The notes under the pieces are model-generated. The model made no database searches, was not told the DNA's origin, and saw only the letters and a program-made list of their open reading frames with translations. Source: Anastrepha obliqua (lineage: Eukaryota; Arthropoda; Insecta; Diptera; Tephritidae). Taken from it: 64,000 nt of DNA. The stretch lies in assembly GCF_027943255.1 (NCBI RefSeq), contig NC_072894.1, positions 62,127,601-62,191,600 of the forward strand, in the 5' to 3' direction. Shown in pieces: positions 1-64,000 of this stretch (position 1 is the first letter of the stretch; every line of letters begins with the position of its first letter). The position numbers and the translations under genes are program-made.

Positions 1-2768
1 ATGCTCCTACTTGTTAGTTTTCTTTCTAAAAGGTCACATTGGTTGGCGTTTGTTTTACTTATAACACTGATATATTGAACAAATGTAAATGTGTATAAAG
101 AGTGTTTTTTTATGTCTATAACTTTTTTAAATTTTTTTTTATAAAATCTTACATAAAAAAAGGTGAAACTAACGCAGTTCGGAGGCCTTCGCACGGATTT
201 TCGATAGCGATATACCTATGCAAAATCAGTCACTTCCAAGTCGGCTACAGTTTTGACAATTCAGTTCACTATACTCGGCTTTCGGGTACTATGCTACTAT
301 GCCGCAAAAGCCATGGGTTCTGAGGATATGAGCGGCATCTGGGATAAGTTTATCGACTTAACGTCGTTCTCAACAACTCTGCCTCTGGGCGTCCTCTATG
401 TGGACAAAAGCTCTTAGTCTACTCTCGTATAACATTTGTCTGGATCCGGAAAAAGTTAGTGTTTTTCAAATCTTCATATGGACTTGAAGGTACTCTCTGT
501 GATAAGCAGTATAGATAAATGATTCATTATCTTTTGGTGGGGTGTAAATAACTATTGTTGAAGGAGTTAAATGTTGTCAGAAAGAAACCTTCGGATGGAC
601 TAGCCAATTAGCCGCCTAGCTTAGAGAATTTCACTTTCGTGTATGGGGTTCGGTAAGTAACTGGTATTTAGTGATGAGCCATAACTTCGAAGTTAACATA
701 AAGTTAGTTTTGTTAAAAATAGTCCCAGTCCAGTTCGGAACGACCAGATACCGACATAGTTTCAACAAAACAAATCAGTAAGAAAGCATGCCTACTGTAT
801 TAATTTTTTATTTCTATCCCCCTAAAAAATACCCCGTTATAAATGTAATACTTACCCTTACGGCGGGTACAACTTTGTCTGGTCGCAAACATTTCAATAT
901 AATTAAGTATATCATTTCTTCTACGGTATCGTAAGGTTTCGGTAGCGGATGCTCCTCGGGCGATGATAAGTCATAATATTTCTTCCACAGATGAACGTCC
1001 TTTGTGAATTGTTTATAGAAGTCTTTGAGGCTGATTTGTAATGTTAATAAGAAAGTGAAGAGTAGAAAACAAGTAAATATTATTATTATTATTTATTGTA
1101 AGAGAATAATACAATTATGCCTTAATATGAGCTGAGCTTGAACGTCTGATGTCATTAGCTTAAGCAAGTGAATAGGTCCTGTTAAACATAGGCTTTAAGA
1201 ATGCGTTGTGGAGTGTGATCAAGCATTCTGAATTTTATAAAATATTTTGTTTTGTTCAATTTTCTGTACTTATCGAAAATAAATAATTAGATAGATGCGA
1301 CTCTTACATAATTAAAAGTAAAAAATTTTGGTAGAGTTACTTTGGCACATCCGGATTTAAGGTCAACAAAAGTCGTTTGCTACAAAAATATTTATGAAAT
1401 AAAAAATAATCTAATGTGATGCTGAGCACATACATAAAATATCACTCCAATTAAAGATCAGATGAATGTTTTGTAGGCAAAATAAAATCGTTTTTTTTTT
1501 AATTTCGGTAGTATCCTAACCCCTTAAGCAAATACAGACTATGCAATTTGTCCAAATTTATCTAATTGTACTTTCTTCTCATAGATAACCTCTTCTCATA
1601 TTTCCATAGCCCACTTTATAGTCTATTCAAGTTGAATATTGAAATATATTATGTGTTCCCTAATTCCATGTAAAAAAAAGCTGGAAACATTTGTGTGAAA
1701 TATTTTATCTCTTTAACTTCTTAATAAGTGGGTATTTTTTTCTCTTGCGAAACTTGCCCTTAAACACATTTTCAGTTTTGACTTATTTCTATGTTTAAGT
1801 TGAATTTTGGTCATTGGTGCGTTAAGAGACTTAAGTAGAGCTTTACGACTAATATTTTTGTAGTGTATTTTAAATCAAATGTCAATTAAAAGTTATTACT
1901 CTATCTTTTGCCCATTTTTTTTTAAATATGCATACTGAATTTTTTATGGTGAAATAAAACGGAAGTAAAGACATTTCGCCGAATCCCAATGGATTTTAAT
2001 AATTTATTACTCGTTGAAAACAGACATGAAAAGAGTTTATTTGTATGTAATCTTATATTTATGTACACAGGCCAACAAAAAGTGCAACACTATTTAAAAT
2101 TAATATAAATATGTATACTACGAGTATATAAATTATACAAAATTTCAAATTCCTTCCACATTTAGTCTTCTTGCTCGGACATTCCTTACGATATGCGGTA
2201 TTAACATTTTATACAAAATTGTAAGCAACGAAATGGAAATGTAAATAAACAAATATATGCTTCAACTTAGGAAAATCTGACTTTTCGACCCTGAATGCAA
2301 GTTTAAGCGCAAATGCAATTTTTTTGTAGGTCTGGAAAAAGGAAATTAAAAAAAATTTTCGTCACAGAGTGTAAAATTATAGACAAAAATATGGTGCATT
2401 AGTGTTTTTTTATCTAATACTTTTTTTTATATATTTTAATTTTAATTTTAATATTAATTCTAATTTCAATTTAATATGGTACATAATTATTTAATTTAAA
2501 AAATAATATAACTCCTATAAATTTTTTTTTTTCTTAAAAGTAGAGAAAATTGTTGTTTTTCTTTCAAAGACCTGGTCGATTCAAACAAGAAGAGCTCGTT
2601 TATTTATTTCCATAATATTTAAGTAGAGTATCCCAATACTAATTTGTCTTATGCCAACTTACTCCAAATTGTTAGTTAGTTTTAAATATTTTGTGACTAG
2701 TTGCAAAGTAAACTTAATAAGAAACGAATGAAAAAATAAAAATTTAAATAACAAATAATAGAGTGAGA
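1..2768. other. Unassigned AT-rich DNA
   Basis: No recognisable gene or repeat. The longest open frames are short and without family resemblance. There are only homopolymer runs and a short TTA-type tract near 1078-1096. Confidence 0.6.
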
Positions 2769-3247
2769 GCCCGCGACGCCCAGACCTTCGTTAAATTATA
2801 AAAGTTGGAAATTTTTCTATATACGTCTCCTATACAGGTATAAGCAAACCCAGATTATTAAACCTGGGTCGCGGTGGCTTTGGCAGGTAACAGGTAGTAA
2901 AGGTGAGTAAAATTGAGTCTCGAATTTGTAATAGTATAAAGCTTAGTTTTTATACATTTCAACTTACAATCATATCAGAAACTGCCTCGTCCATTGGCGG
3001 ACACTTAGGGCGGTAACAACCCCTCCCCAGACACCCTAACATTCTAATTATTTATAAATCTACTTTCGTCATAGTATAAAATCTAATTTTTATATATGTT
3101 ATTCAGAGATCTATAAAAATAATGTTTTCACAATCCCCAGACAGTTTCGATGGTTCCCCTATCTTCCCAGACATAATGAAGTCCACTCCAGGCGTGAGCG
3201 CGATGAATATACATATATGTACGTTGGTGCGAGTGAAATAGCGCGAT
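2769..3247 (+). repeat. Left terminal inverted repeat of the 3.1-kb transposon
   Basis: About 479 bp, matching the reverse complement of 5401-5875 with only scattered single-base differences by eye. It contains a GC-rich outer end and, near its inner end, the CGTGAGCGCGATGAA stretch also seen at 5435-5455 in reverse. Confidence 0.9.
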
Positions 3248-3412
3248 TGGCCTACGGCGATCTTTTTCTGCGCATCAGCTGTCTTATACTCTGTATAATA
3301 CTCCGTATTGTATATTATGTAGTGTGAACTGTTATACGTACAGCAAGCGTTTAATAATTTATTTGCAAAATTTATTATAAAATAAGTGGTCTAGTTGTGA
3401 TAAAGTGTTGTC

Positions 3413-4977
3413 ATGGAAACGGAGGAACCGGAAAAAAACAAATTAAGTTGTTTTATTTGTAAGAAAAGTGAGGGGAAATTAATATTGCTTTCTGAAGAGA
3501 CATTAAAGAAGTGCCGAACTGTTTTGAAAGTCAGAAAAAAACACAACCTTAAATATGCGAATGTTATTTTGCCTGATGAATATACAGATGGAGGTTATCA
3601 CCGGGAATGCCATAAAACATTCACAGGCGTTAATAAACAGTACTACAATTCGGAGCCTGCAGATTTAAAAAAGAAAAAAAGAGTAAACAAAGAGTCGATT
3701 AGTGTAGACAATTTATCTCCAGATACACCGATAGTACCTGAGTTCACTACCGAACTCGCAACAAAATCTCCAACATCATCAGAACAAAATTTATATTCTG
3801 AATTGATAAAGCTCCAGCCTTCAACCTCCACAGAACAATCTCATTTACCGCCTCAACATACAGAACCTTCAACAATTTCACAATCGACTTTAGCTAATGA
3901 ATCAGAGGTCTTACAATCGACAAGTTATCAAAAAAATGGTGACATTAGTACACCAGATGTTACTGAAGTAAACAATGTAATTGAGGACGTAAATACTCAA
4001 CCCGAAAATGTTGTCAGTAGTAATGACTCTCTGATTGTTTGTATATTTTGTAATAAACAGAAGAAGAAAGTGCGCTCAAAAATGCTTCCACTTCATGCAG
4101 CTGAAACAAACCAATTTACAGGTAGTATTTTTTCTAACATTGAAGGTTTAGAAGAATATAACGAGTTTTCAACTACATTGAATAATTACTCTGCTCCAAA
4201 AATATAATATTATACTGATTGTCGAGTTCATTTTAACAATGATGGAGAATCCATTTGCCGAAACTTGCCTGGTTTCCACGCAATAACAGGGTACGATTAC
4301 AATCCGGCATTATTTAGAAAGGGAAAACTAAGACCTTACAAACTATTAAAAAAAAACGATGAATTCTAAAAAGCTTTTATAAAGTTCGGCGAAAATAAGT
4401 TAATAGAGGACAGCAGTGAACAGAAGAACATTTTCAATAGTATTCAGAAATATATATGCAGTGTATATAATGTTCGGAATGCAATTGATGTCAATTCTGC
4501 TCGAGTTCAGATGTTTATAGACTCATACAAAGTTTCCGACATTAATGAGGCTTTCAATCGAAAAAAATTGAGAAACTTTGATGCTAGCAGTTTACCACCT
4601 TGTGAAAATGAGCTACTACAACATTTTTTACGAGCTAATTATATTTGTACGATTTGGAACAATGCTCACTTAAGAAAACCTACTTCACATAAACCTGAAA
4701 ATAATGGCTGGGTACTGGAAAATGATCAATACCATTTTAAATGGTTTGAAGGAGATCAGCTACCTACTTATGTCAGTGATTCTCTACAAGCTTTGTCAGG
4801 TATGTTATAATGTTCACTGTTTATGAAGAAATTATCAACCATTCATAATTATTCTAGCTTGCTTTAATTATTACAGATGCTGATGAAGACGATGACATTC
4901 ATGAGGACAAATCCGCAGAATGGAGTAGCGGTGATGAAGATAATCGAGATACCGACGAGGACGATGAAGTTGATTAA
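3413..4977 (+). pseudogene. Broken gene of the 3.1-kb transposon (zinc-binding N-terminus, acidic C-terminus)
   Basis: One frame runs from ATG 3413 to 4799, interrupted only by TAA at 4205-4207 and TAA at 4367-4369. A 77-bp GT-AG intron (4800-4876) then joins, in frame, to a last exon ending at TAA 4975-4977. The N-terminal segment has CFICKKSE ... GYHRECHKTFTGV (C-x2-C plus H-x3-C, zinc-finger-like), followed by a Ser/Thr/Pro-rich linker and a second C-x2-C (VCIFCNKQ). After the first stop come LPGFHAITGYD, SSLPPCENELLQHFLRANY and GDQLPTYVSDSL, which I recall from uncharacterised insect and cnidarian repeat-borne proteins. The last exon is strongly acidic (DADEDDDIHEDKSAEWSSGD). The central region seems deleted. 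No function is assigned. Confidence 0.75.
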
Positions 4978-5400
4978 AGATTTTTTTTGATTTAATAATA
5001 ATGTTTGACACATTATATTTTTACTTTGTATTGTAATGGCTATAATTATAAATATAATTGAAATCTTTTTCGATTGGTTCAATTACGATCTAAATTATTC
5101 TCTCTCCTTACAGTAAAACTAACATGCATACAAATTTATCTTCTTAACTTTAAACTTCTAGAATTTTACCATCAGCTGTCGATTTTTCGTATTTTTTTCT
5201 GCACAATACTAGAAAAAATTTTCGATTGATATTTACAACTTTCGTAGATCTCCACTTGACTCAATAAAAATCGCATTATTGTATTGTTGATTTAATAATT
5301 TGTTAATATGAAAATTTTTCTGCGTTATCCTTTAAAAATTTACTTTTTTTATCTGTTATAAATGTATATAATGAATTTTCTTGATAAATTTAGAGAACAG

Positions 5401-5875
5401 ATCGCACTATTTCACTCGCGCCAACGTACATATATATTCATCGCGCTCACGCCTGGAGTGGACTTCATTATGTCTGGGAAGATAGGGGAACCATCGAAAC
5501 TGTCTGGGGATTGTGAAAACATTATTTTTACAGATCTCTGAATAACATATATAAAAATTAGATTTTATACTATGACGAAAGTAGATTTATAAATAATTAG
5601 AATGTTAGGGTGTCTGGGGAGGGGTTGTTACCGCCCTAAGTGTCCGCCAATGGACGAGGCAGTTTCTGATATGATTGTAAGTTGAAATGTATAAAAACTA
5701 AGCTTTATACTATTACAAATTTGAGACTCAATTTTACTCACCTTTACTACCTGTTACCTGCCAAAGCCACCGCGACCCAGGTTTAATAATCTGGGGTTGC
5801 TTATACCTGTATAGGAGACGTATATAGAAAAATTTCCAACTTTTATAATTTAACGAAGGTCTGGGCGTCGCGGGC
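5401..5875 (-). repeat. Right terminal inverted repeat of the 3.1-kb transposon
   Basis: Reverse-complement partner of 2769-3247. It ends GGTCTGGGCGTCGCGGGC. The region between the gene end (4977) and this arm is AT-rich and carries nothing else recognisable. Confidence 0.9.
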
Positions 5876-6039
5876 GCTTAGTCTATAAGGAGGCTCTAAA
5901 TCCATTTTAGAGCTTGAGCTTTTGTTTAAAATTACCAGTAGACTAGTCGCCGCAAAGTCGGTTATACGATAGGGCTTAAAAAGTACCCGTGTGAGGTATG
6001 AAGACACAATTTAAAAAAAAGTTTTGAAAGAAAAGAAAA

Positions 6040-6800
6040 ATTCTCATGAAGCCAGATCTGGTGAACACTGGGGGGTACGGCAGCAATGTATAACGCAATT
6101 CATGCAGTTAGGCTTCGACAACTCCGGATGAATGTGCTGGTGAATTATCGTGGTGAAACAGCAGCTTTTTATCAAAGCCGTCCAATAACTCACTGTAGTA
6201 TTATCCAGTGATCATTCTTCCTTTTTCTAAAAAATCCATGAGGATTTTCCGGCCGATGGGACTGTCTTCACTTCCTTTGGAGCAGATTCGCCGGGAGAAA
6301 CCCATTGCTTTGATTGTTGCTTAGTTTCTGGCGTGTAATGATGAATACAGGTTGCATCAACGGTGGCAACTCGACGCAAGCATTTCGTCTAAATTGATCC
6401 AAACACGGCTTCGAGGTTAACAGCCGTAGCCGCTTGTAGTCCACCGTGAGCAATCGGGGCACCCATTGGGCCGACAGTTTTTTTCATCGCCAACTTATTA
6501 TGCAAAATATTAATTGCCATTCCCGTCGAAACACCTGTGGCCTCCGTTACTTCGCGCACTTGCGTTTGTCGATCAGCGAGAATCACGTCGTGCACTTTTT
6601 GTATGATTTTCTCGGTAACCTCCAAGGATGTTCCCCGCGTTTAAATCCGCTGAACCAATATCTGACTGTGGTCATAGATGGCGAAGCGTTCCCATAGACA
6701 GCATCCAACTTTGCTTTATCTTCTCGCATTTTTTCCCATCCGACAACAAAAAGCGAATTAACGACCGATACTGAACTTTTTCCATCTTAGGAATAATCAC
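6040..6800 (-). mobile_element. Mariner transposase relic
   Basis: Minus-strand frames give VTEKIIQKVHDVILADRQT and VREVTEATGVSTGMAINILH, the N-terminal helix-turn-helix of mariner transposases. Further on are TVDATCIHHYTPETKQQSK and QWVSPGESAPK, the family motif around the first catalytic Asp, here apparently VDATCIHH instead of VDETWIHH. Frameshifts and stops make it inactive, and I could not fix the terminal repeats. Confidence 0.75.
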
Positions 6801-6840
6801 GAAACCCGTCTCCCTCGGATAGCTGAGAAATCCAAAGTAA

Positions 6841-8000
6841 CCTATCAATTAGTCCGAAATTTGTTTTGACGTGTTTTGACGTTTCGTATATTCTCCCACT
6901 CTCCCTAATATACAATACACACATGTACATATGTATGTACTTGCATACATACATTTTTTTTTAGCTCGGCAGAAACTTTAACTCGCGTTAACATTTGATC
7001 ATTAACAATATTTGTGTTGCGTTAAGCTACAAATCAGCCGCTTAGAGTGGAAATTAAATTGAAAAATAAATCTTTTTACAAAATAAAGCAAAATAAAATA
7101 AATATTTGGTAATGATGCTAACTCTATTTTTGCATGCGTATGCAGAACATATGAACTGTTAAATATAAATGAGTAAAAATTAAGCAGAAACAGTAATCAT
7201 TGACAAAAGAAAATCACAAAATTAAAAAAAATAGCAGCTAATGAAATCTGACTTGAAGTTCGTAGGTCCAAAGCGAATGGGAGAATCAAAGCCGTTTTTG
7301 TTTAGTGATTAATAAAATTTGAATTTATTACGGCACATTTTGATGGTTGAATTGAAGCAAATGCATATGCAAAAAGAATTATTCACAACCGACTTTGAAT
7401 AATGCCCCAATCAACCATCTTTACTTTGTAGGTAATATTCGCATTAATTTTTAATGTGCATCTTAGCAATTGCGTGTAACGTACACGCTGTGTACTTGTA
7501 GTAAGCTGAACATTTTGCAAATTGATGGCCATGAACGAGTCGAGTTCAGCTGAGTTGAGTTCAGTTTGTGAACGCCTCGCCGCAATTTAACGAAAAGGTT
7601 GATTGCAAAAAGCATAGATAAGAAGTTATGAAGAAAAAGAAGAGGAAGCTGTGTGAAAATTATAATGTTGATATTTTGTTCGTTGCCAAGGTCTAGGCGT
7701 TTAAATGCTTGACTCAGTAATGAAGACGATGGGATATTCCATTAAGTTAAACATGTACAACTGGCGCTATAGTGTTTTTATTTTATTTTGCCCTTAAAAG
7801 TTCCTCCCTCTCCTTGTAGGAAAAAGGTTTTTTACAATTTCTTGAATAGCTGCTCATTTACGAGTCATGCAATCATGTTTTCTTACAGTTTGCCTCGAAT
7901 GAGAGGTTAAGAATTCCCAGCGAAATTTTTTTTCATAATTTTACTTTTTAATTAATATAATAACAAAACGTAACATATTTAATAACCTATCTTGCCAACA
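6841..8000. other. Unassigned intergenic DNA
   Basis: AT-rich, with no gene or repeat that I recognise. Confidence 0.5.
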
Positions 8001-8009
8001 AGCGCTACG

Positions 8010-8345
8010 TTGGACTAAATAGGCAATCAGTAGACAGGCAATCGTCTCTTTCCGATGAGGGGCGCCCCTTGGAGTGTTTGAAAAAAGATTTTGGGTAAGA
8101 TTTTCGGACCTTTGCGCGTTGGTGACGGCGAGTATCGTAGGCGATGTAACAAAGAGTTGTATGAGTTTTACGACGACATAGACATGGCGCATCGAATAAA
8201 TATCCAGCGGCTACGTTGGCTAGGTCATGTCGTCCCTCCGGCTCTGGCTTGATGTTTCCAACTGGAGCCGGTTAGCACGAGAAAGAAACGACCAGATATG
8301 CCAAAACTCGGCATATACTGTGCCAATCAACAAGAGGAAGAACGT
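8010..8345 (+). mobile_element. LINE 3' coding fragment
   Basis: One frame reads GDGEYRRRCNKELYEFYDD, IDMAHRINIQRLRWLGHVV, the C-terminal end of insect endonuclease/reverse-transcriptase LINE ORFs (family wording: YRRRYNHELYELY ... RLRWLGHVVRM). Truncated upstream, with a stop right after the motif. It is related to the fragments at 17285-17530 and 59900-60260. Confidence 0.7.
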
Positions 8346-9188
8346 TAACGTAAGTTGTTAATCAGAAAGTTGTTTATTCAATCTCACCTTTTCGAAAATG
8401 AAGTATCAGAAATTATTTAAAAATATGTTTCTACTACTGTACCACATCATCAGATTAAATGGTTTCCCCACTTATTTTAACCAGCAAAAATAGAATAAAC
8501 AAAATACACGTATTTTTCCCCCTATGACTCTGTTAATTGGTTTCCCCGTGTAACTGTCCAAAAACCTGTCTTAAAAATTCCAAATGCAAACTCCAATTTT
8601 GTTCAGAATTATTTGGAATAAAATAATTTACATTCCGAGTTTTCTATTTTTGCGAGAAGTTTTACCAATTCGTCCACGTACTCTTCATAATTATTTCGGA
8701 GTATTCTCTATAAAGTTTGGTTGGCAACATTGATAAAAAAATATTTGATTTTGAAGGTGGAGAGAATCTGAAGAGAACGTGTATTGTACCAGTATATCTT
8801 TGAATTGGAGAGGCTGTCAAATTACATAAGAGTGACTACTGTAATTACACAAAATAGTGATTTTATAAGTGAAAAATTATTGGATAATTGGATCTCCGAA
8901 TAATTAAACCCATCGATGAATAAATACGACCTTCAAAAAAAAGAAGTGAGACACGAACAGACCGATGGGCTCAGTGGGCAAAAATTCTAACTGTTCAGCA
9001 TCATAATACTGAGTATAATATTCGATAGTCTTTTTTTCTTTACGGTATACAAATGTAAATACTTTATACATAGCCATAAAAAGAAGATTCGGAGTTGGAG
9101 GAAAAGCTCTTGCTTATAAAGCTATCGGACAGTTATCAAGTCATTAGAACCACAGTGTTATTTGGAAATGGAAATTATAACATGATAA
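8346..9188. other. Unassigned intergenic DNA
   Basis: No gene or recognisable repeat seen. Confidence 0.45.
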
Positions 9189-9312
9189 CCGCCGTAGCCG
9201 AAGCGGTTGGCATTGGCAAACTTCCCAGTGTATTTCTACCATGAAATTATCCTCTTAACATACCATCTGTTGTTCGGAGGCGGCCTAGAACTGTAGGTCT
9301 TCCCAATTGAGA
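9189..9312 (+). repeat. tRNA-derived SINE, internally deleted copy
   Basis: It starts GCCGTAGCCGAAGCGGTTGG (box A part) and jumps to the SINE body (CATTGGCAAACTTCC, TGTATTTCTACCATGAAA, CTGTAGGTCTTCCC). Box B is lost. Diverged and old. Confidence 0.7.
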
Positions 9313-11842
9313 GCTTTCTTATGTCATCATACGACTACATACAATGAGGCAGACATTTTCGCGGTGGATAAAACGAAATGTTTCTGAGCAGTTGGTTTCT
9401 GATGGGTTTCCCTAAATAAAATATCACGGCATCCATCAGGTGAGCACAAAAAATGTCACTTAAGAGGACCCGGTGGTCTAGAAATTTCAAAAAATCGATG
9501 TTTTATTTTTTCGTATAGTATAGTATTATATTTTAAGAATATACTGTGAAATTTTCATGCAGAAATTCTGAATATTATAGCTTCTACAGTCCATTAACTA
9601 GGTAGCGAGTGCTCCGCTAACTCCTGTACCTCAAATTTTAAACTTATTTATCTCGAGACGACTTTTTCGACACGGCGTGGATGAGAAAAAATATTCAACC
9701 GAATCACTTGAAATTTGACTATGTTATTCATAACATATATGGCTATCGTCGGAACTAGAATCATAATTTTATTTAAATAATTTCCTATTTTTTACATTAA
9801 AAAACTAGTGAAAAAAGACCCGATTTTACGAACTTTTTTTCAAAAGCTGCCTACTAGATATCTTTTAACGTTTCCAATGAGCACCACGTAATAGGGACTA
9901 AAATGAAGTGAAAAAATTGACAAAGGTAATGCTAGAAGTACAGCGAAGAACCTTGTGTACCACACACTGAGGTAGATTACTTGTTCCTCACTGCATTGAA
10001 AGGTATAACGGAAGCTACTCAACTTCTTGGCAATTAAGCAAAGCTAATGTATGGTATATAGTAGATAATTGTGCCTATCGTGGTATCGTTACTTTGCTTT
10101 TAGCGAGTTTGTCCAATTGATCATCAGTCTGACCAGATTACCTTTTTCGTAACTTGGTGTAGCTTTTTTGTTTGTTCTTTGGTCTTAAAGTTTTAATTAT
10201 TTCTGCCTGACATTTTGCTAGCTTTTTCTAGTTAAAATGTGATGATTATAATTATGTAAAATATAATTTGTTTTTAATTACTTGTAGTTCAATATTACAC
10301 CCAGTTCTATGTAGCTTTACTTTTTTTTATCATCTGGTCACACTATCGGCGATTGCGATTATTGCTTATGTTGGTGATTATTCGGGCGTTGTTTGTGCGT
10401 ATGTTAAGCAAGCCACAGACGGGAAACAAATCGTAACAATCGGTTGAAACTAATTTCACCACACACGTGGGGATGGATCTGTTCTTGTTATTTGACGTTG
10501 TTCGTTGCTGATTAACCATTAAGGCGGAAAAAAAGATTACCATGTATGTTATTTATATGTGCGTTTATAAATCGTTGAATTTGCAAGCAGGTCTGATTTA
10601 AAAGGCAACATGGGTTTTTAAATTTATTTTTTATTCTTTTCACACTTTCTATGGGCCACGCACTCTCTGATGGGCGCAATCTTCTTGGCCTAGATCAAAT
10701 ATTTTGCACATATGTATAATACTTAGCGCTGATATCTGAACTTAGCAAAAATTCTTTGCGAATTTTTCTATCGTGTTTACCTCATAGCTTTTCTGTCTCA
10801 AAATTGACATATGAAAAATTGACAAAACATAATCATAACTGTGTAAGGCAACGTAAAGTGGGCTACATTTTTTTCGGAAGATGGTTCTCAATATTCTTTT
10901 ACTTAATTCATTACCAACTTACCCTTCGAGATCGCTCGCGCGAAATATCTGTGTCCAGGCTTTTTCCGGTAGCCAACTATTATCCGGATTAGGCGGTACT
11001 GCTTGCAAGCCAACGCCTCCAGTCAGGAAAAACAACAAATGTGATTTACTTATTTTCCCCTTTTGTAGTTTTTGTTTGTTGTTGGCATATCAGCATCAGC
11101 ATCAGTGGCATGAGCATTTGCAATGGAATTGCAACACCAAAGCATTAACAGTAAATAAATAGTAGCGTCATTTTTGCATTTAGTATCCGTATAATAGTTG
11201 TTTGTAGATACATATGTATGTGTGCACGTGTATATATTTTATATGTATATATTGTTGGCAAAGTTATAGTAGTTTTATTTTAGTTATTGTGCAACATAGA
11301 AGTAATAAGAATATTTAATGGAAATGTTGGCATTTTAGTCGTTATCATTGCCACGGCCATTGTTGTTGTAGTTGTTTTATTGCAGTATTCATAGTGAATT
11401 AAGTAGATAAGTATTAGACGATAGGGCAAGGCTTTAGTAGTTGGCAACATTTGCATTCTCCAAATGTCCAACGCCCAACAGTGAACCATACGAATGCAGC
11501 ATCGTTTATAATGGCCATCATAGATTCATAGTGTAAAATTGAGTTGGAAATTAGCAAATGCTACGTTCCATTTAGATGATTGCAATTTTAAGTTCGTTCG
11601 TGCAAAGGAGATTAAATAAAACACAACTGAGGAAGGGCTTAATTCGGTTTGGATAGCACTTCACATACACGCGCACATTTTAGTTAAATTTAATTTGGGC
11701 TGGCTGTTAGTTTTTGGAATCAAACAAAATTACAGTTACGTCAGCTAATCTTAAATTATACAAAAAGTGGTCGTGGTTTTTCTCCGATCTCAATAATAAA
11801 TATTTACGTGGGATTTACTAAGGTGGGTAGTAATACATATAT
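9313..11842. other. Unassigned intergenic DNA
   Basis: No gene seen. A weak pair of inverted TGACCAGAT-like ends at about 10128 and 10348 may mark an old MITE, but it is too diverged to call. Confidence 0.45.
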
Positions 11843-13065
11843 CGGGTGTTTTTTCCGCTGCATGAGAGCTATCGATATTATTAACTATAGTCTGGCAACT
11901 GAGAATAACAAACTGTGTTGACATTTCTGTTCAGTAAGGTTTGGCAAGCCTTCACGAATCGTTTAAACGTCAGAAAAACGTTTCCAAACTGTAGAAATTT
12001 ACTTTGAACAAAATAAATCTGTTTGCGAAGCTCATATAGCACTGCCGGCATCACCGATTCTTATTTATATCGAAATAAAAATATCAAAAAATAGACGCCA
12101 TGAAATTATCTACCAGGATCATAATAAAAATTCATTCCAACAATATTTCTGTCTTGTACAGGTCCCGCCTTGTATCGTTACGGATTTGAACTAGGTATTA
12201 TTTGAAGAATGGTAACACTTAGCTGTCATCTGATTTGACAGAAAATTAGTTTTATTCTTCCGCTGAACGAAAATGGTTGTGTATACGCTCAAAGGACCGA
12301 CCACCCAATGCGTTTTCGCTTCGCTTCATGGGCTTGGGATCGACTTGAAGAAGATGAAGACTTTTACCGAAAAATCATCTTTTCGGGTGAAGCTCATTTC
12401 CATCTCGGCGGGTATGTTAACAAGCAAAATTGCCGCATTTGGGGCTCAGAAAACTCGCACGCACTCGAAGAAAAGCCGATGCATTCACAACGAGTCACTG
12501 TTTGGTGCGGATTTTGGTCGAGAGGAGAGCGTCAATGGAGAGCGTTACCGGGCCATGTTGAAGGAATTTTTGTTCCGAGAAATTGAAGAGGAGGATATTG
12601 GTGTCATTTGATTCTAACAAGATGGCGCTACTTGCCACACAGCGAATGCTACGATCAATGTTTTGCGCACTGTCTTCAAAGATCGCATTATCAGCCGAAA
12701 TTCTGATATCGTTTGGCCGCCTCGGAGCTGCGATTTGACGCCGTTGGATTATTATCTTTGGGGTGCCGTCAAAGACCAGTGTTATGCCAACAAACCAGCA
12801 ACAATTTATGCACTGAAGAATAACATACGCGATGTCATAGCTGAAATACAGCCGCATACTATCGAAAATGTGTTGAAAAATTGGACCGATCGTATGGGAT
12901 GGTGCATGGCTAGCCCAGGCAGCCATATGAACAAAGTTGTGTTCCATCATTAACCGGAAGGATTGTACTTCAAAATAAAAACAAAAAAAAAACAGTTTGG
13001 AAAAATATTGAGTAGTTTATTTTTTATAGCTTTTTTAGTTCCGTAAAGTTATATGGCGGACCCTT
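11843..13065 (+). mobile_element. Tc1/mariner-superfamily element, degenerate
   Basis: The plus-strand transposase is split over frames: KIIFSGEAHFHLGGYVNKQN, EEKPMHSQRVTVWCGFW, NGERYRAML, QDGATCHTANATINVLRT, WPPRSCDLTPLDYYLWGAV and a C-terminus SPGSHMNKVVFHH at 12953. Catalytic Asp residues are recognisable in FSGEAHF (here Glu-Ala), QQDGATCHTA and DLTPLDYYLWG. A deletion/frameshift near 12530 and stops at 12608 and 12614 inactivate it. The left end is CGGGTGTTTTTTCCGCTGC. The right end is less certain. Confidence 0.8.
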
Positions 13066-13080
13066 TATTATCACTATCAT

Positions 13081-13247
13081 AGCGGTCGCCCTTGGGCAGG
13101 CAATGAGAAACCTCCGGGTGTATTTCTACCAGGAAAAAGCTGGTCATAAAAACTATCTGCCAGTCGGAGTCGGCTTAAGACTGCAGGTCTCTCCACAAAT
13201 AGGAGGAGGAGTTCGACCAAACACCCAAAAATGGTATAAGCGCTAAT
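13081..13247 (+). repeat. tRNA-derived SINE, 5'-truncated copy interrupted by a mariner
   Basis: SINE body (AGCGGTCGCCCTTGGGCAGG, TCGGAGTCGGCTTAAGACTG, GGAGTTCGACCAAACACCC) down to the tail start GCGCTAATA. The mariner at 13249-14459 lies in the tail; TA sequences flank it on both sides. Confidence 0.85.
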
Positions 13248-13248
13248 A

Positions 13249-14459
13249 GGAGGTGTGTTAAAAAAATAAGGAGAATTTTGATTATTTACAAAAAAATATT
13301 TATTTACCTATCAATTTCTATTTTATATTATATCTTTCAAAGTAATCCCCCTCAAATATAATACGCTTGTGTCAGTTTTTTTCAGACTTCGAAGCAATTC
13401 AGATATGCACTTTATGGTATGTTCTTGAGCTCTCTCAGCGATGAGGTTTTTATATCCTAAATCGCCGCAAAACGCCGCCCTTTCATTGGTCTCTTCAATC
13501 TTAGGAGCAGGAAAAAGGAAAGGCGACAAATCTGATGAATATGATGGCTGAGGCATGATAACGGTGTTGTTTTTGGCCAAATCATCTTTCACAAACAAAG
13601 GAAGGGAGCAGGTGCATTGTTATAATGCAAAAGCCATGGTTTTTCTCCACAATTCCGGGCGTATTTTTCGTACTGCTTTACGCAAATGGCGCATAACTTC
13701 AAGGTAATACTTCTTATAAGACTACATAAGACCTTATGGTAAGAACTCCTGATGCACTACGCCATGGTTATTGAAGAAAACAGTGAGCCAAACCTTGACC
13801 TCCTAGACTCTTCCATTGGACGATTGGGCTTTTATTTGCATGTCGTAAGCATGTACCCATATACCCCTGATTCGTCACCAGTTTTGATATGAGTTTTAAG
13901 CAAATCTGAATCATAGTTAACGTCATTCAACAAATGCTGAGCGATGCTCATTCGACGTTGTTTTTGGTCAAAATTCAACAATTTTGGAACGAACTTCGCT
14001 TCCATTCGCTTCCGAAAAGATTGCATGGGACGAGCCAAACGTATGCCGACATCCTTAGCAACTTCTGTAATTTTCTTCACTTTCTCAACATTTTCATCGG
14101 TTGTTGATGTGCTAGGGCGTCCAGAGCGAGTATCGTCATTCACATTTTCTCGACCTTCTGTTAAGAGGTTGTACCACTTATAAGCATGTTTTTGACTTAG
14201 AGTACTTTCACCGTATGCCTATGTCAACATCTCAAGAGTTTTTGAGCACTTAACTCCATTTTTTACACAAAATTTGATCCAACTTCTTTGATCCATTTCT
14301 TTCGATAGCAGAAAATCGCCGAACACGCAAAACTTTTCACTTATTTATGCCACTCACAATCAAACTAAACCTGCTATATTGCTAAAATCATGAACATTTC
14401 TTCGAGACGAGTGTATCAACATAAAATAAACAAAAAAATTATTTTTTGAACACACCTCG
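13249..14459 (-). mobile_element. Mariner, nearly full length (1211 bp), inactive
   Basis: Terminal repeats GGAGGTGTGTTAAAAAAAT and CGAGGTGTGTTCAAAAAAT (outer strands), flanked by TA on both sides. The minus-strand transposase is decayed: SGRPSTSTTDENVEKVKKI, FVPKLLNFDQKQRRMSIAQ, HIKTGDESGVYGY (catalytic region) and, out of frame, LAKNNTVIMPQPSYSSDLSP. Same family as the mariner at 50776-53862. Confidence 0.88.
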
Positions 14460-15140
14460 TATACTAATAATTTTTGTTCTCAAGCTCTTAAAAAGCGCCC
14501 GATACCAAGGGTGGGAGAGCTGTATAAAGTCGTTATCTTATATAGCCAAAAATTTAAAATATCACCTGCTTCGTATTTGTTTTAGATTAAACATTTATAC
14601 CAAATATGTATAATATATTTTTAACCTTATTTTCTTTTTTTAGAATTACAGTTACATGAAAGGTGGGCCCGGCTATTTCGCCAATTTTTAATAGCAGCCA
14701 TGGCTAAGTCGGCTTCATATCATTCTGAGCATTTTAATACATATACATATATTATATATATATGTCTATACCCTCCTTGCAGAAGAAAGCCGAACTATTA
14801 TGGAAACATTCTAGTTCAGACATTGATATTTGAGAGAAGAAATCATACCAGTTCGTCATTGGCTAGAATAATAGCAAAAGTAAAATTATCAATTTGTCTG
14901 CAATTTAGTTAATTTTTTTAGATACGAAAATTTAAGTCTTGGCTATAGGCACACGAAAAGTATTATGTAAATATAAGTAGATACTGATGAATACATTTAT
15001 TTGGAAAACAATGTATCCAAGATTATCAAATAAAGACAACAATTAGATAATATTGGCATAAAATTTAAGTTATTTTCTTTATATGTAGCCGCGCATTACA
15101 AGTCAGTAAAATTAGAGGAAGCAAGATGCATACATATATA
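14460..15140. other. Unassigned intergenic DNA
   Basis: AT-rich, with short ATAT tracts near 14745-14765. No gene or repeat recognised. Confidence 0.45.
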
Positions 15141-15641
15141 GGGGTTTCCAGTAGCAGGTGTTATCTATCGCTATCGAGAGATGATGAATGATTTTTTATG
15201 GCCGGAATTGGATGGTATTGATCTGGAAAGCGTTTATTTTCAACAAGACGGCTCTACGCGCCACACAAGACACGAAAAACTTTCCGTTATCTCTCGAAGA
15301 GGTGATCACAATTGGCCACCGAAGTCTTGTGATTTAACTCCTTGTGACTTTTTTCTTTGGGGCCACGTGAAAGAGAAAGTCTACGCCAAGAGCCCAGGGT
15401 CGACTCAATTCGTGAGGCTATCGAGGACAAAGGGCTGCCACTTTGCAATTCCGTTATGGAAAATTTCATGAAAAGGATATTGTCCTGTAAGCGTGGTCGT
15501 AGTGGTCATTTGCCTGATGCTATTTTCCACTACTAACGGCATACCTTCCTCTTTATAATGAAATAAACATCCGATTATTTATATAAAAAAAAAAAAAAAT
15601 TTTCTTTGAATATCAAAATAACACCTCTTATTGGAAAACTC
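15141..15641 (+). mobile_element. 501-bp deletion derivative of a Tc1/mariner element
   Basis: Terminal repeats GGGGTTTCCAGTAGCAGGTG and GAGTTTTCCAATAAGAGGTG (outer strands), TA on both sides. Only the C-terminal part of the transposase is left: MMNDFLWPELDGIDLESVY, FQQDGSTRHTRHEK (second Asp) and WPPKSCDLTPCDFFLWGHV (third Asp), then frameshifted. It lacks the DNA-binding half. Confidence 0.85.
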
Positions 15642-17284
15642 TATATAATGCTACACTATCTCAGTTTAATCATCAAAACGGCAAAAGAAATAATTATTAC
15701 ACATAATTTACGTCCGAAATGTTTCCATACATTTACCTAAAAAGGTAGTATTCACTTTTTTTGCCACAACAAACATTTTTTGTAAGCACTCGAAGAAATT
15801 TCATTCTCTAATTATTCGGAGGAAAATCTTCGGACACCGGACACATAATGTGTGAATCTGAAATTTAACTAGCATTAAAATAATTTGTGTTCCTAAGGTA
15901 AATTCCTTAAATTTCCTGATTAGTTTTTTAATGAGTTTGTTTTGTTTTTTTAGGATTTACTTATAAGTAAATTTGAACCAATTTTTGAATGTTTAACCAA
16001 TTACTGTAACTGTAAAAGTTTCGTTCAATTTTAAGAGCAAACAAATTTTGTATACAGTCTTAATATGAAGAAGAATACTTGTATTTAAAACATTGGAAAT
16101 GAAGGGAATGGATGGAAACTGGTGTAAAACTCTGTTATTAGAAACGTATTGCACCAGAATTTTTCTCGACTATAGTAGTTTAAACTGACATTTTAATTGG
16201 TTTTTTGCTGATGCATGGCCGGACAATTGACATTTCGTAAGGAATCGCCGTGTTAGAAATACCGCTTGCTAAGATTGAAAAAAGATAGAACACGCATTGG
16301 TCGAGCTGAAACGTGAACTGGTAGTATTCTGGTTCACATCTTGTATTTTTCCTGATATGCTTCTCGATGCTTTCATGCTGTTACATTCAGCTGTTATGTG
16401 AACAAACTTATATGTATGTAATTCCGTTCGACACAAGTGCTCAGGTGTAGACATAAATAAATGACATCAAAAATATTGAAAAAAGTGACTAAATGTTGGG
16501 TGAAAGGCATTGCAGTAACTCAACATGCAAAGCGGAATTGCACGTTAATAGATACTTTAACTCGAGAGCGCACTCATGCACACGCTTTTCGTGTCAATGA
16601 TTGCCCTTCATCTTATGCCAATTCGGTATTAATTTTTTCATATTAATTTCTTTGTTTTACACTTTTGCGGACGTCAATGCTGTTCCATTAATTTTGATAA
16701 TGTTGCAAAATTACGCGGATGGTACAGCATTTAAACTTTAAGACCATTTGCCACTCACTTAACTTTTTATAACCGTAAATTGGTATACACGCGCACATGC
16801 GCCTAAGGGTATTACATATATTTGGGTACACTTAACGGTTGAATGTAACACCATAAAATAAGCAGGATAGACAGATACACATACATACATCTACATATAT
16901 GCACCAAAATTCTTAGAATGGTGAGGGTAGTCGATTCAGCCATGACTGCTATTAAAAATCAGCGAAATCGGGCAATAACCGCTCTCACCTCCCACATAAT
17001 TTTATTTAAAAAAAAGAAGAAAAACAACATCTCTGTTATAAATACAGCAAACTTACTGAATTTGGTACAAATGTCCAACTACAAGAAAAAAATACGATGC
17101 GGGTACAATATTGAATAGTGGGTGGTGTCACACCCGGTTTTGGATATTTACTGGTCTCGATGACAACTTAATAAAACTCACCGAAGCTTGGTAAATGTAT
17201 ACCTTATTTAGATCCGACAGAAATACATAATTTTACATATGGCGTCGTACTTCAATTATAGTTGATATTTGTAAACTATACAGC
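15642..17284. other. Unassigned intergenic DNA
   Basis: No gene seen. Open frames around 16270-16650 and 16918-17118 have no family resemblance. Confidence 0.45.
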
Positions 17285-17530
17285 ATGGATGCAAACGCTC
17301 CGGCTCTGAAAGTATTCGAAGCGATAACAGCTGGTGGTATCAGAGGAAGATGAAGGCCTTCTCTATGTTGGAAAGATCAGGTGGCGAAAGACTTAGCTTC
17401 ACTTAGTGTTTCCAACTGGCGCCGAATAGCACTATAAAGAAACGACTGGCGCACTTTGTTAAACTCGGCCAAAATCGCGTAAGCGGTTATCGCGCCAATC
17501 AACAAAAAGATCAAACTATACAGCAGCAAC
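17285..17530 (+). mobile_element. LINE 3' fragment
   Basis: The frame MDANAPALKVFEAITAGGI, then CWKDQVAKDLASLSVSNWRR and IALxRNDWRTLLNSAK matches the tail of insect LINE ORFs (RRRGRPRxRWxDQVExDL ... NWRxxAxDRxxWR). It ends in GCGCCAATCAACAAAAAGA, close to the end of the 8010-8345 fragment, so both belong to one family. Confidence 0.7.
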
Positions 17531-17846
17531 ATACAAACTTAAGAATTCGTTATTCAAAAATAAAATTGGATAAAAATTTTGCGCCACCTTGTATTAATGA
17601 GATCGGACTTTTTATTTGTTAAGACTAAATTTCCCCTCGTCCGTCCGATGTCACGATTTCTAACTCTCGTTCTCTATGAGTTTATTTGATTCCAAAAATT
17701 AACAGCCAGTACAAATTAAATATTACTAAAATTTCTGTATTCAATAAATACCGAATTTAGCTTTCCTTACTTCTGTAAGGAATATGTACATATGCATAAG
17801 AATCCGGTGTTGAGTAATTAAGTACATATTTGAACTATTTTGTATA

Positions 17847-19431
17847 CAAATCCGTTCACCAACTTTTATGGAAGAAAATTGTTATTAGCGAAACTATATT
17901 TAATCCAGTGGCACAACGGTTTCTGATAATTGAAGTGAAGATTGTACTTTGCCCGAAAATAAGCATGCATCGAAATTTTATTCCATCTAACGATATTTCG
18001 CAGCAGTAAAACCACAGCAGCTGCACTACTGTGCTTGATTTACTGGTTCATTTGGACGGAGGCACACGGTTTGCCTACATTATTTGCGCATTAAAGCTGT
18101 GAAAACGGATCGTTTTTTAAGCATTCATTGTGTTTGGTCGAACACTTCTTAATTCTAATAAAATAGGAAAGCAAAAAGGGTTAACAGATCGCAAAGGACG
18201 AACAAATTGATATCTTGACCTTAGAGGGACTTTCAAATCACCAAATTGGCAAATGAATATTTACGTGAAACAAGGTGCTTTCTTTCGTAAAAACTACAAA
18301 GCAGAACTCTGATGGCTTTAACACCGAACGAAACTCGCAAAATCCTTAGAATTGCATCAAATTCTGCCCTTTTAATAGCAAAAATTAAAGAAATGGCAAA
18401 TGTTGCAGCCAGCAAAACCATCATTCGAAATTACAAAAAAACCACCTTTGAACAAATTTTGCAAAGAACGCCACCTCGATTTTGCAAGGGACCACATGAT
18501 TTGGAGTTCTAGTACAAATAACGATCCCTGTGAATGGGGAAAAGAAGTATTTAGTGACGAAAGGAAGTTCAATAAGGATTAGCCGGATAGATAGAATTAC
18601 TATTTCGATGACTTAAGAAAGGGGAAAAGGTGCTTGAGTCGACATCACAGCCGTGAATGTAGTGTTATGGTATGGGAAATAATATCGGACTATGACCAGG
18701 TCGAATTGAAAATTTTAAACAATAAAATGACAGGAAACAGCTAGCTATAAAGCTCTATTGAAATCATCTTCCCCTGAGATTTATGAAGCATTTGGACCTA
18801 TTAATGGATCTTTCGACAGGATAATGCACCTGTACACACTTTAAGTGTGGTGGAAACTTGGATTGCGCTCGAAAATGTTGAAACTTTAGCATAGCCACCG
18901 TATTCCCCAGATCTGAACATTATTGAAAATCAAAGGGAATGGCTTGCGCGTAAGGTTTATGAGAATGGGTAACAATTTGAAGGCAGAAATGCTTTAATTC
19001 GAATTATTAAAATGGCCTGCTTTGAAACTTCATTAGGCTATCTAGAGAATTTGTACAAATACATTCATCAACGTATTTACGAAGTAATTTCTAAACAAGG
19101 TGCCAGCACAAAATATTAAGCTTTAAATAATAAATATAAAAAAATCAAAATTGCATTATTATAATTGCATTATTATTACTTTTTCTTATTTGTTTAGTAC
19201 CTCTCTATTCAAGTGAACCAATAAATCCAGCACAGTATTACAGCTGCTGAAGTTTTACTGCTGCGAAATACCTTTAGATGGAATGATATTTTGACGCATG
19301 CTTATTTTCGAGCAAATAAAAGTCTTCACTTGAATTATCAGAAAGCCTTGGATTACTAGACCAAATACGGTTTCTTTAATAACCATTTTCTCCCATAAAA
19401 ATTATTGCCTCTAATCAAGTGAACCGGACTG
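17847..19431 (+). mobile_element. Tc1-like element with about 210-bp inverted repeats, inactive
   Basis: Arms at 17847-18060 and 19213-19431 are inverted copies (shared AAAATAAGCATGC, ATTTCGCAGCAGTAAAAC, GTGCTKGATTTAYTGGTTCA) and TA flanks both ends. The right end reads CAGTCCGGTTCACTTGAT on its outer strand. The plus-strand gene shows the Tc1 layout: MALTPNETRKILRIASNSA, FSDERKFN (first Asp), FRQDNAPVHT (second Asp) and PPYSPDLNIIEN (third acidic residue), with several stops and frameshifts. Long arms recall the Minos type. Confidence 0.85.
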
Positions 19432-19575
19432 TACATGTGGCTGCACTACACAATCGCCGTCAGCGTGTTAATGTTAATCAATTTCGCTTAGTGTATTTAT
19501 ACCATGTATTTCCGCTTAAACTACAGTTACCCATGCATCTTTTGGATTACATACTCGAGCGATATACATACGCAC

Positions 19576-19577
<2 letters not shown>

Positions 19578-19606
<29 letters not shown>
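19578..19606. repeat. TATG microsatellite beside a dynein splice donor
   Basis: About seven TATG units, ending some 5 bases from the GTGAGT donor of the 19618-20040 exon. Confidence 0.9.
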
Positions 19607-19617
19607 TTTTTACTCAC

Positions 19618-20040
19618 TCGCGATACCAATATGCCCAAACACATCACCAATGAGATGACAAGCTTATCCTTCTCGAAAAGCGATCGACAAACATTTTGAT
19701 AAATTGATTTCGTAAAGTAATAATTCAAATGCTCTAAACGCTCTTCGAGCACAGTCGATTTGGGCGCCTTCTGTATGGCATTTACGAAGAGATTGAGAAA
19801 CCAGGCCAAGGAGTATTGATACATTGGATCGATGTTAGCCAGTTCACTGATGCAGAAGAATAGTATGGCGGAATGTTTAGCCACCGGTACGTATTGTTGG
19901 CGTGCGGCATCAATTTCCGTTTCGGTTGCTACAGCAATTACTTGCTTTTCCTGAATTTCCTCTGATAATATTTTACTCGATGACAGTATGTTGATAGCGT
20001 TTTCGTCCTCTAACACATTGCCCTCCGAGGAGGAGAGTAC
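19618..20040 (-). CDS. Dynein heavy chain exon: AAA6, last exon seen
   Basis: A 423-bp exon starting VLSSSEGNVLEDENAINILS and ending NVCRSLFEKDKLVISLVMCL and GILVSR. ILSSSKxLSEEIxEKQ, LANIDPMYQYSL and the NVCRSLFEKDKL box are diagnostic. Acceptor TTCACAG at 20041-20047. The donor is a perfect GTGAGT at 19612-19617, directly followed by a TATG microsatellite. I cannot find the next exon (the remainder of AAA6 and the C-terminal domain, several hundred residues) anywhere in 1-19617, so it is beyond the window, lost, or in exons I missed. Confidence 0.95.
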
Positions 20041-20529
20041 CTGTGAAGGAGGTGAAGGAAAATGATTACAATGAGTAGTGCAGAGTTAAGTTGAGGTTAA
20101 ATACGAACGTATGCATCTATGTATGTATATAAAAGTGGCACAGCATGTGGCTTGTGTGGCTTGGGGGCGGCCGCTGGGGTACTCTTACCTTAGATATATT
20201 ATATAATAACTATGTTTGTTAGCCTGTTTGTTTTGTTGATAGATGAGTTGGTAAACTTGAGTTTAGCAAACATTGAGGTATAGTGAAGCTGTTTAGTATG
20301 ATATACATATATACATATAGATATGTGTGTGTAACGTCGGCTTGAACACATTCGGTATATCTTATGAGGTGAGCTAATGTTATATAAATATGTACTACAG
20401 ATCGAATTATTGTATTTATTCTTGGTCTACTATAACTTTTTTCGAATTAACAGATACTCTCATTGTTAAAAAAATGCGACTACAACCTTGTATTTTTGTA
20501 GCTCTATACTGAACTTCTATTCAATAGTT

Positions 20530-20810
20530 GGCGGTCACCGTAGCCGAATGGGTTGGTGCGTGACTACCATTCGGAATTCATATGTTCAAATCTCGGTGAA
20601 AATTAAGAAAAAGTTTTTTCTAATATAATAGTGGGCGACCTTGGCAGGCAATAGCAAACCTCCGAGTGTATTTCCACCCCCCATTTGTGGAACAACATCA
20701 GGAGGCACGCCACAAATAGGAGGAGTAGCTCGGCGAAACACCCAAAACGGGTGTACGCGCCAATAATATATATGTATATATATACCATACATTATATTTA
20801 CATATATACA
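20530..20810 (+). repeat. tRNA-derived SINE with AT-rich tail
   Basis: Complete structure: tRNA-like head with TAGCCGAATGGGTTGGTGCG (box A), a box B-like GTTCAAATCTC, body TTGGCAGGCAATAGCAAACC ... GGGTGTACGCGCCAAT, then an ATATATGTATATA tail. It has inserted into a Tc1-like relic whose coding frame resumes at about 20815. Confidence 0.88.
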
Positions 20811-21170
20811 CCACACCATTACTGACCCAGCACCGTGCGTTACAGAAGGCTTCATATTTTTAGAAAGTAACGCTTCATTTGATCTTCTCCATACATAGGG
20901 TCTGCCATCTGAACCAAAAAGGTTGAACTTGCTTTCATCAGTGAATAGCACGTTCCACCAAAATGAGAAATCTTTTGATTGATGTTTCTTGACAAATCGC
21001 AGCCTTGCTTTACGATATGGGGTTTATGCCTTGCTCTTCTGCCGTTGATATCAGCCGTATTAAGTACATATATTTCTAATTGTCTGTGGGCAACATTTTT
21101 CCCCCAAATAATTTTCGGCGATTGTTGCGAATTTCGGTGCACTTAAAAATGGATCCTTTTTGACTTGCCG
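20811..21170 (-). mobile_element. Tc1-like transposase relic
   Basis: The minus-strand frame has MLFTDESKFNLFGSDGRPYV, WRRSNEALLSKN and THGAGSVMVWC, the region around the first catalytic Asp of Tc1 transposases. Upstream parts are frameshifted (WGKNVAHRQLE; HIVKQGCDLSRNINQK). The C-terminal half is missing beyond the SINE. Confidence 0.8.
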
Positions 21171-21555
21171 TGGTGTATACATATTGGTCATCACTCGAAG
21201 AGAAGATTTTGTTATTTGCAACGTTTAATATATTTTTAACACTTCTGTCCTTTTTCCGCCATTGTATGATGTACTGTACGGTTGATCGGCTTCGATTTAT
21301 AACTTCAATTTTTGGCCTTCGTAATGATGAATTACTAATTTTCGCACTTCAACACTGGTTTGTCCTCTTTGTCTTCCCATTTAAATTTTTTATTACCCTT
21401 TATCAACAAACTACGCAATATTCAACATATGGCAATGAAGTTTAATGTTTGGGGCTTTCCCGAACTCTACTTTAAAAACAACGTGAACTTAGGTGTGAAT
21501 GGAACCTATGTTGCGTGATAACACTGTACGAGTTTGGCTTTTGCCTTGATAATTA

Positions 21556-22311
21556 CACGGTGCAACACTGAAAATACACCTGACAAATTACACACTGTAG
21601 GTTGTTTATATGGTCGAATAATGCATAAAAATATTTTTGTTATTTTTGTTGTACCCTCCAATTTTTATTTATTTATAAAAAACAGTTTTTTCAGACTTTG
21701 CGCGGTAATCTACGGATATCTCGGTCATTTTTTCACCGATTTTCAATATTTTATATGTTTTGAAAATGATATTGTCAGACCTTTCAAATGATGTACAACA
21801 AGTAATTATTCAAACTAGTTAGTTCTGATTTTTATTTGATTAAACCTGGAGAATGTGTTTTTTTATCATTTTTTTAACTTTAACAATTTTTTATTGCATA
21901 ATTTTACTACAAAATTAAAGCTGTTTGTTAATATTCTTTGAGTGCATTTATTAACGAAGAAATTAATGTATTACTTTCAATAATCGGACAAAAATTGCAT
22001 AAACTACGCTAGTTTTCCGTAAATAGAAAAAAATGCCTTGAATATCTATCCATTTGTGGAACCATAGTGTTTGTTTTTAATGACAATATCGTTTTCAAAA
22101 CATATAAAATATTGAAAATCGGTGAAAAAATGGCCGAGATATCCGTAGATTACCGCGCAAAGTCTGAAAAAACTGTTTTTTATAAATAAATAAAAATTGG
22201 AGGGTACAACAAAAATAACAAAAATATTTTTATGCATTATTCGACCATATAAATAACCTACAGTGTGTAATATGTCAGGTGTATTTCGTTTTTTTTTTTT
22301 GTAGCACTGTG
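21556..22311. mobile_element. 756-bp foldback element with CACRGTG ends
   Basis: Two arms of about 222 bp (21556-21777 and about 22080-22311) are almost perfect inverted copies, including CTCGGTCATTTTTTCACCGA and its complement. The outer ends are CACGGTGCAACACTG and CACAGTGCTAC, and TTA stands on both sides (21553-21555 and 22312-22314). The spacer of about 300 bp has no gene. Open frames in the arms are mirror images of each other and not genes. It lies in a dynein intron. Confidence 0.85.
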
Positions 22312-22552
22312 TTACCACTTGTTAAATAATTCGTTTTTATTTTAATAAATAAGGGAGCATTTCAAATTTTGTTTTTGTCATTTAATGCTAATTAAATGAA
22401 ACCAATTAGTTTTTATTGCAATACTAGTCCCCCCTATTTAATGTAAAACCATATATCTAGGTGGATGTACGAGTTTCGCTTGGAGCTACTGTATAAGTAT
22501 ATGAACTAATGCAACTAAAAATATAATCTTAGCAAGTATTTGTTTTGCTTAC

Positions 22553-22720
22553 CTCGAGAATCTTCGATTCGATTGTATACAAAGCATCCCGATTCTTTGC
22601 GGACTCAACAATTAATTGTTCTTTTTTCTCTTGTAAATCAGGGCGTTCACGTGCTACTGTATTGGCCAGAAGCTGTTCGCGCAAACCCTGTTCCGTTATC
22701 ATGAAATTCAGTACTGCTAC
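22553..22720 (-). CDS. Dynein heavy chain exon: start of the AAA6 region
   Basis: A 168-bp, phase-0 exon encoding VAVLNFMITEQGLREQLLAN, TVARERPDLQEKKEQLIVE and IESKILE. VxLLNFMITPEGLxDQLLG and VAxERPxLEEEK are family signatures. Acceptor TTCACAG at 22721-22727, donor GTAAGC at 22547-22552. The next junction gives IESKILE-VLSSSEGNVLEDE as in homologues. Confidence 0.95.
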
Positions 22721-22727
22721 CTGTGAA

Positions 22728-23860
22728 AAATTAAAGAGCGAAAGGTCAATGAAAACCCCAAGTCTTGAAAAGATAGTTTTACAAGTCGATTGTGAAAATA
22801 GAAACAAGTACGTGACTCATCGAAAAAAGAATGGAATGAGAGAACGCAATAATAAAGTAATAATACCGTGAATTTTAAGAAATCTTTTTGAACAGAAAAA
22901 AAGAATGAAAAAAATATGGTTATGCGGTGTTTCCACTTCAATTAATTATAGCGCTGAGTAAAAGACATGAGGCAAACGAAAGCGATGAAACAGATTTCAG
23001 CAGGCAGGTAAAGCAATAAAGGATCGCACATGTGTTTTATTTCTAAGATGCTATACATTGATCCAGATTATTTTTGTTTTATTGTGCATTTTTAAACTGT
23101 GGGATCTTATTACATAAGAACAGACTGTAATACATAAATAAACATATGATGGTAGCACTGCCAAAAATTATATTTGCCTGCTTAATGAGTGCTAATAAGA
23201 CCAGTAAGATTGAGTTCATACAGGGAAACATTTGTTGATTCTACCTGTTACTTGTGCTTTGTCAACACCCTTTGTGTTCTCGTTTTCTCCCACTGTAGAC
23301 TAAAAACTAACAATACGACGGGAACATCGAAAGAGAATTCGGAAGTTAAATCAACAAAAGTGTTCCTACATAAACGCGGTCTAATGAAACTCTCTGGAAA
23401 GAGAGTTGGCAGCATTGTGAATAGTAAGTTATGGTGCCCAGACTCACCGACATTACCGTAGACCCTGTCTGTTGCCCGTGAGCAATGGAAAATTGAGCAA
23501 CACTTGTGTCCGTAGAAAACAGCTGCTTTCGTTTGGTAATTTATTTACACAAAACATCGGGTTATGTTGGTTTGTTGATATGGTATGTTGCTTGTATCAA
23601 TACAATGTTGCCATTCATAGTTTTGCATCTTACTCGATAATATTGCTATTGGTGCTATCACATGCAAAAAACGAGTGGAAGCTAGGTGAATTAATCTGAC
23701 AACATGCAAAACAGAAAAATTCATGTGTTAGTACAAAAGTACAAAAAACTGACAAAAATCGTGCTTACGCTCGCACGAAAGAACTGTAGAGCTATTACAA
23801 GTATGCTGACAAGTCATAATATGTTGACCGCACATTGCTCACAAAATAGGGATTGCGTTT
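22728..23860. other. Dynein intron, unassigned part
   Basis: Nothing recognised. Plus-strand open frames at 23189-23461 and 23472-23699 have no family resemblance. Confidence 0.4.
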
Positions 23861-24050
23861 AAAATGCCTGGCAGCCCCACTGTTTGAGGGTCTGGAGGAG
23901 GTCTCAAAAGCGGATTTCCCAGCTCTGATTAGATTCGCCAAAAGCGTTGATATCCTACATGAAGTCTACTTTTAGTATTCGTAGAGGTCGGTCTCCATCT
24001 GATATCGCTAGGGACCAAATAATCTATGCGTGGCCAGGCTAACCTAACCT
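23861..24050 (+). mobile_element. Possible LINE 3' tail
   Basis: TGCCTGGCAGCCCCACTGTT ... ATATCGCTAGGGACCAAA then CCAGGCTAACCTAACCTAAT. The wording SLGTKxSMRGQANLT is typical of LINE ends in flies as I remember them, but no enzymatic domain is present. Confidence 0.4.
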
Positions 24051-24697
24051 AATCTATCACATGCAAATTTTTCGTCAAGTAAGCAGAGCCTAGAGATAGC
24101 GCGCAGAGAAGTGGAGATTCGAAGGCGTCTTTACTAGCTCTGTTACTTGTTTACTAACTAAATTAAAAACAGCAGAAGTGTAAAAGTAAATTTCGAATAA
24201 AGCTGTATGTATAATAATATATTTACATATATACATCTCAGTTCACAATAATATCAGCGCGACATATTGCCAAGTTTTGACAATTTATTTTTCTATACTT
24301 TAATTTTTATTTTGTGCTTTTAATATATAAAAATATAGTCCATGCTACAACAGAAACTTTGTAACTCAATGTTTCACACTTCACACAAAAGTTAAAAAAA
24401 TTCAAAAAATTTTGTAAGAAAAATTTTGAAATACATAGGTATATAATTTTTCTGCCCACTGAATTATGTCTTCAGTGACTCAGTTTAAAGCCAGAAAATC
24501 GCATTGGGCTTGCATCATTTGCTGTTTATAAAAAGGGTTTTCTTTCATCGTTTATTATATAAAAATTTCTTTCGATATCCTGAAAACTAAACATTTTAAT
24601 TAATTTTCAATATATAGATCCACAGTCTTTCGTAAAATTATTTTGACTTTAATTTGCTTGAAACCAACTTTAGCATTATTCAAAGTTTTCGCATCTA

Positions 24698-25536
24698 TCA
24701 GGTCAGTCCATACGTTCGTGCGTTTTTTAAAGGTGGTTTAAAAATTAATAAAAAATATGTTTAAAGTATTTATTAATCAATAATAATATATATTTTCCTT
24801 CATTATTTACAACGGCACCGCAAAGTACTACTCTTCAGCTTTAGAACCCATTTTAAAAAATATTTTTGCGATTAATATAAAAAAAGTTATAATACTTTAT
24901 CTAACCATTGGCGTTTGCGAACAGGATTATTGTAAAGGACCCATTTTTCATCACCAGTAACGATACGGTTCAAAAAACTTTAATTTTCAAGCCGTTGTAG
25001 CAGCTGAGAACACACATTCACTCTCTGCTGAAGGTTGGCGACGGAAAGTATATGCGGAACCAATTTCCCCAGCTTTGAAACCTTTCCCAACTGAACCAGG
25101 TGCCTGTGAACTGTTCCATGCGATGAATTTAACCTCTGAGCTATCATATCGACTGGCAAATTTGGCTGAGTTTCCACCAGTTCGAGCAAGGCGTCGGAGT
25201 TAAAGGACGACCAGCGCGCGGGACATCCTCCGCGTCGCAGTTACCACTTCGGAAACCACTTTTACGCAGTCCTTACACTCACGATATCCTCTCCGTGAAC
25301 AATGTTTATTCCGCAGCAGCAGTTGTTGCATTTTTATCACTTTTATAAAAAAAATTCCATTTTATTTTTTAACAACACGTGCTTCTATTCGCGATTAAAA
25401 TCACTTGTTGAATGCACAATATACCAAAGAAAATATAAATAGTTCCGTTATATTCCACGAATAATTTTTTGTATGCAAAAATCGTACAAAAGTGAAATTA
25501 TGGGTAAAATACGCACGAACTTATGGACTGACCTGA
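24698..25536 (-). mobile_element. 839-bp mariner deletion derivative with intact ends
   Basis: TCAGGTCAGTCCATACGTTC at one end and TCAGGTCAGTCCATAAGTTC at the other (outer strands), TA on both sides. The remaining minus-strand coding part is the mariner middle: MLELVETQPNLPVDMIAQRL, GKVSKLGKLVPHILSVANLQ, and SFLNRIVTGDEKWVLYNNP holding the first catalytic Asp. The second half of the catalytic domain is deleted. Related to the mellifera-type mariners. Confidence 0.9.
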
Positions 25537-25880
25537 TATTTTGCAAATTCTTAATGCTACACCATGTAAGTGTTGATGAGCAATATTTGTCTTTATAATG
25601 TCATAGCCATGGCAACAAAAGTCAATGCTGTGGCCGAAGGTGGGGGCTCCCTTTCTATAGATCTCTTCCTTTACAAAGAATAAAGTTAGCAGTATGTAAA
25701 GCATCCTTGACGGTTTGTGAGAATACGAGTATATGAGCAAATGTGGTATGACTGTGTGGTATTGTTGGGTAACAATGGCACGATACAAACATTCACACCC
25801 GTCCAGTATACATTTGTATGCGTACTACATTTATGCATATGTACATATGTATATTCTTTTTCAGTTGTTCTCTTACTTAC

Positions 25881-26053
25881 CATAACCGTTATCTCCGGCG
25901 AGTAGTGCGGATTTCGCAAGCACGTTGTGATGTATAGGCGAAAGTTTGGATTGTACTCCAGCATGGTGTCACCACTTTTGATAAAAAGACCACCTTTATG
26001 TTTAATAACGTTTTTCTCTAGGATTGGCGTCAAATTGGAATCTAAAACTTCAC
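25881..26053 (-). CDS. Dynein heavy chain exon: AAA5 to AAA6 linker
   Basis: It encodes (G)EVLDSNLTPILEKNVIKHKG, GLFIKSGDTMLEYNPNFRLY, ITTCLRNPHYSPEITVM. The family motif is FRxYITTKLRNPHYLPE. Acceptor AAACAG at 26054-26059 and donor GTAAGTAAG at 25872-25880. Ten kilobases of transposon-rich intron separate it from the preceding exon. Confidence 0.95.
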
Positions 26054-26399
26054 CTGTTTATTTTTGTTTTTGTGTTTAGAAAAGAAAATAAAGGATAATA
26101 ATGAATCAGGATTCATGTCAGTGAAGGATGAAATTTTTTAATTAGATTTCTTTTGTAGCACAGAAATGCATCCAATAAAATGCAAAATCCAGAATATTAA
26201 TAAATATTTGAGCAAATATGTCTTTATTGCTGTTGAAAAATACTTAGGAACCATATTTGTGCATGTTTCATGGAGAACGGTGCTGTAATGGTACTTTTTG
26301 CGCTTGAATGGACTTGTACATACATATGTACATACATAAGTATTTGCTGTGATCAATTTCTTGGAAATGCCTTAATTTTTAACATTTCTTTTGAATGGT

Positions 26400-27370
26400 T
26401 TGCATTGATTTTTTGCGTTTCGTAAAACAATCATAGAGCTGCAAAAGACCGGATTGCATGTTTCAAAAACGATGGTTTTTAATGCTTTGGAATATTACTC
26501 TGAGGATAAAAGAGCAGACAGACTACCAGCCAGATTTATAGTTTGATTTTTCGATTGTCAAAACAGGATGATGTGCTGCTGACTTCCATCGAGAAATTTT
26601 CGTTCATCTGGAAAAACCAATAATGAAAGGAACAGTTCGATTTGTAGAAGTGGGGCATCACGGCCAACTGACACTGAAGAAGCCATTGATAACATCATCG
26701 TAACGGCAATGCCGAATTGAGTTTGCTCGGGAGCACACATAACCTGGACTCAAAATTGATAGCGTTTTATTTTATTCAGCGCTGAAATAAAAATAAATTG
26801 AGTTGGTCCAGATAGTAAAAAGAACGTGGCGTAGCCACAACGGGGAGCATTCGACACCAAGTTCGTCTCACCAACTTTAAAGCACGGCAGAGGCTAAATA
26901 ATGGTGTGGGTTGCTTTTCGAGGAACGGTGTCGGGCCAATTCATGGTATTGAAAGTAATATGGATACGGTCAAGTACCTTCAGGTACTTCAAAATGTAAT
27001 GCTACCATATGCGTAATAGAATTTAGTGGTGATTTGGAAATTGCAACCAGATAACGATCCGAAGCACACTTCTTGTCCAGCAAACAAATTTTTTGGCAGA
27101 CAAATCGATCACTGTTCCGAATTGGGCATCTTCCAGTGCCGACTTAAATCCAATAGAAAATCTTTGCTACGACGTGCCATCAATACGCAGAATACCGCAA
27201 CTTTGGATTCGTTAGTTCAAAAGGCCAAAGCAGTATGGAAACCAATTTTTGTTGAACGTTGTAGAGATTTAATAACGTCAATGCAAAGGCGCTGCGCAGC
27301 AATAATAAAGCAAAAAGGATTTTCAACAAAATGTTAATGTACTTCCCTTTTGTCTGCATTTGTTATGATT
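26400..27370 (+). mobile_element. Tc1-like transposase relic
   Basis: Plus-strand pieces in several frames: TIIELQKTGLHVSKTMVF (second helix-turn-helix), SPTLKHGRG and IMVWVAFRGTVSGQFMV, QPDNDPKHTS (second Asp, altered) and SADLNPIENLCYD (third acidic residue). The order is that of Tc1 transposases. Many stops; ends not found. Confidence 0.75.
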
Positions 27371-27598
27371 TGACTATCTATAATTTTCTTTTATTCCTTC
27401 GTAAGTATTTTTCTCAACGGGGTTTTGCATTGTATTAAATTTACATACAATACATGAGCAATAAAACATACATGAGGAAAAAAAATTGTGTTTTTTCTAA
27501 GACAAAAAGATTGATACAGATTGGAAAAAAAATGGTGAGAGCTGGTATTTTTCAACGGCTGCAAATTTCATTCTTGTTAGGAAAATTTAGATACGTAC

Positions 27599-28126
27599 GT
27601 ACTAGGGCGGGTCGATTTAAAAATCGCTCATTGCTCTATGAAAATCGTATTCTAGGGATCAAAATAAGAAACTTTGCCGAAGGAACCATACCTCTAAAAC
27701 GAATTCTGATGTCCCCCAAATTAAAAATATCACAATTTTTAGCCTTTAAATGAAAAAATCAGCTAACGGGCTATGTTTTTTCTTTATTCTTATTTATTTA
27801 ATATATAATAATATTTATTTATTATTTATAATAATATCTATTTTATCTCTTAAGAAATTTATTTAGTCAGTCGTTTTAGAGGTATGGTTCCTTCGGCAAA
27901 GTTTCTTATTTTGATCCCTAGAATATGATGTTCACAGAGCAATAGGCGGTTTTTTTTGCCTCCCCACAAAAGACACTAAAAGTTCGACCTAAATTGGGGG
28001 ACATCAGAATTCGTTTTAGAGGTATGGTTCCTTCGGCAAAGTTTCTTATTTTGATCCCCAGAATATGATTTTCACAGAGCAATGGGTGATTTTTTCGCCT
28101 CCCCATAAATCGACCCGGCCTAGTAC
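27599..28126. mobile_element. Foldback/MITE-like element with a duplicated arm
   Basis: The left arm (27603 to about 27735: AGGGCGGGTCGATTT, GAAACTTTGCCGAAGGAACC, CGAATTCTGATGTCCCCCAA) recurs inverted twice on the right, at 27871-27990 and 27991-28122. GTAC stands at both outer edges. No gene; the open frames in the arms are reflections of the repeat. It sits in a dynein intron. Confidence 0.85.
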
Positions 28127-28539
28127 ATACACACTCTTGTCTTCACATATGTCTTGTACATATATTTTGGTGAAATATTAAACGATTTTAACAAGTGGGT
28201 TTGCGAGTTCTATTGGGGACGTCGCCCCCGGAATTTCGAAAGTAAAGAAAATTCCAAACAAAATCTGTAATTTTTCCTCTGCTAAAAAACTAATATATTA
28301 ACTATCAAAATACCAAAAAATTCAAAATTTTCTGTGTTTTCAGCAATCCACAACTGTAACAGTTGATGGTAAAAATCCCTATCTTCTGCTTTTACATGTA
28401 TTTTTGTCTTGCCAAACAGGTTAAATGAAATGCTTTTAGGGAGTAGATTAGATTAGTGTAACTTTAGGTTTGCATTTCGATGTCATAGTCTTTTGAGCCG
28501 TCTACTCATCACAGTGCGTAATTCAGACCCAGTTCCCTT

Positions 28540-29720
28540 AGTAAACTTAAGATACACCTGGGTTGGACTGAACGAAAGTGCCTTCTGCTGGCTGCAAATG
28601 GCCGAGATGTTTCGCTATAGCGCTGCATTCAAGAAGAAGGGGCATTTTAGTATCCTGTAATTTGTCGCAGAAACGACATATGACTGCGCGGTCCGTGCGC
28701 ATTCTCTCTTTATCCTTGGGAAGGGTGATGCATTTTCTAAACCTCTTTTGGTTGTATCCCTCCAGTAAGGATTTCGCCTGGTGCCAGCTAATCACCCCTA
28801 GCCTTAGCTTTCCCTTCCACTGCCTCTGTTTTATGGTGTGTTGCTCCATAGCAAGGAAAGGCTCGGTTCCTATTAATAACGAGGCCGCAGCCTCTCTTGC
28901 CCATGCGTCCACTACTTCGCTCCCAACTATGCCTCTATGTCCTGTGACCCATATTAGACGGATGCGATTGTGCGATTCTAGCAGATTAAGTTTCTCGATG
29001 TAGCCTTGAGTGCCCCCTGACTGTCGCTCAGAATGACATTTCGCCCATTCCGGAAATTTGTATCTAAATTAATATCAGTACATAGCAAGATGGCGTACAG
29101 TTCCGCTTGAAAGGTGCTTGTCCAGTTCAATTCTGAACTTCTTTTTGGATTTGATGAGTAGTCGGGTAAGTAGGAGCTGCAGACTCAGTAACTCCATGTT
29201 CTTAGATGATATAACCTTTCTTCTAAAGAAGCTTTCCTTAGTAATATTCACGGGGTACGCTTGGCTGACTGCTGAATAGCTATATGATGTGGTGTCAGCT
29301 CGAACATCACCTCCATCGCAGCTCTAGGACAAGGCCCCCGCAATGCACAAGCATGTTAAGCACTGAAACTTAGTTAGAGTTGCCCGCACTGTCGAGTGAG
29401 CAACTTTCGATGCCCAAACAACCGCTCCATTATCATGGCTTACATCTATCTCAGGATTTTTGGGCTACAGCACCAGGATTTTCCTGGTAGATGTTTGCAT
29501 AGCACGAGAGCCTTTACAGCTTTGTACAAGGTTGCGTCAGCATACCTCCTCCAGTTAAACTTGGTATCCAGGACAAGGCCTCCGCTGATAAATCCAATAG
29601 CGACCCCGCCACTGCCAATCTCCCTCATTCCTGGTAAGATTTTTTTTGTGGTGATAGGAATGATGGCTGTCTAGAGGACTAACCTGTTTTCTGTTCTATT
29701 TAAATGTACCTGCCACGAGT
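28540..29720 (-). mobile_element. LINE fragment with RNase H domain
   Basis: Minus strand: GGLVLDTKFNWRRYADATLY (end of the reverse transcriptase), then HNRIRLIWVTGHRGIVGSE and VVDAWAREAAASLL (RNase H C-terminal His-bearing segment), and a C-terminal RAVICRFCDKLQDTKMPLL with LLECSAIAKHLG, a zinc-knuckle-like end. An RNase H behind the RT indicates the I/LOA/R1 group. Stops and frameshifts throughout. Confidence 0.8.
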
Positions 29721-30480
29721 CCCTATGAAGTATATACACACCTATTATTTGATGCAATTCACATTAAGAAAAAAGCATTTGGTTTTTATATGTAATATTT
29801 TTTCATTAATTTTTAAATGTTAATATTTAAATAACACAGAAAGTGGCCATTATTCGTGCAATTAATATAAACTCAATTTAGTACATAGTGGTGATGTAAT
29901 GGAGTTCAAAATTTCTTAAATTTTTGCTCTTTATTCCAAAAAAGTTCTCGAAAGCTGATTTCTTAACCGTCTTCTAATGAGTGTCCATAATGATACGACG
30001 GCGTTAAGTTCGAGACTTGATCGGTGCCAGTCCAATATATCAATATTGTATGTCTGAAAGCAATTTTTTTGCGATTATGGTTGTTTGGGACGCGCACCGT
30101 CTTGCTGGAAGATAAATTCATTCATGCGAAGCACTGTAGCGATTTTCGCTTTCGGTACAGTGCTTTCAATAAGTGCAGAATGGGCTTTCAGGCAATGCAA
30201 TTCACTTCAACTGACAACAACAAAAACTGCCTTGATACTGTTGATCACTTTCTTGTATTAAATATGGATACGTTTACGTGCATATGCAAGTATTTTTTAT
30301 TTATTGGAAAGTAATGTATTCAGTAATTTTAGAATCTTGCATAAGGGGAGCTTTTGTACTTTTGCATATTTTAGCATAGCAAAATATGATATAACAAAAT
30401 CGTCTAGATACGTAAAATTTCTATAATGAAAGTGAATGTTAGAAGCCTTCATAATGGCGAATATATTAAAAACACCCGAA
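29721..30480. other. Dynein intron, unassigned part
   Basis: AT-rich; nothing recognised. Confidence 0.4.
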
Positions 30481-30626
30481 TCACATTGCCCTCAGTAGGC
30501 AATGGCACACCTCCGAGTGTATTTCTGCCATGAAAAAGATCCTCATAAAAAACCATTTGGAGCACACCACAAATAGAAGGAGCAGCTCGGTCAAACTCCT
30601 AATAGAAGTGTAAGGGTCAACTATTT
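30481..30626 (+). repeat. tRNA-derived SINE, 5'-truncated copy
   Basis: Body only: GTAGGCAATGGCACACCTCC, GAGTGTATTTCTGCCATGAA, CACCACAAATAGAAGGAGCA, ending GTGTAAGGGTCAA. The tRNA-like head is missing. Confidence 0.8.
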
Positions 30627-31040
30627 ATTTAAATTTGTATCATATATTATATTTATTGGTGGTTCTCGCAAGAATGTTGCATTTATTCTGCTATGTGCCC
30701 GAGCTGTCTTTTTATTTTCTCAGCATATTCAGGGGGTAGCGTTTTCTTTATCCAAACTGTTGTACTCACACCAGGGGATTGTGTGGAATTTTCTACCGTC
30801 CCTCATCATCCTGATCGTAGTTCAGCTGACTTTTTCTTATCTGTGCACACAAGCTCGCTAAAATTGAAAAAGTTGTACGAAAACTTTGAGTGTCACAAAA
30901 AATGGAAGTAAATCATTCTATTTCATCATATACAACATGCATATACCTACATCTATTCTTTTATATTAATGTTTAATTTGTGGAAGTGCTGGATTTTTCT
31001 TGTTCTATTCACCTTTGAAATATGAAACATTCTCACAGGA

Positions 31041-31792
31041 TGTATGAAAATATATTCGTAATATCGCCTAACAAAGAAAACACGTTTTTTTCTTTAAAAT
31101 TATCTTTATTCATCAACATAATATCCATCGAGAACAACGTAATCATTCCAGCGCCGCTCTAATAGCTCAATACCACTTTTGCAGAACGATTTATCTTTTG
31201 CCGGAAAATAGGTCTCAGTTTCAACAATGGCTTCTTAATTCGAACGAAATTTCTTGCCGGCGAGCAAGTTTTTAGCTCTGCGAACAACCAGTAGTCGCTG
31301 GGAGCCAAATCTAGCGAATACGGCGGATGTAGAAACAATGCGAAGGTCAATTCAATTCGTTCTTGTTCTTGGTCAACAGTGAGCAAAGACGACACCCACT
31401 TTAAGCCCAGCTTTGTCATAGGCAAATGCTCGTGCAATAGAAAATCCATAGGTTCTTGTGATATCTTTACGATGTCAGCTAACTCACGCAACTTCACTTT
31501 TCGATCATTCAAAATAATTTTGTGGATTTATTTGATGTTTTCTGGTGTTACAGCCTCATTTGGACGTCCACTGCGTTGTGTGTCGTCGGTGTGTCTACGA
31601 TCACGTTTGAGGTCAGCAAACCATAATTATATTGTTGCTTCTGATGGGGCGGAGTTCTCATAACATTTTTTCAAGCCATTACTTCTTAGCACAATAACTC
31701 ACGAACTAGTGCATAGAATATCATGAAATTATTTCAGGTTGCAATATAACTCGTGCCTTTTCTGCGTTAGGCCCTCGAATTTTCAGCCCATG
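31041..31792 (-). mobile_element. Mariner deletion derivative (GGGCTGAAAA-ended family)
   Basis: Minus strand: MNDRKVKLRELADIVKISQE (helix-turn-helix), KLGLKWVSSLLTVDQEQERI, then a jump to HPPYSLDLAPSDYWLFAELK (last catalytic Asp) and RQKINRSAKVVLSY. The part between is deleted. One end reads TGGGCTGAAAATTCGAGGGC on its outer strand; the other is worn. Same family as 42606-43502. Confidence 0.82.
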
Positions 31793-32600
31793 TGTAATAA
31801 TGAGGGGATATATTTTTAAAGAAAAGAAACGAAAAATCATAATAGAATGAATTCTTCGGCAGATATAATATTTTCTTAATAAAATCTGCTAGTAATTGTT
31901 CGAGTTCTCAATACTGCTTATAACAGTAAACCCGTGCCACATAGTACTTCATTATTTCTTTATATTGTCGGGGTAACTGCTTATGTAAATACATATGTAT
32001 AATTGCGTAAAAACTTCACGTCATTTACTACCCACTGACACGTGTCTAAGTAAGTGCGGAACTGTGTGGAAGAATCTCAAAATCAAGTGATATGCTTGGA
32101 TTTGACAAGTGATTTGCTGTCCCACGTAAAAATGAAGAAAACTGCAAATCACCGTAAACTTGAGTTGATGCGTTTGTTAATTTTATTTCTTTAACATTTA
32201 AGTATTTTTGCTATGCAATCATTTTTATATAAATAAACTTGCATAGTAACAAATGTATTTATACACAAGCGGATACAGCGGATGTACACATTTTCAGGTA
32301 CACTGAGCGACATGAAATTTGTCAATTAATTTGGCAACTAAGTTTTTCGCGCATTAAAGTGTTCAGCATAGAGATTGGTCGGCGTACAAAAAGTCATAAT
32401 TTTGTAACATTCTGGTGAAAATATCAAACATAGAGAAATAGCTCATCGGCCAATGAAACGTGAAGTCTGTTTTAAATGAAGCAAAATTACTTAAATTTGG
32501 TAAAAGTGATAAGTTCAAAAAAAGAAATACGATGAAAGGAAAAAATTTAAAATATGGGCGCTGCCACATCCATTTTTTGTTAAGGGTGTTAATCTCATAA
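31793..32600. other. Dynein intron, unassigned part
   Basis: Nothing recognised. Confidence 0.4.
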
Positions 32601-32603
32601 ATA

Positions 32604-33166
32604 AAGGGTATTTAATAGCAACGTCTAGACGTCAGTAGAGAATAATTCCTAGGCGGTACTTTTCTTATGCCATCTTTAACATTTGTCAAGTAGAAGGAGG
32701 CACAATTTTAACCAATAGAACAACTCGTTGAAATTATTGAAACTTATAATGAAAATAGTTGGCTTTTGAGAACAATATATCGCAAAATTCGTGATTTTTT
32801 CGGGGGAAATAATCATCCGAATGAGTCGACAATTCAAAAGTTGATAGAAAACTTCAAGAAACTGGTTCCAGCGAGGTTAGAAAAAGGACTGACAGACCAA
32901 AAACTGGACGTTCTATTAAGAATATTTTTGCTGTTGCAAAATGTTGCTGAACCATCGTCAACATCGATATCTCGACGTTTTCAACAATTAGGCATTCATG
33001 AATCAGCTGTGGACGTGATCTTGGTGGATATTTAAATGATATTATTTTTCACATGTAATTGTTATGAGCCGTATTTTGAATAAAAATAGTGAAACCTGAA
33101 ACAACATAAATTTGTACATATTTTATTTTAAAACAACGGCTAGGCGCGTCGTTTGAAATACCCTTT
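32604..33166 (+). mobile_element. Short deletion derivative of a Tc1/mariner element
   Basis: Ends AAGGGTATTTAATAGC and AAAGGGTATTTCAAACG on outer strands. Inside is only the DNA-binding part: QLVEIIETYNENSWLLRTI, DFFGGNNHPNESTIQKLIEN and STSISRRFQQLGIHES, the paired helix-turn-helix region of the family also found at 11843, 39355 and 57001. The catalytic domain is absent. Confidence 0.78.
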
Positions 33167-34370
33167 GCCATTGAGATCGGATAAAAACCTTCTACTTTTT
33201 TCATAATTTAAAACTATGTAACACAAAGAAAAAGTTTGCGTCAAATAAACTCAATTCCAAATCTGTTTTATATCTCATGATGTGGCGGTAGTATTGTCGC
33301 AGAGTGTAAATCGTTTGTATGTTCCAAATATCAACAGTCCCTTCAATTGAAAAGCACTCAGCTTACAAATTGTCTTCAAAGAAGTTACATATATACATAC
33401 ATAAGTATGTATAAATATTTGTATATTCGAAGATGTTTACTTTATTTTATTATTGTCATGTATAATTGGATTTGTGCCGACGTCACTCGTTTATTATTTC
33501 TAGCTGACTTCATTGCGTCATTAATCTTAGCCAATTCGGTCAAGATGAAAAAATGAAGAGGGCGGAATAAAAATTAGAAATTTCAGTGGAAATAAGTGAC
33601 TTTGTAAAACACATTGTGTACATATATACAGATACTTAATTTACAGTACAGTATTGACCAACATTTAAGCACCAATTAGGTACAGTTCTTTCATGTCGTA
33701 ATACTTTTTGATGAAAATTATATTTCTTTGAAATCAAAGAATCCATCAACATCCACCTGCCATGAACTTTTGATGAGCTGAATACCATCCCAAACATTAT
33801 CAACAGTTGGCAGGAGAGAACCAGAATTAACAGAAGAAGCCTCTATCTCTTATATGATTCTGACGCAGGTTCTAATTTGGAACAAAAAAAGTCCACGAGA
33901 AGACCTCCTTGTTAGAGGATGCGTAGAAAGAAGCAGATGTACTGAAGAACATATCCAAGGGGGGAATACTAGAGCATGACTTTCAGTACTTCGTATAACG
34001 CCAGATTCGATTGGATTCGCTTTTATTGCATCCTAAAATCTTCGCACATAATTACACTGCAGAAGTTTACTTAAGTATTTAATTTTTTAGAAAAGCGCAA
34101 ATATTTATCCCTATGCGCTTTGGCATTAGGTGATTTAAATTCAAAATACATACAAAAAAACTCAATTAAATTAAATAGACAAAACTAAAGCCCTGTTTTT
34201 AAGTGTAAAAAATACTTATGAAATGAGTACTGAATAACGAGTTCATTACCTGGATGACACTTTTATAACGCTTAGACGGATGTACTATTAACAGAGCTGG
34301 AATAGAGCTGTCTTAAATTACATTTCTATGAAGTATAACCATACTCGCTAGCGGCGAATCTTGCTCTATA
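33167..34370. other. Dynein intron, unassigned part
   Basis: Nothing recognised with confidence. There is a run of CATACATAAGTATG-type sequence near 33390-33410. Confidence 0.4.
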
Positions 34371-34384
34371 AATTTGTTGTTGCT

Positions 34385-34470
34385 TTCACATGCAAATTTT
34401 GCGTCAAGCGAGCAAAGAAGTGGCGAATAGAAGAAGCCTGATATTCGGCGTTGTCTCTTCCTAGGATATT
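34385..34470 (+). repeat. Diverged interspersed repeat, partner of 24056-24140
   Basis: TTCACATGCAAATTTTGCGT then CAAGCGAGCAAAGAAGTGG resembles TATCACATGCAAATTTTTCG then TCAAGTAAGCAGAGC at 24056. Too short and diverged to classify. Confidence 0.5.
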
Positions 34471-34985
34471 TATATAGCCTAATATAGATTTTCCTTGATT
34501 TTGCCATTCTAAGTATCCATTTTCCTATTCGAAAATTCTTTTAAGTCACATCTTCGCTTGGGTTTGTCAAGTTCCCCATCTTGTCTTAAGCCAACGAATA
34601 TGTACTTGGTTCATAGTTCGTTAAACTCTGTAAATTAGGTCATTGCCTTGGTCTTTTGTACCACCTTCTCAATGCTTTGCAGTTTCTTAGCAATGCTTAG
34701 AATTCAAAACTTTTTATTACAGGCCTGCCTGAACGAGTCCGTTGCTTCGGTCGCATCAAGTAGATCGACTGGCATATCGTTACAAACGCAAAGGGATCCT
34801 ACAATAAAAGTATTGCCATATAAAAAGTGATCAGATTGGAGGTACTTTTTCTTATAGTGTTTTTGACAGATCGCGTGTGACTATTGTTAAACTAAATACA
34901 TAACTTTTTGCAATATTCATTTAAATTCTATCATAGAGAGATTTACGCCTCAACATCGTTTACAAATCGTACAACTGTTTTAATA

Positions 34986-35800
34986 ATCTTTTATTTTTAT
35001 CCACAATAAAATGTGCTTAACATTTTTACTAGTTAATTTGCACCATTGTGGGTCATCCTTTGACAGGCGGCGATCGTGTATTTATCGGCTCCGTTTACCC
35101 GTTTTATTTTTTACAACTTTTTTCCTTAGATTTAGACATTTCACCCGATCTGTGGTATGATTAATCCATGATAACTTCTATATGAAGGCTTTTCGCAGGT
35201 GCACTGGTTATCTTTTAACTCGGTCATTAAAACAAATAATAATGTTGAAAAAATGCAAGAAGCTTTTGATGTGGTACGCCAGCAACGGCCATGAAATATT
35301 ATTTTTATGGATGAAACAATTTTTAGGGTAGAAGAAGTTCTTAATAAACAATATGACAAAATTAATGCATGAAAACCGCAAGAAGCGAGGGGTCAACATG
35401 CAGCAAAAGTTACGGCTTGGTGAGGAATATCCAATAAAATCGTCCCTTCCTTTAATTTTCCAGAAGAGGGCATACGACCTGGAGGAAAACTGTGCCAAGA
35501 AGATGTCTTGCAAGGCGTGCTGAAGATTTAAACAGTAACTCTCTTACAAGCACACAAAGCTAAAAATACCAAGATTGATAAAAGCAGAGTTTATTGCTGC
35601 TAAAGATAGGCCCTTGGACAGCCCATATTTAAATGATCTCAACTAAAACTGATGGTCGAAGTTAGAAGATATTGTCTACAAACTTCGCCACCGAAATTTG
35701 AATAATCTCAAGCATTCAGCCATAAATATGAGAATCATACATGCCGCCATAGCGTAATGGCCGGAGCGTTTTAAAGCCGATAATTTTGAATAGTTTTTTT
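34986..35800 (+). mobile_element. Mariner-like (DD37-type looking) transposase relic
   Basis: Plus-strand frames: NIIFMDETIFRVEEVLNKQY (first Asp), LLQAHKAKNTKIDKSR (worn second Asp region), then LEDIVYKLRHRNLNNLKHSA and AAIAxWPERFKA near the C-terminus. The order matches mariner-like transposases of the D37 group. Heavily decayed; ends not found. Confidence 0.65.
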
Positions 35801-35954
35801 CTGTTTTCCAGAAACAGTTTTAGTAAAAAAAAAAAAATTGCAATTAAATCTTAAAACGAGTTTCTTAAATTTTTACACTAGGTGGCCAATGAGAATCTCT
35901 AATTTGAAGTTGTAACAGAACTTATAGCACAACGAAGTATAAACATAGAGTAAA

Positions 35955-36440
35955 GATTTAAAAACCATTCATTTTCTTCAATGTTCCGATGTTCCGATAT
36001 CCCGGGACCAAGTTAAAGGTAACGTTATGGTTTACGCTCAAGGTGGTGAGACCATTCCGACTTTGTTTCACCGATTTGGAGGTTGTTGTAGTCGAATCCA
36101 GTGACTGAATTGCAGCTGGTCTATCCGAAAGAATAGCGATATTGCCTTTAAAAGAGAAGTCTGCATAACGTAACTTGCGAGCTTCTCCTATTGCCAATAC
36201 TTCCACTGCAAGTATTGGGAAGACGCACAGATTTTTCAATTCTAACTTTATATACCAGCTCCAACACCACAGCCCAGTTTTGAACCATCTGTGTAGATTG
36301 TGGAACCGAAGTTGTTTAATAAAAGTGTCTTACACCATTCATTTCGAGATGGAAAGAGAGTGGCAAAATTCCAGTTGAATGCCACCGTGGGGACGATGTA
36401 ATCAGTTCTCCCCGAGGTGAACTGAGCTTGCCGCAATAGT
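35955..36440 (-). mobile_element. LINE fragment: RNase H domain
   Basis: Minus strand: FGSTIYTDGSKLGCGVGAGI (first catalytic Asp, TDGS), AVEVLAIGEARKLRYADFSF (Glu motif) and GNIAILSDRPAAIQSLDSTT (SDS/SDR motif), then FNLVPGYRNIG (VPGH position, His replaced by Tyr). Truncated before the C-terminus. Confidence 0.8.
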
Positions 36441-36869
36441 AGTTTTTTTCATTCAGCATATTTAGACTTATCGTCTTTATAGATCTGACTGTTAGTTTTT
36501 AGTTTTAAATTTATATTCCATTGAAGTAGAATTAAGTCTTAAAATTTTGTAATTTCTGTATGAGAGAGGGTATTTCAAAAATGTCGTTTTAAAATGAAAC
36601 ATGTAAAAATGTAGATCCTTTCAGGTTTCCCTATCAAAGACTAAAAGCCTTAGATAAAAAAATTAAACTAATTTTCCATTAGTTGAAGCGATTTGGAAAC
36701 TCCTCCAAAAATCGAGTTTTTATAAACAAAATTAGTTTTTAATAATATTTTTTCCACATTGTCATCACAGATGATAAAAGAGTTTAAGCACTGCATAAAA
36801 ATGTTTCAAAATTGTGTCAACGGAATCGAAATAATGTGTTTGGATGATAATATGATACAATAAACTTAC

Positions 36870-37004
36870 CAACATTTTCAATAAGTACCGGATTGCCATA
36901 CGTAACTGAAATCTCGAGTATTTGCATATAATTGGGATCACTTTGTTTGATGACACGCAAAAAATTATCCTTTTCCATGTTTTTTATCCACTTATTGGCT
37001 TGCA
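36870..37004 (-). CDS. Dynein heavy chain exon: AAA5, QANKWIKN segment
   Basis: A 135-bp exon containing QANKWIKNMEKDNFLRVIK, ILEISVTYGNPVLIENVG. These are conserved AAA5 residues. Joined to the previous exon it reads IDPQ-V-QANKW; the family usually has Gly where this has Val. The GTG codon is split by the intron, and the acceptor used (CGAAG at 37005-37009) is the only one that preserves the frame. Donor GTAAGTTTA at 36861-36869. Confidence 0.93.
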
Positions 37005-37295
37005 CTTCGAAATGGAGAAAAATTTGGTAGAATATAAATATGTATGCATGTAAATTTATTTAAAAATTAATAGTAGAATACAATTAACTAAAGCTATCTA
37101 AAGTAGAATAGACAGCTGTATGTGTGTATAACAACAATCTTCATATGCAAATAAAATATTAATCAAAACTAAAAAATCGATCAGTGCTAAAATTTTTCCA
37201 CAAATATTCACATAAACTTAATACTCAACATATTCCAATATAACAAAATGAAAAAAAAAACCGTAACAAAATTAGCAATTCTGCATTTAAATCAC

Positions 37296-37506
37296 CTTGT
37301 GGGTCTATTAGCAGTGGATATCGATTCGAGTTTGCTACAATAATGCCATTCTCTACGGAAAAGTTATCAGCCGGCAGCCCCGCTAATGACCAAGCGCGTA
37401 TTTGCATTGGATTTCCTAATGTGGCGGCCAGTGAGAATCTCTCCGAGCAGGGAATTTTTTTGCGAACACACAATTCATTCCAATCATCCAAAATTTGAGC
37501 ACGATA
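37296..37506 (-). CDS. Dynein heavy chain exon: AAA5 core
   Basis: It encodes YRAQILDDWNELCVRKKIP, CSERFSLAATLGNPMQIRAW, GLPADNFSVENGIIVANSN and RYPLLIDPQ. GLPxDxFSxxNGI and RWPLMIDPQ are AAA5 signatures of axonemal dyneins. Acceptor TTTACAG at 37507-37513 and donor GTGATT at 37290-37295. A Helitron end sits 36 bp upstream of this acceptor, at 37542. Confidence 0.95.
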
Positions 37507-37541
37507 CTGTAAACAAACAAAAAAGAACATAATAATAATAA

Positions 37542-38130
37542 CTAGTATGTAACCCCCGAAAATCGGGTGGGCTTTTTTCCCACGGAAAGTAAACAGCATA
37601 TGTGACACTTTTATATATTAAAAGTTATGATGATTAGAAAAGTGTATATTTTTATTCATATGTAATATGTAAGAACTTATGCATATAACATTTTTAAAAT
37701 TTATTTCAGTTAAATCAGTAATTTTTTTTTTAACTACTTCATTATAAACTACATTCAACGTCAAGTTTTCGTTATTGCCCATTTGAACTCGCATATTTTC
37801 CCAGGATCTAACCCGGCTTAACGCAACATAAAGTTGGCCGTGAGCAAAGCAATCCTCCTTTAAATGAAGCCCCACCTTTGATAATGTTTGCCCCTGGGCC
37901 TTATTTATTGTTATGGCGAAGGCTATTGTAGTAGGAAATTTATACGAGGCAATAGAAATCGCCTTCCCTGAGCTTCTCCGCATAACACTTCCGCGTGCAA
38001 ACAATTCGAATGCATTTGTTTTATGATAAATCGTGTGCCATTCACCAACACAATTATATAATTTTTTTTTTGCCATTCGTAAAATTTCTTGGATTTGCAA
38101 AAGTAAAAATTTTGTTTTCACAGATCTTTA
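37542..38130 (-). mobile_element. Helitron 3' end with helicase remnant
   Basis: Minus-strand frame ending near 37618 encodes the PIF1-like helicase C-terminus: FPTTIAFAITINKAQGQTLS and GLHLKEDCFAHGQLYVALSR. The sequence then runs to a CCCACCCGATTTTCGGGGG hairpin and ends ACATACTAG with T next to it, the Helitron 3' signature (short hairpin, then CTAG, inserted before T). The 5' end is missing or unrecognised. Confidence 0.85.
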
Positions 38131-39354
38131 CGTTTTAAAAAATTTTAAGAAGAATGGTAAAAAAAATGTTCAAAGTTCATATTTATATATGATTTGATAA
38201 TGGCTGCATACATAAAAATATACATGGAAACACATAGAATACAATAAAAAGAAAAAAAAAACCACTTAAAAATGTATATCTGTGTCAAAAAGTTCGTTGA
38301 TTTGATGGGTAATAGTGTTCTTTTAAATGGCGTTGGGCATCGTCTATTACTATAAAATTTGTCTGAGAATAGCCCAAATACAGTTTACCTTTGAAATAGT
38401 ATCAAATAAATAACTAATTTGTCTCTCCTTATTTTTTAAAACTATTTAAAATTTTGAGTTTTGCAAAAAGGATCAAACGCACACAAAATTTTTAAGTACA
38501 TACATACGTTTATATATTGTAGTTCAATTGTACCATATATAAACGAAAACAAAAGAGGATGCTTCTACCAATCATATCCAATACGTGACGTTTCAAACAT
38601 TTATCACTTACTTACCTGCTCTATTCCTCAACTTAAAGTAGGAACTCTTCTACGAACTCTTCTTGGTCGTCCTCTAGGCATATTTTAAAATTAAATATGT
38701 ATGTACTTTTTTCTTAAAATAAATTCTATTTTGCGTCTGTCCAAAACTCTTTCTAATTTGCACTGTTACCGTTGTTTTAAGTGAATTGACAAATTTCAAG
38801 TGAATTATCAATTCATACCAATTATTGCCATCACAACAAAATTTTGAAAAAAATTCGCAGCACCCGTTGGGACTATGTTCATGAATACATATTTATTAGT
38901 AAAGAGAACAAAACAAAACAATTATTGAGAATCCAAATGTATACAATGCTGTGCTCATTAGAAAGAGAGCTAAACAAAGCAAACGTACTCATATATATGC
39001 GTATATTTGTGTATCATCCCGCTTTGCATAGACATCGCTGTTATCAATATGAAAATTTTGATAACTTTACAGGCAAATATTTCATGAACAAATTAACCAA
39101 TTTTAATTTTTATAATTTTCCGGAAATATGCTCATCAAAACCTTTCTTTTGATATATATTTCATATCTGTACATATTGTAGTTTAGTCAGAATAAGCGCC
39201 ATGTTTTAAAATAATACTATAGATAATCGTATTTCTGTTAATACTTTTTAATGGCATAACACCAAATCGGAAATGGTCAAGCATATTCAAATAGTTGGCT
39301 TTATGTACTATACTTGTCCTGCCATAAGTTAAGTTACAAATAAAGTCCGTTATA
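38131..39354. other. Dynein intron, unassigned part
   Basis: AT-rich; nothing recognised. Confidence 0.4.
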
Positions 39355-40206
39355 AAGGGTGGTTAAGTTTTAAGGGCCAGTGTTGATTTTGAATAAAATA
39401 CAAGTTTTTTTTTAATTTATTGTCATTTCTCTTTACTATTATAATATTGGTATGATTCAATTACGTATGGAACAAAATATTGGCCAAATGTCCATCGTGG
39501 CCTCGGCAGCACACCTCTATCCGATGGTCCAAATTTTCGACGACGCTGAGGCATAATTGAGGTTCTATGCCGTTAATATGCCGAATTATCTTATCTTTTA
39601 GCTATTGAGTTGTTGCTGGCTTATCGACATACACCTTTTCTTTCAAATAACCCCGAAGAAAGAAGTCCAACGGTGTAAAATCACATAATCTTGGCGGCCA
39701 ATTGACATCGCCGCGACGTGAAATTATTCAGCCATGAAATTTTTCGCGCAAAAGAGCCATTGTTTCGTTAGCTGTGTGACAAGTGGCACTGTCCTGTTGA
39801 AACCACATATCGTCCACATCCATATCTATCATCTCACGATAGCGAACACTATTCACAGTAACTGCTTGACCGGCCTCATTTTGGAAAAAATACGACCCAA
39901 TGATGCCGCCGGCACATAAGCCGCACCAAACAGTCACTCTTTGTGGGTGCATTGGTTTTTCGGCAATCACTCTTGGATTATCATTCGCCCAAATGCGGCA
40001 ATTGACGAATCCACTGAGGTGAAAAAGTGCCTCATCACTGAAGATGAAGTACGCGATATTTCATAATAAGCCTGAATAACTTTAACGCATTGGTCGATTG
40101 TGTATCTTTCCATAGTTTAAATTGAGTTAGTCTGAAGTTGAAAAAAACTTGACGTTTAGGTGCGGTTTACATTCAACATCGGCCCTTGAAATTTAACTAC
40201 CTTTTA
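39355..40206 (-). mobile_element. Tc1/mariner deletion derivative
   Basis: Outer ends AAAGGGTGGTTAAGTTTTAA and AAAAGGTAGTTAAATTTCAA. The N-terminus MERYTIDQCVKVIQAYYEIS is joined to the catalytic half: EKPMHPQRVTVWCGL, FFQNEAGQAVTVNSVRYREM, QQDSATCHTANETMALL (second Asp), DFTPLDFFLRGYL (third Asp) and HDGHLANILFHT. Most of the DNA-binding domain is deleted. It abuts the next element. Confidence 0.85.
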
Positions 40207-40229
40207 GATATAAAATTATAATACTTTTT

Positions 40230-41150
40230 TAACGAAGCTTTTAATTTTCATTCGGCAATTCAGCTATCGCAGCACGCAGGGTTTTCATGGATATTGACTT
40301 CGCTGTTCGAACCAAAGATTATTTGAGGTCTTGTGTGAGGTCTACGATAGGCTGCGTCCTCCCATTCTGACTGCAAGCTGTAGTCCACTGGATTCAGAAC
40401 TGGACCTCCAGACGGCCAATTTTCTGCGACTATGAACCCAGGAATATGGTTTTATATCCACTGCTGAGTGGTTTTTGCCTTATGAGCTGAAGCGGAATCT
40501 TGCCGGAATATCCAACGCTCTCCGTTGAAGATAGTACTGCTCAACTACTTCACCATGCCTTCTAAGACATTCTCCTGGTGCACTTTTGCCTCGGTCTTAA
40601 CCCCTTTTTCGCAGAAATGAAGAGATGTAATGCATTTACAAGACACTCGCCACCAAACCATTACGGAGGCTGGATGGTGGTCACCCTGAATCCTTGGAAC
40701 AATATTTTTTGCGTCTTTGAAATTTGAGCACAGATTTCGTCCGTTTACTTATTAAACACTTCTTCAACAGCAAGAATTTTCTGATCTGTGAAAAGAGTAT
40801 TTTCATGGCCGAAGAAGCTGCTTGCATCTGCCGAGTCTAATTTTCTTAAAGCGCGTTGTCATGTCGCGGGAGGCTTTGCATGTGAGATCGTCTCTAATTA
40901 GTCTTGACATGAACCTGATCGATACATCCATTTCCTAGGACATGATTTTCTGTTTCTGTTTTCTGCGAATTCTTTCTCGAACGGCTTTTATGGCTGCACT
41001 GATTCGAGCCACGCGAAAACGACCACTTCTTTTTCTGTCTGTCACTTCGGACGTTTCGGAAAAACGATTGATCGTGCGGTAAATAAACATTCTCGAAATA
41101 TTCAGTTCTTTCAGCAATTCATAAATCTTACTTACACTTTTACCACACTT
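40230..41150 (-). mobile_element. Tc1/mariner-like transposase relic
   Basis: Minus strand: MLKELNISRMFIYRTINRFS and AAIKAVRERIRRKQKQK (helix-turn-helix), ASVMVWWRVSCKCITSLHFC, FRQDSASAHKAKTTQQWI (second Asp), WPSGGPVLNPVDYSLQSEW (third Asp). The order is intact, but stops break it. The D37-like spacing resembles the relic at 34986. Confidence 0.78.
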
Positions 41151-41379
41151 CTGTAATGTGATTTTCCGTAGCTCCTCGCCCCGTTGTTAACAAACGAAAT
41201 TTGCCACGAAACTGAGTATAATTTATGAGTAGCCAATAAATGGCTCCGAAATGCAACTGGGTGAAGGGATTTCAAACAACAATAGAAGAAGGTGGCGGAC
41301 GGCTCGAAAATGTTTGGCGGAGTAGGTGCATAAATCAATTGCGCAGAGCTAGGCATCAAGCGGCCATTCAAGCTACCAG

Positions 41380-41520
41380 ACCCCTGCAATATCTTTCAAT
41401 CAGAAGTCTTTGCTGTATGAGAGGCTGCAGAATTAGTATTTTCAAAGACATCGAGCAACCCCAAAATAAATATATGCATTGACAGTCAAGCAGCGATAAA
41501 GGCAGTAAACTGATATGAAA
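41380..41520 (+). mobile_element. LINE RNase H scrap
   Basis: IFQSEVFAV then, after a gap, INICIDSQAAIKAVN: the Glu motif and the DSQAAIKA motif of LINE RNase H domains. Only about 45 codons remain, with stops. Confidence 0.6.
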
Positions 41521-42121
41521 TTTCATATAAGTAAAAGCACTTTTCTCCTTTCCATTTTTTTGACAGGCTCTAGATTTGATTTTGACAGGCTCTTGGAATG
41601 TGCTGGTGTGAGTGTTTAATGGTTTTGTTTGAGTGTATTGGTGTGATTGCTAGGCCAAATTATCATTTTGTGAAGCAATTTTATGGTTCTAGGGCATAGT
41701 AAAATCAATTTTTGTACTATGTAACTCGTACCTGCGGTGGACATGTACCAGATATCGGATTTAAAAAATAAATGCCATGCAATTTGCTACGATACTATAA
41801 CAAAAAAGAATTCCAATAATTTTTCTGTTTTGTATTATCGCTTAAGCTCTGAAACTCTTAAAAAACCATAGCATTTGATGACACCCACGACGAGCCGAAG
41901 CTTTGTCCACTATAAACGGAATTGAACTTGACCACCCACCCTCGCATGCGCAACAGGAGATAGTTTAGGCAATTGCGAGTTCCACAACAGTCAAAGAAAT
42001 TTTACTTAGCAGGGACTACGAATTCCTTAGAAGACGAACCAGCTCAAATTCAATATCTTGTGCATATTTCCCTGCGGAGGGTACATCTACATGCACATAA
42101 GTATTTATTTGTATAACTATG

Positions 42122-42445
42122 TGGTCGCCGTAGCCGAATGGTTTGGTGCGTGATTACCATTCGGAATTCACAGAGAGAACGTCGGTTCGAATCTCGGTGA
42201 GACACCAAAATTAAGAAAAACATTTGTCTAATAGCGGTCGCCCCTTGGCAGGCAATGGCAAACCTCCGAATGTATTTCTGCCATGAAAAAGCTCCTCATA
42301 AAAATATCTGCCGTTCGGAGTCGGCTTGAAACTGTAGGTCCCTCCATTTATGGAAGACACACACCACAAATACGAGGAGGAGCTCGGCCAAACACCCAAA
42401 AAGGGTGTATGCGCCAATTATGTATATATATATATATATATGTGT
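42122..42445 (+). repeat. tRNA-derived SINE, most complete copy
   Basis: Box A TAGCCGAATGG at 42131-42141 and box B GGTTCGAATCTC at 42184-42195 define a tRNA-like head. The body follows (GGCAGGCAATGGCAAACCTC; TCGGAGTCGGCTTGAAACTG; GGAGGAGCTCGGCCAAACAC) to GCGCCAATTATG and a TA/TG tail. It has RNA polymerase III promoter structure; no cloverleaf with a usable anticodon arm is preserved, so it is not a tRNA gene. Confidence 0.92.
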
Positions 42446-42605
42446 GTGTGTATATGTATATATTTATTTAAAATAAGTATAATTAAAAAAAATACTCATT
42501 AATAATTATATTATACAACTAAAGACACTGGACACTGGCCACTATTTTTGCCAGAAACGAGGCTAATATTTCACTACTTATGTTACATCCGTTTTTGCAT
42601 AATAT

Positions 42606-43502
42606 ATTGGGTTGGGCTGAAAAGTCCCGGGCCTAACAAAGAAAACCCGTTTTTTTGTTTAAAATTATCTTTATTCGTCAACATAATTTCCATCAAGAAC
42701 AACTCAATCATTCTAGCGTCGTTCTAATACATTTTATTTATCATTATATTATAAAATTTATTTCAATACCACTTTTGTAGAACGATTTACCTTTTGCCTC
42801 AAAACAGTTTCAGCGATAATCTCTTCATTCGAGCGAAATTTCTTACCAGCGAGCATTTTTATTTTGGTCTGTGAATAGCAGTAGTCTCTGAGAACCCAAA
42901 CTGACAAATACGGTGGTTGTGGGAGCAATTCGAATTTCATTTCATGTATTATAGTTTTGCCATTGTTTTGATTGACCTCAGTCATAGGTCAGTAGTGAAC
43001 AAGCGCGGCCCCCATTTTGCACAGAGCTTTCTTATAGTCAAATGCTAAAGCCGTATAAAGCCTACGCGTTCTTGGGATATCTTTACGATGTCAGCTAACG
43101 CACGCAACTTTATTTTTCGATCATTCAAAACGATTTTGTGAACTTTTTTGATGTTTTCTGGTGTTGCCGCCTTATTTGGACGCCCACGGCCTCTACGACC
43201 CCTTTTGAAGTCAAGAAGCCATCGTTTTATCGTTGTTTCTCTTTTCAAGCCATTGCTTGGTTTGAGTGATGTTTTTTTGCATTGAGAAACAGTGTAAATT
43301 AAAACACGAAATTCTTCGTGACTCATTGTTTTGAAAATAACAAATGTAACGTCACTTTTGGCACAATAACTCGCGAACCAATGGATAGAATATCATGAAA
43401 TTTTAACAGCTGCCTTTTTAAGGTTAGTTCTAACTAAAAAACAGATGAATGCAATAAAACTAGTGCCGTCTATGTGTTAGGCCGGGACTTTTCAGCCCAA
43501 GT
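42606..43502 (-). mobile_element. Mariner deletion derivative (GGGCTGAAAA-ended family)
   Basis: Ends TTGGGCTGAAAAGTCCCGGG and CTTGGGCTGAAAAGTCCCGG (outer strands) with TA beside each. The minus-strand N-terminus is kept: MSHEEFRVLIYTVSQCKKTS, NIKKVHKIVLNDRKIKLRAL. After a deletion comes the C-terminus MKFELLPQPPYLSVWVLRDY and LRQKVNRSTKVVLK. In the last DD motif the Asp residues are lost (PYLSVWVLRDY for PYSPDLAPSDY). Confidence 0.88.
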
Positions 43503-43689
43503 ATTAAGTTTTATTTTTTGCGTTTAAGATAAATAATTAGTAATACTGATTTTTTATTGTTTTTTCTCTAGTGTGATTATAAAATGCTCAAATACAAGTT
43601 TTTGCTATTGTGACCGATCTGGGTACACAGTGTGCTTGAACCAAGTTTAGTTTAAAAGTTTTCCAACCCCAGATTTTCTTGTTCCACGT

Positions 43690-44050
43690 GATTCTGTCGC
43701 ATCCTAGAAAAACTTTTACGTCAAAATCGAAATCGTCTAATCTCTTGTGTGAGCCGATACGGGAGAGCTCGCATTGGGTTTTTGTGAAGGATGATTCGTC
43801 GTCGGTGATTGGTTTCCGTAAATTCTCCGAAGACTTCTGCTAAACAATGAGTTGCATACCACTCCAAAGTGATTATTTTAAGTTTCTCTAGAGGTACAGT
43901 TTTTATATGACAACATTTTTCAAAAAGAAAAGAACAGAGCTGTTTTATCTGCGAACAACTTTTGTTGGATTCAGCTCTTCGCGAAAGACCCGTACTGTTG
44001 ATGGTTGTTTGGTTTGCAGCTCTCATGCAAAGATCAAAGATTTGTCACCT
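43690..44050 (-). mobile_element. Mariner transposase fragment
   Basis: Minus-strand frame: KTVPLEKLKIITLEWYATHC, LAEVFGEFTETNHRRRIILH, then NPMRALPYRLTQE. EWYxTxCLPEVFxEx and RRIILHHDNASSHT are mariner phrases; here the catalytic HDN is worn to KNP. Ends not found. Confidence 0.65.
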
Positions 44051-44297
44051 GCTATGATCTGCTAGACGACACGCAGTTTTCATATTATGAAGTATCCAAC
44101 GAAATGAAATCTTTTTTACCACCCTATTTTCATGAAATATTGAAGGTCCGCTAATGCCTAGAGATGTCTATATGTCACATGATGATATTTCGTATCAATT
44201 GCACAACTATCGTTTTTGGGGGGCCTTCACGATATTCATGCTACAAGGATCGACGACCACATTGAAAGTCATTGTACTGGCTTTTCATAGTGGCTAA

Positions 44298-44560
44298 GTG
44301 AGGGCAATCCCACGCAAAGCACAGTCCTCGCACTTTCCAAATGTGCATACTTTCCCTGTTTCTAAAAACAAAACAAAAAAAGCAACGATAGGGAGCATGC
44401 CAACCACTGGTGGGCATTCCCAGACTGGTAGCGGCAGGCTAATCACCTACCCTGTCAGAAGCCAAAATAGATTAACTGAAATTAGACTGAGTCTTGTCGA
44501 GGCCTATGCTCCCGAGAGGAGTGAACAAGGAAAAAAAGTATGGCCAATGCCAAAAATCGA
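44298..44560 (+). mobile_element. Possible LINE 5'-region fragment
   Basis: The frame PTTGGHSQTGSGRLITYPVR followed by GAACAAGGAAAAAAAG resembles untranslated or N-terminal stretches of fly endonuclease-type LINEs as I remember them. No enzymatic motif. Confidence 0.3.
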
Positions 44561-45837
44561 AGCTAGTTAATACTCCAAGTCGGAAGTCGTAATAAATCAT
44601 CGCACAAAAAATTTCACTAGTAAATTCCAATCTTTAGGAGAGATGAATCTTACAATGTTAAGAATAAAAATGTTATATATAAGTTTATGCTAAAAAATAA
44701 TAAAATTTTCGATAAAAATAACAAAATATCATCATTCGTTGTGTGGAAAGGCGCAAAATGTAAAAGGAAACCCGCGTACACATATCCATATTTTATCAAT
44801 TAAATAGTTTTTCTTATTGAGCATTGCTCTAACATAAATTGTATACGTGTTCGCGCATATGAAAAACTACTTAACACTTCCATTATATCAAAGGCATAAA
44901 TAATAAAAAATATATATGTAAAATAAAATAACAACAATATCGTATATTTCAACACCTAAATAAAATAATTTCTAACGCATTTTATTGCCAGCATGTTGTC
45001 TGCCTACAGCAACAGAACCAAAAGCAAATAAACGCTTTCGGAGCATGCAAAATCCGCGTTGAGAGTGATTAATTTCGGTTTTGACATTTTATTTTACCTG
45101 GTAGAGAAAATCTGGATGACAGTTAAGCGAGTGAGTTTAAGCGAAGTGCATTAATAGGTAGCGGCCAGGTGGTGAGCCTTTTAAAATTTCTGATTTTATA
45201 TCCTTTAAGTGCTATGTATGAGAAGCAAAAAAAAAAAACACAATAAACAGAAAAAAAACAAAAAAACAGAAAAAACAATAGCCAGAAGTTTTCACTCAAA
45301 AGTTTGTATATTTATTTGCAATAATTCTAGAATTTAATGGCATGGGATAAACAAAAATTTGCCAAAAAAACAATTAAATTTTCGACTTGGTATGATTGTT
45401 TTTTATAATTGTCAAAAATTAGAATGCGCACAGTACATTGTACACATGCGTATTTGCAATATTTATTTACATTTTTTTAAACTGACAAGTTGGTGTCACT
45501 CGTACCCGGTCAAAATACCCGGTAATTATGAAAGTTTTTGTTGATAAGTCCAGGTCTTGATAGCGTAGAACTTATTATCGGATTCACAATTGAAAAAAAA
45601 GTGTTCTACTTAAAAACAAATGTTTGTGAAAAAACGATTTTGTTCGTACTCAATAGATAGTATTTTAACTGCTTTAAACGAAATGGTTTGGAAAAATATC
45701 CGCTAGAAAAAGTAAAATCGTTTATATGGCCGTTTGGGGTCATATTTGAAATATAATATTTAGGTAGGTAGGTGGTGAAATGGTTGAAGTGCCGGTTGGC
45801 ACTCCTCAAGTAGCACTGAAGCGCCGTTTTGATACCA
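44561..45837. other. Dynein intron, unassigned part
   Basis: AT-rich, with A-rich runs at 45228-45270. Nothing recognised. Confidence 0.4.
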
Positions 45838-47110
45838 TTATGCGACCTCCAACAGGCAAATATCTACAGCCATCCAGAGCTGTTGATATAATGGAGGAAA
45901 TTGATTGGATTTAGGTTGGCGCACTGCCCCAGGCTGCCCAAGAAAGGAGCGCTCATCGACCTTAACCCAACCCGGACATTTACCGAGAAAATACTCTACA
46001 GTCTCCTTCTGTGAAAGGTCCCCACAGCTTCTGCAATAGGGGTTAAATGGTAACTCTAGCTTTTCCGCGTGTGTGCCGATCGTCCAGTGACCGCAAACAC
46101 AGCTACAAGTTTGGAAATTGAATGGCGAGAAGTCCAAAGAACTTTCTGAATCCTTCGTATATCGTATGAGGCCAAAGGGTTTTTGAAAATAGCAAATAAA
46201 ATAGAAATAACTTGTGCAGTTCCCCTTTAACAACTGTCAGGGGGATGCCGATGACCGGGTAGGCCTCAGAGACGGCCAATTCAGTCCCCTTCCTGGCAAG
46301 GTCATCAACAATTTCATTTCTGTCTATGTTCCTATGTCCTGGAACCCATATCAGAGAAATGTTGCCTGGTTGCCTGCATACCCAAGAGATTTGATCTACT
46401 CCTTACAGGAGTTTACTAATTTGGTTCTGCACCATGGCGTCGTCAGAGCCTTAGTCGCGGCTTGACTATCGGAGAAAATGTTAATACCTCCCTCGCTCCC
46501 GCGTTCCCTAAGCATTTTGCATGCCTGCAGGATTGCAAAGACTTCTGCTTAAAAACACTAGCAGTGTTCGGGTTTAAAAGAGATAGATAAATTGGCTGAA
46601 TTAGAAAACCCATGCTCCGACTCCCGATTCCCGATGGAACCGTCAGTGAAGACAGCTTCGAAGCTTCGATGCAGATTTTCCCCTCGATCCAATCCTGCCT
46701 ATTTGGAAAGATTGCCCTAGCACGACCCTCAAACTCTAGTTAGAGGATAGAGAGATCTGTTCGAAGGTCGGAGGAATACGGTGATAACTTCCCGAAAATG
46801 CCACCATGTGAGATTGCCTCCACAGGCCAACCTCCTTCAACCTGATTGGACTTTGAGCTGCGATGGAAATAACGTAAAAGTCGATGAAAAGATATTATAC
46901 CTAACTACCGATGAAAGCGAGAGAACGTGGTTGTTTAATTGTTTAGTTTTTAAAGTCGAAAGGGTGGATAATTTCTGGTAAATAGCACCAGCTCCGTTTT
47001 GTAAGAGTTGACTCGAAGGCCGCAATTGTTAGCCCAGCGACTGAGTACAGCCTTACCAAAATCTCAGCTATGACTGAGGGAAATGGTCCCGATAGCATCA
47101 GGACCAAGTC
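45838..47110 (-). mobile_element. LINE fragment: RT end, RNase H and C-terminus
   Basis: Minus strand, from 47110 down: the end of the reverse transcriptase (RVNSYKTELVL), AVFTDGSIGNRESEHGFSNS (first RNase H Asp), INIFSDSQAATKALTTPWC (SDSQAA motif), then CGHWTIGTHAEKLELPFNPY with CRSCGDLSQKETVEYFLGKC (Cys/His C-terminal motif) to a stop at 45838. Several frames are needed. I-group-like. The short plus-strand open frames here are shadows. Confidence 0.85.
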
Positions 47111-47882
47111 ATCTGCGTATTATCAGAACTTCGTATTTATAAATACTTAAAAATGGCAGTATTCCAGAATGGAAGAGTAAACACGCGCCCGTCGTCCGTG
47201 GTTGCAATAACCCGAATGAATTTCTTCATTTTATAAAACGGCGTTCACTTGTTATAAGCGCTAAGATCAACGAGTTTATGATAACCAACGAGTCTAGTTA
47301 CATAGCGACTAATGGTGCGCACACTCACCGACATAAACGTACTTTCCATGTCAGCTGACGCGACCAAACTTATGACAGCACTATGTAAATGAAAACTCAT
47401 CACCGTGTGCGTGCTACGGTACCATGTTCCGTGTACGTTTGTAAAATGTAAAGTATAATTTTTATTCTTCCGCGACACCGTGACAGCTGATTGCTCTCTC
47501 ACCACACAGTGTCGCCAAACAGTACATTTTATTAACCAAATAAATCTATAAAAATTATAATTTTTCCTAAAATAACTTTAAAGTTGCTTTTTTTTTGGCT
47601 TTGGCTTTGATTTATTATACAATGAAAATTTGTTGTGGATAAACCGAAAGAGTTTAAAAGTATGTATACAAGCATTTGAATGGTCGGTGGAAGCAAGAGC
47701 AAACAGATGTTGTTTCTAAATATGAAACCAAAAGAAAGCAGCTGTTTTCTAAGGGCACAATTTTGTGTGTCTCATGGCAAATAAACGCGATATACGTACA
47801 CATCGGTGAGCGCGATTACCATAAATCTTAAGGTCTAGTTACATAAGTATAACCACCTACAACTACTGTATCAGAGTGTGCT
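47111..47882. other. Dynein intron, unassigned part
   Basis: Richer in GC between 47170 and 47510 than its surroundings but without a coding frame I recognise; possibly an unrecognised repeat. Confidence 0.35.
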
Positions 47883-47885
47883 TGA

Positions 47886-48040
47886 AACCATCAGCCGAAT
47901 TGCCTTGTGCCTGATTGCCATTCGGTTGGCTCAGATTCGAAATCCATAGCATCAAAACATCAAATTATAGAAAAAGTATCTTCTGATAGTGGCCACCTCT
48001 TTGTAAGCAATATCAAAATCTCCGAGTGAATTTCTGCCAG
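47886..48040 (+). repeat. tRNA-derived SINE, diverged 5' part
   Basis: CAGCCGAATTGCCTTGTGCC, ATTGCCATTCGGTTGGCTC and CAGATTCGAAATC correspond to the SINE head including worn boxes A and B; the body is followed only to GAATTTCTGCCAGC. Confidence 0.65.
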
Positions 48041-48676
48041 CACTCAAAACGCACCTCAGTGATTTCATTGACCTTGCCAAAACTCGCCGAGTACACTTTC
48101 CTTGATTCAAAGTAAATTTATACTCAAAGTGGGTGCAATCGGTCAATAATTAAGTGATATCTCTCTTATAAATAAAGCAAATTACTCATATAAATGATGA
48201 ACCCCAGAAAACAAATACAACTCATATAAAATTAAAGAAAATGAGCGGTGCCATACCTACTTTTGGATAAATGCGAGCATCTTGAAACGACTTAATAAAA
48301 CTCGCCCAAATGTACATGTATTGAAGAAGAAGGTGGAAGAGGCATAAATTAACACCCCACCACATATTGAACACGTTACCTGCTTCTCGTCTTGGGACTT
48401 TTCGAAATCTTAGACCCAACTTCGTTACGTGCACTCATTTTAAAAATATAAATAAATTTGTTTCGGTTCTTTTATTCATTATTCATGCCTGTGATTAATT
48501 ACGTATTGCTAAATATACTCATTTTGATAAGTTAGTTTGGACATAAATCCCAAAAATTTGGCGAAAATACTCTTAGCACATACCTCATACATACTTTTGA
48601 CCTACAAGTGTTCGTTCTTGGTCCTTAAAGGGCCAAAGTAAAATTTTGTAAAATTAATTTAAAGCGAAAACAATTA

Positions 48677-48936
48677 CAGTGGTACATTTTCGTTAAAACG
48701 CATTGCATTTTTTTCGTTTACTTTAGAACTGTTTTAAGATTACAACAATAACAACAACAAATATTCTTCCAAACTATTCGTTAAGGTAACAGTAAACCAT
48801 CGTTGCATTTGTTTCTTATCTATTGCTTTGCTTTTATTGTTTGGAAGAATATTTGTTGTTGTTATTGTTGTAATCTTAAAACAGTTCTAAAGTAAACGAA
48901 AAAAATGCAATGCGTTTAAACGAAAATGTACCACTG
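48677..48936. mobile_element. 260-bp hairpin MITE (Tc1/mariner-type ends)
   Basis: Two arms of about 100 bp (48677-48776, 48838-48936) are nearly perfect inverted copies, beginning CAGTGGTACATTTTCGTT, with TA on both sides. The loop is about 60 bp. CAGTG ends with a TA target fit a non-autonomous Tc1-like element. It lies 112 bp from the donor of the dynein exon ending at 49049. Confidence 0.92.
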
Positions 48937-49048
48937 TACTTGAATTATAGTAAAATGAGTTATATACTAAAAGATTTCCATTTTTTATTAGAATATTTCA
49001 CTTCCATTTGAAATATATCTTTATTTGAATCTCGCTCAGCCTACTTAC

Positions 49049-49196
49049 CTCGGTGGGGAAGAATCCTAAATATGCCACGACACCTCCAGCTAACAAAACA
49101 TCGCCGACAATGTTGTTAATAGATTTGTGTAGGTTATGCGCCGCCTCGGACCAACGGGTCTTCTCACCGCCCAATCCACCGAGCAGCTTCTCGGCT
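49049..49196 (-). CDS. Dynein heavy chain exon: stalk exit to AAA5
   Basis: A 148-bp exon encoding AEKLLGGLGGEKTRWSEAA, then NNIVGDVLLAGGVVAYLGFF. The family signature LAGGLGGEKTRW and GDVLxxAGxVAYLG is clear. It ends ...FFPTE, followed by GTAAGTAGG. The following intron is the longest in the window (11.5 kb). Confidence 0.96.
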
Positions 49197-49261
49197 CTGA
49201 TAAAATAAAAACAATACTAGTAATCTACATACCAGGCAACTGGTTATCTATCGCAATTTAC

Positions 49262-49573
49262 CGATTCAATTTCTTTTCACAATTATCGATTTCGTCCTCT
49301 AGACGTTTCTTTTCACGTGATTTTTCTGCGAAGAAATCATTCAGCTTCTGCAATTTATCGAGGATCACTTGCAATTCTGCTCGTTTCGCATTTAACTTCT
49401 CCATCTGTGAGGCTAAATCAGCTTCGGCTTCGGCAAGTGCTTGCTGTTTGGGTTGCACAATCTTTGCAACGCGATCATAGACGTCCATGGCACGAACCCA
49501 CTTGCAAAGCCCTTCACAGGCAGTAGAGGCACTTTTGATCTTTTCTGGTACAAAATCGCGATCTGGAATATAT
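49262..49573 (-). CDS. Dynein heavy chain exon: end of microtubule-binding domain and stalk coiled coil 2
   Basis: It begins YIPDRDFVPEKIKSASTACE, GLCKWVRAMDVYDRVAKIV, then a heptad-rich helix (QQALAEAEADLASQMEKLNA, LQKLNDFFAEKSREKKRLE). This is the antiparallel partner of coiled coil 1 in the stalk. The junction with the preceding exon restores IREKYIPDRDF in frame. Acceptor CATTAG at 49574-49579; donor GTAAAT at 49256-49261. A 65-bp intron follows. Confidence 0.96.
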
Positions 49574-49579
49574 CTAATG

Positions 49580-50770
49580 GGAGGAATAATGGTTTGATGA
49601 GTTTTCAATTTTTATTCTTTCATAAAGCAATTTTTATATCACAGCGGAACAGCCCAAATTGGCAAGGGATAATTTTTGGTGTGCGTAATACAAAGATAAT
49701 GACTTTTTTCGAGTTTAGCTCAGATAAGAAAGATATATGTAACTAATTAAATCCTTGCACAAAGTTTATTACTTAATTAGGTTAGGTTATTCTTAGAAAA
49801 TATGTGTATTTCGTAGATGGACACTTTGCATTAGCAGTAAAGTTGAATTTTTACGGATTACTGAAAAATATACTGCAGTAAGCAATACATTTTTACTGAT
49901 AAACAAATTTGAAAATTGTTATGGATTACTGATTTACTTAATTTGTTGATTGTACATTGATTTTTAACTATCATTAGAAATTTTTAGTAATTGGAATTAA
50001 TTATCAGCAAAAATTTACTGACTATTGCTATTAAGAATGCAGTGTTGGAGGTTGGAATATGCTTCATTTATTTGGAGACCTTGTCAATAATTTGCTATAA
50101 CGAGAATAGAATGGGTACGAAATATCTGTCTTAAAAACATCCTAATATCTCTAACATTTTGTTTCTAGTAATATCTCTAACATTTTTGTTCTAGCTGTTG
50201 CCCATCCAGGGTAAATCAAGCGGAGAAAGTGCCGATGGATAGGTCACCTATGTTATCTCAATCGATTTTCAGGTGTAGGAAAATTTCAAAATGCGATATC
50301 TCAGTGAAAAAAATGATATTTGTGCAAACTCAACGCCATTTCAAAAAAGAAGGCTTGTATTTAAAGATGCTATCCTTTAATTTTGGTGAAAGAAAACATC
50401 TGCGAGGCTACATAACCTCAAATATGGGCAAAAACGGTGTTTTTTGCACTTTTAGGTTAGGATATCTCGAAAACTAGAACTGATAGAGCAATTCTGAGGC
50501 CAAATTTGGATTCAGCGCATCATAAACCTTCGAAAATATATAGTCCGGTTTCTGGGTCTGAGATGCTGTCGGCCTGTGTCATGAATAGAACGGAATTAAT
50601 GGAGATTTATAGTCTCCGTCTTTCACGTATGTCTATATGTTTGTCTATTTCTGCTAAAGAACATAATAGAGTTATGAAAAGAATTCAAAGTAGAAAACTA
50701 TAGGGTGGTTTTTCATTTTGACCTTTACACACTCCGCAGCCGTCTAGTTCATAAGTGTCCAATACAATTG
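49580..50770. other. Dynein intron, unassigned part
   Basis: No gene. The stretch 50195-50700 (CGATATCTCAGTGAAAAAAA-like and TATCTCGAAAACTAGAACTG) has the feel of a repeat, but I cannot name it. Confidence 0.4.
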
Positions 50771-51573
50771 ACATACGAGGTGTGTTCAAAAAGTATCGCG
50801 TATTTTGAATTTTCGCAGATTACATATATTCGAATTTCGATTTTTTTGTGACCATATATTGGTACTCATGCCTCTCACTCATGCCGACCAGTTCGACCAT
50901 TTTGAATGTTCAGTTGCTTTGCTTGCACGTGTTTCGGCTCGTTTTCGATGTTTATCTATTCAAAAAGATGAATCAAGGAACCTGTGTCAAATTTTGTGTG
51001 AAAAACGAAATTAAGTTCCCGGATGCATTCCGAATGTTGACTGAGTCATATGTTCAACAACAGACGAAGAAATTTATGAAGTGAAGAAAATGGTATTGGC
51101 CAATCGTCAAATCACCGTTAGAGAAGTTGCTGAGGACCTAGATATATCGATTGGCTTGTGCCATTCGATTCGTTGGTTTATGGCTATGACGTGGAAACCA
51201 AAGCTCAATCATCTCAATGGAAGTGCCGCACGAACCAAGACCGAAAAAAGCGCGTCAAGTTCGGTCGAATGTAAAAGTTTTCCTTACCTTTTTCTTTGAT
51301 TGCAGGGGCGTTGTGCATCACGCGTTCTTGCCACAGGGTAAAACGGTCAATAAGGAATATTACCTGCAAGTTATGCGCAATTTGCGCGAAGCAATCCGCC
51401 AGAAACTTCCGGATTTGTGGAAGAAGAAATATTTCTCACACATCGTTGCTTGTGTGCGACTTTTTGGCCAAAAACAACACACTAATGAAACCACAGCCAC
51501 CGTATTCCCCAGATCTGGCCCCCTGTGACTTTTTCTTGTTCCCGAAACTGAAGAGGCCCATGAAAGAACGACG

Positions 51574-51612
51574 CACAGTGGGCACTTTTCATGTAGACTG
51601 CGGCCATAAATC
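51574..51612 (+). repeat. Left Transib end, 23-spaced RSS-like
   Basis: Heptamer CACAGTG 51574-51580, spacer 51581-51603 (23 bp), 9-mer CCATAAATC 51604-51612, matching the classical nonamer ACAAAAACC at 6 of 9 positions. Confidence 0.8.
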
Positions 51613-52204
51613 AATTTTTTTCACATCGTTCGATTTCCATGAAATTTTCAAAATTTATTAACAACTAATTAAGAATTGTTGTTTTAAAATTTTAGACCAT
51701 AATCTTTATTATTTTTCTGTACACAGTATGTCAAAGTTAAGGTATGACAACATACTTGAAATATGGGAGTTCAAAGTGCTATATTTGAATGCTTGTTATT
51801 TACATATGAAACATCACACAACATTTCTAAAAATGCAATTCGTAAGAACCATTTTTCTTTATTAAAAATTACAAAAAAAAAAAAAAATAAATTCCTAAAA
51901 AATGGAAAAAAGTTGCATGTAGCATATATACAGCCCAAAAAAATGAACATTTATCATTTTCAAAGGACTAGAAAATATATTGCACCGCTGAGCACCGCAT
52001 TAAGACTTATATCAAATTAAAGCTTGAAAATTCAGCTAAAAGTTAAAGAAAACAAGACATAGCACAGCTTAGCACAGCGATTTATACACAACAAAAACCA
52101 CAAACAACCATGCGCGAAATTCACACTGCGCGCTATGCATATGTTTACGTGCAATAGTCGGAGCGAGTCTTGTCGCCAAAGCGAGTGGTGGGAGAGTAAA
52201 TAGA

Positions 52205-53190
52205 ATGAATTATGAAATTCAAAATTTGAAAAATTCTGAAATTGAGGTGTTTAATAGGAAATTTACAATATCACATAGTTTAGCGATGACGATGATAGAT
52301 GGGAAAGTTGCTACAACTGTTAGTAAAAGTTCCTCTATGGCAGTTTGTTTTATATGTGGAGCAAAGCCCACTGAAATGAACGATTTAAATGCTGTGATTT
52401 TAAGAGAAAATTCAGCTGAATCTTTGAAATTTGGAATTTCTCCGCTTCATGCGAGAATTAAATTTATGGAGTGTATTTTGCACATCGCATATAATAAAAA
52501 TTTTGCAGCATGGAGGACAAATGAACATACAAAAGATCAGAAGGAAGAAACTAAAAAAGAAATTCAAAGAAATTTTAGATCAGCACTGGGATTAAAAGTT
52601 GATATTGTTAAGCAGGGTATGGGTACAACCAATGATGGAAATGTTTCTCGAAGATTTTTTGAAAATCCAGAAACAACGGCTGACATAACTGGTGTTAATA
52701 AAAATTTAATTCACCGATTTAAAATTATTTTAAATACCATAAATAGTAGGAAACCTATAGATACCAACAAGTTCCACGTCTATTGCATGGACACTGCAAA
52801 ATTATATGTAGAACTTTATGCGTGGTATTATATGCCCATTACTGTACATAAAGTTTTGATTCATGGCAGTAAAATTGTATCTGAGGCTATATTGCCAATA
52901 GGTATGTTTTCTTGCTATATTATTGTTTGATAAATGTTTATATTTAATCACAACTATTAATATTTTGTTTTACAGGAATGTTATCTGAAGAAGCTCATGA
53001 AGCCATGAATAAGAATTACAGAAACTGTCGGAAATTTCATTTGCGTAAAAGTTCCCGCATTTCTACGAATGAAGATGTGATGCATCATCTTCAAATATCA
53101 TCTGATCCATATATTAATTCATTTAGAACAAAATTGCAGTTAAAGAAATTGGAATACCATGATGATGTAAAAAATTTATTAAAAGATTGA
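52205..53190 (+). pseudogene. Transib transposase, C-terminal half (RAG1-core related)
   Basis: Two exons, 52205 to about 52901 and about 52977-53190, with a short GT-AG intron (GTATGT ... TTTACAG) that joins ILPIG to MLSEEAHEAMNK in frame. Visible landmarks: IDGKVATT, zinc-type CFICGA, ISPLHARIKFMECILHIAY, GMGTTNDGNVSRRFF, the His pair in MPITVHKVLIHG, and SEEAHEAMNKNYRNCRKFH, which parallels the catalytic-Glu segment of RAG1 (EGNESGNKLFRRFRK). It totals roughly 303 codons, about half the usual length: the N-terminal part with the first catalytic Asp is absent. The position I would align with the RAG1 LHCD Asp is LHAR here. Probably inactive as a transposase, though the frame itself is open. 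Confidence 0.85.
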
Positions 53191-53611
53191 AAAAAAAAAA
53201 AATTTTATTGCAGTACTATGAAAAGTAGGCGTAAAAATGGTAGGAATAATTTGAAATTCACACCAAATATTGAAAACTTTTTAAAACGTAAATGTACCAA
53301 ATTTTAAAGTGTGACCTAAAATTGTATGCCAGTTAGAGCATTTTTTAAGTTAGTATTGTATGGGAGGTGGTCGTAAGAGGGGGCAGATTTTTACAAAATT
53401 ATTACCCAATATTAGGAATTACACAAAATACAAGTATACAAAATTTTGTTATTTTTTTTTTAATTTTATGGAAGTTATGGCTACTTTATTGTTAAGGTTG
53501 TGTGGGAGGTAGGCGTAAAAGTGGGCGGATTTTTTTGATTTTTTAACTAGAAGTTTAAAATGTCTTAAAAGTGATTTCTGCAAATTTTCAAAGTTCTAGA
53601 ACGACTCCTTG

Positions 53612-53639
53612 TATTTTTGGCCGCTGTGGCACCACTGTG
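53612..53639 (-). repeat. Right Transib end, 12-spaced RSS-like
   Basis: On the minus strand: heptamer CACAGTG 53639-53633, spacer 53632-53621 (12 bp), 9-mer CCAAAAATA 53620-53612, 6 of 9 matches to ACAAAAACC. Confidence 0.8.
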
Positions 53640-53862
53640 CGACGCTACGCTACAATTGGCGAGATAAAGACGGCATCGAAGGAGAAGTTAAACAAGATAA
53701 AAAAATGATTTTTTGAAGTGCTTCGAAGGTTGGGAAAAACGTTGCCGCAAGTGCATAATATCTCATTGGGATTACTTTGAATGGGACAAAATAGATATTA
53801 ATGAATAAATGAATAATTTTTGAATAAACACAAAATTCGCGATACTTTTTAAACACACCTCG

Positions 53863-54386
53863 TATGACGCCATTTGCAAAAATTATACATTTTCCGATAC
53901 GATGGCTAATTTTGTGCCACCTTATAGTTTCAATATACTTACACGTATAACGTGCATTTTCATGACAGGTGGGGTACTTTGTATTATTAGAACTTTTAAA
54001 ATAACAGTCTAAACAGTGTTTTCAGCTTACTGAAAAATTGCGCTTTTGCAGATAGAGACTAGTGATTATATTTCCTTTATATGTTATTGAACAAATAAAT
54101 AGGTTTAAATTTTTTGTAAATTTTTCACAATAATTAGGTAGAAACTGTTTTTAATATTTTAGAAACCAAAAGCCGCACCCAATTTTTGTTGTTTTTGTTT
54201 TAGTGCTATTATCTTTTTCCACCGGGCTTGGGTTATGATATTTATATACGACTTGACAAATGTTTTGGCTGGTTTTTGCGCTTTAACACGCTAGCGGCAG
54301 CAACCCAAAAGTAAATTGCAGTGGAAACGTTATATGATGTGCCTCGACTTCAATAGAAATAAATATTTTATACAAAATTTATGATT
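53863..54386. other. Dynein intron, unassigned part
   Basis: Nothing recognised. Confidence 0.4.
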
Positions 54387-54395
54387 CACACTTAC

Positions 54396-54941
54396 TTCTC
54401 TCTGATTTTTTTCATATTCGCCGGCGGTATATTATCTTTATCGAATGTTTTTAATGATTCCAGAAATTTCATATCGCCTATCATACGCATTGATGGTCCC
54501 CAAAAGTCCTCCACCATACGGCCGCTTGGATCTGGTTTGCGATCCGGTTTAAAACCTCTTAACACACAAACTGCCTCCAATGTTAACTTTACTGCGTATG
54601 GAGGATTTTTCATCGACTTAACAATGAATATATCAGCCGGCTTAAGAGTATTCAGCGCCTCTAAAGCTGCTTCTAGTGCTGGTATTGCCTCAGCCAAATC
54701 ACTTTCGCAGTCATCTTTAATAGCTTGAGCAGCGGCAGCTGCCTCATTGGCTGCAGCTTCATCTGCGCCAACAACTTCCTTCTTCTTCTCGGCCTCCGCC
54801 GTTTCACGTTCAATATTTACCATAATACGTTCCGTCTCCTCGGAAAGCACTTTCAATTTCGGTTGCAAGTCGTAAAGATTCGCCTGCATTTCACCCACCT
54901 GACCCGCTGCAAAGTCCAATTTCTCTAAGCCGGTGGTGTAG
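54396..54941 (-). CDS. Dynein heavy chain exon: stalk coiled coil 1 and first half of the microtubule-binding domain
   Basis: The largest exon (546 bp). It starts YTTGLEKLDFAAGQV, continues through the alanine- and glutamate-rich first stalk helix (NEAAAAAQAIKDDCESDLAE), then LNTLKPADIFIVKSMKNPP and LRGFKPDRKPDPSG, MVEDFWGPS, FDKDNIPPANMKKIREK. These are the hallmark residues at the stalk tip, which touches the microtubule. Donor GTAAGTGTG at 54387-54395. The 4.8-kb intron that follows contains a mariner with a Transib inside it. Confidence 0.96.
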
Positions 54942-55007
54942 CTTCAGAGTAGGTAAATATATGTAGTTAAAAAAATAAATCAAGTACAATTGCAAGCACA
55001 CCCTCAC

Positions 55008-55127
55008 CGGTCTCTCAACTTCGTAATTTCTTCCAGTTTGCGTACATAAAAGATTTTAAACGATTTAAGCATCTCCAAATAAGATGACGGCGTCACATAA
55101 TTACGTCGCCCCAATTCCAAATAACAG
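55008..55127 (-). CDS. Dynein heavy chain exon: stalk base
   Basis: A 120-bp exon encoding CYLELGRRNYVTPSSYLEML and then FKIFYVRKLEEITKLRDR. NYVTPSSYLE matches the family signature NYVTPTSYLEL just before the stalk coiled coil. Acceptor CACAG at 55128-55132, donor GTGAGG at 55002-55007. Flanked by introns of 103 and 66 bp, so the short-intron structure is intact here. Confidence 0.94.
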
Positions 55128-55230
55128 CTGTGGTTAAATAATTTAAGGGGTATATATATTTGTAATTCGGCCACAGTTTACTAACTTAGTACTTCATTTC
55201 GTTTGACAAAGTACGAAAGCGCACACTTAC

Positions 55231-55485
55231 CGCTCACTGGCATCGAAGACGGATTTATTGAAATGCATGACAATTTGTACAAGCTCCAATTCCAATTCAC
55301 TGAGCACGATTTCCTCTACCTCTTCGCTTTTCTTTGTAGTATCTGATTCTGCGGTATCGACAGATGCTCGCTCAGCAGCGGCACCAGCACCGGGCTCAGT
55401 CTGCTCCTGTGTTTGACCCAATTTCATTGAACTGATAAAATATTCAGCAACACGCTCCAAGGCGTCAACCGGCCAAGGCATAAAC
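55231..55485 (-). CDS. Dynein heavy chain exon: AAA4-stalk connector with acidic insert
   Basis: The exon opens with FMPWPVDALERVAEYFISS, the family segment that follows CCTIDW, and closes with VMHFNKSVFDASER. The middle, roughly residues 24-60 of the exon, is rich in Glu, Ala, Ser and Thr (GAGAAAERASVDTAESD and so on). It looks like an insertion of about 30 residues compared with the vertebrate homologues I remember. Acceptor GCAG at 55486-55489; donor GTAAGT at 55225-55230. It is separated from the next exon by a 103-bp intron. Confidence 0.93.
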
Positions 55486-55489
55486 CTGC

Positions 55490-57000
55490 AGATCGGATAT
55501 TTATGTATATATTTATTTACATCCATACATATGTACAAATACAAATAGATGCATAAGGATATCTATCGGTGACTTTCATATACTACGAGTATAGTTGTGC
55601 CAAGCAAACAGGGTGCGTTATTGTGAGGTACGAGCACATCGCGCATCCATACACAGTTAGCTATTAAACAATTTAACCGAATTAATTTCGGCAACTGAAG
55701 TATTCTACTGGTAATTCTTAAACGACATGGGGAAATACAAGAGATGTGCGAAATTATTGACGGAGTAAAATGGAGCCACAAGAGAAGAAAATAATGTATA
55801 ATAATAATCGCTAGGCAAAGGTTGTGATGAAAAATCAACTTAAAACACCACGACCTCCAGGAAGACCAGCAAAGTATTAGCACGAGTGCTGGGCGTCTGG
55901 ATCCCGATCCGAATGCTGTAATGGCTATATTTTTATTTTAAAACAGTGGCATATTGTCATTTTTTTCGTTGAAAAAACAGAACCTACTCCTATAATAAAG
56001 ATGAAGAAGAAGACAAATTGCATGGTTTAGTATAAACATCCTTCTAGTTCACTTTATAAAATATTATGAGGTTTTAGCCGAAGGTTTACTGAAAAAGCAA
56101 TCAATGAAAGAAATGAGCGAACAGAGTGCGGTAAGACTAGAGAGAATGTCACAAAGTTATAGCTATCTCATTGGGAAGTATCACACCGGAAAGATTTTTT
56201 ATATTTCCAAAATCTTTATTTATTTATTTATTCTATACTTATAAATAAATTTATAAAGTATATGTTGGGGCTGGGCAACTAAGGCCATATTGCCCCAAGG
56301 AAAACTGATTTACACTTCATGAAGTAAGTTATGTACACTAAGAGCGTCTTTAAGGATTTTCATAGCTCTTTCCTGGCTACAGTCTTGGGCTTTTGTTAAA
56401 TTGATGTTTGAACGTTTTTATGAAGCTAATTGGGAAAAAATAATCTGTAATATTAAAATACTTGCTACATCAATTTTTTGTTTAAAAATTGCTAAATGGT
56501 GTAAATTTTGCCGTGCTATGCTCTCCAGAGGTGAGCTTTGACTAAAATAAGTATATACATATGTATATATATATATATATGTATGCACATTTTTTTCTAA
56601 AAGAAATAAATTGATTTCGAATTAAAAACTTAATTACAAATAAGGAGGCTCACAATAAGCTTTCATGATTTTTTGATGTAGAATTACCAGTAGAATACTT
56701 CAATCGCCGAAACAAAGCACAGAAAAAATTTGACCCGTCCTAATATACATACAAACATATATGCACCGCATCTTCCTCTTAATGGTAGGTATAACCAGAG
56801 CTATTGTAATAAAATTCTGAACTGCTACTAGTACGGTTTTGCTAATTGCGAAACATCTCTTTGTAGCATTAAACGTATTCAGATTGTGGTAGTATCAAAG
56901 CTGAAAAGTAAATGCATGCAACCGCTCCACGGTGTTAAAGAATATAAATGTTTCACAGCTGATAGTCTCTTATGCTAGTGCTGCTTGACAACCCAGTTTA
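55490..57000. other. Dynein intron, unassigned part
   Basis: No gene. AT microsatellite at about 56562-56582. The segment 56641-56715 (TAAGGAGGCTC ... AATTACCAGTAGAAT) resembles 5885-5965 just outside the 3.1-kb transposon. Confidence 0.4.
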
Positions 57001-57962
57001 TGAAGGGTGATCTTTTAAGAGCTATAGGAAAGTTTTTCAAAAAAACACAAATAAAATTTAGAAAAATGCATGAAATTTTTCTTTAAATCGATAGTCAACA
57101 AGTTCATTGTTACGCGTGCTGTGTGGCATGTAGCACCGTCTTGCTCAAACCACATGTCATGCAAGTCAAGCTCTTGCATTTTGGGCAAAAAAAAGTTGGA
57201 TATCATTTCACGGTAGCGCTCACCATTCACAGTTACGTTACGATTCGCAGCATCTTTGAAGAAGTACGGTCCAATGATATCTCCAGCCCATAAACCGCAC
57301 AAAACTGTGACCTTTTCTGGATACATTGGAAGCTTTTGCAATTCTTCTGGCTGATCTTCACTTCAAAACCGAGAATTCTGCTTAATTACGTACCCATTGA
57401 TCCAAAAATGAGCTTTGTCGCTGAACACAATTTTTGGATAAAAAAGTAGATATTCGGCCAACTTTCCAAGAGCCCATTCACCAAAAATTCTGCGTTGCGG
57501 TAGGTCGTTCGACTTCAATTCTTGCACCAGCTGTATTTTGAAAGGTTTCACATCTAAATCCTTTCGCAAAATTTTCCACGTTGTTGAGTAACAGAGGCGC
57601 AATTGCTGCGAACGGCGACGAATCGATAATTGATGGTCATCATTAACACTGGCCGATACAGCTGCGATATTTTCTTCAGTTCGCACCCTACGTAACCGTG
57701 TTTGTGGTTTGATGTCCAATAATGTAAATTTGGTTCTAAATTTAGTCACAATAGCTCGAATAGCCGCTTCAGTGGGTCGATTAAACTGACCATAAAATGG
57801 AAGAAGCGCGCGATAAACTTTCTTAACAGAACACGCATTTTTATAATAAAATTCAATGATAGACCAAACTTAAGATGTTTGACAGTGAAACAAAACACGA
57901 AACGTGCGTCAGCTGTTTAAACCACCTGTTTAAAAAGATAATAGCTAAAAAATCACCCGTCA
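57001..57962 (-). mobile_element. 962-bp Tc1/mariner deletion derivative
   Basis: Outer ends TGAAGGGTGATCTTTTAAGA and TGACGGGTGATTTTTTAGC, TA on both sides. The minus-strand N-terminal and central transposase is well kept: FYGQFNRPTEAAIRAIVTKF, RRVRTEENIAAVSASVNDDH, RRRSQQLRLCYSTTWKILRK, KIVFSDKAHFWINGYV (first catalytic Asp), GDIIGPYFFKDAANRNVTVN and EQDGATCHTARVTMNLL (second Asp). The C-terminus with the last Asp is deleted and there is a frameshift near 57345. Confidence 0.9.
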
Positions 57963-58430
57963 TAATAGTTATTAACATTGTATAAGCTTAATTAAAATAT
58001 AAAAAAAATATAAAAAAATGTATCACTTTGAAATATAATGTTATAAAATTAATTCCAATAAGAACCCTACACAAAAACAAATATTATATACAATATATAA
58101 ATATATTTCTAGTTATTATTTATTTTTTTAAATTATTAATTTTTTTTTAAACCAAGAGGACATCGATACATCAGTTGTTGTTGTTGAAATGGTTGAGTAC
58201 AATATTTCCACTGAAATTATATTAATTAGTGACCACCTCCGTTTTACCAACACTGTCCTCGTGTGATGATGTCTTTTTTTTGTTTTGGTTTTTGCTTTTC
58301 AGTCAGATCTATTTAGTGAGGTCCAAGTATAGCAGCAAATTCTTTATCTCGATATCTGAGATCTCATTAATTTGTAGTGCTAAAGACTTTACTGCACATT
58401 TCCGCTTGACAGCTTCTGCAGATGGGATTG
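57963..58430. other. Dynein intron, unassigned part
   Basis: AT-rich; nothing recognised. Confidence 0.4.
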
Positions 58431-58439
58431 AAGGGGAAT

Positions 58440-59420
58440 TTAAGTCTGGCTGCATGATCCCCTATTTTCCAATGACCTGTAAGGGTTGCAGTGATGCCTG
58501 AAATGTTTTGTCAAGAACACCCTAACAGGTGATTCGTCCTTTGGATTTTGTACGACGGCCATGTTTTTTTGTTGTATATTAGTACATGTAGTTAATTGCT
58601 TCCATCTTCTTTCAGCTAAAGCATGATAGTGTGATACAATGGATGCTTTTATTGTGTTCAGTGGGGTAGAGACTGTCCCCGCCTCTGCTATGTGTAGTGT
58701 CAAACCTTTTCTTGCTAGCTCATCAGCTATCTCATTACCCCGTATGCTCCTATGACCGGGAACCCATATCAAAGTAATTTTAAGCCAATGACTAAGTAGT
58801 TCTAGTTTCTGTCTATACTTTAAGATTAGTTTGGATGAAATGGAGTTGGAGTCTAAAGCCTTGATAGTTGCTTGACTGTCTGAAAAAATAGCTACTCTTC
58901 CACCAACTTCTTTGTAGTGTTTTAGTGATTTGCATGCTTCTCTGATCGCTAGAATTTCTGCCTGGAACGCGCGGACCTAGTCAGGAAGTCGAATTGACTG
59001 AGATAGGTTGAGTGGCTCCAACTCCCACACCACAGTTCATCTTAGAACCGTCAGTGTAGATTTCAATATCGTATCTTCCAATCACCTGCCCTTTGCTCCA
59101 TTCGGCTCTCGGTGGAAAACGTACCGTGAAGTCTTTCTTGAAGTTAGACTGTGTAGTCTTATCTGTTTTTGAGCAGTGAGGGTCCCTGTAGGAGAATACA
59201 CCATGTAGGAGATAACACCTAGGTATTTTGCCTGTTGGGTTAGTGTAAGACTAACGCCGTTCAGTTTTGGGGGATTACAGTTTGGTATCTTAGTTTATCT
59301 TGGAATAGCATCAGTTCAGTTTCAGGCCCAGTTGCTCAGTAATACCAGAGCTCCTTCCATAATCTCACTGATTGTGGTTGGAAACATTCCTCAAACCGAT
59401 ATATCAGTACTATACCCTAT
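58440..59420 (-). mobile_element. LINE fragment with RNase H
   Basis: Minus strand: VRAFQAEILAIREACKSLKH (Glu motif), GRVAIFSDSQATIKALDSNS (SDSQA), LIWVPGHRSIRGNEIADELA (catalytic His/Asp segment), then a C-terminus ending at 58440. An upstream part near 59020-59060 fits the first TDGS motif. The RNase H motif set is complete, but stops interrupt the frame. I/LOA-type. Confidence 0.85.
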
Positions 59421-59899
59421 ATTTGTAGATTTCAATACCAGTGGCTAACACGTAATGAGAATGGCCCTGTAAAATTATTTATTTTGATTTCATAGAAATC
59501 TGCGCATTATTGTTTTTACTATACACTCGTCCGCCATACCTACAACGCTCCATGCGAATTTTCAATTGCTCCAAGTAATGATGCAGGTATGTTTCTGCAA
59601 GTTACTTCAGAAGGCAAAGAAGCATCGTGTCGGCCTTCGCAGGTCAAATGCAATTAAAACTTGTTTCTTTTAATACAAATTGTATCTTAGGAAACAGGGA
59701 GAAAAACCTTCTGACAGATAATGCGTAATGAGCATTGTTAAGGAGGGGGACCCGTAACTTGTCCGTTTACAATTAGAGTATTTATTTCCCTACTACATAT
59801 TTCACAGAGTTCAGCAAGAACATTATCATAGCATCACAGTTCGGGATGAAACATTGCTTCTATTACAACTCGCCGCCACGTCACTCGGCTATCAGCGTT

Positions 59900-60260
59900 T
59901 CGTTTGTTATCAGATATGCCCAAAGTCGTCTTCAATGACATCTATACATCGTTTTCTCGGCCGTTCTCTTCTTCTGTACCCTTGTGGAGTTGTTTCGAAG
60001 ATAGTTTTTATAGCTCTATCGTTGCTCATTCGTAAAATGAGACCGTACCATTGAATCTTTTGCGCTTTCATGTACCCTATTACATTTGCATCCCTGAAAA
60101 ATGTGTCTAACTCGTCGCTGTACCGAAAGCGGTAAGTACCGCCTTCAAGTCGTACTGGTTCATATATTTTCTTACAATCTTTCATTCAAGAATCTTTCAG
60201 CAAGAATATGAGCAAATAGCTAATTATAAAAACGTGCGGCACTGCCTTTGAAAGAAAAGG
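59900..60260 (-). mobile_element. LINE 3' coding fragment
   Basis: Minus-strand frame: MKDCKKIYEPVRLEGGTYRF, RYSDELDTFF, KAQKIQWYGLILRMSNDRAI and RRERPRKRCIDVIEDDFGHI. This is the C-terminal wording of fly LINE ORF2 (YRxRYNxELYELY ... RLRWxGHVxRM ... GRPRxRWxDxVExD). Truncated. Confidence 0.75.
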
Positions 60261-61422
60261 CTTCACAGTAGCAGCCACTCATGTTGAAAATAATTGCGAA
60301 GCTGTGGCCAATAAGAGATCGTTATTCGGCTCCCAGGGAGTTTGACAGAATCAGCTGATAGGCTGACGTAACTGGGGTAACGAAGCGGTTAGTTTACAAA
60401 AAAATATAAGATTGTGTTACTGGTATACGAAAAAAGTCAACCAATGACACTTCATTGCCACCTGAACAACGACTGATTGGACGAGTGTGTAAAATGCATA
60501 TTATCGTGCAGGATTCGGGTGCCGAGTCCCCCGAGACAGGGCAACTGAAGTTCCCCTCACAATTTTCCTTTTCACCATAGTTGCGTACTATACTTCGTCA
60601 AACAAGCGTCGCGTTGTTTATCGAATTTTTGCAATCTGCTGTGGGAAAAAGATAAATGTCACCATTTTTTAACAAAATAACAGCAATTATAAGACAATTA
60701 CCACCAGCCCAAATACTTAAATTACACCAATATCGAAAGCTTGTCGGTGCTTTCACTCATTCAGTAAAAGTGATAAAAAAGGTAGGAAAAAAATTAAATA
60801 AAACATAGTATTCTTCAATAATTTTATTTTTAGCAAATCTTTTTAATATTAAGAGTAAAATTAAATTTTATTGACTACCAGACAATTATCTATTTTTTTT
60901 TAAATTAATAAATATCTCATATGCATTGCTCTTGTTTCTATTAATCATACTAATTCGATCCCGTATACAATTTAGTAACGTACTAGTTTCCAGTGGTCAA
61001 CATCGCGGTGTAAAATTCATCACATGATTACATGAAAAAGTGCATAAATGGCACTAGTTGGTACTAGTGATTTTTCTGAAGAGTCTTAATATGATTAATG
61101 TGTAGTGGTATTCCAAAGCTATGGCAGCTAATGACCAAACTGCCGCGTTGTACGGCTAATCAGCCAAAATGTCAATATTAGTGGCATTCAATTACCCAAA
61201 TGCGTGGTAGTTGAATTCAACAACAATTTTTAGGATAGGTGAGAAATCGTTAATTTCGAAATAAAGTGAAACCATCGATTAAATATTTGCAATGACACGA
61301 AACTGTTGTTGTTTGCTCAATAAAATTGTGTCGCCTAGTAGGGGATTGAAATTCTGCACTTATTATGCATGTGAACGAGTATGTTATACGTACACACATA
61401 CATACTAAAATAAAATAAATAA
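60261..61422. other. Dynein intron, unassigned part
   Basis: No gene recognised. 60300-60620 is less AT-rich than the surroundings and may be an unrecognised repeat. Confidence 0.35.
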
Positions 61423-61715
61423 TTGGCGCGTACACTTCTGTCAGGCGTTTGACCGAGCTCCTCCTAACATTTGTGGCGTGCGTTTTGATATTGTTTCACA
61501 AATGGAGGGACTTAAAGTTTTAAGCCGAGTCTGAACGGCAAATGGTTTTTTTTTATGAGTAGCTCTTTCAAAGCAGAAATACATTCGCAGGTTTGCCATT
61601 GCCTGCCGTGGGTCGAACGCTATTAGAAACAGATTTTTTTTCGTTTTGCTTTTTCATGCACGGAGATTCGAACATCGACACTCCCGAATGGTAGTCACGC
61701 ACCAATGGTATATCA
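61423..61715 (-). repeat. tRNA-derived SINE, full-length minus-strand copy
   Basis: Read on the minus strand it starts with the worn head (TTGGTGCGTGACTACCATTC, box B-like GTTCGAATCTCCGTG) and runs through the body to GTGTACGCGCCAATTAT with an AT-rich tail at 61400-61422. Confidence 0.85.
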
Positions 61716-62026
61716 TTAAAAGCCGGTGCCATTTGATTATTTTAGGCTCTGCTGCCTTTATCTAAATCTGAAGACTGAGATACAGTTATGCCGAAAGAGT
61801 TCATTGCGACACCATTAGTTATTTTAATTTGGATACAGAGCTTGACAATGAGGGTGACGATTATTGAATGATTATGACTGAAGTGAGCTTCAAGGCATAA
61901 GAAAACCCGAGTAGAATGAATTTAATCTTTCATCGTATGAACTTAGAAAAACTTGAAACCTTAATTTTGAAAAAATCGAACTATAAATTTGTTGGATGAA
62001 GAATTATGATACTTTAATTGCTATTG

Positions 62027-62145
62027 GCGGCCGCCGTAGCCAAACCGAATACATAACACCAAAATGAATAAAAAGTTTTTTCTAATAGCAGTCGCCCCTC
62101 GACAGGCAATGACAAGCCTCCGAGTGTATTTCTGCTATATTGTAG
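62027..62145 (+). repeat. tRNA-derived SINE, partial
   Basis: GGCGGCCGCCGTAGCCAAAC then AACACCAAAATGAA, TCTAATAGCAGTCGCCCCTC and GAGTGTATTTCTGCTAT. Most of the tRNA-like head is deleted, and the 3' half is missing. Confidence 0.75.
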
Positions 62146-62297
62146 ATCATCAAAGAATTTTGGATCACCTTAGCTCTAAGAATCGGAATTACCTTTTAGC
62201 ATTTATATATGTACCTAATTTTCGATGGACTTAGGGTTTAGCAACCTGATCATTATTTATAATTAAATTAATACAAATTGTTCGTGCCTAATCCTCT

Positions 62298-62540
62298 GAT
62301 GGGTGTTCGCGTGAAACCTTTCTCAAACTTGTGGCGTGCGTCCTGATATTATTCCACAAATGAAGAAACCAGAAGTTTTAAGCCGCCGTTTTTTATTAAC
62401 GACAGAAATACACTCAGATGTTTGCCATTGTTTCCAGATTGGGCAGCCGCTATTAGAAAAAAACAGTGGGTTTTGAATTCGGGTCCTAACGTAATGGTAA
62501 CCATACGCAAACCTATGTGTACCGATACGGCGGTGACCTG
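62298..62540 (-). repeat. tRNA-derived SINE, diverged minus-strand copy
   Basis: Minus strand: GGTCACCGCCGTATCGGTAC at the head, TTCTAATAGCGGCTGCCCAA and ACATCTGAGTGTATTTCTGT in the body, CCACAAGTTTGAGAAAGG near the 3' end. Older than its neighbours. Confidence 0.7.
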
Positions 62541-62896
62541 AAAATAGATATGTAAATTAGGAAAATTCTGCTTAAAATTTTAGAAAACTAACTTACCAAA
62601 AGCCCGGACAATTATAATGCAAATACACTACCTGAGAGCGAAATAGTTTTAGTTGAAAGTTGTGTTAAAAACGTTTTCTAAAAACCGGGTCCTTACCATT
62701 AGTATTGATATACTTACATATTATATATAAGTGTGGAAGCGTGATGTGCGTTATAAATATTTCTTGACTGCACAATCGATCGAAACAAGAATTTTGGTAC
62801 TACTTATGCGTTCTTATGTGTACATATGTACTTATATAAACATACTCGTATATGCACTTGCGTAAATACAGTTTTGTTTAAATTGTTAATACTCAC

Positions 62897-63057
62897 CAAT
62901 CAATCGTGCAGCAGTTTATCAATGATGGATACATTCTTAAACGCTCCTTGAAGGAGTCACCAATCGGTGAAAATGCCAATGCTATATGTAATTGCTCACG
63001 TATTCTTTCGATGAAGTATGCATACATCTCTGCGGGGGAATTATCAATGTGTCTCGC
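62897..63057 (-). CDS. Dynein heavy chain exon: end of AAA4
   Basis: First visible exon, about 53 codons. It contains the family motif SPIGDSFKERLRMYPSLIN and ends in ACG ATT GAT TG before GTGAGT, giving TIDW across the junction. This is the segment between AAA4 and the stalk. The donor end is firm. The acceptor end is less sure: I used CACAG at 63058-63060, preceded by a CTGAC branch-like motif but with no real pyrimidine tract. The frame stays open only about 25 bases further upstream. Confidence 0.85.
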
Positions 63058-63060
63058 CTG

Positions 63061-64000
63061 TGCGTCAGTCAACCCGCATTTGTGTCAAAAATTGCCCAAA
63101 GCGCAGGAGGCGAATCAATTTTTGTTGGAGTTGTAGTAAAATATATATAATATATATATATATGGATGCATGCGTGTGTGTATGTGTGTAAATATTTGTG
63201 GTTCCGTTGTGTGTAGTTGCATGTATTTTATTTGCAGGAAATTATCAGCAGCATCGACGTCAGTGGCAGTTGCAGAGCGTTAGCCAAGTTCGCAAGTAGG
63301 AAGATGCATCATTCAATAATGCAGTTGAAATATGAATTGATTGTGAGTCGCTCAACGATGTGGAGCAGAAGAGCAGCGCACCATTCCAGCGGGGCAAGTT
63401 GAGTGGCAGGCATGCAATGCATTCAGGACGGAAGATGTGCAAATGGAATTCCCACAGTAGTGTGAAGTGACAACAGCCATGGCAATGGCAACGGCAGTGG
63501 TAGTAGCGGCAGTAGCGGCAGCAGTCGTAGACAGAAATTCAGGATGAAGTCAACAGAATTATAAAGCAGGTTAAAGGAAGTTGAATTGTACCGGCCAAGC
63601 AAGTAACCGACATTTGTCATTCGATGGTCCGCAAATGACCGACATGGGAGTGGCAATAGGGCAGGAAGACGGAAATGAATGTGTTACCGGAAATATAGCA
63701 AACATGTTGCAGTATGTGTAGCAACAATTTGTTATTGTACAGTTTGTATAAGCAATTATTGTTGTTCTCAATGCAATTGCTGAATTTATATTTACTGTTT
63801 TTGTTGTTATTGCATTTATTTCGAACTCAAATCGAGTCGTAGCTTATTATTGTAATAACTCCCAAATGATGCGATTAAAGACTCTGTGGTAGGAGTAATA
63901 ATAACTCACGTCAACAACTTCTGGTTACCAAAAATATTGCAAACACTAAAGACCCTTCGGTTAAAAAAATAGTAATAAAAGAAAAAATTTAATAATCCGA
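63061..64000. other. Upstream dynein intron, unassigned
   Basis: Contains a TA/TG microsatellite at about 63140-63195 and a CAACGGCAGTGGTAG-type repeat near 63480-63520. No further dynein exon or other gene recognised. Confidence 0.4.

Follow-up and report, generated by a model that had tools for sequence, protein, structure and literature searches.

In the 64,000-nt stretch of DNA analysed here (the window), a mariner element extends from position 50772 to position 53866. It was recognized by a PF01359 match and by its terminal repeats (50772–50807 and 53831–53866), and it carries within it a 2,066-bp Transib element, a transposon whose kind is related to RAG1, the recombinase of antibody genes. 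The Transib copy is bordered on both sides by CGACG (51569–51573 on the left, 53640–53644 on the right), a GC-rich 5-bp target-site duplication that was identified by comparing the flanks and, for the left copy, also by alignment with a paralogous mariner. This paralogue, at 13598–13246, showed 69% identity to the recipient mariner in a 357-column alignment that contained 12 gap positions; it was gap-free in a 60-column block spanning the rejoined junction when CGACG was counted once, and represents the empty site. Where the related mariner copies at 13246–13763 and 50772–53866 could be aligned, they were about 69–75% identical, the second being the one that holds the Transib. Within the 64,000-nt window, no further copies of the Transib element were found.

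Beyond the mariner, a dynein exon was found on the minus strand at 54395–54943 (PF12777, MT stalk, 70.7 bits), and a putative dynein exon on the same strand at 19519–20085 (PF12781, AAA_9, 19.4 bits, below the cut-off of 27.4). Some 34 kb of DNA, with transposons in it, separates the two dynein heavy-chain exons; this suggests a dynein gene with giant introns and, from its position, suggests that the Transib region lies inside a large dynein intron. Fly Y-linked dynein genes have giant introns. At the other end of the window, a 267-codon open frame (3404–4207, plus strand) gave no Pfam hit and only four relatives; the ORF at 3413–4204 matched an uncharacterized protein of Anastrepha obliqua (98% identity over 48% of the length) and a second protein (99% identity over 80% of the length), which points to Anastrepha, or a near relative of it, as the probable host.

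The transposase remnant

The initial annotation had assigned the element to Transib, and a transposase match bears this out. The ORF aligned with the HzTransib transposase (PDB 6PQN) at 290 bits (E 9.5e-86) over chain residues 196–470, that is, over the C-terminal half only. At an E value of 1e-3, 152 related proteins were obtained, and among the 120 of these matches that were listed, every relative named by organism came from an insect. The best full-length named relative was a 594-aa Stomoxys calcitrans protein (66% identity over its residues 290–592), and a Rhagoletis zephyria fragment showed 75% identity over 163 residues. A 570-aa Transib relative, P0133, was 77% identical over 247 residues and occurred in 38 contigs, which points to a possible high-copy family. 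Protein-based scans of viral contigs and genome contigs gave no relative. DNA-pattern scans returned 47 stretches in viral contigs and at least 117 in genome contigs, 80 of the latter being listed; judging by their IMG/VR and prokaryotic titles, these were taken as chance matches.

The coding remnant is split in two. Exon 1 (52175–52901, plus strand), delimited by tblastn and by the HzTransib match, contains an ATG at 52205; it is followed by a predicted 74-bp GT-AG intron (52902–52975), supported by homology on both flanks, and by exon 2 (52976–53190), which holds a conserved LSEEAxE segment and then a stop codon. When spliced, 52205–52901 and 52976–53190 gave a frame of 303 codons plus stop with no premature stop. 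We used 13 full or partial relatives as tblastn queries, 10 against the window and 3 against the element. All 13 aligned up to 52903–52927, with a start at 52175 or 52196 that varied with the relative, and 11 of them aligned again from 52975 on. Upstream, no significant match to the N-terminal half of the transposase was obtained with these 13 queries, the remaining matches having E values of at least 0.5.

Of the 134 relatives that were 450 aa or longer, 132 carried the motif KWGxD; none of the six reading frames of the element contained WGxD. Since the N-terminal half and WGxD are both missing, the Transib copy is a deletion derivative and non-autonomous; it retains the CxxC and C-terminal parts. 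No Pfam model scored above its cut-off on the ORF pieces; RAG1 (PF12940) reached 11.7 bits on exon 2, below its cut-off of 25. The catalytic residues of HzTransib are given as D126, D225 and E436 in PMC6941560. In the 6PQN alignment, chain residues D208 (MIDGK) and E419 (LSEEASE) were both conserved in the window protein; with a constant numbering shift of 17, they would correspond to D225 and E436, and the counterpart of D126 would fall in the N-terminal region for which no match was obtained. With its DDE site incomplete, the copy is non-autonomous, which does not bar its membership of the Transib superfamily. Judged by its sequence, it is an internal-deletion derivative, a point missing from the initial annotation. 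Because the first half of the transposase gene is gone, movement would probably depend on transposase supplied in trans by a full-length relative. In the 3' non-coding part of the element, a 73-nt direct repeat was also noticed (53320–53392 and 53462–53534; 73% identical, 142 bp apart).

In P elements, deletion products of the KP type repress their family. By analogy, the truncated ORF could yield a protein that binds the Transib ends, does not cut them and represses the family. The spliced frame, open from ATG 52205 across its GT-AG intron, and the retained CxxC and C-terminal parts would suit such a product; however, an open frame is also expected of a young copy, and the N-terminal half is gone. 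An equivalent of the nonamer-binding domain is reported for both Transib subgroups in PMC9435367. In RAG1 this domain spans residues 389–464, at the start of the core, according to PMC6941560, and by the RAG1 order its Transib equivalent would sit in the missing part. We consider a repressor function unlikely.

Terminal sequences and their spacing

Both ends of the element begin with CACAGTG (51574–51580, plus strand; 53633–53639, minus strand), as read directly from the sequence. The terminal inverted repeats thus start with CAC and resemble the RSS heptamer, as in the Transib superfamily. We used the V(D)J nonamer ACAAAAACC as a yardstick for the 9-mers that follow. On the left, a 23-bp interval (51581–51603, plus strand) separates the heptamer from the nonamer-like CCATAAATC (51604–51612, plus strand); on the right, a 12-bp interval (53621–53632, minus strand) separates it from the nonamer-like CCAAAAATA (53612–53620, minus strand). 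Each 9-mer agreed with the yardstick at 6 of 9 positions. Re-reading and scoring therefore returned the heptamers, distances and matches that the initial annotation had given, and the copy carries a heptamer and a nonamer-like 9-mer at 12 and 23 bp, within a tolerance of ±1 bp.

When offsets 0–59 from the heptamer were scored, offset 23 was the sole site on the left with at least 5/9 matches. On the right, 6/9 was reached at offset 12 and equally at offsets 14 and 51. A shift of the paired 9-mers by one base lowered the matches to 4 + 5, compared with 6 + 6 in the 12/23 register.

The two ends also share an inner block. The sequence CGGCCAWAAAT, proposed earlier as common to both ends, was indeed present at each, but the true block is longer: it extends over 15 bp (ACWGCGGCCAWAAAT), of which 13 are identical between the left copy ACTGCGGCCATAAAT (51597–51611, plus strand) and the right copy ACAGCGGCCAAAAAT (53613–53627, minus strand). 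It is also referred to as the GCGGCCAWAAAT block. The block starts 16 bp past the left heptamer and 5 bp past the right one, and therefore lies 11 bp deeper on the left, a displacement of about one helical turn. Its most conserved letters, GCGGCC, stand mostly ahead of the 9-mer. Since GCGGCC falls within what would be the spacer of a V(D)J-style signal, the 11-bp offset of the block is the only feature here that is independent of the RSS analogy.

We estimated how often such a pair arises by chance. When the two end sequences were subjected to dinucleotide shuffling, 6 of 20,000 shuffles contained an exact 12/23 pair, in either orientation, with 6/9 matches or more on both sides, and 60 of 20,000 contained such a pair with a spacing tolerance of ±1 bp. 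A product estimate, drawn from 123,510 positions of the window that lie beyond the element, gave 8.7e-4 for the exact pair and 5.6e-3 for ±1 bp. Shuffling gave a shared block with at least 12/14 matches in 9 of 3,000 cases and one with at least 10/11 in 40 of 3,000; because both 9-mers have bases in common with the block, the 9-mer and block statistics are not independent. The heptamer by itself is common: CACAGTG occurs 7 times in the window (4.0 expected), a count reached in 13 of 100 shuffles. The window was also scanned for RSS-like sites that start with CAC and have a spacer of 11–13 or 22–24 bp. Seven site-and-spacing combinations scored at least 13/16, compared with 2.21 expected in shuffles; two were the Transib ends, one was internal to the element, and four lay elsewhere in the window. 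The 12/23 arrangement is thus unlikely to have arisen by chance, yet the figures are not overwhelming for a single copy.

These data bear on a simpler account, in which the ends form an ordinary imperfect terminal inverted repeat that acquired an 11- or 12-bp indel in this single copy or in a recent lineage, the 12/23 spacing being coincidental and without function. When the ends were aligned globally, a gap of 12 bases and another of 1 base sufficed to unite the shared blocks, which is consistent with it. So are the four other window sites that equal the Transib ends in RSS-yardstick score, and the statement in PMC8289069 that the majority of Transib families are symmetric. Against it, the joint register with the highest score is exactly 12 and 23, a result that shuffling seldom reproduced (the 6 of 20,000 above), and the same asymmetry is listed for five other dipteran Transib families in PMC8355894. 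We regard the indel account as possible, though doubtful.

The internal RSS-like site

The internal site found in the scan, CACAGCG-11 bp-ACAAAAACC (52073–52099, plus strand), scored 15/16, the top RSS-like score of the entire window, and has the orientation of a left end. A score of at least 15 was seen in 1 of 3,000 element shuffles and in 3 of 300 window shuffles. Four GCACMGC motifs (51982, 51992, 52062 and 52072; 51982–52078, plus strand) form two pairs, with 10 bp within a pair and 80 bp between pairs, and the site overlaps the last of them. Four such motifs within 120 bp occurred in 0 of 2,000 element shuffles. The window total is ordinary (9 motifs, 5.70 expected; 10 of 100 shuffles reached 9), so that the clustering alone is unusual. 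As the GCACMGC motif and the 52073 site were picked after being seen, these counts are suggestive only. The right end likewise contains CACAGTG and CACAGCG 11 bp apart (CACAGCG at 53628, minus strand).

We considered what the site might represent. It was rejected as the scar of the internal deletion, since coding homology resumes at 52175–52196, 102–123 bp away, and not at the heptamer edge. As the true left end of the element it was disfavoured, the five bases ahead of it being CTTAG and not a match for CGACG. A composite of two Transib ends may also be envisaged, in which 52073 was an older left end and the left 499 bp were added later. The score and left-end orientation of the site, and the recurrence of CACAGCG in the inner right end, would agree with such a history. 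However, it is the outer end that fits CGACG, the coding homology begins only 102–123 bp further in, and the site was spotted post hoc; we judge the composite highly improbable. On another proposal, the fly Transib family would obey a real 12/23 rule, with a transposase that joins 12-type ends to 23-type ends exclusively, and 52073 would be a third, near-perfect 12-type signal, ending a helically phased array, to which transposase binds for regulation or in generating deletions. This proposal seems to us quite improbable. The site merits a closer look.

Related elements and a proposed mechanism

The initial annotation had read the locus as a Transib with 12/23-like unequal ends, and that reading stands; its suggestion that the arrangement would bear on the age of the 12/23 rule loses its novelty, as 12/23-asymmetric insect Transibs (PMC8355894) and asymmetric Transib ends in general (PMC9435367) are already in print. 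PMC8355894 (2021) lists 12/23-asymmetric ends, within ±1 bp, for Drosophila melanogaster Transib5 and for Anopheles gambiae Transib2, N1, N2 and N3, giving Kapitonov and Jurka 2005 as the source of the list. In PMC9435367 (2022), asymmetric ends are described for every Transib of Subgroup I and for some of those in Subgroup II, and the asymmetry is treated there as an ancestral, inherited trait. A full-text search for Transib and Anastrepha together gave no earlier report of a Transib family in Anastrepha; the mention of Anastrepha that it returned concerned another element. The present copy is likely one more example of the published unequal-end insect Transibs.

Transib5 and the A. gambiae elements resemble it closely in layout, being insect Transibs with a heptamer and a nonamer-like 9-mer at 12 and 23 bp (±1 bp) according to PMC8355894. 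The likeness is one of published spacing, and the element here differs in being an internal deletion. Its unequal-end layout is the design of these published Transibs, and unequal spacing may be needed for its activity. HzTransib of Helicoverpa zea shares the C-terminal half of the transposase (the 290-bit match to 6PQN) and a 5-bp target duplication, GCTCG in its case (PMC1852546), but its ends are described as symmetric and as bearing little if any resemblance to the nonamer (PMC8289069), and it has a whole transposase that cuts DNA in vitro by nick and hairpin (PMC6941560). Amphioxus ProtoRAG has unequal ends with an outer CAC and a conserved inner element, and asymmetric pairs are reported to perform better there (PMC8289069); it differs in its 27/31-bp spacers, the asymmetry with which it works best (PMC8289069), and in also encoding a RAG2-like protein. 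Its inner element, GCCATCTTG, matched the block by eye at 5/9 positions on the left and 4/9 on the right, and ProtoRAG TR5 was thus disfavoured as a model for the inner block relative to the nonamer, with 6 and 6. Subgroup I Transibs and AanRAGL likewise have asymmetric ends, AanRAGL with 4/13-bp spacers (PMC9435367). At the sequence level, the element resembles the V(D)J 12RSS/23RSS pair in its exact consensus heptamer and its 12/23 distances; it differs in its 6/9 nonamers, in spacer letters that are conserved between the ends, and in the absence of RAG2.

Taken with the insertion data, these comparisons make it quite probable, in our view, that the locus holds a 2,066-bp Transib that entered a mariner, is flanked by CGACG, no longer has the first half of the transposase gene, has unequal ends and likely moved only with the transposase of a full-length relative. 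Counted against this explanation were the single copy, nonamers of only 6/9, the right-end offsets 14 and 51 that equal offset 12, and the four other window sites with the same 13/16 total as the Transib ends, as well as the placement of GCGGCC in the would-be spacer and the statements of PMC8289069 on symmetric Transib families and on HzTransib. In the mechanism that we propose, each end would be bound by a full-length Transib transposase at its heptamer and its inner block, the block probably being contacted by the N-terminal part of the enzyme. The transposase would pair the short end with the long end, cleave by nick and hairpin at the edge of the CAC in the manner of HzTransib, and insert the element into GC-rich target DNA with a 5-bp stagger. 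The 11-bp difference would place the inner block on the same helix face at both ends and could let the enzyme distinguish left from right.

Should living Transib families prove to have a fixed 12/23 spacing and to need it, the rule of antibody-gene assembly would require neither RAG2 nor vertebrates, and would be open to testing in flies. Because D. melanogaster Transib1 is reported to have spread in 2013–2016 (PMC12230796), a laboratory fly system is at hand. The copy described here adds a likely tephritid case with a clean duplication and an exactly readable inner block, which make it a good target for an excision assay.
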